Shown here: positions 1 to 64,000 of the stretch, one piece after another | How positions within the stretch are numbered: the first letter of the stretch is position 1 | How the letters are laid out: each line of letters opens with the position of its first letter | Assembly (NCBI GenBank): GCA_964019425.1 | Contig: OZ025803.1 | Coordinates: 857,001-921,000 of the forward strand | From: Flectonema sp. DT1601 | Taxonomy: Eukaryota > Euglenozoa > Diplonemea > Diplonemida > Diplonemidae | Reading direction: 5' to 3' | Length of the DNA: 64,000 bases | Program-made: the position numbers and the translations under genes | Notes under the pieces: generated by a model | What the model saw: only the letters and a program-made list of their open reading frames with translations | Database searches by the model: none | Told to the model about the DNA's origin: nothing

Positions 1-49
1 ATGCGATCTCTGAATGTGGCAGTCTTACCAACGACTAATCGTAAGGTTA

Positions 50-838
50 CTATAGTTCACCTTTACCTGCTTCTTCTGCAGGAGGGATGTGTTCTAGAAG
101 ACCAGAATCTTTCATTTCCTTAAGCATTTTGCGAGCCTCATCTTCATCCATGTCTCCCTCTTTCATTAGTTCATCGATAGCCATTTCATCGACATCATCG
201 CGTGCGTACATCTGAAATGCTCCCTCTGGCATCCCTGCAGTCTCCATGCCAGTGAGTTGCTCCTCAGCTTCCATTTCTTTACGAGGGGCCTCAGTAGGTG
301 TTTCAGAGGCGAGTCCATCAAGTATCTTTTTGGGAATTTTTGGGATTTTAGTTTTCTTGTTGCAGGGACCTGGATCACCGCTATCTCCTCCCTTAACACA
401 AATATATTTGACAAGTTCTCCAATTGACTTCTTGTTAGCGAATAACTGAGCAGACAAGTCAACGTCGCCCAGTAAAACTGTTGAACAGGTATCGGCTATT
501 GACTGAACTTTTTTTTGTATTTTTGCAGGTTTTCCGAAATCGACGACGTGGAGGCGTCGGTCATCCTCTTGTTCGATGTCGAGGTATCTCATCCACCATC
601 CTTCTCTTCTTCTTGGATTACAACTCTGTTCTAGTCTTGTTTGAATATCGTCTTCTGTGAACTTCGCAACTTTAGGTTTCCAATAAGCGGCTTCTTTAAA
701 TATATTTGCCACACCTTCCCTACAGACTGAACATTGCAAGTGTTTTACAATACCCGGATAGGCAGTCGCTCGCTTCTTCTTTCCATCAACAATAGAAACA
801 ACAATAAGAAACGTCAAGACAGTTATTTGGCTTAGCAT
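50..838 (-). CDS. Secreted saposin/canopy-like Cys-rich protein
   Basis: A single-exon, 262-aa protein that begins with a hydrophobic signal peptide (residues 1-19, ending near VDGKKK). A cysteine-bearing globular part follows: CSVC near residue 36, then single cysteines near 73, 118, 147 and 159. This spacing resembles saposin-B/canopy-type ER proteins. The C-terminal third is acidic, rich in Met and Glu, and probably helical. The last four residues are KGEL, close to the KDEL/HDEL ER-retrieval signal, so residence in the ER lumen is plausible. The ATG is 14 nt behind a tract ending CTACAG that looks like a trans-splice acceptor. Family assignment rests on cysteine pattern only. The substrate or partner is unknown. 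Confidence 0.6.
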   Translation of the reverse strand: MLSQITVLTFLIVVSIVDGKKKRATAYPGIVKHLQCSVCREGVANIFKEAAYWKPKVAKFTEDDIQTRLEQSCNPRRREGWWMRYLDIEQEDDRRLHVVDFGKPAKIQKKVQSIADTCSTVLLGDVDLSAQLFANKKSIGELVKYICVKGGDSGDPGPCNKKTKIPKIPKKILDGLASETPTEAPRKEMEAEEQLTGMETAGMPEGAFQMYARDDVDEMAIDELMKEGDMDEDEARKMLKEMKDSGLLEHIPPAEEAGKGEL

Positions 839-1111
839 ATTGTATTAAAGCAGTCTGTAGTATAAAGGATTTTTTTTAGAATAAATACAAAGCTAAATTA
901 ACTGTACGATGACTATAAGATAATCATGTGGTAGTAGAGTGTTGGTCGAGGTCATGCTGGAGATCTACCTCCAAAAGCAATTCATTCGTATCTATTCTGT
1001 GAAAATGGACGAAAACAGTTTTTTTACAAAAACAGAACTATTGCGCGCAAACTGCACAAGAAAATCTCTGAACACGTTTCGAGATTTTTTTTGTACTTCT
1101 ATTTATCGTTT
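839..1111. other. Intergenic spacer
   Basis: AT-rich spacer between two minus-strand genes. It holds the presumed splice-acceptor region of the left gene and the 3' UTR of the right one. I see no RNA gene or conserved repeat. Confidence 0.5.
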
Positions 1112-1864
1112 TCAGATTGCTTGAAGATTGCAATCCAAGCGAAAGGTCGTTGATAACCCAGCAGCGGGGATGGCCAGCCCTTCAATCGGAACTCTAGTTA
1201 TACAGTCATCGCAGCGAATGTTAAAAAAGTCAGAATGCGAAGAACACTCGATGCAGACCAGCTGCGCACAACCTGTGCAACCCCTGCAGCAGGTGTGCAG
1301 CTTTTTGCAGTTGGAGCATTCCTCTATCAACTGGGTGTCACTCTCACAATGCCTCTCATAACAACCCCCCTCACAACTCCCCTCACCACATACGACAGGT
1401 ATCCATTCTTGAAGCTGAAAGTATTTGACGTTGTAGCGAAGTTTGTCCAATTGATGTGGACTCAAGTCCTCCATGATACTCTTTAGATGCTTCGTTGGGT
1501 ACGTCATCATGTCATGAATTGGATTAAAGTCTTCGCTACGAATCTGAAGGTTAATCTCTCCACTCTCAACCTCAGTACAAGCGGTGTCTAGAAGTGCCCT
1601 GAAATACCCTGAAGTACTAATAGCAGCACTCTTACTCAAAGAGTACACACACTCATCAGATGTTATGATTTTTATATCAGCGCTCTTCCATCTGTTAACT
1701 CTTTTGAGAATTCTGTTTGCGTGTCCCAGTGGTATTCCAATATCAGTCAGGTGGTTAATCTTAATCTTTCCTCGCAAGTCATCAACATTATGTATCTCAT
1801 TGTCAATCAAAACATTCTCATGTTGAGATAAGTTTACATCAGAGAGGTAACTTCGGATGTCCAT
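1112..1864 (-). CDS. SAM - BTB-like - Cys-rich zinc-binding protein
   Basis: A single-exon, 250-aa protein. Residues 1-58 look like a SAM domain: a short helix, the DVNLSQHENVLIDNEI core, then a DIGIPLGHANRILK helix that is almost the family consensus. Residues 62-155 resemble a KCTD/BTB fold (IKIITSDE..YSLSKSAAIS, then YFRALLD and the closing NVKYFQLQEW). Residues 158-225 hold about 15 cysteines in CxxC-type pairs, probably binding several zinc ions. SAM and BTB are protein-interaction domains, so a scaffold or ubiquitin-ligase adaptor is plausible, but no partner is visible. The ATG directly abuts a tract ending CCATCAAACAG, implying a 5' UTR made of the leader alone if it is trans-spliced. 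Confidence 0.7.
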   Translation of the reverse strand: MDIRSYLSDVNLSQHENVLIDNEIHNVDDLRGKIKINHLTDIGIPLGHANRILKRVNRWKSADIKIITSDECVYSLSKSAAISTSGYFRALLDTACTEVESGEINLQIRSEDFNPIHDMMTYPTKHLKSIMEDLSPHQLDKLRYNVKYFQLQEWIPVVCGEGSCEGGCYERHCESDTQLIEECSNCKKLHTCCRGCTGCAQLVCIECSSHSDFFNIRCDDCITRVPIEGLAIPAAGLSTTFRLDCNLQAI

Positions 1865-2298
1865 CTGTTTGATGGAAAGACACTTTTAAGAAACAATATT
1901 GTTATAGTTGTTGTCAAACAGATTGTTGTGATCCATCACTTCTTCGACTAACATTTCGTGTTGCATTATATAAAATATAACTAAGCGACATATCATATCA
2001 TTTGTATTGTTTTGAGGGAAGTGATTAAATTAGTTATTACATCACTGAATCTCTGATAAGTCCGCAGACAGACAATTCATTCATAGTTGGTAGTCATGGT
2101 TGGTACCTATCGGAAGTAAAGTAGTCGTATAAAATAAAACACATAAATCTTCTCAGAAAACATAACAATGTTTGTAAGATGGTGGAAACCTCTCACGATT
2201 AGTAGACTCACTAACATATATAAAACAGATGGTAGCCATCACAGCGGATTAGCTGTAAAGATTGAAACAACAAACCTGATCTGACATCAGCTTTTGAT
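1865..2298. other. Intergenic spacer
   Basis: About 430 nt of AT-rich sequence with no open frame that I can support on either strand. It should contain the 3' UTR of the cyclase-homology gene to the right and the acceptor region of the SAM-BTB gene to the left. Confidence 0.5.
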
Positions 2299-5200
2299 TT
2301 AAGGTTTCTTAAGTGCGGGGAGCCGCCCACTCGCGAAGTCAAATGCTGCTGAAGATCGTCGCTTTCCTTGGTTGTCATCACTGGCAGCCAGATCAGACCG
2401 TGCTACAGATATTCGTCGTACGCTGTGCCGTTTTCTGGTGCTCATCAAAATAGTTTTTAACAAAACAAACAATTGAGCACAATGTCCAAGAACTGATTTG
2501 CCAAGTTTTTTACAATTCTGCGAAAAGACAATTTCCTTACCATCACCAAGTGCGAGGCGAGCAAGTTCCGCAACTTCATCCCTGCAACGTTTGCGAGAAC
2601 GGCTCTTGTCTGAGGGATCAAATGATTTTAACCAGGCAGTGCAGAATTCATCTTCTGACAATCCAACTCTTCCCTCTTCAATTAAAGGATCACAATATGT
2701 TATACACAAGGTGACGAATACTCTTATAGCTGAATGAATCTTTTTTAATTCAGTTGAAGATTGTTTATACTTTAGTAATTCACTCTCAAGATCAGCAAGA
2801 CGTTGATTATATTTCTGTTCAACTGAAAATGATCCTTCCGTCCTTCGGATAATTTTCCGAGAGGAATGTTTTCTCATATTCCCGGCATGGGAGGCTTTTC
2901 GATGCAGAGGCGACAGTACAGGCGCTGCCTCTGTAGGATCACTGTGATGACTTTCAGTGTCGTTTTGCTTAGAGTTGGCACTGTAACTGGTCGATGAATC
3001 AGAGTTCTTAACATGAGATTCCTCACTTTGTAAGTATCCTAAATACCTTTCAGCAGTAACAACTCCTCCAGAAACTCCACACATTTTTTGTAAGTAATAA
3101 TCCTCGCTGATCATCGCTGCGGTCTCCGTTAAACACAATCGTTTTTCCCACATGCAGTGGCTGTTGTATGCATTTCGATAACTCGACCAAAGTGACTTAT
3201 TTACTTCAACAGGTTTTATTATTTCACAAGACTGAGATATCATCCGCAGTCTGTGTCGCTCTAAAGTTGAACACAAAATGATTTCATCAACTGACTGCTG
3301 CCTCGACATCTCCGAAACTGAAAACTGCAACTGAGGGACGACACAGCTTGATAACATCTCACAAATATATTTTTCTCGTGACTTCAAACGAATTGGAAGC
3401 AAACGATACACATCTTCGAAAGAATCACCGTATGCGATGTCAGTTATTTGTGTACAAACGGTTTCTCTTTTTATCAGTTCTGTAACTGTCGAGTCGGTTA
3501 ACACACGGTGAGGGATGAGTACCTCACCAGGAGCTGCTGCTGCACATAATAGCATACTAGTGTACTTACCTGATAAATTAGAAACCAATCCAGATGAAAA
3601 TGGAGTCAGGTCATGATGCTGAGCTACTGCTGGTGAAGGGTACAGTCCGATACAGAGACGGATTCCTCTAAAAAGATATTCACTATTTTCATCAGATGAT
3701 GAGATCGGAGACAAATCCTCCGCAGACTCCAAAGAAGGCGCAAGTTCGAGTCCCATACTTTCAATTTGCATATGCAACGACCACTGAACAGCCTGCACCG
3801 ATCCTGGAAATATATAAACTGCAGATGCCGCACCATCAGATATTGCATGCAAGTCTGGAAGTCGTTGAGCAGCGTATCCATTATACTGACTAGCCAGATC
3901 TTCAGCTAGTTTTGCATAATTATTAAACAGACGATGAAGGTGAACTGAGTCAGGATTATCTCTCAGTTGATCTCTCAAACAATTTCTATTAAATATTCTA
4001 GCACAGCAGATGACTGCGTCAGAACTGATCTTTTGAAGAGAAGTAGGAGTTGTGGTATTCGAAGGAGGTCGCTGAAGATGAATTCGTCTTCGAGAATGTT
4101 CTTTAGAAGTAATTCTTGAAACAGATATCGGATGAAACCCATTCTTATTAGATGATAAAGAGTTGAATAGTGATGTACTTCGTTGAACTGGTCCCTTGAC
4201 GTCAACGTATCCGAAATCATCAATGTGATACAGATTAAGAGGTATTCTATCAACTACTTCTTTACTAACTAATATCTCACCACCAATACTCTTCCTTTGT
4301 ATAAGTGATGCTATATTCACTACTGGGCCTACCAGTACTGTTTTTGATGTTGTTGGGTCTATCTCACCTACCACAGAATCAAAAGCCGTGTGAATTCCAA
4401 TCGCAACCCGCAGTCCTCTAAGCTGCCCTTCATCATCTTTTTGACTTGCCTCGTGCTTGTCAATCTCATCTGGCCATGTTGTTATATTTAATAAGTCTTC
4501 TTGAACTGTTTTGTGTTATTTATTGTTTATTCTTTTTTTTCTTCTTCTTCCCAAGGTTGGCAAGAAATGCAAACCTTTGACAGCCCATTTGACGGCACGT
4601 TCCACTTCATTAAACAAAACTACATAAGTTCCCTTTCTTGACGAAGAAACATATCCCATGTGACTGAATAGATTTGATATAATACAGTCATGTGTTATTG
4701 AGAGAGCGGAAAGATAATTGTTTCCACACTTTCGAAGAAGGTCGTCTTGAGAAGGAACATCACAGATGACGATAGTTGACCAACGTGGTATTGGAATAGC
4801 TTTAAGAGAATAATTTGATTCAATAAAAGAACGATATAACTTCGCGTCTAACATTGGTCTTCTGTCAGGGTTTGAGAAGGACTTGCGAGGAATAGGTTTC
4901 ATAGGTTCCGTCATTTTAGAAATTAAACAATTAGCTTCATTGAGTGAAGTTTGTTGTGTTTGTATTTGGTTTTGAAGATCTGAACATTTCGTATTTGTGA
5001 TGTCAAGTAACCGTTGTAGTTTTGATGACTTCTCCGTACTTCCGGTATCTCTTCCAACACCTCTTCCAATAAAAGCAAGTCTATGTTGTAGAGATGAGTT
5101 ATAAACAATAAAACAATGATGTTCTGGATCAGTCGACGATAAACTAATTGTTCTGCAGGGAGCGAATTTCACTCCACTCAGCAGTCCTCGACTCTCAAAC

Positions 5201-7271
5201 ATTTTGACTGTAGCTTCAGTTGCAACAATTTCACCACCGATTGCTGCTGCTGCAGCGGCCACAGATAACTGACAGTCAGGAGAGTGGTAGTGTTGTCTTT
5301 TAGTAAAAGCATCAACTCTAATTGCTAATTGTGAACCTTTCATTGTGCTGTGAATACCAATTGATAGTCGAGGTCCTCTTAAGATTACTGTACCACCTGA
5401 TTGTGTTTTAGACTAATATAATCCTTCTCTTCTTATAAAGGAAATTCAACAGCAACATGTCACACACCTAAAGTAATACAAGCAGCTGCTGGAAATGATA
5501 ACAAGGCACTACTCCATTCACAGTACGCTATCGTTTGTTGTAATTTTAAAGAGAATTCAATAGCTGCTGTCGGATCGTGATACACGATGGTCATCACGTA
5601 ATCAGGTCCGATCCGAGATTCGTATCCGACAGTTTCTTTTAAAAGACGTCGGACTTCATTTTTAACTTTTTTCAAAGCAGCGTGTGCCTCTACTTTATCC
5701 CACACTACAATAGACTGATATCTGTGTTGCGTTGCGTTGCGTTGCGTTGCGTTGCGTTGCGTTGCGTTGCGTTGCGTTGCGTTGCGTTGCGTTGCGTTGC
5801 GTTGCGTTGCGTTGCGTTGCGTTGCGTTGCGTTGCGTTATATTTATTATTATTTCTTAAGAACAATGTTTTTTCTTTTGTTTCGAAAAAAACAAACCTTT
5901 CAATCATAACTGTGACAATAGTAACATTACCATTAGGTGGCCATGACGTTGAGTTGTTAATCTCTGGAGGGGTCCATGTTGTCGGCATGCCAACAGGGTC
6001 TTCTAGAGAAACTCGTTTTCGTATCAAACAATTCGATTTTTTATCGTTCTCAGATAATAACATTATTCGATAACAGGAGTCAACCATCTTTGAATCGAAA
6101 CGACATTCCAGATGAATGAGTCCAATTCTCCTTTTAATGTCATCCAGTTCTCGTATAGTCAGATCAGCAGGACAACCTGTTGTGCGATGTTTGTATAAAT
6201 ACGAAATAAAGAAATATAGCAAAAGCAAGTCGACGTAAAGAAACACACACCAGTAATGATTTCATTTGTTTCTCCAGTTGTCGCAAACTTGACTGCCTGA
6301 CTACAAGGCTCTCCATAGAATAAATCACTACCAGTAAGAGGACAAGATTCTCTAATAGGATTTCCTTGTTGAATACCAATAGTTGGTTTAATAGCTGTAG
6401 GAATCTGTTGAAGGTTAACTGTTGATTGAAGTGCCCACCAAAAAGCCTTCTCAGGAATCTTTGATAATGTCGCCTCTGGGAATGCCCAAGCGAATCGAGA
6501 TACTTGACAACCTCCGTACTCCTCGGCATTGACTTGGAGTCGTATTGAAATAGTTTGGAGTTCATTAGAACAAACAGTTACTTGATCAGGAGTTGATAAT
6601 GAGACGTAAGCAATTGATATATGGACTGCAGGTTGTACTGGTGACTTAGGTATCGCATATCCACAACTTGCTCTGTAGTCCTGAAGTACAAACACAGATG
6701 ACACGTCAGCATCTAATCGATCTTTAAGTCCTTTGATAACTGCTTGTTGATTTGTAAGTCGTTGTCGGAGTGTGTCAACTTCTTTTCGTAAATTTCGAAC
6801 TTCTGGTGTTGCGACAGACCCAGCAAGCTGTTCTTTTAGAAGAGCTACTTCCTGTTTAAGATTAGAAATAGTGCTGCCGATATTATCTCCGAAAAGTTTT
6901 TGTCGATCTGTAGGTGGAGCTGACCCGAGTCGTTCCCAGTCTCTACGAACTGCATCTGCTGTTTGCATCATCTCTGCTCTGGTTGCTGGAGGAGCCTTGT
7001 CTCTCTTCTTTCGTTTTTTTTTCTTCCCTGAGGTAGTTGTCGTCGTCGTTGATATTTGGTTCTCAACTACCTTTTTATCATCACCACTGCCAGAGCTTTC
7101 TATTTTATCTGATGCACACCCCCCACCCTGCAATGTGCTCATTATTTTTCCGTAGTTTGAATTCACTTTCTGACTGCTTCCTACTTTGTTTCGGTGACCG
7201 TCAAATCTCTGTTTTAAATACTCAATTTGCTGGTCAGGACTGACCATAAGAATATCATCGTCATCTGCCAT
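2299..7271 (-). CDS. Protein with four tandem class III cyclase homology domains
   Basis: Five exons: 6251-7271, 5897-6176, 5468-5721, 4575-5396 and 2299-4505. They total 4584 nt, exactly 1528 codons including stop (1527 aa). The N-terminus (1-190) is Lys-rich with a coiled coil. Four nucleotidyl-cyclase homology units follow, roughly at 195-400, 420-620, 719-880 and 955-1170. Diagnostic pieces are VTIVTVMIER plus CEWSSALLSFPAA in unit 2, and TIVICDVPSQ, VQEDLLNITTWPDEI and VGPVVNIASL in unit 3. The tail (about 1170-1527) is Ser-rich with a short coiled coil. The metal-binding aspartates of active class III cyclases are mostly absent (unit 1 AYVSLS, unit 2 TVMIER; unit 3 keeps one), so most units look like pseudo-enzymes. 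No transmembrane helix is obvious. The second intron carries the GCAAC array. The role may be cyclic-nucleotide signalling or scaffolding, which is inference. Confidence 0.8.
5723..5839 (-). repeat. Intronic (GCAAC)n pentanucleotide array
   Basis: About 23 near-perfect tandem copies of GCAAC (GTTGC on the plus strand) inside the second intron of the cyclase-homology gene, which runs about 5722-5896. The array extends to the inferred 3' splice site: the last copies read GCAACACAG and the exon follows. Elsewhere in this window cis acceptors end in CAACAG or similar, so the array is a long string of near-acceptor motifs. Confidence 0.95.
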
Positions 7272-7416
7272 GTGAACTTGATGAAATAATTTTTATAAGT
7301 AGACACCACAAGTGAACAGAATTTTTTTTTTTTTTTTTTTTTTTTTCGTATTTTAGTCAAAAAGAGAAACAACAAGTAATATCGCTCACTTAACTGAAAA
7401 AAAACATTTTGCATTC

Positions 7417-7450
<34 letters not shown>

Positions 7451-7984
7451 CAATGTATAAGGGGAAGTAAACTTGATTTGAGCAATTTAAAGTCGGAATG
7501 TAAAAAAATAGGCCGTTTTTAAATAAGTGGAAATTTTGATAAAAAGATAATCGTGTACTGATACAGCAAAACTAAAAGAGGCAAAAAAGTTAACTTCATC
7601 TTGCTATAGTTGGTGCTTGGTGTATTTATCAACCAGCTTAACTATAATAATATGATGAGTTGGCTATGTCACCCGATTTGCAAAGATGAGAATACACATT
7701 TTTTTTAGAAAAATAAATCGGAACAGAAAAAAAAAGAAAGCAAAAAAAAAAAGGGGCTTAATAACAAAACAACAACAAAAACTAATCAAGAACGTATTCT
7801 CGCTTCCAAGAGGAAATTCGGAGTAAAGTTAAACATTTGTCTCACGGATGAATATAATATAAAAAAGATTTTATTTTATTTTCTTTATTTAGTAGATGAT
7901 AAAACCAAAGTAAGTCTGGACCGGTTTTGATTCGAGTGTTTGCTTTTAGTTTAAACGGGGTCTTATTCCTATTAAATAAAAAAA
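7272..7984. repeat. Gene-free spacer with long T and A runs
   Basis: About 710 nt between the cyclase-homology gene and the esterase. It holds a run of about 26 T near 7321 and about 34 A near 7411, with other A-rich tracts up to 7755. No coding sequence is supported. Confidence 0.8.
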
Positions 7985-10042
7985 CTATGCCTCATCTGGT
8001 CCCTTCGGTGATAATTTGAAGAAATGTCTATACCCAAAGTAACCAACGATTATAATGATGAATATCAAACTGGTGTATAGTACAGAAGCCCTTGTTGGAT
8101 CGAATGAACTGTTTCTTCTAATTTTTGGCTTTTCATCAACGATTGGTGGTATTCGAATTGTGCGTTTCGGCATCGCTGACAAGGCTGAACACTGCTGTGA
8201 CTGAATACCAGCTTCTATAGAACATTCACCTCGACCAAGTATCGCACATGGATCTGAACCATCATGACTGTAGGATAACCATTTCGGATTACTTAGAGTT
8301 TCTGGACAAAAGTCATTATGACTTGGATCACCAGTGTGAATAAAACTATTCCAATAACATCCAATTACTTTACTTAACTTTCTATCAACTTTTGTTTTTA
8401 ATTCCTTCTCATAGCCGAACACAAACGGTACTTCTGCTCCATGAAAAGCACCCTTCACATTCCCTGTGATATTATAATTCAGACTGTAATCAGGAGATTT
8501 CATAAAGTAGTATTGGTAGGCTCGATTCCCAATTTCAGCAGACTTTAAAAGAGCTCCCTTTAAGGGGCAGAGAATAGCTTGATCGCCTGCTGTGCGCATT
8601 GCTGCAGCCCTCCATTGTCCTTGAACCACAGCACCTGTAGTTTCATCACGACAAGGGGGGATTGGAAGCGTGAGCTTTCCATACAGTTTTGAGATAGCTG
8701 GGGATTCAGCTCCGTAAACATCAGAAACCCAATTTTTAAAGAAATCATAAGAAGAATTACACGGGATATCAGGCAACAAACCCATCATAATGGAAGCTTC
8801 GTCCAAGTTCGAACCCATTAGAACGTCAGTGTTGGGCGCTATTTCACCGGCTGCAAATAACTCAAGGATAGATTTCTTCAATTCCGGGTGACCAGGACTA
8901 GTAGACACAACTGGAGCAAACCCATCAGTAATAAAGGAATCAGGAAATGGTAAATACTGTTGCATCGCTATAGTGATGCTTAAAGCAGGTGCTTTTTTTA
9001 AGCACCGCTGTAGTTGTCTTCCTACTATCCATTTCAAGTGAACTGTATCAGATAGATGTCCTTTTATACTAAAGGCACCAGCTGCAATATTTGGTTTTCG
9101 GATGAGAGAAAACTTCCCATCACGTTCAATTATTCCCGGACAGTCGTCTGATTCAGAACACGCTCGTTTAGCTGACTTAAAGTTCGGTTTAATATCACCC
9201 ACTCGGAATGTAATGTCGACTAGTTCCCTGAAATGGATACTTTTGTAGAATGATTTGCGAGTTGGACAAATCTTCGGGTGTTTCAGTGAGAGTGATGTTG
9301 CGACAAACTCCGTGTTCAGCTTCGCATGAACGTCGGATTTGACCTGCGTGAGACCCGGGGACTCTCCAATCGCCCTGGAAAATAAATTCCAAGATTTCTT
9401 ATTAACTAAATGGAAACCAACAGATGTACCTCCAGATGACTCTCCCATTATTGTTACTTTAGATGGGTCTCCGTTAAAGTATGTAATGTGTTGCTGAACC
9501 CATCGGAGGGCTTCTCGTTGATCTTGCATACCCATGTTACCGTTTCCTACTTTCTTGCCATATGAAAAACCAAATAATCCAAGTCTGTAGTTGGGTGTTA
9601 CCAACACCACAGATTTTGAAAAATATGGGAAGTTCGATTCCTCATCATTGCTCGATCCGTACATGAATTCCCCGGCATGCATGTATACGAGTACAGGAAA
9701 CTTTTTCACGCTGCCTTTTTTTATCAAGGGTGTGTATATCGAAAGGAAGTGACAGTCCTCACTCGAGTTTGGTATTTGAATTGTTTCCCATCCTTTGCCC
9801 ACATTCGTACCTTTCGATCCAGGTTGCCAACAACTTGCACCTCTGACGGTTGCATTAATCTGACCTTTGGGTTGCTTTAGATGAGGCTCCTGAAATCGAG
9901 CAGCTGTTGCGTATTGAATTCCATGAAATACACCTCTCTCTTCTCTGACGTATCCATGCAGAACAGCATTTGGTAGAACAGCATTTCCATCGCTAACGAT
10001 TCCTCTGCAAAGTATGGAAGCGATGATTGAGAGGGCAATCAT
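7985..10042 (-). CDS. Type-B carboxylesterase / cholinesterase-like, membrane-anchored
   Basis: A single-exon, 685-aa alpha/beta hydrolase of the carboxylesterase type-B family. It starts with a hydrophobic signal peptide (about 1-18). The nucleophile elbow is GESSGG, with Ser202 as the nucleophile. The oxyanion region is MHAGEF, where most family members have HGG. The catalytic-His region reads AFHGAEVPFVFG, very close to the cholinesterase pattern. SEDCHFLSIYTP is the usual SEDCL-type signature, and several cysteines probably form disulfides. A C-terminal transmembrane helix (about residues 657-675, rich in Ile) leaves a short basic tail inside, so the enzyme probably sits on the cell surface or an endomembrane facing the lumen. 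It should hydrolyse carboxyl esters; the substrate cannot be told. The ATG is preceded by a CCCCCAAACAG acceptor. Confidence 0.93.
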   Translation of the reverse strand: MIALSIIASILCRGIVSDGNAVLPNAVLHGYVREERGVFHGIQYATAARFQEPHLKQPKGQINATVRGASCWQPGSKGTNVGKGWETIQIPNSSEDCHFLSIYTPLIKKGSVKKFPVLVYMHAGEFMYGSSNDEESNFPYFSKSVVLVTPNYRLGLFGFSYGKKVGNGNMGMQDQREALRWVQQHITYFNGDPSKVTIMGESSGGTSVGFHLVNKKSWNLFSRAIGESPGLTQVKSDVHAKLNTEFVATSLSLKHPKICPTRKSFYKSIHFRELVDITFRVGDIKPNFKSAKRACSESDDCPGIIERDGKFSLIRKPNIAAGAFSIKGHLSDTVHLKWIVGRQLQRCLKKAPALSITIAMQQYLPFPDSFITDGFAPVVSTSPGHPELKKSILELFAAGEIAPNTDVLMGSNLDEASIMMGLLPDIPCNSSYDFFKNWVSDVYGAESPAISKLYGKLTLPIPPCRDETTGAVVQGQWRAAAMRTAGDQAILCPLKGALLKSAEIGNRAYQYYFMKSPDYSLNYNITGNVKGAFHGAEVPFVFGYEKELKTKVDRKLSKVIGCYWNSFIHTGDPSHNDFCPETLSNPKWLSYSHDGSDPCAILGRGECSIEAGIQSQQCSALSAMPKRTIRIPPIVDEKPKIRRNSSFDPTRASVLYTSLIFIIIIVGYFGYRHFFKLSPKGPDEA

Positions 10043-10699
10043 CGTTTGTTCTGTTTGGGGGTTTTAAATAATTAAATTTACAAGTCTATCAAAAAAATAA
10101 AAACCAAAACATTTCATATCCTACAAGACAATACCCATCCACACATGAACATGGGCTGTGCTGTTCTAAATTTATATAATCAAAATCCAATCAAACACAA
10201 AAAAAAACACAGATTTCACAAACAAGAAGCCGTCACTATAAATGGAAACGGAAACGGAACACAATAGTTGTGCGGCTTTTTTTCCCGTTGTGTTTTTCGT
10301 TAAGTTATTTCTTGGTAGTCTAGTATATATTGTACAGGAGTATCTGAAGCTGGTGTTGATATTTTATTATCTCTTCTCGTTAAATGGGAGGCGGAGGTAA
10401 ATAATGTATACAACAGGTTCACTGGTTTTTTTTTTTTTTCTTTTTTCTTTTTTCGTGTTTTCCTTTTTTTGTTTGTTCTCATCGTTTACGCTGCAAAGAG
10501 TACAGCTTTTCGGGGTAATTGTCCTGTCCCCGCTTGCTGTGTTCATGCATTCCCTTTCGGTAAAAATCCGTACAGAAATATAATGGCTTTGAGGCGAGCA
10601 ATTACACCTTAACACTTTGTTTGGTTGTTGTTGGTATTCCAACAATATATATTTCGCAATCTACAGATCATCTTGCACGCTCCTCACGATATGCTCTGA
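10043..10699. other. Intergenic spacer
   Basis: About 660 nt holding the esterase 5' region and the zinc-finger gene's 3' region. A T/C-rich stretch lies near 10425-10470. I see no RNA gene, and no frame has family character. Confidence 0.5.
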
Positions 10700-11632
10700 T
10701 TAGAAGATTTCTTCTTCATCTTCATCTTCGTCGTATTCTTCTTCTAACTCGTGGATCTCTTCGAGAACTAATTCATTGTCGTAGTACTCGTCTTCTTCTT
10801 CTTCCTCTTCGTCATCATCTGCTTCATCAGAAGTAGTTCGATTAATTTCCTCTCTTTCAGTGTGAGATCCATTACATCGCGTAGTTGACTTGGGTGATTC
10901 CTTTGAACGGTGAAGAGTCCCAGCGTTCGCTTTTCTAATATAATCTTTGCGACGCTTAAGATGTTCCTGCGCTCTCTGTAGCTCCTCATCAAAAACAACA
11001 TTTTGTTTACACTGCAACTCATGTACATGAAATTCAGAGTGAGTACATCCTTCTTTGATACGAGCAGTAAACTTTCGATTACATTTCTTACAAGTGATAT
11101 GAGCTTTCTTTGAAGAAGTTAACGCAGCCATGTTGTAAGCAGTCAGATCGTCATCCATTGTAATGGAAGGTGGGCGGGGTAGATATTTATCAGGAGGTAG
11201 AAATGATCTTTTCAACGATCGAATCATTGAAGCCTTACAACTGTATACGTGGTCATCGTAGTACCCAGCTACTGACATACCACACACATAGCAAAATGGA
11301 TGAAGTGGAAAGGTGTGCATCTTCCAGGCTGCTGATAACAAAGTCATTGCCTGGTATTGGGCTCCAGTGGGACTTGGATCCTCTCGTTTCTTTTTCTTCG
11401 GACTTCCTACATACCGAAATTCCTCTCCCTCAGTTGGTGTCTTATCTTTAGCTTGTCGATGCTGTCCCATGTGTAGTTTTAGAAATCGCATTGTTCTGAA
11501 TGTCTGTCTACATCCTTTATATAAACACTGTACTCTTCTCTCTTTACCATCATCAAAGCTGGCAACACTGCGGGGCTCATCGCATCCCTCAACGGCTTGC
11601 CCCTTTACTAATCCCATCCAATAAAGTGGCAT
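10700..11632 (-). CDS. C2H2-type zinc-finger protein with acidic tail
   Basis: A single-exon, 310-aa protein. Residues about 36-58 form one classical C2H2 finger (C-x4-C-x12-H-x3-H, containing CLYKGC and FLKLHMGQH). A second Cys/His cluster follows near 113-130 (CYVCG..DDHVYSC) and a third near 180-208 (CKKCNRKF..HVHELQC), both possible degenerate fingers. Basic segments (PKKKKRE) look like nuclear-localisation signals. The last about 45 residues are almost entirely Asp/Glu with a few Tyr. A nucleic-acid-binding role, for example in pre-ribosome or chromatin work, fits fingers plus an acidic tail, but no ortholog is recognised. An acceptor-like TTATACAG lies about 18 nt upstream of the ATG. 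Confidence 0.72.
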   Translation of the reverse strand: MPLYWMGLVKGQAVEGCDEPRSVASFDDGKERRVQCLYKGCRQTFRTMRFLKLHMGQHRQAKDKTPTEGEEFRYVGSPKKKKREDPSPTGAQYQAMTLLSAAWKMHTFPLHPFCYVCGMSVAGYYDDHVYSCKASMIRSLKRSFLPPDKYLPRPPSITMDDDLTAYNMAALTSSKKAHITCKKCNRKFTARIKEGCTHSEFHVHELQCKQNVVFDEELQRAQEHLKRRKDYIRKANAGTLHRSKESPKSTTRCNGSHTEREEINRTTSDEADDDEEEEEEDEYYDNELVLEEIHELEEEYDEDEDEEEIF

Positions 11633-12320
11633 CTTGAAGTGTCATCTGCTGTATAAAAAATGTTAAGAAGTGTCAGAACTGTAATTTGCATTCAATTATT
11701 TGCTTTTTGTCTGCATACCCTCTGCGAAAAGAAATATTATAACGCGTGTCAATACTCCGTTTTATGGAAATTCTGATACAAATTCCAGATGCTGAAAACC
11801 ACTAGGGGGGATGGAGGGGATTGTGAAGAATAAATAAAAAGAAAGCCCAAGAAAAAAAAGAAAAAAAAAAAAAAGAATGAAAAATAATAATATCATACCC
11901 TTCCCCCAATGAGGACCATGTAAGAAATATAACAAAAAAAATAGATAAAAGAAAAAAAGGTCCCGAAAAAAAGGCCTCAACACTACTAAAAACCAAAAGA
12001 AAACTCTTTTTTTTTTTTTTTTTTTTTTTTTTGCGTCTCTTTTCGGACAGTACATGACGGAAAAAATATAATAATAAATTTCGGATTTTTTTTCCTTTCT
12101 ATTTTTTTTTTTTTCCCCCAAGAACTTTGGAACAAGAAGTTCTGACCACCTAAATTGCAGACCAACGGCACAAACTTTGCGCAGCTACCTAGACAACAAG
12201 AGTGAGCTTTTATCTCTTGTAGCCTCTAGGAAGGGGTAAGCAATGTACCCTAGATAGTCTGTAGTACGTATCAAAGACAACAATAAAAAGAATAAAGTAG
12301 TTTAGAAACAGAAAGGAGAT
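11633..12320. repeat. Gene-free spacer with homopolymer runs
   Basis: About 690 nt, partly G/A-rich, with a T run of about 25 near 12008 and A-rich runs near 11855. Frames through it are low-complexity Lys/Phe artefacts of the runs. No gene is supported. Confidence 0.7.
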
Positions 12321-12986
12321 TTACCAAGGTGTCTTCTCACCGCTCATGAATCCCCACTTTTCTTCGGCTTCATCGGAAACCATCTTAACGTATCCAGTGA
12401 GGTAGCCAACATCATCAGATGGGTGAACCCAGTACTTCTCAGGTAAATGTCCATATCCACCTGAGCATTCAAGCAAGTGAGATGTTGAGATTCTGTTTGC
12501 TCTCCAAACCAACTGGTCGTTTGGTAATCTTCTGACAGCAGTTCTAACGGCCCAGAACCACTCACTCCATGAGTCATCAGAGAGAAGACCACTCTGTTCA
12601 GCAGTGGTACCTGCTCTCAAAGTCAAGGACTCTAACTTTCTAAGCTCTCCCTTCGTGCTCTTAGCTTCTGGAGCTTGTTCCTGTTTAAAGTATGACTCCC
12701 ACGCGTGCTCCATGTAGTATGGATGAGCTGGATCATACACAGGAAGCGCCAACAAGTTTGCAAGATCAACCTTGTTTTGCTTCACAGCCTGCATGTTACG
12801 AGACATAGCCTCAACACGTTGGGCTGCTGCGGCAACATGAAGACCCTTGAACGCCTGTATTATTTTATTTTTTTATTTTTTGTACAAAACGAAAAACAAC
12901 CACCCTAATGAGTCAGACAAACAAACCTTTGGAGTTGCAATATGCATCACTAAATACGACAGACCACCGTAGAGTGGAGACGACAT
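12321..12986 (-). CDS. UQCRB: Ubiquinol-cytochrome c reductase subunit 7 (UQCRB/QCR7-like)
   Basis: Two exons, 12927-12986 (20 codons) and 12321-12854, give 197 aa. The intron starts GTTTGT and ends ATACAG. The C-terminal half carries the QCR7/UQCRB signature in order: RLPNDQLVWRANRIS, then HLPEKYWVHPSDDVGYL, then a Val/Glu-rich helix ending EEKWGF. In yeast and animals this matches LP..R..RI...LP...W....D..YL....E. Subunit 7 lies on the matrix side of mitochondrial complex III and contacts cytochrome b. At 197 aa it is longer than the usual 110-130 aa, because of an N-terminal extension with no obvious second domain. The identification is by motif order, not full alignment. Confidence 0.75.
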
Positions 12987-14392
12987 CTTTTATGAAGTAG
13001 GTCCCTTGATACCTGAGTGTTGAATTAATAATTAGCTAAGAAACTCAAGTCCGTCACATGACACCGCTTCACGTTTGCGTTTGTAAGCGTATAGTGTTGT
13101 TTTTTGGTTTTTTTTTTTATCTTTTTTCTTTTTTTCTTCGCTCTCTTCGATTTTTCTTTTTTTTTGACATTCAACTCTTTTTTGTTCCCTTTCTTTAAGT
13201 ATACTTACGAACATAGACAACCATCCCACAACATTTATTACGCTTCAATAAAAAGCGGTGGTCGTGAGATAAAAAGATGCTCAAGCCTACAGTTTAATCG
13301 AAGAGAACGCGTCTCGGTATTCACCTACCGTTAGAATTCCCGAATTCAGACGCCTAAAGAAGAAAAAACAAAAAGAAAATGCTCACTTAAAAAAGAGAGA
13401 GAAGATGAGAAAGAAAGAAAGAAATAAAAAAACTACGGAACGGGGAATGGCAAAAACAGTGAGTGAACCAAATACCATTGATCGATGAAAAGGGAAGGGG
13501 GTGTGGAAAACAAAATAAAAGAAAGATACCAAAAAATCACTACCTCCATCTCTACATGGGAGAAAGACACATCCAGCGAGCCTAGTGAGCTGGGCTTCTT
13601 TTCGACTTTGAAAAAGGACAATTTTTTTTTTTTTTTTTTTTTACTGTTTTTTTGAAATTGAAAAAAAGAAGCATAAAGTTGAAACATTTTGGTCACATCC
13701 AACTACCAGCTGTGAAAGACATAACAATTAACGTTTTATATCAAAATAAAAGCTTTAGGTTTTGAACACACAGAAGTAGCTGACAATACTATTTTTTATT
13801 GGCCATGACGACGATGTGGGAGGGTGGCACTAACTGAGAGGACGGGGAACTGTATTGAAACTAACCAGGCCCACAAAAATGAGGAAAAAATTGAGTAAAA
13901 AAAATTAAAACGAAAAAGCTGGTGATGACAGTCAGCAACTGCCCACATGTAAATACAAAGAAAGGAAGGCAATCGAAACGCAGCGGCGATCCTTTCTCTA
14001 CAATACTATTTGCTATCTATTTCCATAGAATAATTTCAACACAAAAAGTCTACTGAATAAGTTCCTGCAGGTCTTAACCACCTCCAAGGAAGTATTAACC
14101 AACAGACAGAATGTGACATCTCTAAAGAAAGACCGAATGAGCTGCGATGACGAGGACAGGTTTGCGGCAGGTGTCAGGAGTTTCACAGTCACACGATTAT
14201 CATGAATACATGCAGCACACCATCTTCACCAGCACAAAGAAAGATATAAAGTCAATCTTGTCAAATAGTTCTATTGGGACCATTCGAGAGGGGGGGTTGG
14301 TGGGTTGGTTCCCTTTGTTGTTCTTTCTCAATTATATTATTCCTTTTTTTTAAAAAAACGTTCCTCTTTTTTTTCCCCCTCAACCTATCAGC
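12987..14392. other. Gene-free spacer downstream of the metacaspase gene
   Basis: About 1.4 kb. It includes T- and A-rich runs (T about 23 near 13620) and a mixed-sequence part around 13700-14330 with no long conserved frame. It probably holds a long metacaspase 3' UTR and the UQCRB-like gene's 5' region. I see no tRNA or other RNA gene. Confidence 0.5.
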
Positions 14393-15811
14393 TTAGACGT
14401 ACGGGTTAGAACCCGGTGGAGGTGCTCCACCAGGTTGCTGTCCTGCGTACGGGTTAGTACTCGCAGCGTATGGGTTCACTCCAGGTGGTGGTCCAGCCTG
14501 CGCATACGGGTTCGATGGAGCAGCGTATGCTTGAGGTGCACCATGAGCAGGAGGAGCATGATGTCCTGGTGCGTGCTGAGGTGGATATTGTCCGTGTGGA
14601 GGGGGCTGATGGTGTGGGTTGTACTGGTTCTGTACCGGTGCGATTCTTGAAGGTTGCAGTGGACCAAAAAAGCTGAATTTCCCACTCAAATCAACAGGTT
14701 TGCTCGACGACAGTTGGGGAACCTGCTTAAATCCCTTGCGCTTCAAATCCTGACGCATACCGTCAAGCAGTTGAACAAAAGTGAGCCCTTGAGTTTTTAA
14801 CAATATTGATGCAAGGGCGTTAGTACAGGCTCCACCAGCACCACCTGGACCTGCACCAGAAGGCAGGTTAAACTGTCCAACGTTACCAACGTCAGCAGAT
14901 GTCTGACTGTCAGAACACCCGGAGAACATAACAACATCTGCGTGAGAATGCTTCTTCTTGTCTTCCTTAGGCTTTCCACCACCGAGAAGTGCTCCAAGGC
15001 CACCTCCTCCACCGCCAACGGCACCAAGCATCTGCATCATCAATTCTTGTTTCTTCTTCTTACCTCCAGTGAAGTAGGACATAGCCATCTTTGATGGGTC
15101 TAGAGCAAGACCTTGCTGGGTGGCTTTAAAACTGAATGGCAGGTCCATTGCTGTTCCAGAGTGGCAGCAGTCCATCACTGCAGTCATACGAACTCCAGCA
15201 GGAAGACGAGCAACAAGAATATCGAAGATAACATCGTCAGTAATTTGACCAGCCTTTCTAAAGTCAACAGGGATAAGAGTCTCATCAAAACCATCTCCCT
15301 CATCACCGTCCAAATCTTTTACTTGTCCTCCGTGACCAGAGTAGTGGAAGAACAGTGTGTCACCTGGTCTGTTGTTAGATGCAAGCCAAGTCATCGCATT
15401 TATAATCTCCTGCTTGGTAGGACTCTTTGCTCCTGGAAAGCTTCGGTCATCACAGAGAATAACTTCCTGATAGCTACCCTGCGCGTATCCAACTCTACGG
15501 AGTACCTGTTGCATTGTCTTTACGTCATTGATGCATCCACTAAGTTGACCCTGTTGACCGTAGTAGTTGATACCAATAAGAAGTGCTTTCCTGTTACCAG
15601 AACCAGGAGCACCACCACCAACTGGAGCTTGTTGCTGGTATGCCTGAGGTGGCGGCTGTTGGTAGTGCTGTTGTTGCGGTTGGTGTTGATGGTGTTGTTG
15701 GTGAGCTGCTGGCTGTGAGTATCCTCTTCCTGCACCAGGCTTACCGACGTGACCATCACCATCTAAGTCGACACCTAACACCTTCTCAGCATGTTGAAAA
15801 AGCTTCTTCAT
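14393..15811 (-). CDS. Type I metacaspase
   Basis: A single-exon, 472-aa cysteine peptidase of family C14. Residues 14-25 (VDLDGDGHVGKP) look like an EF-hand calcium loop. Residues 30-70 are Gln/His/Pro-rich, like the prodomain of type I metacaspases. The p20 caspase fold begins at NRKALLIGINYYG (73-85). The catalytic dyad is His160 in HYSGHGG and Cys216 in DCCHSG. FSGCSDSQTSAD lies further on, where substrate-pocket residues sit in the family. The C-terminal about 90 residues are Pro/Gly/Tyr-rich with repeated NPYA, resembling the long tails of some kinetoplastid metacaspases. The enzyme should be a calcium-activated Arg/Lys-specific protease. The dyad is intact, so activity is expected. Confidence 0.95.
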   Translation of the reverse strand: MKKLFQHAEKVLGVDLDGDGHVGKPGAGRGYSQPAAHQQHHQHQPQQQHYQQPPPQAYQQQAPVGGGAPGSGNRKALLIGINYYGQQGQLSGCINDVKTMQQVLRRVGYAQGSYQEVILCDDRSFPGAKSPTKQEIINAMTWLASNNRPGDTLFFHYSGHGGQVKDLDGDEGDGFDETLIPVDFRKAGQITDDVIFDILVARLPAGVRMTAVMDCCHSGTAMDLPFSFKATQQGLALDPSKMAMSYFTGGKKKKQELMMQMLGAVGGGGGGLGALLGGGKPKEDKKKHSHADVVMFSGCSDSQTSADVGNVGQFNLPSGAGPGGAGGACTNALASILLKTQGLTFVQLLDGMRQDLKRKGFKQVPQLSSSKPVDLSGKFSFFGPLQPSRIAPVQNQYNPHHQPPPHGQYPPQHAPGHHAPPAHGAPQAYAAPSNPYAQAGPPPGVNPYAASTNPYAGQQPGGAPPPGSNPYV

Positions 15812-16112
15812 TTTCTATATGTAGTTCTTATAAAGGAAATCAAATGATTTTATCTTCTTTTCAAAATTAATTAAAATAATCACTTCCCAAACTACTCTCT
15901 TCAATCAAACTGTCGACGACTGTGAAGTTTTGGTTGTTGTTCACATCATTACTTCATCTGTTAAGAGAGAGATGATATATTAAGAGTCGATAAAGATAAT
16001 TAGGTTTTATGTAAATTAGCTCTCAGCTATGCAGAGCGCAAATGAAGAAACAAATACACTTCTTATCTATGGAGCAAATCCAATGTCGTTGATATTATTA
16101 CTTCTCTTTTTC

Positions 16113-19034
16113 CTAATCAAGGTGCTCTCCTCCATCATTCTCATAAAGATCCGATTCCTCAACTAATCCTTTGTCAATGCGATCAAAGATGTTGTTTGAT
16201 TCTTGTTCATTAACACTAAATGACATCCTACGAGCAACTTCTTGGTGTAATTCATCTTCTTGGTTAAGGACAGCAGTAATACCCTGTTGTGGTTATGTTT
16301 GATGTGTTGATCACAAATCTTTATTCAACTTAAGAAGAATGTTGGCATACCTGAGAACTGAAAACTTGCGTTCCTCGGAGCAGCCTCCAAGAGGCGAATA
16401 TATTTATGAGTACCTCAGGAGCTATTGACATACGAAAGACTTCTTCATGAAGATCATCAATAAATGGAAGAAAGAATGGAAGATATCTACGGCCTATGGC
16501 ATTGAAATGACCAAGAGTCGCACGACACCATAAATAGTTCCTAGCAGACATTCTTCTGTGATCTTGTTCAGTGTCAGTTCTCTGTAGTAGTGTAGGAGCA
16601 TCCTTGTAGTGTTCTGTTTGATTAGTTTTGTTTTATTTATTGCTCCCAGAGTTATATTAACAAGGTCAGTACTGTACACACCTTTTATCTTCGTAGTGAG
16701 TCCCCTAAACAATCCTTTTATAGCACCTCTAAAGTCAGGCATGCATACGTCGTTGATGGTTGCTTTTATTTTGTTCATCTTTCTTTGGATTTGTCTTCCT
16801 GCTTTCTTTGCGAGATTCTCATCTGGGAGTTGTGAAAGTTCTGCGGAAGCACCTTCAAGATCAATTAAGTCCTCGTAGAGTCTTTTCATTTTCAAGACTG
16901 TGAAGTCAAGAGCTGCGGTCACTACTTCCCACAAGAAGTACCGTTCATAAACCTGTTTGGGGGGTTTTTATTATTTCTGAGAAACCCAGTTTGAACAATA
17001 TAATAAAATGAAAAAACAACAAACCATAACAATTTCATCAGTAAGCAACCAATTAACAACATGAAGAGGGGTTATGATTTCTAACTGCAGCAATGACTTT
17101 ACAGACGTCACCATACGATGTGGTGAGTTCTCCCAGAACTGACTAGTCACAGTAACGAAGAAGTGTTTATCGTCACTTGAGACGAGTTGCTTTAGGACAT
17201 CTGAGTACTTCACTAGTTGGTATCTCTCATAAGCAACTCCTTCAGATCCAAAAAATAAAATACAATTCATCATTATATCGCAGTAGTCGTGTTCTGTTGC
17301 TCCATCGATCCCTTTTACAGTTTTTACAATTTCTTCAACCTCTGCTTCTGAGAGGTTGGGTGACGTCGATTCATTCTTTACTCGTAGTAGTCGGAGTATG
17401 GCATCCGCCTGCTCTTTGAATGGAATGTCTGGACTTTTAAATTTGTATCGAATGACTGTGATGGTTGGTATGTTTAAGAATGATGGCATCATAAATAATA
17501 ATAATAAAAACAACAACATACCACTCTCTGATTCCATTAATACCTTCGCCTTATCAACATCAGCGGGAATATAAGAAGTTAGATGCTTACGAGATGATGT
17601 TCGAGTTAGGTGATGCATGAGTTCCAAGTTAAATAATTTTTTAGTAGTTCCAGTACGGAAGTCTTGATCAGCCTGATTGACAGTATCCCACATGGTCCAT
17701 CTGAAATTAAACATTGAAAGATGATTAGAAAATAATTCTAAAAAACGAGAAGTGACTTCAGGATCAAGAAGAGGTATTAATTCTAACATTGAATCAAATG
17801 CCTCCACTACAGGAAGTGCAAAAGGTGATCCATCCGGCGTTACCAACGAATGCAATATCGCACTGTAACCAGCTAATGGAATGCATGAGATAGGAAGCGC
17901 AAAAACAGATCCAAACACAGCATCAACAACAACAAAAGCCTGTGACATTTTAGTAAAACTTTTTGGAGAAGGTAACCCTTCAGATAAAACAGTAGCTAAT
18001 TGAGAAACATCAGCACTGTAACATTGAATTACATCATGTGTAAGATCTCTAATTATTAATCTGTTCATATGACTGGTGGCTTCCCTTTCAATAAATATAA
18101 TCTCATCAGCGAGATTAAATAAATTACAACTCTCTCCAGAAGGATTATAAATTGGGTTTTTATTTTCATCAAGAGGATGAAATAAATGCATCGCTGAAGG
18201 CAAGACTGGGTGCAAGATTGACACCGGTAAATTAATCGATATATTAATATCTGGTGCCTTCCATGATAGCAGGCGATCAGCAGAACCGTCAGTCTCTGTT
18301 AGAAGTTCGCACTGGGAATCAAAGAGTTGCTGGTCTAGACAACTCTCAAGCTCTTTGAACATCAGTTCCAGTAGGTCTGGTTCATCCTCTACTTTTGTTG
18401 AAGAATTCTGAATAAAATTGAACTGTTGAACATGAACAGGTCTCACTACCGCCACACTCTGTGTTCTCTGACGACTCGAAAAGTAATCATTCAAAAACGG
18501 AAGACATATCTTAGCCGTTGACAATGGAAACCATGGCAGTGTTGATATAATAAGATAAGCAATAGTATCTTTATGTGATGTTCGTAAATCATCATTTAAC
18601 TTACAAAGTATTGTCGTAAAGGAAGTGTCCATACTGTTCAAGGTTTCAGATCTAATGAGCCAACCGAATAGACGCAAAAAGTTCTTCGATTGTATGATCT
18701 TACCTCCTTTCATTGCGACCTTAAAGTCTTCAACACAGCTGTCTAAAACCTTGTCTGCTAGGACTTTGTTGTCTTCACCGAGCTGCCTCAGTAGCGTAGC
18801 GTAGACGTGAACTTTGTGAGGAATGTATTTAACACATTTTATAATGGTTTGCTCAACAAGTATCATCGTCTCTTCCATCTTCTCAGGTGCAATTCTTTCC
18901 CTCAGCGAGACTCGAACATCATCGATCGATGCAGGAACGTCGTCACTAGTCGCAACTCGGGTTATTAATTTGTGAATGTCATTGTCGAGTGGTTCCTTCA
19001 AGTCACAAAGCTTTCGTTTTCGTATCACCGACAT
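16113..19034 (-). CDS. NCBP1: Nuclear cap-binding protein subunit 1 (CBP80)
   Basis: Five exons: 17522-19034, 17025-17455, 16682-16952, 16351-16613 and 16113-16283. They total 2649 nt, exactly 883 codons (882 aa), close to the 790-860 aa of CBP80 elsewhere. The N-terminus carries a basic RKRK signal and then the MIF4G-type helical repeat region (KVHVYATLLRQL through NFLRLFGWLIRSE, and STLPWFPLS). The C-terminal MIF4G-like part has VVNWLLTDEIV and YERYFLWEVVTAALD, matching the CBP80 VVNWLF..FVWEIL pattern. With CBP20 it binds the m7G cap on nuclear RNA and links capping to splicing and export. All four introns are under 90 nt; the first (66 nt) keeps the frame open if retained. A CACCCCCCAATACAG acceptor precedes the ATG. 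Confidence 0.9.
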
Positions 19035-19650
19035 TCTTAGTTAAGTTAATTACTGTATTGGGGGGTGACGCTATGGAATCTATTTTTTTAAAAAAGAACA
19101 TACTTCTCTCTCTCACTATCAGAAGCATAACAACTGTTAAACGAAGTCTATATTAATACTTCTAACACTACTGTACTTGACTCCGAGTTGTCAACAAGCT
19201 TAACTAACAAGCAGAAGGGGGAAAAAAGGTAAGGGACAAGGGGAGACAATTGGGGAAGGGGGGAAAAGCAAATAATATATAATGCTGAAAGAAACCATGA
19301 AGAAAGCTCAAGTAAGCTACTGTACACATTAGACGCGTGTAGACAAGCTGCTGTCCGTATCGTGGGCAAGGGGGAAACAAAAAAAACGGGAGCGAGGGAA
19401 AAATACCAAACAACTTTTTTTAATATCTATAATAACAATAAAAAAAACTTTCTCATTTTTTTCCAAAAGCTTAATTTATCTAACTAAAGGGGTGGTTCTA
19501 TTCTGAAAAAAAAAGGGACAGGTATGAAGAGGGGGAAAAAATACATCTAATAGCGCAGGGAAAAGTCTGTTAAAATAATGCACTGGAATCTATCTTTTTT
19601 TTTTTTTTTTTTTTTTTCAAACTTGCAAACAAGAATCGCCAACACAGCAC
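19035..19650. repeat. Gene-free spacer with T run
   Basis: About 616 nt, A/G-rich on the plus strand, with a run of about 24 T near 19594. It separates CBP80 from the Sfi1-like gene. No gene is supported. Confidence 0.6.
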
Positions 19651-22105
19651 CTAAAGAAACCTTCCAGCAGTCAATTCCTTAATATTACGATAGCTTGCTT
19701 TTTGACTCTGAAGTTCCCTGTTAAATTCTTGGGTAAGTTGCTGAGCTAAGTCATCCATACCAGACACCTGTTTGTATGTTTTTAGTGTGAAAAGACACAA
19801 AGAAGACCACACGTATTAAATAAATAAGAATCCATACCTCAGTGCTGGGTGTTCCGATAGTTGATTGTCGTTGCATTGGAGGGGTTACTAAGTTATGATT
19901 AATTCCACCCATTAGCGGACGTTGCGGAGGCATAGCAATATTAGGAGGAGGTTGGTGGTGTTGGTGTTGTTGTTGTTGCTGGCGAGTATCTGCCATCATG
20001 GAACCAATGTTTCTTGCGATGCTATTTAATTCTGCCGTTCGTTGTTCTAGTTCGACAGCATGTCTGGCTTCTTCAGCTCTTTCTAATTCCATTTCCTCTT
20101 CGAGTCGTCTCTGTCGTTCACCCGATTCTAAAACAGAAGGCATGTACTGCCCTACAGTACCTGGATCCATTGGAGGGCTAACACTTGTTCGTGGATCTCT
20201 ACTTGTCATCCTTCTCGGTGATGGTGGTGGAGGTTCTTCAATTTCAGGATGTCTACCTGGATCAGTAATAAAGCTGAGTTCTCTCCTTGATACTTTATCT
20301 TTTTCTAAGGTATCGAGTTGCTGATCAACAGCAATTAGTCTGTCTACTAACTTATTCAAAACAGAGTTAGTATTTGAAAGAGTCTTAAGCCCCACGTCTA
20401 TTTGTGTACCAAGGTTATCATTTCTTCGATGTAGCTCAGCAGTTCTCAGATCTTGTTCCTCTTTATCTCTTACAGACCTACGTAGTTCTCTATATCTGTA
20501 AAGAGTTGCATAGAAGTCTCGTCTGACTAACTGAGCATTCTTTGTGAGTAAAGCTCTGGATATTGCTTCCCGTTCTAAACCTCGTCTGATCATAGCTATT
20601 ACTCTAGCCCATTTAGACATGTATTTTCTTCTTATAATCGCGAATGATCTGTCACGGAGATCCTCAGATTGCTTAATCTGTCTCCTCTTATGCTGTTCCC
20701 ACTGCTTATAGGCTGATAGCTTTGCAAAGTATGACCCTAGGAGTGCTCGTTGAAACTGTTGGTCTCTTATTTCGCATATTTCCGCTTTCTTTTTCATTTG
20801 AACTCGAATGTTCCTCTTTCCCATTAGTTTCTTCAGGTATCTCTCAAGGATGTTTTTACGTCCAATTTCCTCAATCATTTTCGCAACCTTTACAAGCTCT
20901 TCTCTCTCTTCTTCAATCAGTTTTAAAAATCTAATCATTTTACCCCAATACAGACTCAAGAGTGGTGTGTTTTTGGTATGCATGAATCGCAGCTGACGTT
21001 CTTTGCGATTAAATTGTTTGCATTTGGTAAAATTAACTGCTAAAGTCAGATATTTCTGACGGATAAGACGCATTGGTTGCTCAACTGATTTAATCCATTT
21101 TCTAAAAAACGGTCCCAACAATAGTAGTGGTCGGATACTAATGTCTTCTCGTAAGAGCCAGGCAGTTCTACGTTTGGCTAATAATTCACGACGGTCAGAA
21201 AGATGAACTGATTTGTTGTGCATAGCAGCAAGTCTGTCGACTATTTGTCTAAGTGATTGCCTATCATTTTGATCTGTGTTGTCCATTCTAATGATCTCCT
21301 CCTTTTGCATTCCAATATCATCTTCAACTCTCTCAAGACGATTTGAAATATCAGACACTGCATCAGAAGCTGCTACCTTAGCTACTTCAGTCACCTGCTG
21401 GGCAGTCTGTAAACCGTTTACCGTATCTTCGAGGGCGGTCTGTCTGTCCTTTAGTCCTTTTATTTCATTCGAACACTTGATAGCGACGTCTTTTATTTCC
21501 ATCATGATCCGTTGGTGATTATTTAGAGTATCAAACATCCTTCTTAAGAAGTCTGTCAGGGTATTTTGACGTAACTCTCTCTCAACGGTGTCCCAAAGGG
21601 GAGCATGCTGTCCACCAATCCCTGAAGAGGCGGAATGAGATCTAGCGAAGGTCAATGGTTGTTGATCAAAAGAGAATGCAGCACCAAGTGGTACAGTAGG
21701 AGGTCGACCCATAGACTCCAATGGTTGTGTGTCTCGAGGTTCATCAGTGAAACCAACTACACTAAAAGGTTGAGTTGGAGTTGGTGGTCTCATATCCGGC
21801 TGCTGCATTTCAGGAGCTCGTTGGGGAATCGGCTGTTGTACAGCTGCGGGAGGGACTTGCTGCTGACCTCCAGCTGGTAGAATATCTTGTTGTTGAATTA
21901 CTGCTTGTGGTACCTGACTCTGCTCAGCCACTGACGGATCCGGCATCTGAGCTACAGGACGAGGTGGAGGTCCTTCCTCTAACGGCGGGAACTCCTCAAA
22001 CTCTTGTGCCTGCGGTGAATCAGCACTTTCATCAACAGCCGGCAATGGGTCATCAGTCACCTGTGGACCATCCGTATCTGTGTCTTCGAAAGGACCCTTA
22101 TCCAT
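19651..22105 (-). CDS. Sfi1-like centrin-binding repeat protein
   Basis: Two exons, 19838-22105 and 19651-19767 (2385 nt, 794 aa). The intron begins GTATGG and ends CATACAAACAG. Residues 1-170 are Pro/Gln/Glu-rich and probably disordered. Residues 190-310 form a coiled coil. Residues 320-560 are a long basic helical region with repeated motifs ending in an aromatic-x-x-W or similar core: PFFRKWIKSV, SLYWGKMIRFL, YFAKLSAYKQW and YMSKWARVIAM. These resemble Sfi1 repeats, each of which can bind a centrin along one extended helix. A further coiled coil and a Gln/His-rich segment follow. A place at the basal body, centrosome or flagellar base is plausible. Without a profile search the repeat count is uncertain. 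Confidence 0.68.
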
Positions 22106-22362
22106 TTCACTCTGTTACAGTAGTTAATTAATAATAACACAAATATAAATTAATCATAAACAAGACTACACACGATTGTAAAGTAACCCCGAGAGAGATT
22201 CAGAATGATCGTCATCCTGATGACAGGACTTAACTTTTTGAGTACCACAGAAGTGCTCAAACACATGAAACAAACACACAGAAGGAGTTTCTACGAAAGT
22301 TAAACCAATCCGTGATAATAATAATAAAAATAGAAAGCAAACCCTCACCTTTACAGTCCAGG

Positions 22363-23232
22363 CTAATTAAGGCTGAAATCACCGTGCGGGTAAAATGGAC
22401 CCTTCTTAGGTGGAAGCCCTGGGCAGGAGCCGTCAGAGAATGGAAAGTTCCACATGTCAACTAAATCAGAAAGTGGTAATCCGGTTATAACACCACCAGG
22501 AACACCAGAATCAGGTCCTAATATTGTATTATAGAAACAACTTATCCAACAATCAGATGTCACATTCCTGGGACCACATGTATGGAAGCAAGTCTCGTTC
22601 TTACTTTCAACGGTTTTATAAATGTGATCATCGCTGCAAGTTTTGTTAACAACTTTTATGATTTCAGCTACCCTCCAGGTACACTCAGTGGCATTTGGGT
22701 TTCCACAGTATCCCTTACTTGTTGTGCTGTACCACATTCCACCAGTTTTGTTAGCAACAGCAACACGCCAACAACTCCACTCCGGGTCATCTTCTTCACA
22801 GGGAGGGAGATGAACAGCTGAAAGATTAACAACACCGACTTGTGGTCCACAGTCTACATGAGTAGAGTTGTATAAAACAGAGCAATCACACACATAAGTA
22901 CCATCCACGCAGTGATTGTCTCCATGGTGATCTGTTCCGTTGATACAGATATTACATTTCCCATAGGTACCAAACTGTGTCTCATCGACGTTTAAAATAA
23001 GTTTTGAGATAACTAAATCATTCGCAGTGACTTCTGGGTTCGTACAATCCCGACTTTGCGGATCTTGTCTACATTCCATTGGCTCCATAGCAGATCTTAA
23101 ATCGAAAAAGATGTCACCTTCAACATTAGCAGTATTCATATTAATAGGCCACGAACCCATGTGATATGGATTCACATGGTACACAGTGATGTTGATCCAC
23201 CCAACGGCAACTGTCAGAAGAGCAGCAATCAT
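22363..23232 (-). CDS. Secreted Cys-rich glycoprotein of unknown family
   Basis: A single-exon, 289-aa protein. I chose the ATG at 23232, which opens a signal peptide (MIAALLTVAVGWINITVY); the frame upstream has no ATG. The mature chain has about 24 cysteines and many N-glycosylation sequons (NGT, NST, NLS, NKT, NAT, NET, NVT). Recognisable stretches are YGKCNICINGTDHHGD, VCDCSVLYNST and CTWRVAEIIKVVNKTC. No transmembrane helix or GPI signal is evident at the C-terminus, so it is probably secreted or luminal. I do not recognise the domain; the disulfide-rich build suggests an extracellular binding protein. Two acceptor-type sites lie within 50 nt upstream. Confidence 0.75.
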   Translation of the reverse strand: MIAALLTVAVGWINITVYHVNPYHMGSWPINMNTANVEGDIFFDLRSAMEPMECRQDPQSRDCTNPEVTANDLVISKLILNVDETQFGTYGKCNICINGTDHHGDNHCVDGTYVCDCSVLYNSTHVDCGPQVGVVNLSAVHLPPCEEDDPEWSCWRVAVANKTGGMWYSTTSKGYCGNPNATECTWRVAEIIKVVNKTCSDDHIYKTVESKNETCFHTCGPRNVTSDCWISCFYNTILGPDSGVPGGVITGLPLSDLVDMWNFPFSDGSCPGLPPKKGPFYPHGDFSLN

Positions 23233-23565
23233 TTTGTTAAGGGAGGTACTTCTGAGCCAGTAAATGATGCAGAAGAAACCCAAATGTCAGACGGCTCAGT
23301 CTTAAATTCAAGAACAGATAGATTCGGGGAGGAATACCCCGACGAAAAACCCCGTTCAGGCTGTTAAGGCAAAAAAAAGTTTCCATTTTCAAGGGTTTCT
23401 ACCTTCCAAACCACGGATGGTATTTTCTATTCAAAACCAACCGTTCACAGCGAATGCGTGAAAGGACAGCTAATGCCGGAGCTGACCAAAAAGAAACAAG
23501 AAAATTTCAGATTTCTTATTATGAAAAGAAAAAGAAATAATAAATAAATCTCAGATCCAAACAGA

Positions 23566-23572
23566 GCCGCTT

Positions 23573-23621
<49 letters not shown>

Positions 23622-23638
23622 AATCCCAGGTGGTGGCA
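23566..23638 (+). tRNA. trnF: tRNA-Phe (GAA)
   Basis: A 73-nt cloverleaf. D-stem GCTC/GAGC; anticodon stem TCAGA/TCTGA around loop CTGAAGA, giving anticodon GAA; variable AGGTC; T-stem CCTGG/CCAGG around TTCAATC; discriminator A. The acceptor stem pairs GCCGCTT with TGGTGGC, with two G-T wobbles and a T-T mismatch at the base of the stem. A box (TAGCTCAGTTGG) and B box (GGTTCAATCCC) match the internal Pol III promoter, and TTTTT just downstream is a Pol III terminator. No intron and no encoded CCA. It is the only gene on the plus strand. Confidence 0.97.
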
Positions 23639-23760
23639 CTTTTTCCATAAGAGGAAGCTGTTGGAAAATAAAAAAATGATAATTCTGCTCCATTAGCCTT
23701 TTTTTTTCAAACGAAAGTTAGACCTAAGAAGTTAGTAGTACAGGACCATAGGAACAAATC

Positions 23761-24766
23761 TTATTTCACAACTGCCTCCAGAGAAGAATCGTCAACGATG
23801 GGCTCCACAACCACCAGTTCTTCGTCTGGTTCATCATCACTTGGCAGTCTGATTATAGCCTCTTCGGAACTGGCAGCATGGATGCAGCACAGCAATGACA
23901 GCTGAACCTTCGATGCCACGCCAAGGTCAAGAGACTTGAGTGTGACCAGAAATCCGATGTACAGAGTGCTGCCCAATCCTGCTGCGATATGCCAACAGCT
24001 GTGAAACGGGACAATCGCTGTTTCAGGTCCTCGTGACGGAGACGCTTGCATTCTCTCTTTTCCGTCTATTGTTACACTTTCGAGACATCGGAAATGTTCC
24101 CACAGCCACATAGCAAAACCTGTCAAGTACATTAAGGAGGCAAACATGAACATCTTCTTTGGAACCGCATACTTTGCATCTTTAAACAGTTTCGTGCTCA
24201 CAATTGGATAAAGCACTAAGAATGTACAGCTTACGAAGTAGGAGAGAAAGAATACAACGAATATATCCATGACAACATAGGAAAGTATTGCCACTCCCAG
24301 GATGGTTACAATGACAATTGCAAGCCACTGATTCAAGGAACTGTCAACTTCATTTTTTAGCAGAATATAAATATAACAAGCTGCGGCTATCAACATTGGT
24401 ACTTCATCTAAATACTGCGGCCCTGTTCTCAGTGTTGCATGGAAGGCAGCACTTCCAACTCCAACAAATGCAACGCCAGAGTACGCAATTCCGTACTCTA
24501 TTTGATGAGCAACCTCGTGATCTCTTCGAGACAGGTACCAACCAACCAATGCAATTATCGTAATAAGCAGACTTGAGATGGTGTTCGCAAATTCTGCAAT
24601 GAATGAGATGACTACATAGTTACTCTGTTGTTGTTTAAATACTGAGCTCTTGCTCACAACCTAATAATGCAGGACTTACAACACATACCTCACACCAATC
24701 GACAGTGCTTGTAACACAGCCCCAGAAGGGCTCAGGGCTGCCATTTGGACACAAACTCACTGGCAT
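23761..24766 (-). CDS. ACER: Alkaline ceramidase
   Basis: Two exons, 24689-24766 (26 codons) and 23761-24624, give 313 aa. Exon 1 encodes PEPFWGCVTSTVDWCE and exon 2 opens SNYVVISFIAEFANTIS. Joined, they recreate the unmistakable N-terminus of alkaline ceramidases. The ATG has an in-frame stop three codons upstream. The zinc/active-site residues of the CREST superfamily are present: Ser and His in GSAAFHATL, Asp in LDEVPM, and two His in FHSCWHIAAGLG. About seven transmembrane helices follow the family layout. The C-terminal about 30 residues are acidic and cytoplasmic. It cleaves ceramide to sphingosine and a fatty acid in the ER/Golgi membrane. Confidence 0.95.
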
Positions 24767-25289
24767 ACCCAACTACCGATTTGCGGGTGGGCCTTTAGGG
24801 GAAGTAAAGTTAAAACTAATCGAATCACGAAGAACAACTCTGACCTTGCTTATTGAGTTTCAGTCTGTTGGGGAAATCGAAAAAGTGAAGAAAATAAAGG
24901 TACAAGAACTTAGCGAATTGTCTAACTAAAACCACTGCAATGCTAAAGAATGCTAAAAAGGGAAATATAAAAACAACAACATGAATAACAACCAACATGT
25001 CTCCTGGCCGCCTTGTCAGGTGGAGGCGGTAAACAAACTAAATTCAACAAAAGAAAAGAGGAAACACGCAGGCTGTTCAACATGTTGCAGGAAATGACCC
25101 CTTTCATCATCCCACTCCAAGATAAATATCATAATCTACCATCTACGTAGGTCACATGGGGGATAGGGTGGGTCTCGCAATCAATAAAAACGCGGAGAAG
25201 GGTTAAATTTCTTTTATTTCTTTCAGAGTTTTTCTTATTTCTATTTCTAAAGTACATTGCGGGGACTGTTAATAGATGAGTTTATTATT
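24767..25289. other. Intergenic spacer
   Basis: About 520 nt, moderately AT-rich. It contains the ceramidase 5' region and the WD40 gene's 3' UTR. I see no conserved frame or RNA gene. Confidence 0.5.
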
Positions 25290-28200
25290 CTATTTGGTCC
25301 ACACCTTAACAGTCTTGTGTTCTGCAGCAGCAAACCTGTTGGCAATAAATTGAAATGAATTGCATTCATGAGGATAGCTGTTGTTGAACACACCGAGTGA
25401 TTTGAAGTTCACTAAATTCCACATTCTGATGGTGCAATCAGCACCAGATGTGACTGCATAGGAACCCTCAAGCTGAATGTGATTTATATCGTCTGTGTGT
25501 CCTTCAAGTGTTTCGTATTCACCTGTTTCAACATCCCACATTGTAAGAGCTCCAGCATGTCCACCTGTGAGCAGATATTGATCTCCAAAGTCTAAACAAA
25601 GAATCCCACCTTGTTCATCTCTTAATGCCTTTGTTACTAGTCCCTTGTTGAGATCCCATACAAAGATCCATCCCCATTCTGCCGAGACCAAGACGTTGCG
25701 TTCAAATCGAAGGCACGTAACACTTGACTTGTGTCCTCTTAAAGTTCTTATGTTGCGAAGTTCGATATCCATTTGCCAGACTTGAATAGTGCTGTCCGAT
25801 GCTCCCGAGACTAAGATATTTCTGTCGAATTGGAGGCATGTAACCTGACCTTTGTGTGCTTGGATAACATTCAAACAGGTGCCGTCAGAAACATTCCAAC
25901 GTCTGATTGTCGAATCAAAAGATCCGGAGACCAGTTCAACTCCGTCATACTGGAAGGCGATTACCTTGGCTGTGTGGTCCTTTAGGGTTCTAATTAACTC
26001 AGCTGTGTTGATGTCCCAAATATTTAAAAATCCATTCGCATGAGATGTAATTAAGATATTATCCCAGAACTGAATCTTCAACACCTCAAGATGACCCTCA
26101 AGTAGTATTGGTTCTGTAGGAATCCAATACATGCCCTCTGTGTGTCTGGCTGGTATGTTTGGATACATATTCTCTCCTTGGGCACGCTTTTTGTGATAAG
26201 CTTTTAGTTGAGCGATCTCTGCCAACTTCTTATCATTTTCAGACTCAAGTCCCTGAATTCGTTGTTTCAACCGTTGGTATTCCAAATCTTTCTTCGCTTG
26301 AAATTCTGAACGCAAATCTTCCTTCAAAGCTTCTACAGCATGTCTTGTGTAAGCAGCATGAGCATCAGCATTCTGACTTGGTTGATGCGGCTGAGCTGTT
26401 GGGTCTGGTACCGTGACGACAGTTGGATTCCTATCATATTGTGCTCGTTCAGCTTCCTTCAAACTGGTTAGCAGGGCTGCTTTGGTAGTCACACCTTTAA
26501 GTTTCGGTGCAAACTTAGGAGGCCTATTAAGGTTCAGATCACCCTTACTAATTGGTGTTGAGTATTTTGTAACCTTTGCAGGAGGTTTATTCTTTGCTCG
26601 CTGGATTGCATGCAGCACTCTGATCGCCTCTTGTTGTTTTTCAATAGAGACTTCGTACAACATATCAAAGTTGTCAGCGTCTGCAATTCTAAATCCCAAC
26701 CCACCTTCATCATCAATAAGTATTTCTCTAACATTAGCAACACTGACACATCTGTTTATTAATCCTTTCACGTTGCATAAGTAAATACAGTTATCTGTGA
26801 TAACAAGAACCCTCGGATCTTTGTGTCCGCGACCCTTTCTACCACACTTTAGAACCTTTTCGAAGTAGTGCAGGACTGTGTTAGTCAAATCCTTAAAATC
26901 ATAAGAACCATATTCTGGAGGGACGTCAAGTAATTTTAATCCGTTGATCGGATTAACGGAAAGCTGAGACGGATGGTTCGGAAGTCTAGTTGCGAAAGGT
27001 TGTGTTTGTGAAATAGTTTTTTGTGGAGGTGCTTGTTGCGACTGTGGAGGAGGAAGATGAGCTAATGAATGCCCACGACTTCTCGGAGAAGTCCCAGGAG
27101 TTCCCCCATATCCAGGAGCTTCACTACCAGGACCGTATTGCGGTGCCGAAAAATGAAACGGAAATGCATCAGAGGGTCCAGCTGGGTGTGGCGAATGTGA
27201 AGACAATCCTGCAGCCCCCCGAGGGATTTCACTATCAGCTGCGATACCACCAGCTGTTTGTGCTTGTAGCATCAGTGCTTTTATTGTAGCGTCTTTCCTT
27301 TTAATGTCTGACTTCAAGTCATCCATTTCTTCAAGTTGAGCCCTAAGACTTTCTATATCAGTGTTACGATCTACAACTTGCTGCTGAAGAACTTCAACTA
27401 ATCCCTGAACGTGAAGAGAACCTCCTCTAGGACGAGTTGGATCTTGTTTTACTTCGTGAGATAAATCTCTCTCAAAGAAGGTACCTGCCATGCGAGCGTC
27501 ATCGTCTGCATCGAGGCGTTTTGCCGTTGCTTCTCGAAGTTGTTTTAGTGTGCTCTCCAGCAAATATATTTTCTTGTCTTTTGGATCCATTCCTTCTAAG
27601 TCGATATCTGCTTCTTGCATTGTAGCCACTTGGTGATATTTTTGTAATCTTAATATTTCCTGATTCTGAGCATCTTGTACCCTTTCAGATTCCTTCACCC
27701 TTTCCATTATTTCAGACATGTGCATATCTTTGCGACGAAGATCTTCTGCGTGTTCAGATTCGAGCTCGTTTTGAAGTTCCTCAACCCATTTGAGTGTTTC
27801 AGCTTCTTGTTCTTCGAGTTTGTCGAAAGCAGCCTTCATATGTCCTTTTGTTCTTTGAAGGTTATTCTCAGGAACATAACCCTCACCTGGATAGTTATAA
27901 CGTGTTGGGTCAATGGGTTGTACTTCATGAACTTCTAAAGTTTTACCATTAGTCGCTCTTGAGTAGATCTGGCTCAGGTTTTTTATTATATTCGTCCTTG
28001 CGACTGGACCACCAGAGAGCTCCATCACGGCATCAGCTGTGGGTGTTACGATGGCTATTTTTGATGTCACGCTGTCATATTCAATTTTACTTATCTTCGC
28101 TACTTGAGTAGCGTATGCGATGTTACTATCATGTCTGTCACATAAATAGAGTGTCTGGTCAGTCACTAACAGAATTCTATCAACAGGTGAGGATCCTGGA

Positions 28201-28745
28201 GGTGATCCCTCAGCCCTAACCTCTTCGAAGTTGTGAAGGAGGTATTGATCCATTCCAGCACTTTCACTGAAACCCTTAAAAGTATTTGCGTAATTTGGAG
28301 GAGCAGACATTAAAGCAAGCCCAGTACGTGGATCAGTTTTCATATCACAGGTCGACTGTCCTCTAATAGATCTGAGATGAGCTGCAACCTTTGACTCACG
28401 AGGTTCATAAGCTGGTGATGCAGGTGCCCCAGCAGTTGGTACGGGAGTCATTGGATCAGGTGGCAAATCAAGTGGATCGTCAATAGTTCCTGGCTTCTTC
28501 TTTTTCTTCTTGTCATCTACTGCTGCTGGTTTTTTTCCCTTTTCTCCCTTTTTCCCCGGTTTCGGTTTCTTATCTCCATCTTTAGTTGGTTTATCATCTC
28601 CCTTTTTCTTTGGAGTCTTTGAGGTCTTCGGGGTTTTAGGCGATCCGGGTTTCTCCTTCTTAGACTTCCCTGGGCTTCCGGTCGCGCCACCAGGTTTCTC
28701 CCCCGTAGGAGAAGCAGCCTTTTTCTTTGATGTTGGCTCGCTCAT
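25290..28745 (-). CDS. WD40 protein with two PH/TH1-like modules and coiled coils
   Basis: A single-exon, 1151-aa protein. Residues 1-95 are Lys/Pro/Gly-rich and disordered. Two related modules, at about 165-275 and 620-720, share the pattern ILLVTDQTLYLC / VLVITDNCIYLC followed by a basic strand and a closing helix; this resembles the PH-like TH1 domain. Coiled coils lie at about 305-400, 445-495 and 800-850, separated by a Pro/Ser-rich linker. Seven WD40 repeats fill about 870-1151 (FLNIWDINT, IRRWNVSDG, IQVWQMDI, IFVWDLNKG, LTMWDVETG, IRMWNLVN, VKVWTK), a full propeller. The build suggests a cytoskeletal or membrane-linked scaffold. No enzyme motif is seen. A TTTTTTCAAACAG acceptor lies 10 nt upstream of the ATG. 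Confidence 0.85.
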   Translation of the reverse strand: MSEPTSKKKAASPTGEKPGGATGSPGKSKKEKPGSPKTPKTSKTPKKKGDDKPTKDGDKKPKPGKKGEKGKKPAAVDDKKKKKKPGTIDDPLDLPPDPMTPVPTAGAPASPAYEPRESKVAAHLRSIRGQSTCDMKTDPRTGLALMSAPPNYANTFKGFSESAGMDQYLLHNFEEVRAEGSPPGSSPVDRILLVTDQTLYLCDRHDSNIAYATQVAKISKIEYDSVTSKIAIVTPTADAVMELSGGPVARTNIIKNLSQIYSRATNGKTLEVHEVQPIDPTRYNYPGEGYVPENNLQRTKGHMKAAFDKLEEQEAETLKWVEELQNELESEHAEDLRRKDMHMSEIMERVKESERVQDAQNQEILRLQKYHQVATMQEADIDLEGMDPKDKKIYLLESTLKQLREATAKRLDADDDARMAGTFFERDLSHEVKQDPTRPRGGSLHVQGLVEVLQQQVVDRNTDIESLRAQLEEMDDLKSDIKRKDATIKALMLQAQTAGGIAADSEIPRGAAGLSSHSPHPAGPSDAFPFHFSAPQYGPGSEAPGYGGTPGTSPRSRGHSLAHLPPPQSQQAPPQKTISQTQPFATRLPNHPSQLSVNPINGLKLLDVPPEYGSYDFKDLTNTVLHYFEKVLKCGRKGRGHKDPRVLVITDNCIYLCNVKGLINRCVSVANVREILIDDEGGLGFRIADADNFDMLYEVSIEKQQEAIRVLHAIQRAKNKPPAKVTKYSTPISKGDLNLNRPPKFAPKLKGVTTKAALLTSLKEAERAQYDRNPTVVTVPDPTAQPHQPSQNADAHAAYTRHAVEALKEDLRSEFQAKKDLEYQRLKQRIQGLESENDKKLAEIAQLKAYHKKRAQGENMYPNIPARHTEGMYWIPTEPILLEGHLEVLKIQFWDNILITSHANGFLNIWDINTAELIRTLKDHTAKVIAFQYDGVELVSGSFDSTIRRWNVSDGTCLNVIQAHKGQVTCLQFDRNILVSGASDSTIQVWQMDIELRNIRTLRGHKSSVTCLRFERNVLVSAEWGWIFVWDLNKGLVTKALRDEQGGILCLDFGDQYLLTGGHAGALTMWDVETGEYETLEGHTDDINHIQLEGSYAVTSGADCTIRMWNLVNFKSLGVFNNSYPHECNSFQFIANRFAAAEHKTVKVWTK

Positions 28746-29527
28746 TGCCCTAACTCTGTTTGAAAAAAAGCAATTACTTAATTAATATTACTTACCTTAC
28801 GATTGTTAACGTGGCCTCGTCACCCACTCTTGCAACACAAACTTTGGAAACAAAGCATCTTGTTTGTGTTGACCTGTGAACTGGAAAGAGAGATAATTTC
28901 GTATTATGCGACCCACAGAAACAGCAGCCTGAAAAGCTCGCGCTCTCGCAATCGCAATCTCCCCAGAAGCGATTATTGTTGCTCTGGGAAAAACGAAGCA
29001 AGAGGGAGGGAGGGAGGAAGAATTGCATTTCGCTTTGAAACGAAGCAAGAAGGAGGGAGGGAGGAACAATTGCATTTCGCTTTGTTTGTGTTGGTTTTTC
29101 TTGGAAATGGTCACTTCCCCCGCACAAGGAGAAGTGGGTATCACGACAAAAGGAAAGGAAAAAGATGACGCGGAATTCAAAAGCAACCGGTTCGAGTAAC
29201 GAAATGGAAAGCTTCGAATGTATAGAATACTTGAAAATAAGCACGGGCAGTGTAGCTGGTGATGATCAGAGAAAACCAATCCCTCCGATCAAGAACTATC
29301 ATCGAATATAATATATAATTTAAAACAATAACAGAAACATGGTAAAAACCATAATATAACCATTTTTTTTTTTTTTTTTTTGAGTTTCCCTCAGTCTTCC
29401 ACCCGCGAACCGCGAGGAACAAAAGAGCCGAGGAGGAGAGAGAGAGAGGCAGACGTCCGCGTGTCGTTCATCCATCGTTCAGTCAAGTCAAACGACACAC
29501 GCAAGAACCATCGTCAAGACAGCTTAC
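28746..29527. repeat. Spacer with a 47-nt direct duplication
   Basis: About 780 nt between the protease and WD40 genes. Positions 28992-29038 and 29039-29085 are two head-to-tail copies of a 47-nt unit that contains AGGGAGGGAGGAA and TTGCATTTCGCTTTG, with a few differences. A T run lies near 29363 and a GA-rich stretch near 29430. No coding gene is supported. Confidence 0.75.
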
Positions 29528-31094
<1,567 letters not shown>

Positions 31095-31436
31095 CTAGTC
31101 GGCAGCGCTAACGACGGCTGCACGGGATGCGGCAGCTGCAACAGCTCTGTTATTGTTATTGTCGGGTATACTGGGAAAGGAGAAATCCTTGCTTTCTTAA
31201 AACAAAACAAAGGAGTGAAACACAACATACTGTCGAGATAGTACGCGGGTCATTGTTGGATTAGCGGCCTGAGCGTAAGCGATCTCATTTCCCTGTTTTA
31301 GTTTTTGATAACAAACTGACGAGAACTCAAAAAGAGCTGCTGATATTCATCATTATCATACCTGACGATGTTTTTGGGTAATGAAGCTGAGTCCCTCAAA
31401 CCACTTGTTAAACTTGTCTTTGTCAATAGTGGCCAT
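31095..31436 (-). CDS. Small three-exon protein, 70 aa
   Basis: Exons 31362-31436, 31231-31292 and 31095-31170 total 213 nt, exactly 71 codons (70 aa). Splice sites are GTATGA..AAAACAG and GTATGT..TTTCCCAG. The protein starts MATIDKDKFNKWFEGLSF, has a basic middle (TQKHRQ) and ends in an Ala-rich helix (AVAAAASRAAVVSAAD). I do not recognise it. Size and amphipathic character would suit a small organelle or complex subunit, but that is a guess. Support comes from exact frame closure over three exons and clean GT-AG borders, since each exon alone is too short to stand out. The last exon's acceptor could differ. Confidence 0.55.
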
Positions 31437-32137
31437 CTGCAGTTCTCTTTTATAAGTTACGATATTAGCGAGGTAGTAGATCTGTTTTGTATTGTTATGT
31501 GAAGAGGTAAAAAATACATAAAAACCCACCTTGTACAAGACTTGAGGTCTTGCTGTATAACATGAGGGATTTGCCTGGTTACAGGCGTGGTTCAGTTCAC
31601 TGACAGTGCGGGTTTGCAATACCCAGGTACCCAGTGGACGTGAAAGAAGATGATACAAAGTTTAACCGTACTGGCTTTGGGGACATCGCTAGGGTGTGCT
31701 TGTCTGGGGGGATTTGGAGTTGCTGATGGTGCCATCGATGCCCATTCCACGTGGATATTCGTCATAATTACCGAGTACAGTAAAGTTTTTATATTTATCA
31801 CTGAAATTCACTAACTCAGCTCATGTAAATTCACGTAGCGTCGTTGGTGTCGATACTCAAAGAAACAACTACCAAAGTTGGTTGCTTTCTACGAGCGCAT
31901 TACTGGGGACTTTGCTGACGTTGTCAATTCCCTGTGGGTTTCTCCTTGATAGGCAATGAAGATGCCGAAGGTTGAAAGTACTTCCTTGGGAAGCTCGAGT
32001 CAGATGTTTATCCTTGAATACCTGGACGAAAAGCAATCCGCTCCAAGACGTACAATCAAAGTAAGAACAACCTGGCCGAAGGGCCAAACAATGCTATCTC
32101 TTCAGCCAGTCCTAGTACATGCATTGTTAGTATTCTG
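31437..32137. other. Intergenic spacer
   Basis: About 700 nt of rather balanced base composition for this window. Short frames exist on the minus strand, but none shows a family motif or a clear splice pattern. It is probably the PH-domain gene's 3' UTR. An unrecognised short exon cannot be ruled out. Confidence 0.4.
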
Positions 32138-34135
32138 CTAGAGTGACACCACCAGTGAAGGTAGCAGAGTGATGAGAATGTTCTGGGGTGGGTAGGAGAG
32201 CGTGTCGAGGCTGCCTGATGCGGCAGTGTTCACTGTTGAACTACGAAGGCGAAGTGCTTGAAGGTATCTTTCTCGTTGGGATTGTACAATTATCTGCAAG
32301 GATAATAACAACGTTGTGTATGGACAGATGCAGGTCGATCAAATTAGTGGGCAAGAAAACGGCTTGCACCTGTTTGCTCCCAGAACAGACAGGTACAAAT
32401 CAATAATTAAAAAAACTCGAAAACTACAAACCTGTGGATGGCGAGGGTTAGCAGGACTCTCTTCGGTAAGCTGCTCAGACTTAATTGAAACCACTTCTTC
32501 TAAACGAATATTATTGGACATCAGAACAGAAGCAGACTGAGCATTTGACCAGTAAAGTAAAGCTTTCTTCTGGTTTAACCAAAACCAACGTGCATGAGGC
32601 TTTCCAGACTTAGTCCATTTAATGAACCATTCTCCATTTTTCATATCGTGAATGATTGAGTTCATATGAGCAAACCTAACTTGTTGAGCAGTTTGAGCAG
32701 GATACGCACTCTGCATAGTTGGTTGCATACCTGACAGTGGTCCGTGTAAATTAATAGGGTTAACTGTTTCTTTATTAAGATACGAGCGAGGTTGATACCT
32801 AGAGGGTGGCTCACTACCATATCTATTATTATTACGATCATCAATATCTGTGTTATGAAGCAGTCGTCTTGAAGGTGGTGAGTCTTGTGCTTCCCACACA
32901 GGACCATCAGCATTCTTGTCTACCCCGTACTGATGAATAGCAAATGTCGATCTTCCAGTTTGATTAAATGACGACGTGTTTCTCTGTGGAGATGGTGATC
33001 TATTCAATTCCTGCGCAACTCTATTGTACTGAGATCCTATCCATGGCATGCTAGGTGCTGCTGCTGCTGCTGGTAGCGGCTGCGGTTGTGCGGTGTATCC
33101 TGTATTATTAATATTTCACCACAAGAACAATTGATAATAGAGTGGGGGGACACTCCAATGTGATGAATATAAACAAACCTGTATTAGCAACTGATGCCGG
33201 ATTTTCAAAAACAGGATCCTGATCTTGATTGCCAACACCAACGTGAAGTATTGTTGGCGCATACGTTCCTGGAGTATGACGAGGGAGAGGGGCAGCCACA
33301 GCAACAGGTCCATGGGTTGGTGTTGGATAAGTAGTACTCGCTGTGTCAGGGACAACATCATAAGGATCTTTATAAGGTGATTGCGAATGGCTGAGTTGCA
33401 TTGTTGACTCAATTCGTTTTCCTGTTTTGAATTTAAATAGATTTACGTTGTTACCAACTCCACAACTAATACACAAACTAATAACATACCGAGATCACCC
33501 ATTCGTTGTAACGGTGTGGCTGACGAATCAAAATGAGCGCGTCGCTGGGATCCCTCGTTAGGACCTCCTCGAATTGCGTTTGGAGTACGAGAGAGCTGCG
33601 CCTGTTGGTCGATCTGTTCTTCCTTTTCTCGAAGTCTTCGAGTGACTTCGTCTTCCTGTTGAGCTAGTCGTAGAGTATGCGAGTCGTGTTGTTGCGTAAG
33701 TGCCTTAGTCTTTTCACGAATTCTCTCTTCAGCAAGAGCTTCTCTGTCATGAATCCCCTGAACATTATGAAGTTGGTCTTGAAGTTGTTCTCTTGACCAC
33801 AACAGTTGATTTTGATTCTGAGCTGCGATTGCCTTGGTGACCTGAATTTGCCTTCTCGTGTTGGCTTCAACTTCAAGTAGCTGTTTCTTCGCGTAATCTA
33901 AGTCTTCCGGATGAGCGTTACTTGCCCCACCGTAATCAGATCCGGGAGGAACAGAGTGAGCTATTGGACTTTCAGTTCTGACACTCATCATGCTATTACC
34001 AGCATCTGGTGGAAACACTGAAGGAGCGACGTTACCAAGAACTCCATCGCCACTCGCTTCACTTCTCCCTCTACGCTGCTGCATTATTCTTTCCCTGTGA
34101 GCTTTCCTCGCAGGGTCGTGAAACTTTGAGCTCAT
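32138..34135 (-). CDS. Coiled-coil protein with C-terminal PH-like domain
   Basis: Four exons, 33490-34135, 33179-33421, 32432-33099 and 32138-32293, total 1713 nt (570 aa). Residues 1-75 are basic then Ser/Pro-rich. A long coiled coil fills about 77-195 (LDYAKKQLLEVEAN to EKEEQIDQQAQ). The middle is Pro/Gln/Asn-rich and probably disordered. The C-terminal region (about 435-540) looks like a PH domain of the Mcp5/Num1 kind: GEWFIKWTKSGKPHARWFWL, LLYWSN, and, across the last intron, a closing helix IIVQSQRERYLQALR. That the domain is completed only by the spliced last exon supports the gene model. It may be a lipid-binding cortical or flagellar anchor. No ortholog is recognised. Confidence 0.75.
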
Positions 34136-34551
34136 GTTGTGTAGCGAGCCCTGTAGAAAGTATGATTATTACAAAGAGATTACGACAGGGTTTGATGCTG
34201 CTACTAAAACCTGTAAGAATGAATTTGAATAATATTTTTTTTTTGATTCACTTCTACCATAACACTCATCGTATGAGGTAATATTTAGAACACAATAATA
34301 CTTTAAAAAACTATCTTTCGCTTATGGGATATTTGGTTCTTTCAAAAGGTTTTTTTTTTTTTTTTTTTAAATTTCTTCTTTCTAAGTTCCTTATTCTCGC
34401 GTAGTAGGTTAATGCCATTCATATTCCGCTAGATTGGTGTTTTCTTATTTATTTTTTTTTTTATAAATTTCTTTCATCCGAAAGGAGGAAAATACTTGCT
34501 GAAGGGAAGTGTTGCATTTTTTTATATTCTTTTTCAAAAATCTTTTTGCGG

Positions 34552-34584
<33 letters not shown>

Positions 34585-37500
34585 TGTCGGAACGAATATC
34601 ATTTTGGGAAAACTGGCAGCCTGCAAGCTGTTCACATATAACCGGTCACAATAACTTTGTTGGTAATGGAAGGGGAGAAAAAAAAAAAAAAAAAAACTTT
34701 TTTCGGTATTCACATTTAGAATCACAGAAAGAGACCATAAAATGCAGTCAACAAGCTCACAAGTAGAGGTTTCGAAGAGGACAAAAAATGGGGAAAATAG
34801 GAAGAAGGGAAAATAATATGAGATATTAACAACGGAGGGGTATTAACAGCTTTTTGTGTGGTTGAATTTCTTATTATAATGTTGTTTTTGTTCTTTTTTC
34901 CTCCTGAACTTGCCTGTGTTTTTTCTTTTTTTTTTTTTTTTTTTTGATTTGCTTTCCCTCTTTAAACTCGCTGAGTGCGAAATAATGATTGAGAACAATA
35001 ACACACAAACACTTTTTGTTCTCAACTATCGGTGCTGTCACTGCCGGGGTACGCACTCCTCCCGTGAACGGGGATGCATCTGTCCGCAAGTGTGGTGTAT
35101 TACTCTCGACAACAACTTACTTTTTTAAAACACAAGATTTTTTGGCACAATTCATCCTAGAGGTGGCAAAAAAAAAAAAAAAAAACGGATCATGCCAACA
35201 CATCACTCATTTCACTTTTCGTCAATTGTCCACATCACATAGTTAACAACTCACTTCTTGAAAATCAAAAAAAGTTATGGAACTTTTTTTTTTTTTTTTT
35301 GTTATTATAATTATCTCTGTGAGAACCTTCTTGAAAGGGGAGTGTAACTTGTTTGAAAATATTTATAAAGAAAATAAATATCTTTTTAGTGTACCAGAGT
35401 TCTAAAATACTAAAATACAAACGTTAGTTATAATACAACAACTAAAGGTAATGTTAGTATAGGTAAACACTATGCATATGCTGTAGAGGACCGAAAAAAA
35501 AAAAAAAAAGAACAAACAAACGGGGGGAAATAAATGAGTTTTAAAAAGGGGAGCAATCCCACAGTTGATTGTCAAGGCTCGCAGATTTTTTTTTTTTTTT
35601 TTTTTTTCCCCGAAGATTGCATGAATATGTGGCATGAGCCAGTTCTACAATATGAAGACACGAAAAAAAACTAATCGTGTAGAAATACACCAAATAATAA
35701 ATAACATAACTTGCTCGCGTTTCCTTCTGTTGTCTCACCAAACGAAAGATTTTCTTCCACTCAAATGTGAAAGACGGGAGTAATTTACCTCCCTTCTGCG
35801 AAGGTTTTTTTTTTTTTTTTTTTTTTAGTCACGTAAACGTAAACAAAGTGAATCTCGCAGACATTCCATTGCGACCCTTGTAGGAGATGACAGTTACAAG
35901 TTTCCCTCAAAGAAAAATAACAAACATCCATAATATTCTGAGCGGCATGTAATGCAAAGGGAGGCGTAAGAACTCTCCCACTCTGAAGTACTCCTGGGTC
36001 AATAGAAAGAAAAAAAAAGAACAAAAAGTTGGTGTGGAATACGCAAAATATGAAAGCGAGACACGCCGCTTCTAATGAGATTCGTCGCAAAAAAAAAAAA
36101 AAAAAAAAAAAAAATCGAAAAACGAAAAACGAAAAAAACAAAACAAAATCTCCTCCTTCCCGAAGTGCCACCGGATTCAATATAATTCTATCAAGCTGAA
36201 CCACGGAAAGGATGAATAGAACTTGTTTTCGCAATTTGTCCCCCTCCTTTTCTTTCTTTAATTGGCATTTAGTTTCTTTCCCTTTTCCCTGTCCGATACA
36301 AAATTATTCAGTTCGTTAACGTACCTTTTATATATAAAAAAGAAAGAAAATAAATGGGTAGGTGAATTTAAAAAAAAATATATATATATGTCTGTCGGCA
36401 TAAATCCCCACAATCTCTCTCTTAGAGATGAAACAAATCGAAACAATAGAAAGGTATGCCAAGCCTCAGTCATGCGGATTTATATAAACATTTGTTTTTA
36501 CTGTGATTCCAACACGTGTGATCCTGCTTGTTTTTTTTTCCAGTAAAAAAAAAAAAAAGAAAAAGAAAAGTCCTGTGGCACTTGCAACAAAAAAATACAT
36601 AAACTGTAAAGTCAGTTTAGGAAGCGTCACGCTGAATCAGGTAATAATTGCCTGCAAAATATCCCCAAACATTTTTTTTCACAACAAGCAGCTGACTCAC
36701 TGTAAACCTAGAACTGTTTTGATTGTATCCTTGAAGCAATTATCAGCCACTAAAATACGGAAGAGGAGTGGACGATAAAAGAGGAGAGAGAGGGGGGTTA
36801 ACTGCTTGATTTTGTACGTAAAATACAAAATGTATTGTATCATAAACAACATAACGATAATTTAACATTAGTTTTAGATACAGTGACTAGGTGTGATGCT
36901 TAACTTAGCCTTTTAAAGTAACTATTCAGGTTTCGAGAGTAATCCATATACCTCTTACCTCTATTCTGTCATCATCCAGAGAGAGGGGGGAGGTGTTTAT
37001 ATACTAAAAAAAATAGAAAAAAAATTAAAAAGTCCAAATCTAACATTTTTGAACAATTAGCAATAAGGCAGAAATAATTATTTTATTTTTTCCATTCTTC
37101 AAGTCAAAACATCAAAAGAAAAAAAGAAAACCAGCAACCCTAACGTTCGGGAAAATGCTAAACTGATTTGTCAGGTTCGCAGTACGCTGCAGCTGCTAAG
37201 TTGGTACCAGTGACCGGTTGCTGTTCTTCTCATATCACGTTCTCTAGCAAAAAAAAAAAAAAAAAAAAAAAAACAGGTTGAGCCATAATAATTGAGGGGG
37301 AAAAAAAAAAAAAAAACATCTCAGTAGCACCCAGGGAAATTGTCGTGAGCTCATCACCCATCACGTCCAAGATAAGAGTAAAGGCTTGTGAATCAATAAT
37401 ACGAAGAACTGATTGCTGACAACTAAACAAAATGACTGCTCAAGACTACCCGATCAGCTACAAAAAAAAGAAGGGGAAAAAAAGATTGCAAAAAAAAAAG

Positions 37501-38243
37501 CAATGTCGCTATGACTTTGACAAGCAGCTTGCACATATTTCAGTGTTGAGATCTATCTATGCTTTCTTTACTCTTATATATCACAACTATCTTAACAGAT
37601 AGAGTTCGGACAATAACTTGCGTATTGCGACAATCACTACATTCCCTTAAGTGTTATAACGTATATGTTACCCATCGAGTCTCCAAGGACAACCTGTGTG
37701 TGTTGTGTGTGTTGTTATGTATTGTGTTTCTTTTTTTGTTTTTTTTCAGATTCAAACAATACGGTGAAAGAGCAGTAAGGTGTGTCAGTTCCAACACCTT
37801 AAAAACTATGAAGAAGAATAATAACTATTAAGCATCCTGTAGCTATTCAGAACAGAATACAACGCAAGCGTCCGCCGCCGCAAAGAAATAAGCCGGCTGA
37901 ACGAGTAAGACGTGGGCAGCCAAGCCAGTAACAAACCAACGACAGAGAACGACAGAAGTCGCGGGGAAAAGCACAACTCCGTAACAAGACTGGGACCTTC
38001 CAGTTAAAGATCATCGCAAAGGTCGCTGACACGGCGGCAGTTTTGCTACTCCCACCAATCCCAGCTCCGACGTCGCAACAACGGTCGCTTAACGACCATC
38101 ACAATTGAAGACCCTGGTGACGGGACATTAATTCAAGTTTCAATGCTTATGGATGGAAAGTGTGGCAACAACAGCGACATTCATCAAAAGCGGACAACAC
38201 GACGGAAAAGGAAAAGCCATCGCAAGGAAAATGCCAAACATAC
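34136..38243. repeat. 4.1-kb gene-free region rich in A/T homopolymers
   Basis: The longest stretch without a supported gene. It contains at least a dozen A or T runs of 14-30 nt, for example near 34338, 34553-34582, 34680, 34926, 35166, 35284, 35583, 35805, 36091, 37250 and 37301. All longer frames are low-complexity Lys/Phe products of these runs. The part at 37840-38100 is richer in G+C and could include the terminal exon of the WD40 gene to the right. I see no tRNA, snRNA or 5S gene. Both flanking genes are on the minus strand, so this is not a strand switch. Confidence 0.7.
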
Positions 38244-40709
38244 CTTGTCGTGACTCGAACTTGCTAGACAATAAACTGGTGCGCGTGTGTAAAATGTAAG
38301 TACCTGAATGTTTTTTTTTTTTTTTTTTTTTTTTTTCCACCCCTTCTTCTTCATCTTCTTAATTCAACTAAAAACGACAACAAACCTCTTCACCAGTTGA
38401 CCTATCGAATATAATAACAGTTCGTAAGTTACAAGATGCAATGATGTAGTTTCCAAAGTCACCTGGGCAGGCGCTGCAAAGAGTCCACGTGAATCTCTTC
38501 TTCGTTCGGGTAATTGGAAGGGCCATCTGATTGTTGTGTTTGTTGTTGTTTTTATTGTTATCATTCTCCAACTGTGGCGGCAACTACACACCTGAATGTT
38601 CTCAACGTGCATTGATAGTTTGCATGCACCTGTCTTTACGTCCCAAAGTTTTATTTCATTCTCATCGTTTGACAGAATTTGTTTTCCATCCGGAAGGTAC
38701 CGACATCCTAGAACGATACCACTGTGGCCCTTTAATACTTTGACACTTTGACCATTTGAGGCAGACCAGATTCTAACGGTTCTGTTTTTTTTTGTTTTAT
38801 TATTTTTTGTTTCCCCCCCAGGCTGTTTAATTACGGTACACTGTGTGTGTGTACACTCTGTGGTTGTATAAAATTGACAGCTCTCAGAGAATTAGTTAAG
38901 AATTAGTTAACGAGATCAGCAACTCCATCTCAAAAACAGATTTGAGTGACAACATAAATACGTAAAGTGTTGGTAAGGTACATACTTATCAGCAGATGCG
39001 GAAACAATATTTTTATCATCCGGAGCGAAGTCTAGTGAGATGATGATGGCAGTGTGTTCGGTGAAAGCACTTCTTTCTTTACCTTTTTTAGTATCCCAGA
39101 CTCTGCAAACTTTGTCTTGGCATCCAGAAACGATGAGTCTTCCTGATTTCGACCAGGCACAACAAATGACTACTTTATCGTGTTCAAACTGAAGAAGTAC
39201 CTTAGCAGTGATAGCATCCCATAATATAAGATTCTGATCACGACTTGTGGTGGCCACGTGTTTTTGATCTGAACTGAACGCGACTGATGTCAAAGTGTCA
39301 TCGTGTCCTGAGAAGCTGACCATTTCCTTACCAGAGTTAATATCTGATAAGACTACCAACACATCTTCATGAGAACAGGATAAGATGTGTCTCTCGTCAG
39401 GTGATATGGCAACACACTTCACACGAGCAGCGTGACCAATTAAATACTTTATTGTGTAATTAACAATTGCTAAACCTTGAGCCTTTGGTTCCTTCTTAGG
39501 TACGTCTAATGCTAGTTTCTTCTTACCAGGTTGAAGTCGTTGAGGTTCGTGTTTGCGAACAGTCTCTTCATCAACTCCGATAGCAAAGTCACCAAATGCG
39601 AAGTCGAGAGCAGCAGCACCACCAGAACTGCTAGCACCGTAACCGCTGTAGTCGTAGCTGCCTCCTGTTGTGTCGATTGCAAAGTCTCCAAAGTGAAACA
39701 CTCCTTGATCATCAACAATCTTTGTGGGTTCTATTTCGTCATTAATATTAACACTCAGTCTTCTCTTCCTACCTCCGTATGTCTTCTTCTTGCCTCCAGT
39801 TTTTTCATCTTCAATACCCGCCAAATCCTGCATGAAGACATCGTCTGCAGCGTCATCGATATTAGGATCTGGTTTTGGTACTGTGCAGTCACCCCATGTG
39901 AAGAAATGACCACTTGATTTTCTTCTGTGTGATTTTGTCTTTTTTAGGCCCTCTTTTTCGTTCTCTTTTGATTGAGCTTCTTCCTCTTGGTTCATGTGCT
40001 CACGTAGGACTCGCTTCTCGGCTTCGGTTGCTTCACCAGCAAGGAAGGCTTCACGAGCTTGTTCTAAAGAGACGGGAGTTGCATCGAGTGCATTTACAAT
40101 AGACTCATTACATTGTTGTAACTTACTCAAACATGGATGAGTGTGATTGTTACAAACTGAAAATAGTTCCTGCAGACCTGCCCCGTTACTTCCAAGACTG
40201 AAGTCAGTGTAGGCAGAATTCTCTCCTTTTATTTGATAAAACACACATCTCAAACCTCTTTTACTTAACAACGGTCGTTCTTGTGCTACTGAAAATAGAG
40301 CAGACAACCCGGGTAGTCGTCTGTGTCGTTCATCACCTTGCCATATGTCGTAAAATCTTGAGTATTGCTTTTCCAGCATGTTGAGGATATTCTCATCTGT
40401 TCCTTTAAATATTTCATCAGGACCGGGTAGGCCATCAACGTTTGATGTGGCTTCCGGTAGTTGAGCAACCAACACAGAATGCAATAAAGATACTAAATTA
40501 ACTGCGAGACATTGTTGTTTTGCAATGGCTGTTGCTTTACTTCCCTCTGCCAGGCTGTCTAGTCCAAGAGGCTTTCTTGTGACAGTTTTATGATGAATTG
40601 GTTCGATGACAGGATGTCGAACTCCAACCTTCTTCAACACGTCTGGTGGTGTTCCTCCTGAGCGGCCTTTTCGCATCGCCTGAAACGGAGATCCGACGTA
40701 AACTGCCAT
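38244..40709 (-). CDS. WD40 repeat protein with Asp/Phe-rich middle (3' end open)
   Basis: Four exons are clear: 38986-40709, 38592-38781, 38386-38526 and 38244-38303, each keeping frame (705 codons so far). A GTATGT donor follows the last, so a terminal exon lies to the left; a 5-codon exon at 38099-38113 would give GLQL and stop, but other acceptors up to 38000 are possible. Residues 1-250 are helical with no recognised domain. Residues 270-400 hold repeated short HFGDFAID / AFGDFAIG motifs. From about 430, WD40 repeats form at least one propeller (VLVVLSDINSG, LILWDAITAK, CRVWDTKKGK, VRIWSASNG, IKLWDVKTG). It is probably a scaffold, partner unknown. An ACAATCAG acceptor precedes the ATG. 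Confidence 0.8.
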
Positions 40710-41102
40710 CCCTCACCTCCCCGCTCCTGATTGTTAAAAAAATAACATAACTAAATCAATCATATTCACACTAAAAAACAGTTTTTCTACACATCCAAGG
40801 GTCACTATTTTTGTTGTATTTTTTACTGTAGAAAGTAATAGTCAGTAAGGAAGAGAGAACTTTATTATTTTTAAATTTATAAATCAACCAGAGAGCACAC
40901 CAGGTGGTTCTACTGCTCAAGGTGGTGAAAGAAAAAATAAAAATAGTAAAAAGATAATAAACAATCATCCAGAGGAAACCAGACGAAAAAAAAAAAAAAA
41001 AATTATTACAAAAATAATAAAAATATGACTTCACTTGTTAGGGGAAGCATCGGAAGAGTACAAGATCTTTCTTGAATTTATAATATATGAGATAATTGGA
41101 CT
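40710..41102. other. Intergenic spacer
   Basis: About 390 nt, AT-rich, with an A run near 40985. No gene is supported. Confidence 0.5.
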
Positions 41103-42492
41103 TCAGCGATAAGGCATCGTAGCCAATCTTCGTTTCGTCTTGTCGCTTCCCAACTTCGGAGCTGCTGAATTACGTAAATGAAATAGGTCTGTATTCAACC
41201 GATCTAACGGAGTAAACAACTTTCCATACTCAACTTCTCTGAGGTGAGAGTTAGTTGAAAGCTTCTTCGGTGTTCCTCTCGATGTGGATGGTGACGGAGG
41301 AAACTGCGATGGAATTTTCATCTGCGGCTTTCGTTTCTTAGATCCGTTAGGTGATCGGAGCTGTTGGTGTTGAATTGAAATTCGATTATCAAAAAATAAA
41401 ATATTTACAAGAAATTGAACATACGAAATTAGCCCACCCTGCTGCTGTTTCACTGACAGTGTCCTGACGTGCCATCTTTGGTTTCCCTGAGTAATAACCT
41501 TTAAATACTTGAGAGGTGCTGGTGTTGTGTCTGGGTCGCGCTCCTCGACTGTATTGAGAAGGCGGTACGTGTGACTCCACAACTCCAACAGGAGTTCCAT
41601 TTCTAGGTAACAATGGAGATGTCCTACCAGGAGGAATAACATATTCAAAAGGAACAATCCTCGACATCATCGGCTCTCGGTGTGGTATCGGCGCTACCAA
41701 CGACGCATGCGGAGGGGATGCCAGGTCACCTTCCATTCGGGGCATCACAGGAGACAGCTCACCACCGATTGGTATTTCTTTAATATAATCCAACGGATTT
41801 ACTGCTAATGAAGTAACACTTGTTGGTACTCCGAGTGGAACACTAATTGGAACAACACCATCTTCTACTCTAACAGGACTCAACTGAACTTCAACAGGAG
41901 GCTGTCTCGGTAGAGCTGGCGACATCAACAACTCTGGTGATTCAACTTCTCTTCGATTTGGAGAAACAGATGCATGCTGAGGACTACCTCCTCTGTTGTG
42001 TTCAGAAACTAGTCTGTGAATCTCTTGTATTCTCGCTGTTGATCTCGCAAGAGCATCACTCACTTCTCTGGCACGAGTTTGACGAGTCATCTGCCAGCTT
42101 GGCATACATTCGATTGGATTAGTTTCTTGCTGTTGGTGATGTCGTTGGATTATTTCCTTAATTACCCTCTAATAAGAACTAGTAGTAATACATACCCATT
42201 TTTGACGCCCACGAGCTGCTTCTTCCAACCGAGCGATGGCTCCAACTTGTGAGTCGACATCGCCGCTGGTTGATGCGACTTTTAGGAAAGCAGGATTGTA
42301 GCACTCAATATGTGATTGATAAATACCTTTCCCAGCAGTGTTGTCGCTATCGTCGAATCCATATTCAGGTGGTGGAGGAGGTACCCATTCGTGGAGTGGC
42401 TGACCCTCTCTTGCGAGTTCCATCTGAAGTGCAATGATATCAACATCAGCAGCCTCGACATCCCTTCTTAGATCACTCAATCGGGTACTCAT
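41103..42492 (-). CDS. Unknown Pro-rich protein, three exons
   Basis: Exons 42196-42492, 41425-42129 and 41103-41360 total 1260 nt (419 aa). Residues 1-32 form a short helix (LRRDVEAADVDIIALQMEL), followed by a VPPPPPEYGFDDSD segment and a second helix ending RGRQKW. After the first intron comes NPIECMPSWQMTRQTRAREV and a helix. The remainder is Pro/Ser-rich with several short motifs and a basic C-terminal part (KKRKPQMKIPSQFPPSPS). I do not recognise any domain. Frame closure over two introns and the typical GTATGT..CCAACAG borders make the gene itself credible. Low-complexity linkers with short helices suggest an adaptor or cytoskeletal protein. Confidence 0.68.
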
Positions 42493-43998
42493 TTTAAGTG
42501 AAGGGGGGGCATTTATACTTTTGTTGTAAGTGGGTGTTATTATATCACATTATCAAAGTAAATCGGCTACGGCCATTCGATAGGATTGTTCTTTACTTTT
42601 ATATTTTTGTAGATTCTAGACTGACGTCAGACTGATATTCTCATTCTAGATTTTAAAAAAATAATAACTTAAAATAGAAATAGTGTTCCCCAACACACCA
42701 ATATAAAATAAATCCCTACAACAATCACAACAACACGACGACGTAGTGGCAGGGCAACATTTGAAATGAACTTTTTTTTTTCTTTCTTTTTTTTTTTTTT
42801 CGTTGGTTTAACAAGTGAATGGCAAACTTCTTCAACACTACTCTGCCACTGTGTTTGACCACTCGAACTAGACGCTAGTGGAAAGAAAATGATTTTTTGA
42901 CGAAAGAAATGCTTCAAAAAAGGAATATCAGTACCACATTAGATACTACATCGCAGATTCCCGCAGAAATACCAAAAGGGTTTTCTTCTTTTTTTTTTTT
43001 GTTAAATACTACCGGTGTTTTACTTCTATCACCACCGCTTTTCAATTGTTACTAAAAATATGTTTGTCGAAATCAAAGGAAAGCGATAATTCAAAAAGGA
43101 AAAAAAAAAAAAAAAAAAAAAAAGAGGGGAAAGAATGCTTCATAAAGCAAAGTATCACACACCACTTTCTAATCGTCAAAAAGTTATGAAGACGAACAAG
43201 GTAAGAAGTGGGTAGCAAGCATCTCTCGTCAACTATAACTGAAGACCAAGAGGTTGTTATCAGTCGTCTTTTATGTCACAATAAAATTACTCGAAATAGG
43301 TAGTAAATTTGTGCTGTAAGCAACTAATAAGTCAATAGGTCCTTGAGGCGGTCAATAATCACAAGATTTTTTTTTCTTACTGTTCAACAGAACGTAAGCA
43401 AAAAAGACTTTGTCAAGAGCGGATTCACACCTTGGAATGACTTATCGTTTTCCTTAATAGTGGCTGACTGATAACTTTATAGGTCGTGGGCTGCCACTTC
43501 CCATTTTTTTTTTTAAAAAAAAAAAAAAAAGATTTAATAAGAAAAGAGGACCAAGTCACCCACTAATAACCAAAAAAAGCGAATTCTTTTTCTTTTTTTT
43601 TTTTTTTCCCTAACAAAATCAAATCCAGAAAATACAAAACCAAAACATAACCACAAGTTTTCTAGGGGGGTTAATTGCTTGAGCATATTTACAATAACAT
43701 AAATATAAGTACCGGTAACAAAAAAGTTAACTAATATAAAAACGATTAGTAATTAATGAAACACGTTGACTAAAGGTAATGTTTGTATAGGTAGGCCACA
43801 TTATTATCTGCATACATCTCTTTCCTGTTGTTATTCAGTGAAGTACAGAACTGAGTTATTGTTAAGTAACCTTGGGAAATCAAAAACCAGGGCACAGCGT
43901 AACATGGCAGAGAATGTATGTATGGGTCACCTATTACTGTGTGGGGAGGAATTTTTTTTTTTTTTTTTTTTTTTTCTTCTTTGGGAAAAAAAAATGCA

Positions 43999-44031
<33 letters not shown>

Positions 44032-44694
44032 AGTATCACGTTGGTGATTAAAAAAAGACTAAACGGCCGGGACAATCACCGCGTAGCATGTGTACATCAC
44101 AAAGAAAACATCGCATTCGTATCTCAATATAAGACGGAGAGTCTCACTATCAGTTTTTTTTACTACGCGACCAACTGCCAAACTACTTGTTTATCATCTC
44201 ATGGAATACGTTAAATTAGACAAAGAAAAAAAAAAAAGAAGAAAAAAAATGTTATCTGCGCCAACACGTTAAAACTGATGCAAGTGACCACACAATGTTT
44301 TCACAGGATCAGAATAATAAACAACAAGGAAAGCAATGGTTCGAAACCCGATCGAAAGGCCCAATTGCGAAGACTCCCCCTAAACCTTTAAAAAAAAAAA
44401 TATAAAAAAAAACGTTCTGCCGCTGTTTGTTTGTTTCTACAATAATTTATATAAAAACGAGTTTTTCCTCCCTTATTCAAGGGATATAATTGTAAGTACA
44501 AAAAAAAAAAAAAAAACGCGCTAAATAAGTCTATTTGTGACTAAATACGAAGTCACCGAAACGATTGCCCGTCAGATAGTTAAAACCGACGTCTGGAAAA
44601 AAAGTTGTTTTTTTTTTGTTGTTGTTTTATTTTCAATGTAACGCTACGGATTCAGCGCTCGCTTCACTTATTCGATTCAAGAAGATAGCACTAT
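42493..44694. repeat. 2.2-kb gene-free region with long homopolymers
   Basis: A second large gap, with T runs near 42775-42800, A runs near 43100, adjacent T and A runs near 43506-43530, T about 25 near 43951 and A about 36 near 43996. Frames are artefacts of these runs. No RNA gene was recognised. Confidence 0.7.
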
Positions 44695-47600
44695 TTACAC
44701 CCACCTGGTTCTGTTCTTATACCCTATTCTTTTAATAAAGTTATAGTATGGATATATTTGATCTGAAATAATATATAAACCCAATCACTATCAGTACCGA
44801 GAAGGGGCATTTCTCACGACAGGCTTGCCAGCAGTGAGTCACGTTTTTAAACAACGAAGCAAAATTAAACCTTACCAGATGAAAAGACGTATCCCTTTGA
44901 GGACGAAGGAGATTGTCTTACACTTCTCGAGGATGCTTCACTGGATGGAGGTGGTGGAGGTTTTCTCTTTCCTGATGTCAGCTGTGGAGGTGGAGGTGGC
45001 TTTTGCTGCTCACCAGACATCCCTGGCTGTGAAAAGGTGTGTCGAGGAGTGACCTCTGGTATTGTTATCATTTTTTTACCACCCGCAAAGAATGTATTTG
45101 CAGGAACAACAGGAAAGTTATGCTTATAAGTAGGCGATTGGCCTCCTGAAGTACCCCCTGCAGTAGGACTGTTCTGAAAAGAGGAATGACTTCGCTGGTC
45201 ATCTTCGGGTATCTTCTTCCTCTGAGGCAGTGCGTGAGGTTGACTTTCCCTTGCTGCTTCTAATGCTGCGATTTTCTTCTTTAATGACGCAGTTTGTGAT
45301 TCCATTTCCTTTACTTTTGCTAGCCTAGCAGTTTCGGATGGACTGATCCTTTTCTTTTCAGAAAATGGTAAGAAAGAATCACTCGAATCGCTACTATTCC
45401 ACTGGAGTGGATTTATTACTTTTGTCAACGGACTTAGCGACGAAGATCTGGACGCCGGTGAAAATTTCAACGTCTGTCTCTGTGCCACCAGTGATGAAAT
45501 GGTATCAAAATCACTTACAGATCGAGGAGGAGGTATCGGAGGTGATTTCTTAACCTTCTTCTTTTTTCCCGATGAGGGATCTGAACTGACAACCGACTTT
45601 ACATCTTCGTCAGGTTTGACCGGTTTTTCAATAAATCTTGATGCCCTCTTGACACCAGAAGGCGCCTCAACTCCAAACGCCAAACTAAGTGAGACCCTTC
45701 CCCAGTAAGGAGATCTTAAGCTACTCCAGAGTACGATACTTTTGACTTTCTGACGAAGTCTTCCCCATCGACGTCTACTTCTGGTAGAAGCGTTATCAGG
45801 GGCTTCGATTTGAAATAAATATGCGCGATTGCTGAAACTTGCAAACTTGTATGTGCTAGGGATCATTGCGGGAAATTTAATTTTGTCTTGACCTTCATAT
45901 TCAAAACAAACACCTCTAAGTAAGATTGAATATTGTGTTTCAGGTTTTAGTTTGTGAGTTCTAATTGAATCCCATTCTGAGTCCACTTCTTGAATTTGAG
46001 CACCAGATCCGGACACGGCGTATTTTCGTATTTCTGAAGTTGACCATTTTTCAAATTGTGGTTCCAAAGCCATTAGGATGCGAGCAGCCTGAACACCACA
46101 TTCTTGCCAGAGAGACTCAGCGATTGAAGGATTGCTTTTCATCGCAGCAGTTATCTTATTAGCTTTGAGAAATATAACATGGCAAGCACTACTTGTCACG
46201 ATGTCATCAAAACGACTACTTTCAGTGAGAAGTGATTGAAGACCAAGTGTGTAACTCGCTCCATATCTAAAGATCTTTCTTCCGAGACGGATTTCAACTA
46301 TTCCGCTAACAAGAAAGTAAAGTCCTCCGAGGCCTTCAGGACTGTTGACGGATACCTTTTCAGGAATTATCATACCCGATCCCAGAAATAATGTTCTCAA
46401 TATATTCTGACCGGACTCATCAATTCTTTGAAACCACGGAGCCATCTCAAGAGCTGATTCGTCATCTGGTAGATTAAGTTTTGATGGAAATTTTTGTTGT
46501 AAATTCTTCATTCTCAACTCAATCATACTTACTAACTCTGCTCTGTCTTGATCATCAAGTCTTCCCTCCGCATGCATATCGGCGACTATCAATTTCATTC
46601 CATTGAGTACAGACCTACTAGTGTGTTTAGTTTTGATACTCGTACTAATAGTAGCTGCTGAGTCAGTGTATATATTAATTAGATGACCTGTTTGAGTGAT
46701 CGCACGCTTACAGTGTGTCTCAATACGAGATGCTACGTGTGTTTCACAAACAGGTCTAATACGAGCCTTTGCATAAGTGTGACAGGCTACAAAACCTAAA
46801 CAGATATCCAGAGCTTGAACAAGACGTTGTTGAGAACCAGTTCCAGTAAGGGATGAGAATCTGCTTGGTTCAAAGAATTGTTTTAAATCAGCAGGGTCTA
46901 ATAATCCTGATTCATCTCTCTCTTGAGAAACGATCACTAAGTGATGCAAATCTCTAACAGCATCTGGTCCCAACTGACCCTGAGCATACTGGCTGTGAAT
47001 ACATCCCTGTATAGCGTTATAATACGCACAACGACCTTCTTCCCAACTCTTCTCTTCGTACTTTTCGTCACATTTATCAAAACATCTTTCACCCTTTAAC
47101 ATGTATGGGTTTTGATGTTTGTCAGAGAGTTCTGTTTCAATGTCGGTGTAGCTGTTTTGAGGTTTGTTACATTATGAAAATAAAAAATTATTAAATTAGT
47201 TATCCCAACAAACAATAATAAACACATAGGCATACCGATACACAAGTTCCCAGTTACAGTCGTAGTAAGCGGAGGCTGTCATCTCATTCCAACCAAGAGA
47301 CCGGATGTCTTCTTTTCGGTAGGCTTGGAGTTCTTCGAATCGGTCTCGCATTAGTTTCTTTCTGCGATCTTCAATTTTAGATAATCCAAAGTATACTACT
47401 ATGTATTGTGTTGTCACACCGTTTACACACAATGTTAAAATAACGATACCAGCCACATGAAAAATAAACTTCTCCCTCACAAGAGGAACAACAACTCTAT
47501 CATCCGCTTCAATAATTAAAGCTAACGCCAGACCTACAGCTCCTCGTAGACCTCCCCAAGCAACTAGAATTGTATTACCAACATCTAACTTGTACTCAAA

Positions 47601-49682
47601 GCATGAGAATTTCATTAGAACGGCAAATATACCAACGACTAATGCTCTCACGATATTGATGGTGACGTAAATAATACCGAGATATCCAATGTCAGCACCT
47701 GTGATGTTATTCAATGCTTTCATCACTACAATCATTCCAGCTAAGGCAAAGATGCAAGTGTTCGTAAGGTAGACTGTCATTTCCCAAAACTCGTGTAGAT
47801 AATGCTCAACTTCTGGAGATATGCATTGCCTGAAATACGACATATAACAACCCAACACAACGAGTCCTAAGACACCAGAGACATGAAGGAGACCTTCACA
47901 TACAAAAAAAGTAATATATGCACTTGTCAAGGTGACTGTTATTTCAATAAGCCCGTCGTTAAACACTCTGTTTAAACAGAATACGGTAATCACGGCAATA
48001 ACAAATCCAACTGCCGGACCACCAAGTGACACAATGCAAAACTGAAGGAAGATTTCTGCTATATTATACGGAATAGAGCATTCAGGTATACACGTGCATT
48101 GATCACCACAGGTATCGAATTGAGGAGTGCAACCTCCTCCTTCCCCTCGTTCTACACTTGACTTGAGAACAGTAAAGAAGACAATAGCAGTACCATCATT
48201 AAATAGTGATTCTCCTTCGATCATGGTTGAGATGAGTTTAGACGCTCCAAGTTCTTTTAATAGAGCGACGACGGCAACTGGATCTGTCGCAGATAAAATG
48301 GTACCAAACAACAGACAGGCTGGTAGAGTCCAATCGTATTCAGTAAATGTATATTTCGCTACCAGACCAGTCAATAACGATGATATCATTAATCCTGGAA
48401 CTGCGAGTATCAAACACTGACCCATAACCTTTTTAAACACATGCATCTCCATAGCAAACGCACTTTCAAAAATCAACACCGGCAGAAATATATAAAATAT
48501 CATATGGGGATTCATGTTCGCTAACTGTTCGTACTTATCCATCGTTGAAGCAGCGCCAGGGATCTTATTTAAAGCTCCGTATCCCATACCGACTAAGAAC
48601 ATGACAACTGTGTAAGGTACTTTGGTACCAAGACAGAGGTACCTAACAAATGCTCCCATCGCAAATGTTCCAAAGATTACCAACACATTCCACGGTCTTG
48701 AGTCGTGTTGAATTTCATGGTCAAGAGTGTGGTCGTCCTCGTGACTGACAAGTCCAAAATTCTTAACTGCCTGAAAAGCTAATAACTGAGCCTTCGTTTC
48801 ATTAGAAATATGTTTCGGACAACTTTTCTCAAACCAAGTGAAGTCATCCTTTCTATCAATTTCCCAATGATGTGGAACACATATTCCGAATGCCTGACTG
48901 TGAGCAATTGTTGAACATCTAGGTTTACACTTTCTCAAAGCTGTATCAAAAAAACATCCATTTTGATGTTGGCAGAAGTCACTTTTACTTCGGGGGATTC
49001 CTCGGCAATCTTTGCAGGTATTTCCTTCATAATAACATCCTGTGTTTTCACACTCGGCTTTATCTTTTTTGAGCGTACAGTTTCCATCATCTACCCTCTC
49101 CTGTAAGATTGGTGACAAGGGAGGATCCTTTAAGTGAACTGTGAAAGTACCTCTTGAAGGTCCATGAGCAGCGAATACAGATGAGTCTGGTCTCCCTGTA
49201 CCAGACGCTGAGATGACTGTGATAACACTTGGAGTAGATCCAAAAGTAAAGTAAGGTCTTACAGTTGGTATTGTCATGTTAATTAGTCGTCGACCATTAT
49301 CAACTTCATCAATTGCTGTTGTTAATTGTCTGATCAGATCTCCTTCACCAGCATTTGATAGAAGTCGTTCCTCAACCTTTCTCGAGTCCGCAACTCCGCT
49401 AATAATAATTGCATAAGTGTTGTCCATAATTCCTGATCCGTTCAAGCTCATTGAAATGTTTCCTGGGAAACCAATCCCGATCCATATTCCGAGCATTGTT
49501 TCCACTGTAATTCTCACTTCTCCTCTAGATCCTGCATCAGAATCAACGTATATGTCTAATTTTAATAACCACGGAGCTTCTATGGGACGTTCCTCCTCAC
49601 CGTGAAGCAGCTCCAACTTCCTACATCCTGTCAGCAGTAGTAGTGACAGCAGACATAGTAAAATTAAGGTGTGCCTTGTCAT
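44695..49682 (-). CDS. Na+/H+ exchanger with DOMON-like ectodomain and CNBD-like tail
   Basis: Exons 47236-49682, 44876-47151 and 44695-44762 total 4791 nt (1596 aa). The ATG at 49682 lies 8 nt behind a pyrimidine-rich TCCTCAACAG acceptor and opens a signal peptide (LILLCLLSLLLL). Residues about 30-185 resemble a DOMON beta-sandwich (GIWIGIGFPG..MDNTYAIIISG). A Cys-rich module (about 200-275) follows. The CPA1 exchanger core (about 335-790) has TDPVAVVALLKELG, EGESLFNDGTAIVFF and AWGGLRGAVGLALAL, with about 12 membrane helices. The cytoplasmic part has a helical region and a CNBD-like beta-roll (about 1075-1180), then a basic, Pro-rich tail. This order recalls plant SOS1 and animal sperm NHE. 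The last exon is the least certain part; a stop at 44865 without the last intron also keeps frame. Confidence 0.9.
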
Positions 49683-49976
49683 TGACACTTCTGTTGAGGA
49701 AAAGGTATAATAAACTAAAGTACTAATTTTCATTATAAAAAACATGTTATAAGAAATCTGTCACAAGAAATAAGTAAAAAAAAAAAAGGAAAGGACGAAA
49801 TCACAGAATGGCGACATCGGCCGGGCTTCTATTTATATGGAAAATATATTTTATATTTATTTTTTTTAGAATAGTTCTCAAAGAATAGTTTAAAATCAAC
49901 AACATAGGAGGATAGGAATTTTATAAAATCTGTAATAAGAAGTTTTGTTGAATTCGTGTTATGTTATCAAACTGAA
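49683..49976. other. Intergenic spacer
   Basis: About 290 nt, AT-rich, with an A run near 49777. No gene is supported. Confidence 0.5.
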
Positions 49977-51818
49977 CTACGAAGACATTTGTGTATTCCA
50001 AGCAGTGCTATCTGTTTGTTGTGGTTGTCCTGTTGACCATCCATCTGCATTGGTACCCGTCGACCAGCCAGAAGTTGCTTCCACACCAGTATTCCATCCT
50101 CCAGTATTTGATGCACCTGTATTCCAACCATCAGTAGAAACAGGAGCAGTCACTGCAACTGGTTCAGGCTGAGCAACCGGTGGTGGTGGTGCTTTAGCTG
50201 TCTCAAGACTTGCTTTATACTCCGCTTCTTTAGGTGTTATCTCTTTCAGTCTCTTCCAACCAAATGATGTGCCCTTCGGCATACAAAGAAGTACATCTCC
50301 AGACTCGATAATCTGTAGTGTTATTTATATTGAAACTAGTCTTCACAGGAGGGTGATGTTATTATCAATTGTACAGGGTTGTTATGAAAGATGATAATAA
50401 AAATAATTTAATACCTGCAGTCGTTTCCCGAGGTAAGCACTAGTGAGGGAGGCAGCAGGTGGGACATCATCACGTTTGGTGAATTCGGTAGCGGAACTGA
50501 CGGCTGCGGGTTGCGAAGCTGTCTGTTGCTGTTTTGCAGCCTCCGCCTGTTTGGCCGCTTCTTCTGCTTCCTTTTCGCGGGCCTGCTCAGCAGCCAACTC
50601 TTCAAGTCTTCGCACCTCTGCCTCGGCTGCTTCCTCCTCGCGGGCCTTCTCTTCCGCTTCCTCTTTCTCTTTCTCACAAGCTGCCAGCTCCTCAAGTCTT
50701 CGCTCTTCAGCCTCGGCTGCCTCTTTCTCGCGGGCCAATTGCTCTTGTCTAGCATTCTCTTCCTCCCTCTCGCGAGCAGCCAACTCTTCTAGTCTTCGCT
50801 CTTCAGCTTCAGCTGCCTCCTTCTCAATTTCCAGTTGTTCTTGTCTGGCTCTCTCTTCTGCTTCCTCCTTCTCACGAGCAGCCACTTCCGCTAGTCTTTT
50901 CTCTTCAGCAGCCTCCTTCTCAATCTCCAGTTGTTCTTGTCTGGCCCTCTCTTCTGCTTCTTCCTTCTCACGAGCAGCCACTTCCGCTAATCTTTCCACT
51001 TCAGCTGCCTCCTCGCGAATCAGTTGTTCCTGTCTGGCCTTTTCTTCTGCTTCTTCCTTCTCGCGAGCAGCCAACTCTTCAAGTCTTCGCTCTTCAGCTT
51101 CAGCTGCCTCCTTCTCAAGTGCCAGTTGCTCCTGTCTGGCCCTCTCTTCGGCCTGTTCCTTTTCACGAGCAGCCAACTCCTCGAGCATTTGCTCTTCAGC
51201 TTCGGCTTCCAATCTCTCGTTTTCTTGTTTCTGAAGTCTTTGTACTTCAGCTTCTTCCACTTCAGCTCGGACACGTTTCTCCTCCTCTTCCCTCTGCTCT
51301 TTCTCCTTCAGCTCTTCCTGAAGCTTTATTGCTTCGACTGCTGCTGCTGCGGCTTCAGCTACTTCCTTCTCGTGGACCAGCGATTCTTGTCTGGCCTTCT
51401 CATCGTCTTCTTCCTTCTCGTAAGCAGCCTTTTCCTGTTGAAGCCTCTGCTGTTCAGAAGTTTGAAGCTCTGAGTCTTGTTGTTGAGGGTCAGTTGTAAT
51501 CTCTGAAGGGAATTCTTCTACTTGTTCAGAGGTGGATTTATTATCTACGAGAGGTTCGATGCAATTGAAGTGAGTCGGTCCAGTGGATTCTATTTTTTCA
51601 AACCCTTCGAGAGACTCCATCTGAGGACTGGCATAGTCTGACGTCAGTCGGATGACTTCCTCCTCCAACAGTCGGATGGTTCCTTCTTGATGAGATACCC
51701 TCTCTTGTAGTTCTTTTATTTCATTTCCCTTCTCTACATCTCCTCTCGTTAGACCAACAAGCAGATTAGTTAAGCCAGACATGTGAGCCCTTATGAGTGA
51801 TTCTACATCTTCGTTCAT
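49977..51818 (-). CDS. Charged tandem-repeat coiled-coil protein
   Basis: Two exons, 50415-51818 and 49977-50312, total 1740 nt (579 aa). Residues 1-60 include a short coiled coil. Residues about 130-440 are an almost uninterrupted Glu/Ala/Arg/Lys helix built of about seven imperfect repeats of 30-37 residues, containing AAREKEEAEERARQEQLE and EERRLEEL; the repeat is also visible at DNA level. The second exon begins IIESGDVLLCMPKGTSFGWKRL, a compact conserved-looking segment, then Pro/Val-rich sequence, and ends with four or five GW(N/S)TG motifs. The charged helix resembles trichohyalin/MAP7-like single alpha-helices or kinetoplastid repetitive cytoskeletal antigens. It is probably structural. 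A TTCCCTTCAG acceptor lies 17 nt upstream. Confidence 0.8.
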
Positions 51819-52032
51819 TATAAATTAGTGACAGGCTGAAGGGAATATATATAAATACAAAAGAACCAACGTCAGGGTAATTATTCTCAAAACAGTCCGT
51901 GTGTTCCTGTGCGTGTTTCCTAGAAGTTGAGAGTATGAGTATAACATCAATTAAAGAAAACGAAATAATCACACAAAGGAATCTAAAGTAATAACCAACA
52001 GCTTTAATAAAACATATACGAACAGAGTGGGT

Positions 52033-53061
52033 TTACTGACTTTCGATACTTTTCGACTGGTCTATTAGTTCGCTGACATAAGTCTGAAGCTCGTTGTTGT
52101 TTTCGACGAGTAATTTATTTTCGTCTCCCAGAATTCGATTCTCAGTTGTGATTTTGTCGACTCGTTCCTCAGCAACTCCGAGTTGGTGTTCACGTTCTTT
52201 AAGAAATATATTTGACTCTTCGAGACGAGTTTCTATAGCGAGGTACTGACGATGAGCTGTTAATAGTTGAGCCTCTAAGTCATCGATCTTACTGGCTCGT
52301 GAATCAGCTAATGTTTGAAGTGAAGTATTTGATGAGGTCGAGGTATTTAATTGTTCTCTCAGTTCATCAGCAACAGCCTGAGTGGAGGCAATTTTCCGAT
52401 CCCTCTTCTTGAGTTGAGATTCCCAATTCAACTTTCGTTGATATAAAAAAGATTTAACTTCTGTTTCAGTATATGTTCTGACATCACTATTCTTATCAGG
52501 TGGTGAGGATGACCCGTCTATATCATGAGGAGGTGACTGGACGTTAGTAGACATTTCTGAGATCCGCTCTCGGAGAAGAGCTGCTTCTGCAACACAAACA
52601 GGTTGAGACACTGACTGAAGTGACGAAATAACTTCCGTTGATATCCCAGGTGGCACACTTGGATTATGATCAAGAACCACATTGCCGAGCATCAGTAGAG
52701 GGAGAAGTTCATTTTCAGTTGTTTCTTCAGATGATAACAATCGAAGTATCTCAGCTATCACTGGAGAGAAACACATCTCAGCCATTGATTTGAATCTTGT
52801 TAAGAACACAGCAGCGACTTGTGCTGAAGCAACTAAAGTATCAGCCAATAAATATTCCATCACAACATCTTCAACTTCCTGAAGTGGTATTTCATCATCA
52901 CTCGCTCCTCTAGCGACCTCTGCTAACTCGTGAAGATGAACTGTCCGTTCAGCTCTCAAGTCGGAGTCTTTTATTTTCTTTATTACTTCAAATATCTGTT
53001 CTCGGTGACTTGGCACACTTGGCACCGGCGTTTGTTCTGCTGGCGGTTGTTCGATACTCAT
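52033..53061 (-). CDS. Helical and coiled-coil protein of unknown function
   Basis: A single-exon, 342-aa protein starting at the ATG at 53061; the frame continues upstream without an ATG. Residues 20-165 are helical with alternating hydrophobics and no coiled-coil pattern, perhaps a compact helical repeat domain. Residues 165-205 are Ser/Pro/Asp-rich. Residues 210-342 form a continuous coiled coil (LADSRASKIDDLEAQLL, VDKITTENRILGDENKLLVENNNELQ). No enzyme or targeting motif is seen. A TTGTTTAG acceptor lies one base before the ATG. Confidence 0.75.
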   Translation of the reverse strand: MSIEQPPAEQTPVPSVPSHREQIFEVIKKIKDSDLRAERTVHLHELAEVARGASDDEIPLQEVEDVVMEYLLADTLVASAQVAAVFLTRFKSMAEMCFSPVIAEILRLLSSEETTENELLPLLMLGNVVLDHNPSVPPGISTEVISSLQSVSQPVCVAEAALLRERISEMSTNVQSPPHDIDGSSSPPDKNSDVRTYTETEVKSFLYQRKLNWESQLKKRDRKIASTQAVADELREQLNTSTSSNTSLQTLADSRASKIDDLEAQLLTAHRQYLAIETRLEESNIFLKEREHQLGVAEERVDKITTENRILGDENKLLVENNNELQTYVSELIDQSKSIESQ

Positions 53062-53600
53062 TCTAAACAATTAACGATGTTAACATTTTTATTATCTGGT
53101 GATTGAGTGATATGTTTGACTACTTTCGGATTATCTCATCTGAGGAAGTAGTCCTCACCATTAGACTGACTCGTACGAACCTGTCAGAAAGGACTTAGCC
53201 ACCTGACAAATAATAAATAAATAATAGTTCCCCCTACCAATATCTTAGATAACTATCAGACACCGAAGGAAGTACTTTAATATTAAATCATCCCAAAGAC
53301 GTCAACAGAGAAGACTATTCAGTTATGAACACGTCTCAAAACGATCGGATCTGAAAATGAAATACAAAAAAAGGAGGTACAGCAGAGAGCCTGTGAGGCC
53401 ACTAACCACTGCCACTATCCAGAAAAAAAAAAGAAGAGAAAAATAAACAACTGTGTTAAAGACGAGGGTTGCTGTGGGCCTGAAAAAGCCTCACAAAACA
53501 AGACCACTACACGTCTCCAGTTAATAATAAGTTCAGGAACTAGTTAGTAGTAAATAATGTAATCAAATATCGGATTATTTATACGACGGAAGTAACTTCT
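53062..53600. other. Intergenic spacer
   Basis: About 540 nt with mixed composition and no supported frame, apart from an A-rich stretch near 53420. Presumed UTRs. Confidence 0.5.
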
Positions 53601-54569
53601 TTATGGTGTTCTCCTAAACCTCGCAGGACACATCTGCCCCCTGTTATCAACAATCGAAGTATCAGCACCATATTTAATTAAAAGGTCAGCAACGTCCATT
53701 TTCAAACAGCAATGGAGAGGTGTCTCACCACATTTCGTTTTGATATTCGGATTTGCGTTATTTTCGAGTAGGAGACGAGTGAACGTTGTATTAGTGCCGT
53801 AATGAAGTGCTGTACTCCAATTGTTTCGACGAGTATCTACGTCAGCCCCAAACTGTATGAGATGAGATGCAATGTTTGGGTGTTTTTGACAACAATGAAT
53901 CGGAGCGTATCCAAGTGCGTCTTGAACATTAGGACTAGCACCATTCTGAAGTAGAAGCTCTACGGTACTTTCATCTTTCGCAAAATGAAGAGCAACTCGT
54001 CCTGTCGTGGTAGTCGCATTGACATCAGCACCGTTTCTTATTAATAATTTTGCTTTTTCAGGAAGACTGTTCGTACCTCTTATTGGGTTAAAACAATCAA
54101 CAAGTGGAGTGAATCCGTCACTATCTCGAACATTAATATTAACATCATCTTGTGATATGAGATATTTTATAAATGTTAAATCTGTTGACAAGTGGAGAGC
54201 ACTGCGACCATCAGCTGTTATTGAGTTCACATTCACACCAGCATCAATAAAATACGTCGACAAGTCACTCTGTAATGAAACTTGTTTTAAGAATTCATCT
54301 TCCGTTATGTCTTTTTCTTTTAAAAATTTAATCGCATTTCCCTTTTTAGAACTAGTCATCACCAGCTCACAACATTCACAAATACCATAATCTCCTAACA
54401 GCTTGTGTTCTTCCATAATATTTCCCTCAAACGTGAGTTCAAAAAAAGAAGAGTCGAACCCCTCCTCTTGTGCTATCTGTTTCTTCACATTAATAACTTT
54501 AAAGTTTATCCGTACCTCAACAGGAATAACAGAACCAATAAAGTCAATGATTGAAATTGAAAGGGACAT
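53601..54569 (-). CDS. Ubiquitin-like domain plus ankyrin repeats
   Basis: A single-exon, 322-aa protein. The ATG at 54569 is 4 nt behind TTCACTTCCATACAG; an earlier in-frame ATG at 54641 would lie upstream of this acceptor. Residues 1-72 look ubiquitin-like: MSLSISIIDFIG, VEVRINFKVINVKKQIAQEEG, FFELTFEGNIM, LLGDYGICECCELVM. After a short helix, about six ankyrin repeats fill 110-315, with the usual G.(S/T).LH cores (DGRSALHLS, GFTPLVDCF, TGRVALHFA, GYAPIHCC, WSTALHYG, GETPLHCC). Such proteins act as adaptors, often in ubiquitin or proteasome pathways. No catalytic residues are present, and it ends directly after the last repeat. Confidence 0.88.
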   Translation of the reverse strand: MSLSISIIDFIGSVIPVEVRINFKVINVKKQIAQEEGFDSSFFELTFEGNIMEEHKLLGDYGICECCELVMTSSKKGNAIKFLKEKDITEDEFLKQVSLQSDLSTYFIDAGVNVNSITADGRSALHLSTDLTFIKYLISQDDVNINVRDSDGFTPLVDCFNPIRGTNSLPEKAKLLIRNGADVNATTTTGRVALHFAKDESTVELLLQNGASPNVQDALGYAPIHCCQKHPNIASHLIQFGADVDTRRNNWSTALHYGTNTTFTRLLLENNANPNIKTKCGETPLHCCLKMDVADLLIKYGADTSIVDNRGQMCPARFRRTP

Positions 54570-55802
54570 TCTCCTGTATGGAAGTGAATAGTAAATATAA
54601 AACATACTTAAAAATACGAATTTTTTTTCAAACCAACACATAGGTAGGCTTCTCTACCAAACAACTCCTTGAGAGAATACATGAACTGGGAAGGGAGGGG
54701 GGGGCAGACTGTATTTTTCATAACCTTAACAACAATAGTAACAAATCATCCGTCTCCGACATTTAGAATAACAAAAATAAAAATTTTCTCTCTCAAAAGC
54801 TACACCACAGAAAGGTCACTACATGAGAAGGAATAGAACACAAGTTTAACATCACATGAAACGCATCAAATAATAAGAACGGACTTTTTTAAGAAACACT
54901 GAAGTAACACAATCAATATCGAAAAACAGAAAAAAAGAGTGTGTGAAAAGGAAAAAAAAAAAAAAATTAAATTTAAATTTAAAAATCAGATTGTGAAGAC
55001 GTGTGACAGATATTTGTCACCATTTCTTCACCGAAACTACCAAAGTAATACGAATGTGCAGGATATGAATGTTAACTAATGCCCAACATTATAAAAAGAC
55101 TATTGGCTCCCACAACAGGTATAATCACTGCACCCATCAGTAAGTTTTAAATATCTTCACATAAAGACGAGTTCTACGTACCTGCTGACCCACTAGTAGT
55201 GGTCAACGTTGGTTAGCTGTGTGTGTGTCTGTGATCCAGGTTGATAAAAAGAAATCAAATTTCACCATAACCTAATCTATATCGTTAATGGTACAGTTAG
55301 GGTAAGAACACGACATGTGGAAACCCCGTAGAAAACGAAGGGGGGGAAAAAAAAAAAAAAAAAAAAGGAAAAAAGGAAACGGGAAAATTATTACAACACA
55401 GTGGTCCACACAATACGGTAAATATACCTGCAGCTGCAAGAGCGACTGTCGGGAGGTAATTTGATAACTATATTTATTAAAAGTTCAAAAGGAACAATTT
55501 CTCCGACAATCTTGACTTGTCAGCGGCAGCGTAGTAAATGACTGCAAATAAATAAATAATACCACTGGAGGCCACGTGAACATAGTCGGGAGGGGGAGTA
55601 GTTATTGTGCACCGAGTATATGCATATTTCTTTTAGTTATCATTTTAACCAGTACCAACATAACAATAATAAAAGTAAACTAAGCGAGTCAACACAAGGT
55701 AACTGTTGTTCTACACAAGACACACACTCTCTATCAATTCGCTTGGATTGTAGTCAAGTAGACTACCGAAAGGAACAAAGCCGTCAGTACTGAGCTGGAC
55801 AA
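54570..55802. other. 1.2-kb gene-free region
   Basis: AT-rich, with A runs near 54950 and 55341. No frame shows family character on either strand, and no RNA gene was seen. Confidence 0.6.
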
Positions 55803-56111
55803 CTATTTACTTACTTTCGGAGCAGCTTTCCCATCTGGTTTCTTATATGTTCGTATCATGTTAGTGAAGAATGACTCAGCAGTCTTCTCAATAGGAACTG
55901 CTTGGTCAGGTCTCTTATAATAATTCTGACGAACTGGTGCGGCAGTTTCAAACGGATTAGCGGCAGCGGTATTCTTCTTAGCGTCCGCTAGCCATTTCTG
56001 AAATGGCTCTTGTAACTTAGTCTTTTCCTTCTCTGGTTCAACAGTCTTCGGTGTCTTTGGAGGTGGTACCACTTGACTCCAGGGTGCTTCAGCGTATCTA
56101 CCAAGTTGCAT
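55803..56111 (-). CDS. Small Pro/Lys-rich protein, 102 aa
   Basis: A short frame that opens 9 nt behind an AATACAATCAG acceptor. The protein starts MQLGRYAEAPWSQVVPPPK, continues Lys/Glu-rich (EKEKTKLQEPFQKWLADAKK), and has a conserved-looking end (NPFETAAPVRQNYYKR, ESFFTNMIRTYKKPDGK). It could be a small organelle or flagellar subunit; I do not recognise it. The final codons read through a GTAAGT, so the frame might instead splice there to an unseen last exon. Confidence 0.5.
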   Translation of the reverse strand: MQLGRYAEAPWSQVVPPPKTPKTVEPEKEKTKLQEPFQKWLADAKKNTAAANPFETAAPVRQNYYKRPDQAVPIEKTAESFFTNMIRTYKKPDGKAAPKVSK

Positions 56112-56281
56112 CTTTGCAATCTGATTGTATTTGTTTAGTTAGTATCATTAATTTTAGTACAGAAGTGAGAATAATAAACAAAACAGAAAAGTTAGAGGGT
56201 CGCAAGAGGAGTCAGGCATGATAACTGCGCCGGACCGTAAATTTTTTAGTTGTTTGAAATTCTTAAATAAATAAAATAGGG

Positions 56282-57501
56282 CTATGGCCCAAATACTCCA
56301 AAATAATTAAACAAAAGGTTACCCGTGACAAAGTACACGTATCTCGACATCTGTTAGTAAGCCAGAGGATCAACTAATTAATGAGAAGCAACTCAATCAG
56401 ATCACAATTAGCCAACCAGGAAACACATACATGAGGCAAAGAGTCTACAAACGACGGTAAGAATAACTTCGTGTGCGTAAGATCTGGAGGAGGTGATTTC
56501 CTGCGTTTTTTTGTTTTTTTAAAATTAAATTTTGAACAGAATTACAATCCCCCCCATCAACAACCATCACAAAGTAATAATTCATACTTGCACTGTTGTT
56601 GTCTATCATCAAGCATTGACTTCATTGGAACATTAGCGAGTCTGTATAGAATATACTCTTTTAAAGTATCAGCAGTAGACCTGTCCTTGTCGACGTATAT
56701 CAGAGCAGCGCCACGCTCGAGGCACCACTTACGGAGATTTCCTTGAATGTAGTTGAGGAAATGATCTTTTTCTCTTGGATCTTTAGCATACTGTTGCGCT
56801 GCTAAGTCGAGCATGTGAGCTTTTGTGCAAATAACGATAACAGGAAGTCCGATATTTCCCTTATCAAATGTTCCTAATGTTCGATAAGTATTGGAAGACC
56901 TACCAACGTCTCGAGGTGATTGATTACCTTCAGAGTCTTCAGATTGCTTTACATGTTTTGGATCAGCCGCACGACACTGGTCTTCCATTTTAGTGCGAAG
57001 TTTCTCGTGGAGTTCTGGGTCTTCAGAGTACGTTTCTTTGAGTGATTTTTCCATAAAGGAATACCAATCATTTAGTCTTTGCATCGCATTATAAGGAACA
57101 GATAGATCTACTGTGATGGCGATCAACCCACTCTCCGCACAACGAGGTCCAAGTGAACCTCCTAAGAAGTACGCCGGTAATAAAAACTTTAGCGGCAACT
57201 TCTCAATTGTTGTTTGTAATATTCTAATTGTAGTTTCTTCATCTTCTCCCATCACTTTTTCTTTCCATTCGCCGTATGCGAATCCAATCCCGCAGAGTGG
57301 TTTTGTTTCTTCTTCTTCTTCATCGATGTCCTGCTGACCTCCGTTTTGAAGATACTTTGTAAAACATTCTTTCCCATCCAACCGATCACCTAATATAAAC
57401 ATGTGATATACATCTCTTGCTTTCGATGCGGATGAATTCTCTCGATGTTCAGCCAACACTTTCTCCCACAGGGATTCCTCCTCCCTAAGCTGGTCGCCCA
57501 T
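56282..57501 (-). CDS. Dynein light intermediate chain
   Basis: Exons 56588-57501, 56431-56500 and 56282-56350 total 1053 nt (350 aa). The ATG at 57501 follows a TTATCCATTGCAG acceptor. The Ras-like fold is recognisable by YHMFILGDRLDGKECF (the P-loop region), GLIAITVDLSVPYNAM, NIGLPVIVICTKAHMLDL (the NKxD-equivalent region) and NLRKWCLERGAALIYVDKD, with YILYRLANVPM after it, all in the order of DYNC1LI/DYNC2LI1. The P-loop has Glu where GTPases have Ser/Thr, so nucleotide binding is doubtful. The protein is a cargo or stability subunit of cytoplasmic or intraflagellar dynein. The last exon is uncertain: without the second intron the frame would stop at 56374. Confidence 0.85.
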
Positions 57502-57681
57502 GGTTTGTGTTTTCAGCTGCAATGGATAAACATAAAAGTTATACAAACAAATACAAACACTTCTCAAGGTAATGTGTTGTCCCCGTTATCTGAAATGACT
57601 CACTGCAGGGGATCAGGGAGGGCACAAACCGTGCTGCTGTTATCTGCTGAGGTACTAATCCGCATGCGTTCATGTCGGGGA

Positions 57682-58377
57682 TTACGAAACGTGAGCAATC
57701 ATTCTTTCATTCAGATCCACAGCGCTAACTCCTTTTATCGCGAGACATTTACTCCTCGTTTTGCGGGAGGATCCGAACTCAATGTCCTCACGAGGAACAG
57801 AAAGATGACGAGATAAATATTTAAAAAGTTCCTTATTCGCAGCTCCAAGACGGGCTGGAGCAGCTACGTCAATTTGAATAGAATCAGCTTTGCGACGACG
57901 GAGGTCTGTGGGATTGGTGATGACAGTTTGAGGACGACCTGGCTTTACATCGACTGCTATTTTTGTTAAAGTTGGTGTTTCAGAAACGATCCATCCACCG
58001 CTGGTTCCAATTGACGGCTCCGGATCATCAGATTCGTCATCAGAAGTTTGACCAACTTCTTCCGATAATTCAACTTCTGATGTTGAATTGAACTCATCGA
58101 TAATACAAAGTATTGATGGACATCCTTTATTACTTTCAGTAATGTCTTTTAGTCTTTTAGTTATCTCTCTTCCTCGTTTTCCACCTTCACTAATCCTCAC
58201 TTGCAAAGATTCTTCTTCTGGATAACCCTTTGGTAGGGTTATATACATCGTTCTCTGAGATACTTTAATTTCAAGTGATCTGGGTGATGTGTTATTTGTG
58301 ATTGTGATGTCGTCTCCGTACATTCCAACTATTCCTTCAATTTCTTCAATTTGAAGCTCATCATACTCGGATGACAT
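57682..58377 (-). CDS. RWD domain - DUF167 (UPF0235) fusion protein
   Basis: A single-exon, 231-aa protein. Residues 1-105 look like an RWD domain: QIEEIEGIVGMYGDDI, TMYITLPKGYPEEESLQVRIS, and a helix ending CIIDEFNST. A short acidic linker follows. Residues about 140-231 match the DUF167/YggU family (human C15orf40): VDVKPGRPQTVI, IDVAAPARLGAANKELFKYLSRHL, VPREDIEFGSSRKTRSKCLAIKGV. RWD domains bind partners in ubiquitin-like or GCN2 pathways; the biochemical role of DUF167 is not established. Both domains look complete. I have not seen the pair described, though it may exist in other protists. Confidence 0.82.
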   Translation of the reverse strand: MSSEYDELQIEEIEGIVGMYGDDITITNNTSPRSLEIKVSQRTMYITLPKGYPEEESLQVRISEGGKRGREITKRLKDITESNKGCPSILCIIDEFNSTSEVELSEEVGQTSDDESDDPEPSIGTSGGWIVSETPTLTKIAVDVKPGRPQTVITNPTDLRRRKADSIQIDVAAPARLGAANKELFKYLSRHLSVPREDIEFGSSRKTRSKCLAIKGVSAVDLNERMIAHVS

Positions 58378-58557
58378 ATTTTATTAAAAATAATCCAACA
58401 ATCAACTACTCTCGTAAATAAGGATCACCTGCCTGAAGAGAAAGTGTTAAAAAGATGCAAATCAGATAGTAGTCTTAAAAAAGAGGTTTTTTAAAAAAAA
58501 CTTAAATTGTTTAAATATTATTAAGGAAAGTAACAACAATACTGAACAGTGTAACTG

Positions 58558-58558
<1 letters not shown>

Positions 58559-58609
<51 letters not shown>
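58559..58609. repeat. A run of about 37-50 nt
   Basis: One of the longest homopolymers here: about 37 consecutive A, one G, then nine A, just downstream of the IQ-motif gene's stop (58615). Confidence 0.95.
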
Positions 58610-58614
58610 TACTA

Positions 58615-61577
58615 CTAAAGTTTCTGAGTCTTGGAACCGTATCCACACTCAGTTAGAATGTCAGGTGATATTGAAATCAAAAGAGAATAATAAAATTCAT
58701 TTTGAGTTATGAAAGTTCCTTTAACTGAGTTGTTTGGTGTTTTACCTAACCTTCGACTTTCTAACAGTTTGCATTTAGCAAGGACTGCATCGGAGATGGT
58801 TGCAGCACGTTTAACTGTTGTTTCAGTAAGGAGACTTTTTACAACTACTTTAACTTGTTGTTGTGATAGAGAAGTGTTTTGGTCGAATACAACAGCAGGA
58901 TTAACCAGATTACTATTACCTGACTTTGTTAATATAGATTGCACACAACACATTGCTCTACAAAGAAAGTTAGAATGAGAGAGTCCCCAAATATTTAATA
59001 TCAAGTTCGTGATTATTGAAAACAGAATATCAGTTTTTAATAACCTACTCAGACCCAACAACAGATTGGCGATACTTTTGGTAGCATCAGCGACAGTTGA
59101 AAGAGAAGTTTGATAATGATCGAACAGGAAGTTAGTAAACGACTCTCGTTCTTTTCCATCAGAATCCGCAACGTAATTAGCAGTCACCTTAGTTGATAAT
59201 AATGAGTAAACGACATCAAGTAAAGAGATTGTTCCTTGAGTGTGTTGTTTATGAGCAACAGATACCCAAATGTCACGTATTCGCTGATCACGAGCATGGA
59301 AAAAGGTGATGTGTTTTGTTTTAAAATTACCAACCACAACTCTGTCTTTGTGTCCTCGAAAAACGCTTTGAATCCTCATAGCCGCCTGGACTCGTTGAAT
59401 GGATCTCTGGAATCCAGTTCGTCTTCCAACAGTCGTCAGTCCATCAGATTTAATTTGATTAATAGTATTTCCTATTTCAGAAATGTTTGATGTCGATATC
59501 GCGATGGATGTTTCTTCAGTTTGAACACTTCTATTCTCAAGACGTTGTTCTTTATTCTGAGAATGGATTACTTCTAACATGAGTAGTACTTTTAGTCTTT
59601 GATAAATATCTTTTGACCACTTTGTTAAGAATGATGAGATCTCTTCCTGTTTTTTTTTATTATAATTCATCCTCCCTTCTCCAGAATGAATAAATAAACC
59701 TTATAATAACATACCTGTTCAGATCCAAGACCCTCAGAGAGAACAGAACCTTTGTCACGTTCATTAATTGCAGGGGGATGGTCAGTGTGATCAGCGAGGG
59801 CGATGAACTGATCTTGTGATTCCAGTTTTGAGATTGTTTTCTCAATTGAAGTAATGATATCAAAACAGGGTCTCCATCTCCTGGCTCGTTGTCCACATTG
59901 ACCAACTGAGTCGCTAAATTGATTGGCGCCACCGTTTAAAGTTTGTTGTCGAGTTAGTTGTAAACTACTCTCTTCAGGTTCAGGTGAACAACCTGAAGCA
60001 GTGTTGCTATTCTCAATTAATTTTTGTGGTTTTACCGTCAATACCAAAGGAGTTTCAGGTGTGAGCTCACAAGCAACAGAGTTTTGAGGTAGTTTTTTAT
60101 TCTTCTTTTTTACAGAAACACCTGTTCCACCCAAAGGAGAGATAATATCTGATGCACTATCCGAAGAGTCTGAAGTAGTAGCTGACTCAGAAACAGAAGG
60201 AGTCACTTGATTACTATGAGAGACGGTACCATTAATATGTTTATCAGCGAGATCGAGCATCTCTTTAACTCTTTTAATATGACCACCTGTTTTATTCCAA
60301 CAATTGCCTGCAGTTGCTAACAGGCTGTCAGCATTAGCAGTTTCAAGTGACTGGTAGCCCGCAGCAACCTGCAGCTCTGGAGTTGCTCTGTCAAGAAGTT
60401 GATTCAGAGAATCAGTTTCAGATTGGAAATCAGACTTAAACTTCGAATATAAATATTGTTCTCTATCTCTATCACTACTGATATGTCTTCCAGTTGGAGG
60501 AACATCAGTTTGAAGGTTGCTCGTTACTGAAGCTGGTCTGCTGCAATTCGAATGCTCATAATTCCTTTTCTGCATAACTGAATTAGGTCTCGGATGCATC
60601 CTCCTGTCTCCCATCATATAAGTTGTCGACCCTCTCAGTGTAGCAGAGTGGGGTCTAACCTTTCTTTCCGGATGTGGTGATGTTTTCCAACTAGTTTGAT
60701 ATGAAATTCCTTTATTTCGTAAATCAGTTGGTTCAATGTCACAGTCAGCCTCATATGAAGAAAGCAGAGGAGATATTGAATAAGTGTATTTGTGATTACT
60801 TCTCGTTGGTGTTGCCGTCATTGGTCTCCTACGCGGCTTAAATGGTTGCTGTGCTGTCCTAGTCGGAGGGGTGCTTTGTGGTAATGGTTTGTCTTTGCGA
60901 AGACATTTCTCGACCCGTTTTTTGTATTCTTCTTCAGAGCTGTCGTCACTACTCCGATGATGTGTTTTTATGTCTGTTTCTGGACTACGACAACATTGTT
61001 GTTTATTTCCTTTAACGATACTTTCATAAAACTGAACTTCGTCTCTTGGTGCTCCCTGCCGCAGGGCTTCATTACTGGTGTCGTCGTCAAGTACTTTCTT
61101 AACGTACCACCAGGTCTCTCTCTTTTCTGATGCAATTTGTAAGAGCCGACGAAGAAATCTAGCTTTGTTGCGAGAAAATAATTTTCCGTCAGCTGTGATT
61201 ACATCATCTTGTGACATGTGAATAGCAACCTGAGAAAAGAGATAAAACGATTTCTTTGTGATACTTTGCAGGGTGTCTTTAGCTAATAAAATATAACGAA
61301 GTGTGAAGTTCCTCAACTTTTGCATGCTGTAAGAATAAGAAACGGAATTTTTATTTTTATTTTTATTTTCAGAAGATTGATCATCCCTTTCCCCTTCATC
61401 ATCATCATACGAGGTACTCAAACCATCGATGCTGCCCTCCTCTGGAAAAGAAAATATTCCTTTAAAAAAATGAAAACAAGGGTAGAAAAAAAACAGCAAA
61501 ATTGAAAAAAAAAAAAAAATAATAATAAAAATAGAACCACCTGACTTAGAATAATGACCACTCTCCTGACCAGACAT
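58615..61577 (-). CDS. IQ-motif protein, otherwise unknown
   Basis: Exons 61541-61577, 59715-61441 and 58615-59646 total 2796 nt (931 aa). The first exon is only 12 codons (MSGQESGHYSKS); its GTGGTT donor is weak, so the N-terminus is the least certain part. Residues 10-45 are acidic. A helical region (MQKLRNFTLRYIL to RFLRRLLQIASEKRETWWYVKKV) at 50-120 looks folded. Residues 120-560 are Ser/Arg/Pro-rich and probably disordered. Near residue 695, VQAAMRIQSVFRGHKDR is a classical IQ motif that could bind calmodulin or centrin. The last about 200 residues are helical with no recognised family. It is possibly flagellar or basal-body linked, by inference only. Confidence 0.72.
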
Positions 61578-62022
61578 GAAAAAAAATGACAAAAAAACCA
61601 CAATAGCGACGGACGGTACCTCATCATTGTCGTTTAATAAAGCAATAAATTAAATTTAGAAAAAGAGATCAAACAAACGGTAGTAAGTAACTATTATGAC
61701 GGTTATCTCACTCTTGTCCAGCTGTGAAGCTGCTTCTGCAGTGATTGCAGTAAATATGTTGTTTTTTTTGTTTTTTTTTTGTTTTTTAAAACTTTTTTTT
61801 TTTTGTCAGCGTAATACTTCCACCTTAAGTAGTACTCTGGCTCAATACGGAAAGGGGAAAATTTAAAATAAAAAAAATAAAAAAAAAAATTTTAAAAAAA
61901 AAATGAAACGAGAAAAAAAAATAATAACTTTTGGGGTTCAGACCCACTAATGTAGCAACAATGCTGCATACATTATTTTTCTATTTTTTTAACATAACCT
62001 CAGTTTCAGTTTAAGAAATACT
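61578..62022. other. Intergenic spacer with A/T runs
   Basis: About 445 nt, very AT-rich around 61760-61920. No gene is supported. Confidence 0.5.
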
Positions 62023-63319
62023 TCACTTGTGGTATAGCAAAGCTCTTTCTTGTTTGTGATACGCGTACAAGTCAAGAAAGTATGTTGACCATCGAGACTC
62101 CATCTCGTTATCCTGTTTTGTTAGTTTCGCTAATTAGGTGACATTGTCTTCAGTTGGAATTATAAAAAATAAAACATACTCTCAGAGATAATAAGAATTC
62201 ATTGTCATCTTCGGTTATTTTTGTTAGTTCGTTAGCAAGACGAGGACACAGATCAATAGCTACGGAAACTCTCTCTCCTTTATTTATTGTCTCAAACGCC
62301 GCCTGGACATGTTGACGAATAACATCAGAAAAGCTTCCGATTGTTGAAGTTAGAAGCGACTGACAGGATTTACTTTCTAACAGGTCGCGGAGTTTCTTTA
62401 ATGTGTCGGGTTCAGAATTTTTTGAACCTTCGCAACTTTCTTCTCCCAAGACCAATTCGTGAAGGTGAACATGCGACGACGATTTACTACCCTCTTCCGT
62501 TAAACCTAAACTCTCCGCCAATGCCTTTTCAACATCAGTAGTGACTCCGATTACTTCAGAATATGATACCCTCGATGAGGGGCGGACGTTATTCTTTCGA
62601 AGGGCATCGCGACAAGCATCACTCGCCACACGAGTTAGAACATTGATATCCAATACCATAGGTAAGTCAAGTACTTCTGTCATCGACTGTGTATTCGAAA
62701 GGTCAAAGTCTACATTGAAATAAGGAAATTCCTTAGTAGGAGATTGATTCTTTTTATCATCATCTTCACCAGAAAGCATGTGAGTAGCACTCGATACGAA
62801 ATGAGTAAGACCGAGAATATATATTCCGACAATCATTCTCGTGAATGTCGATATTTCCATCTCTAAGAGAATTGTGTATTTCTCATCTTTTGTTAAAGTT
62901 GCTTTCTGTGATCGCAGTTTCTCTTGCAAGTCTTCCAAAGGAAGTATCGTTCTTATGGTTTCTCTTATTTGCTGCATCTTAACGTGAGTAGTGACTTCAG
63001 CTGCCACCAGATATCGAGATGGAGCTGACGAGATGCTGCTGCCTCCGAATCTCTTTTTCAACATCCACATCCCTCCCTGTAGGAAGGCACTAAAAACTTT
63101 CCCCCTCACTCCTTGATGACCCCAGGCAGCAACTACTACTGCGATTGCTACGAGAGGTCCAGCTGCCCACTTTAATTTTGACACATGGCTCGGCGGTGGA
63201 ACGACCGGCTGCGGGTGAAACTTTAAGTGCTTTTCAAGTGTTCGTAGACGGTCACCACTTGTACCCGACCCCATCATATCAGCTAACCCATTCGGTACTC
63301 CAGGTACCTTCGGCTCCAT
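62023..63319 (-). CDS. PEX3: Peroxin 3 (PEX3)-like
   Basis: Exons 62180-63319 and 62023-62112 total 1230 nt (409 aa). The ATG at 63319 lies 2 nt behind CTTTCATAACAG. A transmembrane helix (about 51-68, KWAAGPLVAIAVVVAAWG) near the N-terminus matches the membrane anchor of PEX3. Then follow SRYLVAAEVTTHVKMQQIRETIRTILP and LLEMEISTFTRMIVGIYIL, in the place of the conserved LW..LK..SFTR...Y signature. The C-terminus, completed by exon 2 (ESRWSTYFLDLYAYHK), is helical. PEX3 docks PEX19 at the peroxisome membrane (the glycosome in kinetoplastids). Similarity is limited to the anchor and SFTR region, so a remote-homology search is advisable. Confidence 0.75.
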
Positions 63320-64000
63320 CGCTGTTATGAAAGTAATATTACAATTTAGTGTTGGTTCTGTATTACAATCACAATTAGTGAAGTCTTTAGTAAATAATTG
63401 AAGGGGGGTGATGGCTACCAATATAACTCACTGTTATACTTGCACATGACAAGAATAATAATATCCAGAAATTATCGTATCAGGTAGTTCAGATGTCGGT
63501 AAGGTAATGTGAGCTGAAGGGGGATGAATACAAATTATGAGTAAGTTAATAACCACAGCTGACTAGCTTACTCTAAGTACTGCCAGGCAGGACTGACAGA
63601 AGGTAACATTGTTCGGGGTAACCCCCGTACACACCTGCCATGCTGCAAGATTTAAATTGGGGTGGTGGTTGTTTTGAGAAAAACGGTTCCGTCAAAGTCT
63701 GCTATCTTTCTAACTAAAAAACATAACTTTTTTTTTTTTTTTTTTGACTTCATTTTCTTTTCACAGGGATTGCGCACGATCAAAATCACACAACCCAGAG
63801 AACAGTCAGAATTGGCTTCTAAGACTCAAACGCTTAAGAAGGTTGTGTTTACTTTACTCACCCGAAAACACTCAACCGATTGCACATTAAAACAATGCGA
63901 CTCGACAATGCAGCTGAAATTGAAAATAACACACAAAAAAAAAGCAAAAAATAAGGGGAGACAAAGAAGAAGAAACCCGCAAACACGCATCCAATGCAAC
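63320..64000. other. Intergenic end of window
   Basis: About 680 nt with a T run near 63728 and A-rich tracts near 63935. It probably holds the 3' UTR of a further minus-strand gene outside the window. No frame or RNA gene is supported. Confidence 0.5.

Follow-up and report, generated by a model that had tools for sequence, protein, structure and literature searches.

A putative CPA1 Na+/H+ exchanger with a predicted extracellular DOMON domain and a degenerate CNBD-like domain in the diplonemid Flectonema sp. DT1601

The plant Na+/H+ exchanger SOS1 is described as a plasma-membrane antiporter with 13 helices and the N-terminus outside, under the control of its cytosolic tail (PMC10372031). 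The SLC9C (sNHE) exchangers are defined by a voltage-sensing domain between the exchanger core and the cyclic nucleotide-binding domain (CNBD) (PMC6660944), and SLC9C1 has been called the sole known transporter regulated by voltage-sensing domains (PMC10620092). The DOMON fold is common to dopamine beta-hydroxylase (DBH), cellobiose dehydrogenase and 2IVF (PMC4846438). A sequence-only reading of the DNA studied here had stated that no exchanger with a DOMON-type ectodomain was known to it as described, and our literature search likewise turned up no published DOMON exchanger. Diplonemids are reported among the most abundant deep-ocean protists (PMC12697944); the part of that source available to us mentions neither DOMON nor antiporter, and the available part of PMC7052976 holds no passage on heme or Na+.

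The gene lies on the minus strand of contig OZ025803.1 of Flectonema sp. DT1601, within the 64,000 nt stretch that was analysed (the window). Its features are as follows, all on the minus strand and with the basis in brackets:

49691..49703, minus, candidate trans-splice acceptor, where a pyrimidine-rich tract runs into an AG 8 bases ahead of the start codon (read from the sequence)
49682-47236, minus, exon 1 (single open frame)
49623..49682, minus, predicted signal peptide, about residues 1-20 (hydropathy peak of 1.92 at residues 5-23)
49125..49574, minus, predicted DOMON domain, residues 37-186 (stepwise profile links and structural matches)
49425..49427, minus, Met86, candidate heme axial ligand (aligned rows)
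49164..49166, minus, His173, candidate heme axial ligand (aligned rows)
48819..49097, minus, Cys-rich module with a juxtamembrane WFEKSCP motif, residues 196-288, 11 Cys (Cys positions; aligned in P0002 and P0003)
47397..48692, minus, CPA1 exchanger membrane core, residues 331-762, with ATDP (Asp467) and FNDG (Asn495-Asp496) (PF00999 and PDB matches)
47152..47235, minus, GT-AG intron of 84 bases (joining restores the frame)
46419..47375, minus, cytoplasmic region equivalent to the SOS1 alpha-CTD, residues about 770-1060, spanning the intron (match to 8j2m)
46059..46376, minus, CNBD-like domain, residues 1075-1180 (cNMP_binding score; SOS1 and sNHE matches)
46212..46250, minus, degenerate phosphate-binding cassette, residues 1117-1129 (alignment of 23 proteins)
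45654..46031, minus, conserved region at the position of the SOS1 beta-CTD, residues 1190-1315 (similarity to P0001-P0003 reaches about 1315)
44865..45653, minus, low-complexity Pro/Ser/Lys-rich tail and stop codon (translation of the open frame)
44875-44763, minus, alternative last intron (possible, unsupported)

The signal peptide, the DOMON domain, the Cys-rich module and the complete exchanger core are contained in one uninterrupted frame of 815 codons, 49682-47237 (-), hence the fusion of DOMON and exchanger does not need any splice. This excludes for these two parts the split into two separate genes that the sequence-only reading had named as its refutation, and the order that it gave, ending with the CNBD-like part, is borne out by frame, profile and structure evidence. 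The CNBD part alone depends on the 84-base intron for its attachment to the exchanger frame, and this join (47236/47151) is supported by P0001, P0002 and P0003, which are similar on both sides of it within single proteins. For the second proposed join, 44876/44762, the GT/AG ends are acceptable, but nothing beyond these ends supports it; read-through of the last intron gives a stop at 44865 and a protein of 1577 aa, while the spliced form has 1596 aa. Because two in-frame ATGs, 49745 and 49733, are found upstream of 49682, the position of the start codon is unproven. Diplonemids use spliced-leader trans-splicing. An Rfam scan and a CNBD search of the organism's own genome added nothing to the argument.

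The core matched Na_H_Exchanger (PF00999) at residues 349-762 with E=5.3e-58 (197.1 bits against a cut-off of 26.2), and an NCBIfam scan returned exchanger models only. Among solved structures the best matches of the core were the sperm-specific exchanger 8xq8 (E=7.8e-100) and SOS1 8j2m (E=4.7e-81), well ahead of NHE6 and NHE9. The ion-binding motifs SATDP (Asp467) and NDG (Asp496) are kept in 23/23 aligned proteins. Together these comparisons support the assignment of the protein as a putative CPA1 (SLC9-type) Na+/H+ exchanger.

Downstream of the core, exon-2 residues 105-380 match residues 587-865 of SOS1 8j2m (E=1.9e-11), and the exchanger-CNBD order pointed out earlier as common to SOS1 and sperm NHE holds, with matches to both in the core and in the cytosolic part. 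A voltage sensor was looked for after the core, where no hydrophobic segment was detected (best 19-residue hydropathy 1.13) and no PF00520 match up to E=1. The absence of this domain rules out membership in sNHE (SLC9C), and the layout appears SOS1-like: the core, then alpha-CTD and CNBD-like domain, with no voltage sensor. Residues 1190-1315 may, by position only, be equivalent to the beta-CTD. A further trait of SOS1-like exchangers is an autoinhibitory C-terminal tail that a SOS2-type kinase phosphorylates; the window protein also has a C-terminal tail. The Pfam cNMP_binding model does match the CNBD-like domain, but at 22.9 bits it stays below the cut-off of 27.5. The phosphate-binding cassette is degenerate, as had been read from the letters, with Leu1120 at the position of the Glu in the alignment of 23 proteins; the same alignment revealed a kept Arg at position 1129, which the sequence-only reading did not record. 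It had further proposed that the input signal may be extracellular rather than cyclic nucleotide. This fits the lost cassette Glu along with the conserved heme-type Met/His pair described below, while with Arg1129 kept the domain may still bind cyclic nucleotides.

The assignment of the ectodomain as DOMON, also made in that reading, held in sensitive profile and structure comparisons but not in a plain HMM search, as Pfam DOMON (PF03351) gave no match up to E=1 in the window protein and none in P0002 or P0003. The window gene is accordingly absent from the 56 Pfam DOMON matches of its own genome. A DOMON profile built from the own genome, on the other hand, scored 43.3 bits against the window protein (E=1.7e-12), compared with at most 4.3 bits in 1000 shuffles, and the reverse profile search recovered the frames of L045-L051, each scoring between 68 and 135 bits when the top score in 500 shuffles was 8.3 bits. 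By hhalign the exchangers align to six own-genome DOMON units at 98.1% (E=1.2e-13), and these units in turn to eight Pfam-positive DOMON stretches at 95% (E=3.9e-8); direct comparison to accepted DOMONs without intermediates was weak. The best-matching unit falls within the Pfam DOMON match of an own-genome protein whose end is b561-like; a further relative in this genome carries Ferric_reduct and FAD_binding_6. Homology of the ectodomain to accepted DOMONs is thus supported at the level of sequence profiles, through intermediates.

Structural ranking with VIA-align, although on a low-confidence model, supports a DOMON beta-sandwich fold for the ectodomain, as ranks 1-9 all were DOMON-fold proteins (cytochromes of cellobiose and pyranose dehydrogenase, dopamine beta-hydroxylase and ethylbenzene dehydrogenase). 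Foldseek with a DOMON-only model gave nothing at E<=0.001, its top rows being unrelated, and the AlphaFold model of the 330-residue ectodomain (pLDDT 40.7) was set aside. A profile search of solved structures with alignment A5 returned three chance matches and no DOMON chain. The protein search with region 20-330 returned no match and missed even P0002; when started from P0002 it does find P0003 but lists no window protein. It should be noted that the word filter is the limiting factor here, so the empty ectodomain search is weak evidence of absence. A scan of species genomes of bacteria and archaea for this DOMON type of the own genome gave 65 pattern matches but no relative.

To place the candidate heme ligands we used the HMM alignment instead of A5, as A5 misaligns the Met. 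Met86 is Met in 22/22 aligned rows and invariant in the three exchangers. His173 is His in 20/20 rows with a letter at that column, where P0002 and P0003 are not aligned, and is invariant in the three exchangers by MAFFT. In these sequence alignments both correspond to the Met/His pair known from heme-b DOMONs, which is reported as kept in heme DOMONs (PMC10691727, PMC10784544). We predict that a b heme is ligated by these two residues. The ectodomain further holds five N-glycosylation sequons after the signal peptide, at 75, 81, 135, 201 and 294. A Trefoil identity was considered for the Cys-rich module and rejected, since it appeared in P0002 and P0003 at no better than E=3 and 6.8.

P0002 and P0003, labelled in EukProt as transcript-assembly ORFs, have the same whole domain order as the window gene, and the window ectodomain is about 25% identical to each. 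Among 120 proteins listed, the own-genome DOMON profile matches these two only. The exchanger clade of the gene includes Diplonema papillatum proteins, and most of the listed members have hydrophobic N-termini and ectodomains, the latter differing greatly among these CPA1-CNBD exchangers. This suggests that exchangers are used as receptors in the clade.

We tentatively propose, with somewhat less than even confidence, that the gene encodes a plasma-membrane SOS1/sNHE-type Na+/H+ exchanger, an acid extruder, with an extracellular heme-b DOMON on its N-terminus that senses or relays redox state. The parts supported by sequence are the domain order, the single frame, P0002/P0003, the DOMON homology, Met86/His173, the missing voltage sensor and the degenerate CNBD. 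With thirteen membrane helices the protein would have the SOS1 topology, its N-terminus facing outward and its CNBD-like part the cytosol. The heme held by Met86 and His173 might sense the redox state at the cell surface or relay electrons from there; two kinds of protein encoded in this genome, DOMON-b561-like and DOMON-ferric-reductase, may set that state. The redox signal would travel via the Cys-rich stalk to a dimeric core and set how fast Na+-driven proton export runs; this export would offset cytosolic acid remaining after electron export, with the CNBD-like domain mainly a structural or autoinhibitory part. Further, we speculate on a bolder version, which is rather unlikely: a solute carrier that bears an extracellular b-type cytochrome of its own, in which the redox state of the heme, or its ligand state, would set Na+/H+ exchange directly and couple trans-plasma-membrane electron flow to pH control, as one of a diplonemid radiation of receptor-like exchangers with varied ectodomains on the same transporter.

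The ectodomain might instead serve only trafficking, stability, adhesion or dimer contacts, with control exerted from the cytosolic side through the CNBD-like part or tail phosphorylation, as in SOS1 with its tail-based control (PMC10372031). Changes of the heme ligands in the HYP1 DOMON impaired plasma-membrane localization (PMC10784544), and the wide ectodomain variation among related exchangers suggests that none is essential to transport; Met86 and His173 are nevertheless kept at about 25% ectodomain identity, which is more than a mere spacer needs, and we give this explanation a minor chance. A ligand-gated exchanger, in which the DOMON would bind not heme but a carbohydrate or some other small molecule outside the cell, seems unlikely, as the Met/His pair is conserved here though not in sugar-binding and DBH DOMONs (PMC10691727), and two of the four best-matching own-genome DOMON genes sit on electron-transfer-like proteins.

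We consider it improbable that the exchanger works inside the cell on an acidic compartment whose lumen would hold the DOMON, for instance for heme or iron handling. No heme-synthesis genes were reported in limited Diplonema papillatum data (PMC4870792), so external heme may matter, but the ranking of sNHE and SOS1 ahead of NHE6/NHE9 speaks for the plasma membrane, where SOS1 resides. An annotation artefact, by which DOMON and exchanger or exchanger and CNBD would be separate genes, is highly improbable: neither the start codon nor the last intron is certain and the gene is known here from genomic sequence alone, yet the uninterrupted frame and the transcript-derived P0002 and P0003 with the whole order argue against it.

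If the redox reading is true, the protein would join SLC9C1 as a hybrid of transporter and sensor, here one of cytochrome type, and would make it possible to test directly if secondary transport is gated by heme or by the redox state outside the cell. The pump, and with it the pH of the cell, may thus be wired to outside signals, both heme and control being predicted.

The window protein shares with plant SOS1 (8j2m, 8iwo; 'sodium/hydrogen exchanger 7' 7y3e, 8jd9) the CPA1 core, the helical region, the CNBD-like domain and the lack of a voltage sensor, but Arabidopsis SOS1, whose membrane part starts from residue 32, leaves no room for an ectodomain such as the DOMON and has Y820 in place of the CNBD Arg (PMC10372031), whereas Arg1129 is kept here. 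The sperm exchanger SLC9C1/sNHE (8xq8, 8otq, 8pcz) is the best core match and also has a CNBD; it differs in its voltage-sensing domain, while the window protein has the DOMON ectodomain and the degenerate cassette. The other exchangers of the clade (P0004-P0061 and own-genome paralogues) mostly share the hydrophobic N-terminus, an ectodomain, the CPA1 core and a CNBD-like part, but unlike the window gene they have no DOMON-profile match, the own-genome paralogue loci giving none up to E=0.1. CYBDOM proteins (HYP1, CG8399/SDR2) have a DOMON with conserved Met/His (PMC10784544, PMC10691727), and the window DOMON, on the low-confidence model, is matched best in structure by the cytochromes of cellobiose dehydrogenase; in both, an electron-transfer enzyme makes up the membrane or catalytic part, whereas the window gene has an ion exchanger there.

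The gene starting at 49682 begins with one frame that encodes a signal sequence (hydrophobic over residues 5-23), the ectodomain and a complete CPA1 membrane core, and because one frame encodes both, the fusion of ectodomain and exchanger is independent of splicing. Reading of the sequence gave:

49682 to a GT donor at 47235, minus strand: exon 1, open frame of 815 codons
47235-47152, minus strand: intron of 84 bases between exon 1 and the second frame, which encodes the cytosolic part

The sequence-only reading had proposed a single spliced gene, and this stands from the ectodomain through the intron to the cytosolic part. Its last join, 44876/44762, is not favoured over read-through, as splicing (1596 residues) and read-through (1577 residues) have equal support. 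A pyrimidine-rich tract that closes with AG lies 8 bases before the chosen start codon, upstream of which lie 2 further in-frame ATGs. Trans-splicing is known in Euglenozoa, and the tract would fit a candidate trans-splice acceptor. The ectodomain comprises about 300 residues, with 5 N-glycosylation sequons and 11 Cys between residues 202 and 288.

Pfam made no DOMON call for this ectodomain or for those of two database homologues, P0002 and P0003, nor did it occur among the Pfam DOMON matches of the own genome (the Flectonema sp. DT1601 assembly), and, compared directly, its profile gave a weak match to eight DOMON stretches that Pfam does detect in that genome (15.9%, E=0.0016). Searching the genome with the window ectodomain returned itself and eight other, weakly matching places (E from 1.6e-4 to 0.76). 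The first, on contig C31, is the juxtamembrane part of an exchanger paralogue, and the other seven fall within DOMON-repeat frames on contigs C27 (L045), C58 (L046, L050, L051), C32 (L047, L048) and C23 (L049). In Pfam the L045 frame scores 73.4 bits for DOMON across four stretches (cut-off 32.7), L047 68 bits and L046 28.6 bits, below the cut-off. The best L045 stretch, 504-593, is the same unit that matches the window ectodomain, and alone it reaches 27.1 bits, below the cut-off. L045 also gave Cytochrom_B561 at 22.1 bits (cut-off 23), and L049 gave Ferric_reduct (60 bits) and FAD_binding_6 (23 bits) without a DOMON match. L045 (region of G000:C27:911984) and L049 (region of G000:C23:47521) are multi-DOMON proteins, the former with a cytochrome-b561-like unit just below the Pfam cut-off and the latter with a ferric-reductase/FAD-binding unit. 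Tandem arrays of near-identical DOMON units were seen in L046, L047 and L050.

Further, we combined 19 units of L045, L046, L047, L049 and L050 into a profile, leaving the exchangers out. It should be noted that the units were picked for resemblance to the window ectodomain, and that P0002 and P0003 played no role in the choice. The window protein scored 43.3 bits (E=1.7e-12 among about 1270 sequences, residues 52-186), P0002 39.0 and P0003 36.1, against 4.3 bits for the best of 1000 shuffled ectodomains; none of the 118 remaining database proteins matched up to E=10. In the opposite direction, a profile built on the three exchangers picked up the frames of L045-L051, each with 68 to 135 bits, against 8.3 bits (E=0.094) for the best of 500 shuffles; within E=0.1 it matched neither the Pfam-positive stretches L001-L008 nor any exchanger paralogue locus of the own genome. 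With hhalign, the three exchangers aligned to six own-genome DOMON units (98.1%, E=1.2e-13), and those six to the eight Pfam-positive stretches (95%, E=3.9e-8). The DOMON-like assignment of the earlier reading, missed by the Pfam-type search, is thus favoured by profile comparisons made in steps through own-genome intermediates.

P0002 (1809 aa) and P0003 (1857 aa) align with the window protein in ectodomain, core and cytosolic part among the best 120 of 1670 homologues with E<=0.001 (7988 candidates scored). Their ectodomains share about 25% identity with that of the window (local comparison against the 120 proteins: E=1e-21 and 6e-15), and their source labels, as far as legible, denote complete ORFs from transcript assemblies. 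The nearest relative by core among the proteins in the tree, P0001 (73% core identity), begins within the Cys module, lacks a signal peptide and has probably been truncated at its 5' end. A protein search with the P0002 ectodomain found no proteins at E=10 or better other than P0002 and P0003; the same search with the window ectodomain gave zero matches, which shows the limits of its word filter in sensitivity. Among the papers listed by full-text literature searches for DOMON with exchanger or antiporter, or with diplonemids, none is on a DOMON exchanger by its listing; it is a variant on a known exchanger kind, apparently undescribed in that literature.

The Met86 column holds Met in 22 of 22 rows of the profile alignment and the His173 column His in all 20 rows having a letter, the 19 DOMON units being non-independent (many near-copies out of few genes). 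P0002 and P0003 drop out at His173, and in MAFFT their His aligns with it. PMC10691727 describes b heme of cellobiose dehydrogenase as coordinated by Met and His, a pair retained in CYBDOM proteins and unconserved in sugar-binding DOMONs and DBH; in plant HYP1 the residues are M90 and H174 (PMC10784544). Heme binding by the window DOMON is hence predicted, and that it binds a ligand instead seems improbable.

The best reading, which we propose tentatively, is a cell-surface acid extruder with a heme-b ectodomain that would sense the redox state or relay it. Two of the four best-matching own-genome DOMON genes, those whose far ends were covered (on C27 and C23, the others being on C58 and C32), encode b561-like (just below the Pfam cut-off) and ferric-reductase proteins. 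Such proteins export electrons while protons stay behind, and a Na+/H+ exchanger could take these out. A role of the ectodomain in trafficking or stability only is somewhat unlikely; in its favour, HYP1 ligand changes impair surface location (PMC10784544), which is also a caution for testing the ectodomain by such changes.

In a quick maximum-likelihood tree built on 86 cores (the window, nine own-genome paralogues and 76 of the 120 database proteins), the gene falls in a 71-row clade (SH-aLRT 100), with metazoan sNHE-like and bacterial proteins outside. The clade includes eight of the nine paralogues and six Diplonema papillatum proteins (P0016, P0021, P0023, P0030, P0054, P0056), none of which matched the own-genome DOMON profile. 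It is on this grouping that the source organism is described as diplonemid-like. The window pairs with P0001 (90) and P0002 with P0003 (100), both within a nine-row set (96) along with P0004-P0007 and one paralogue; their DOMON may have a single origin. Four paralogues have cores identical to ENA proteins, and eight of nine show a signal-like N-terminal sequence by eye. In the set P0001-P0061, the N-terminus is hydrophobic (12-residue mean at least 1.6) in 53 of 61 proteins, among them P0020, which begins inside the core; in 59 of 61 the part ahead of the core is 53 to 458 residues long, and the Cys count there reaches 48. The labels Hpha and Sspe we take to be Hemistasia and Sulcionema.

Another ectodomain-exchanger fusion is P0103 (1750 aa), in which the CPA1 core is preceded by four Fasciclin stretches and followed by a weak CNBD; its tree position is unsure, on a long branch. 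A sister group of exchangers comprises P0030, P0036, P0037, P0039, P0045, P0050 and paralogue L038. The six database proteins have 42 to 47 ectodomain Cys, many in C-x-W units, and P0037, P0039, P0045 and P0050 a ubiquitin-like domain, sited in P0039 between core and CNBD.

Other features of the window were:

14393-15811, minus strand: caspase-domain ORF (Peptidase_C14, 148 bits)
53601-54641, minus strand: ORF with a ubiquitin-like domain and ankyrin repeats (domain scan)
23566-23638, plus strand: tRNA gene, 61.6 bits

The tRNA gene lies opposite in strand to 33 of the 36 window ORFs of at least 150 aa. Outside the window on the same contig, G000:C24:1133848-1144183 holds dense tandem cNMP_binding matches over about 10 kb.

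The complete CPA1 core of the earlier reading was confirmed, with ATDP and ND motifs retained, and so was its degenerate CNBD phosphate-binding cassette, Leu1120 taking the Glu position although Arg1129 is kept. Since SOS1 has 13 helices and an outside N-terminus (PMC10372031), the DOMON would by analogy be extracellular and the CNBD-like part intracellular; simple hydropathy by itself gives 11 peaks in the core. Hydropathy shows no voltage sensor in the protein, which therefore is an sNHE homologue outside SLC9C as defined in PMC6660944. The core matches sNHE best (E=7.8e-100), then SOS1 (4.7e-81), and far more weakly NHE1 (1.6e-20) and NHE6 (2.2e-16), whereas the cytosolic part is closer to SOS1 (1.9e-11) than to sNHE (2.6e-7). 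The likeness to SOS1 spans core, helical region and CNBD-like domain, but in SOS1 the cassette Arg is replaced by Tyr820.
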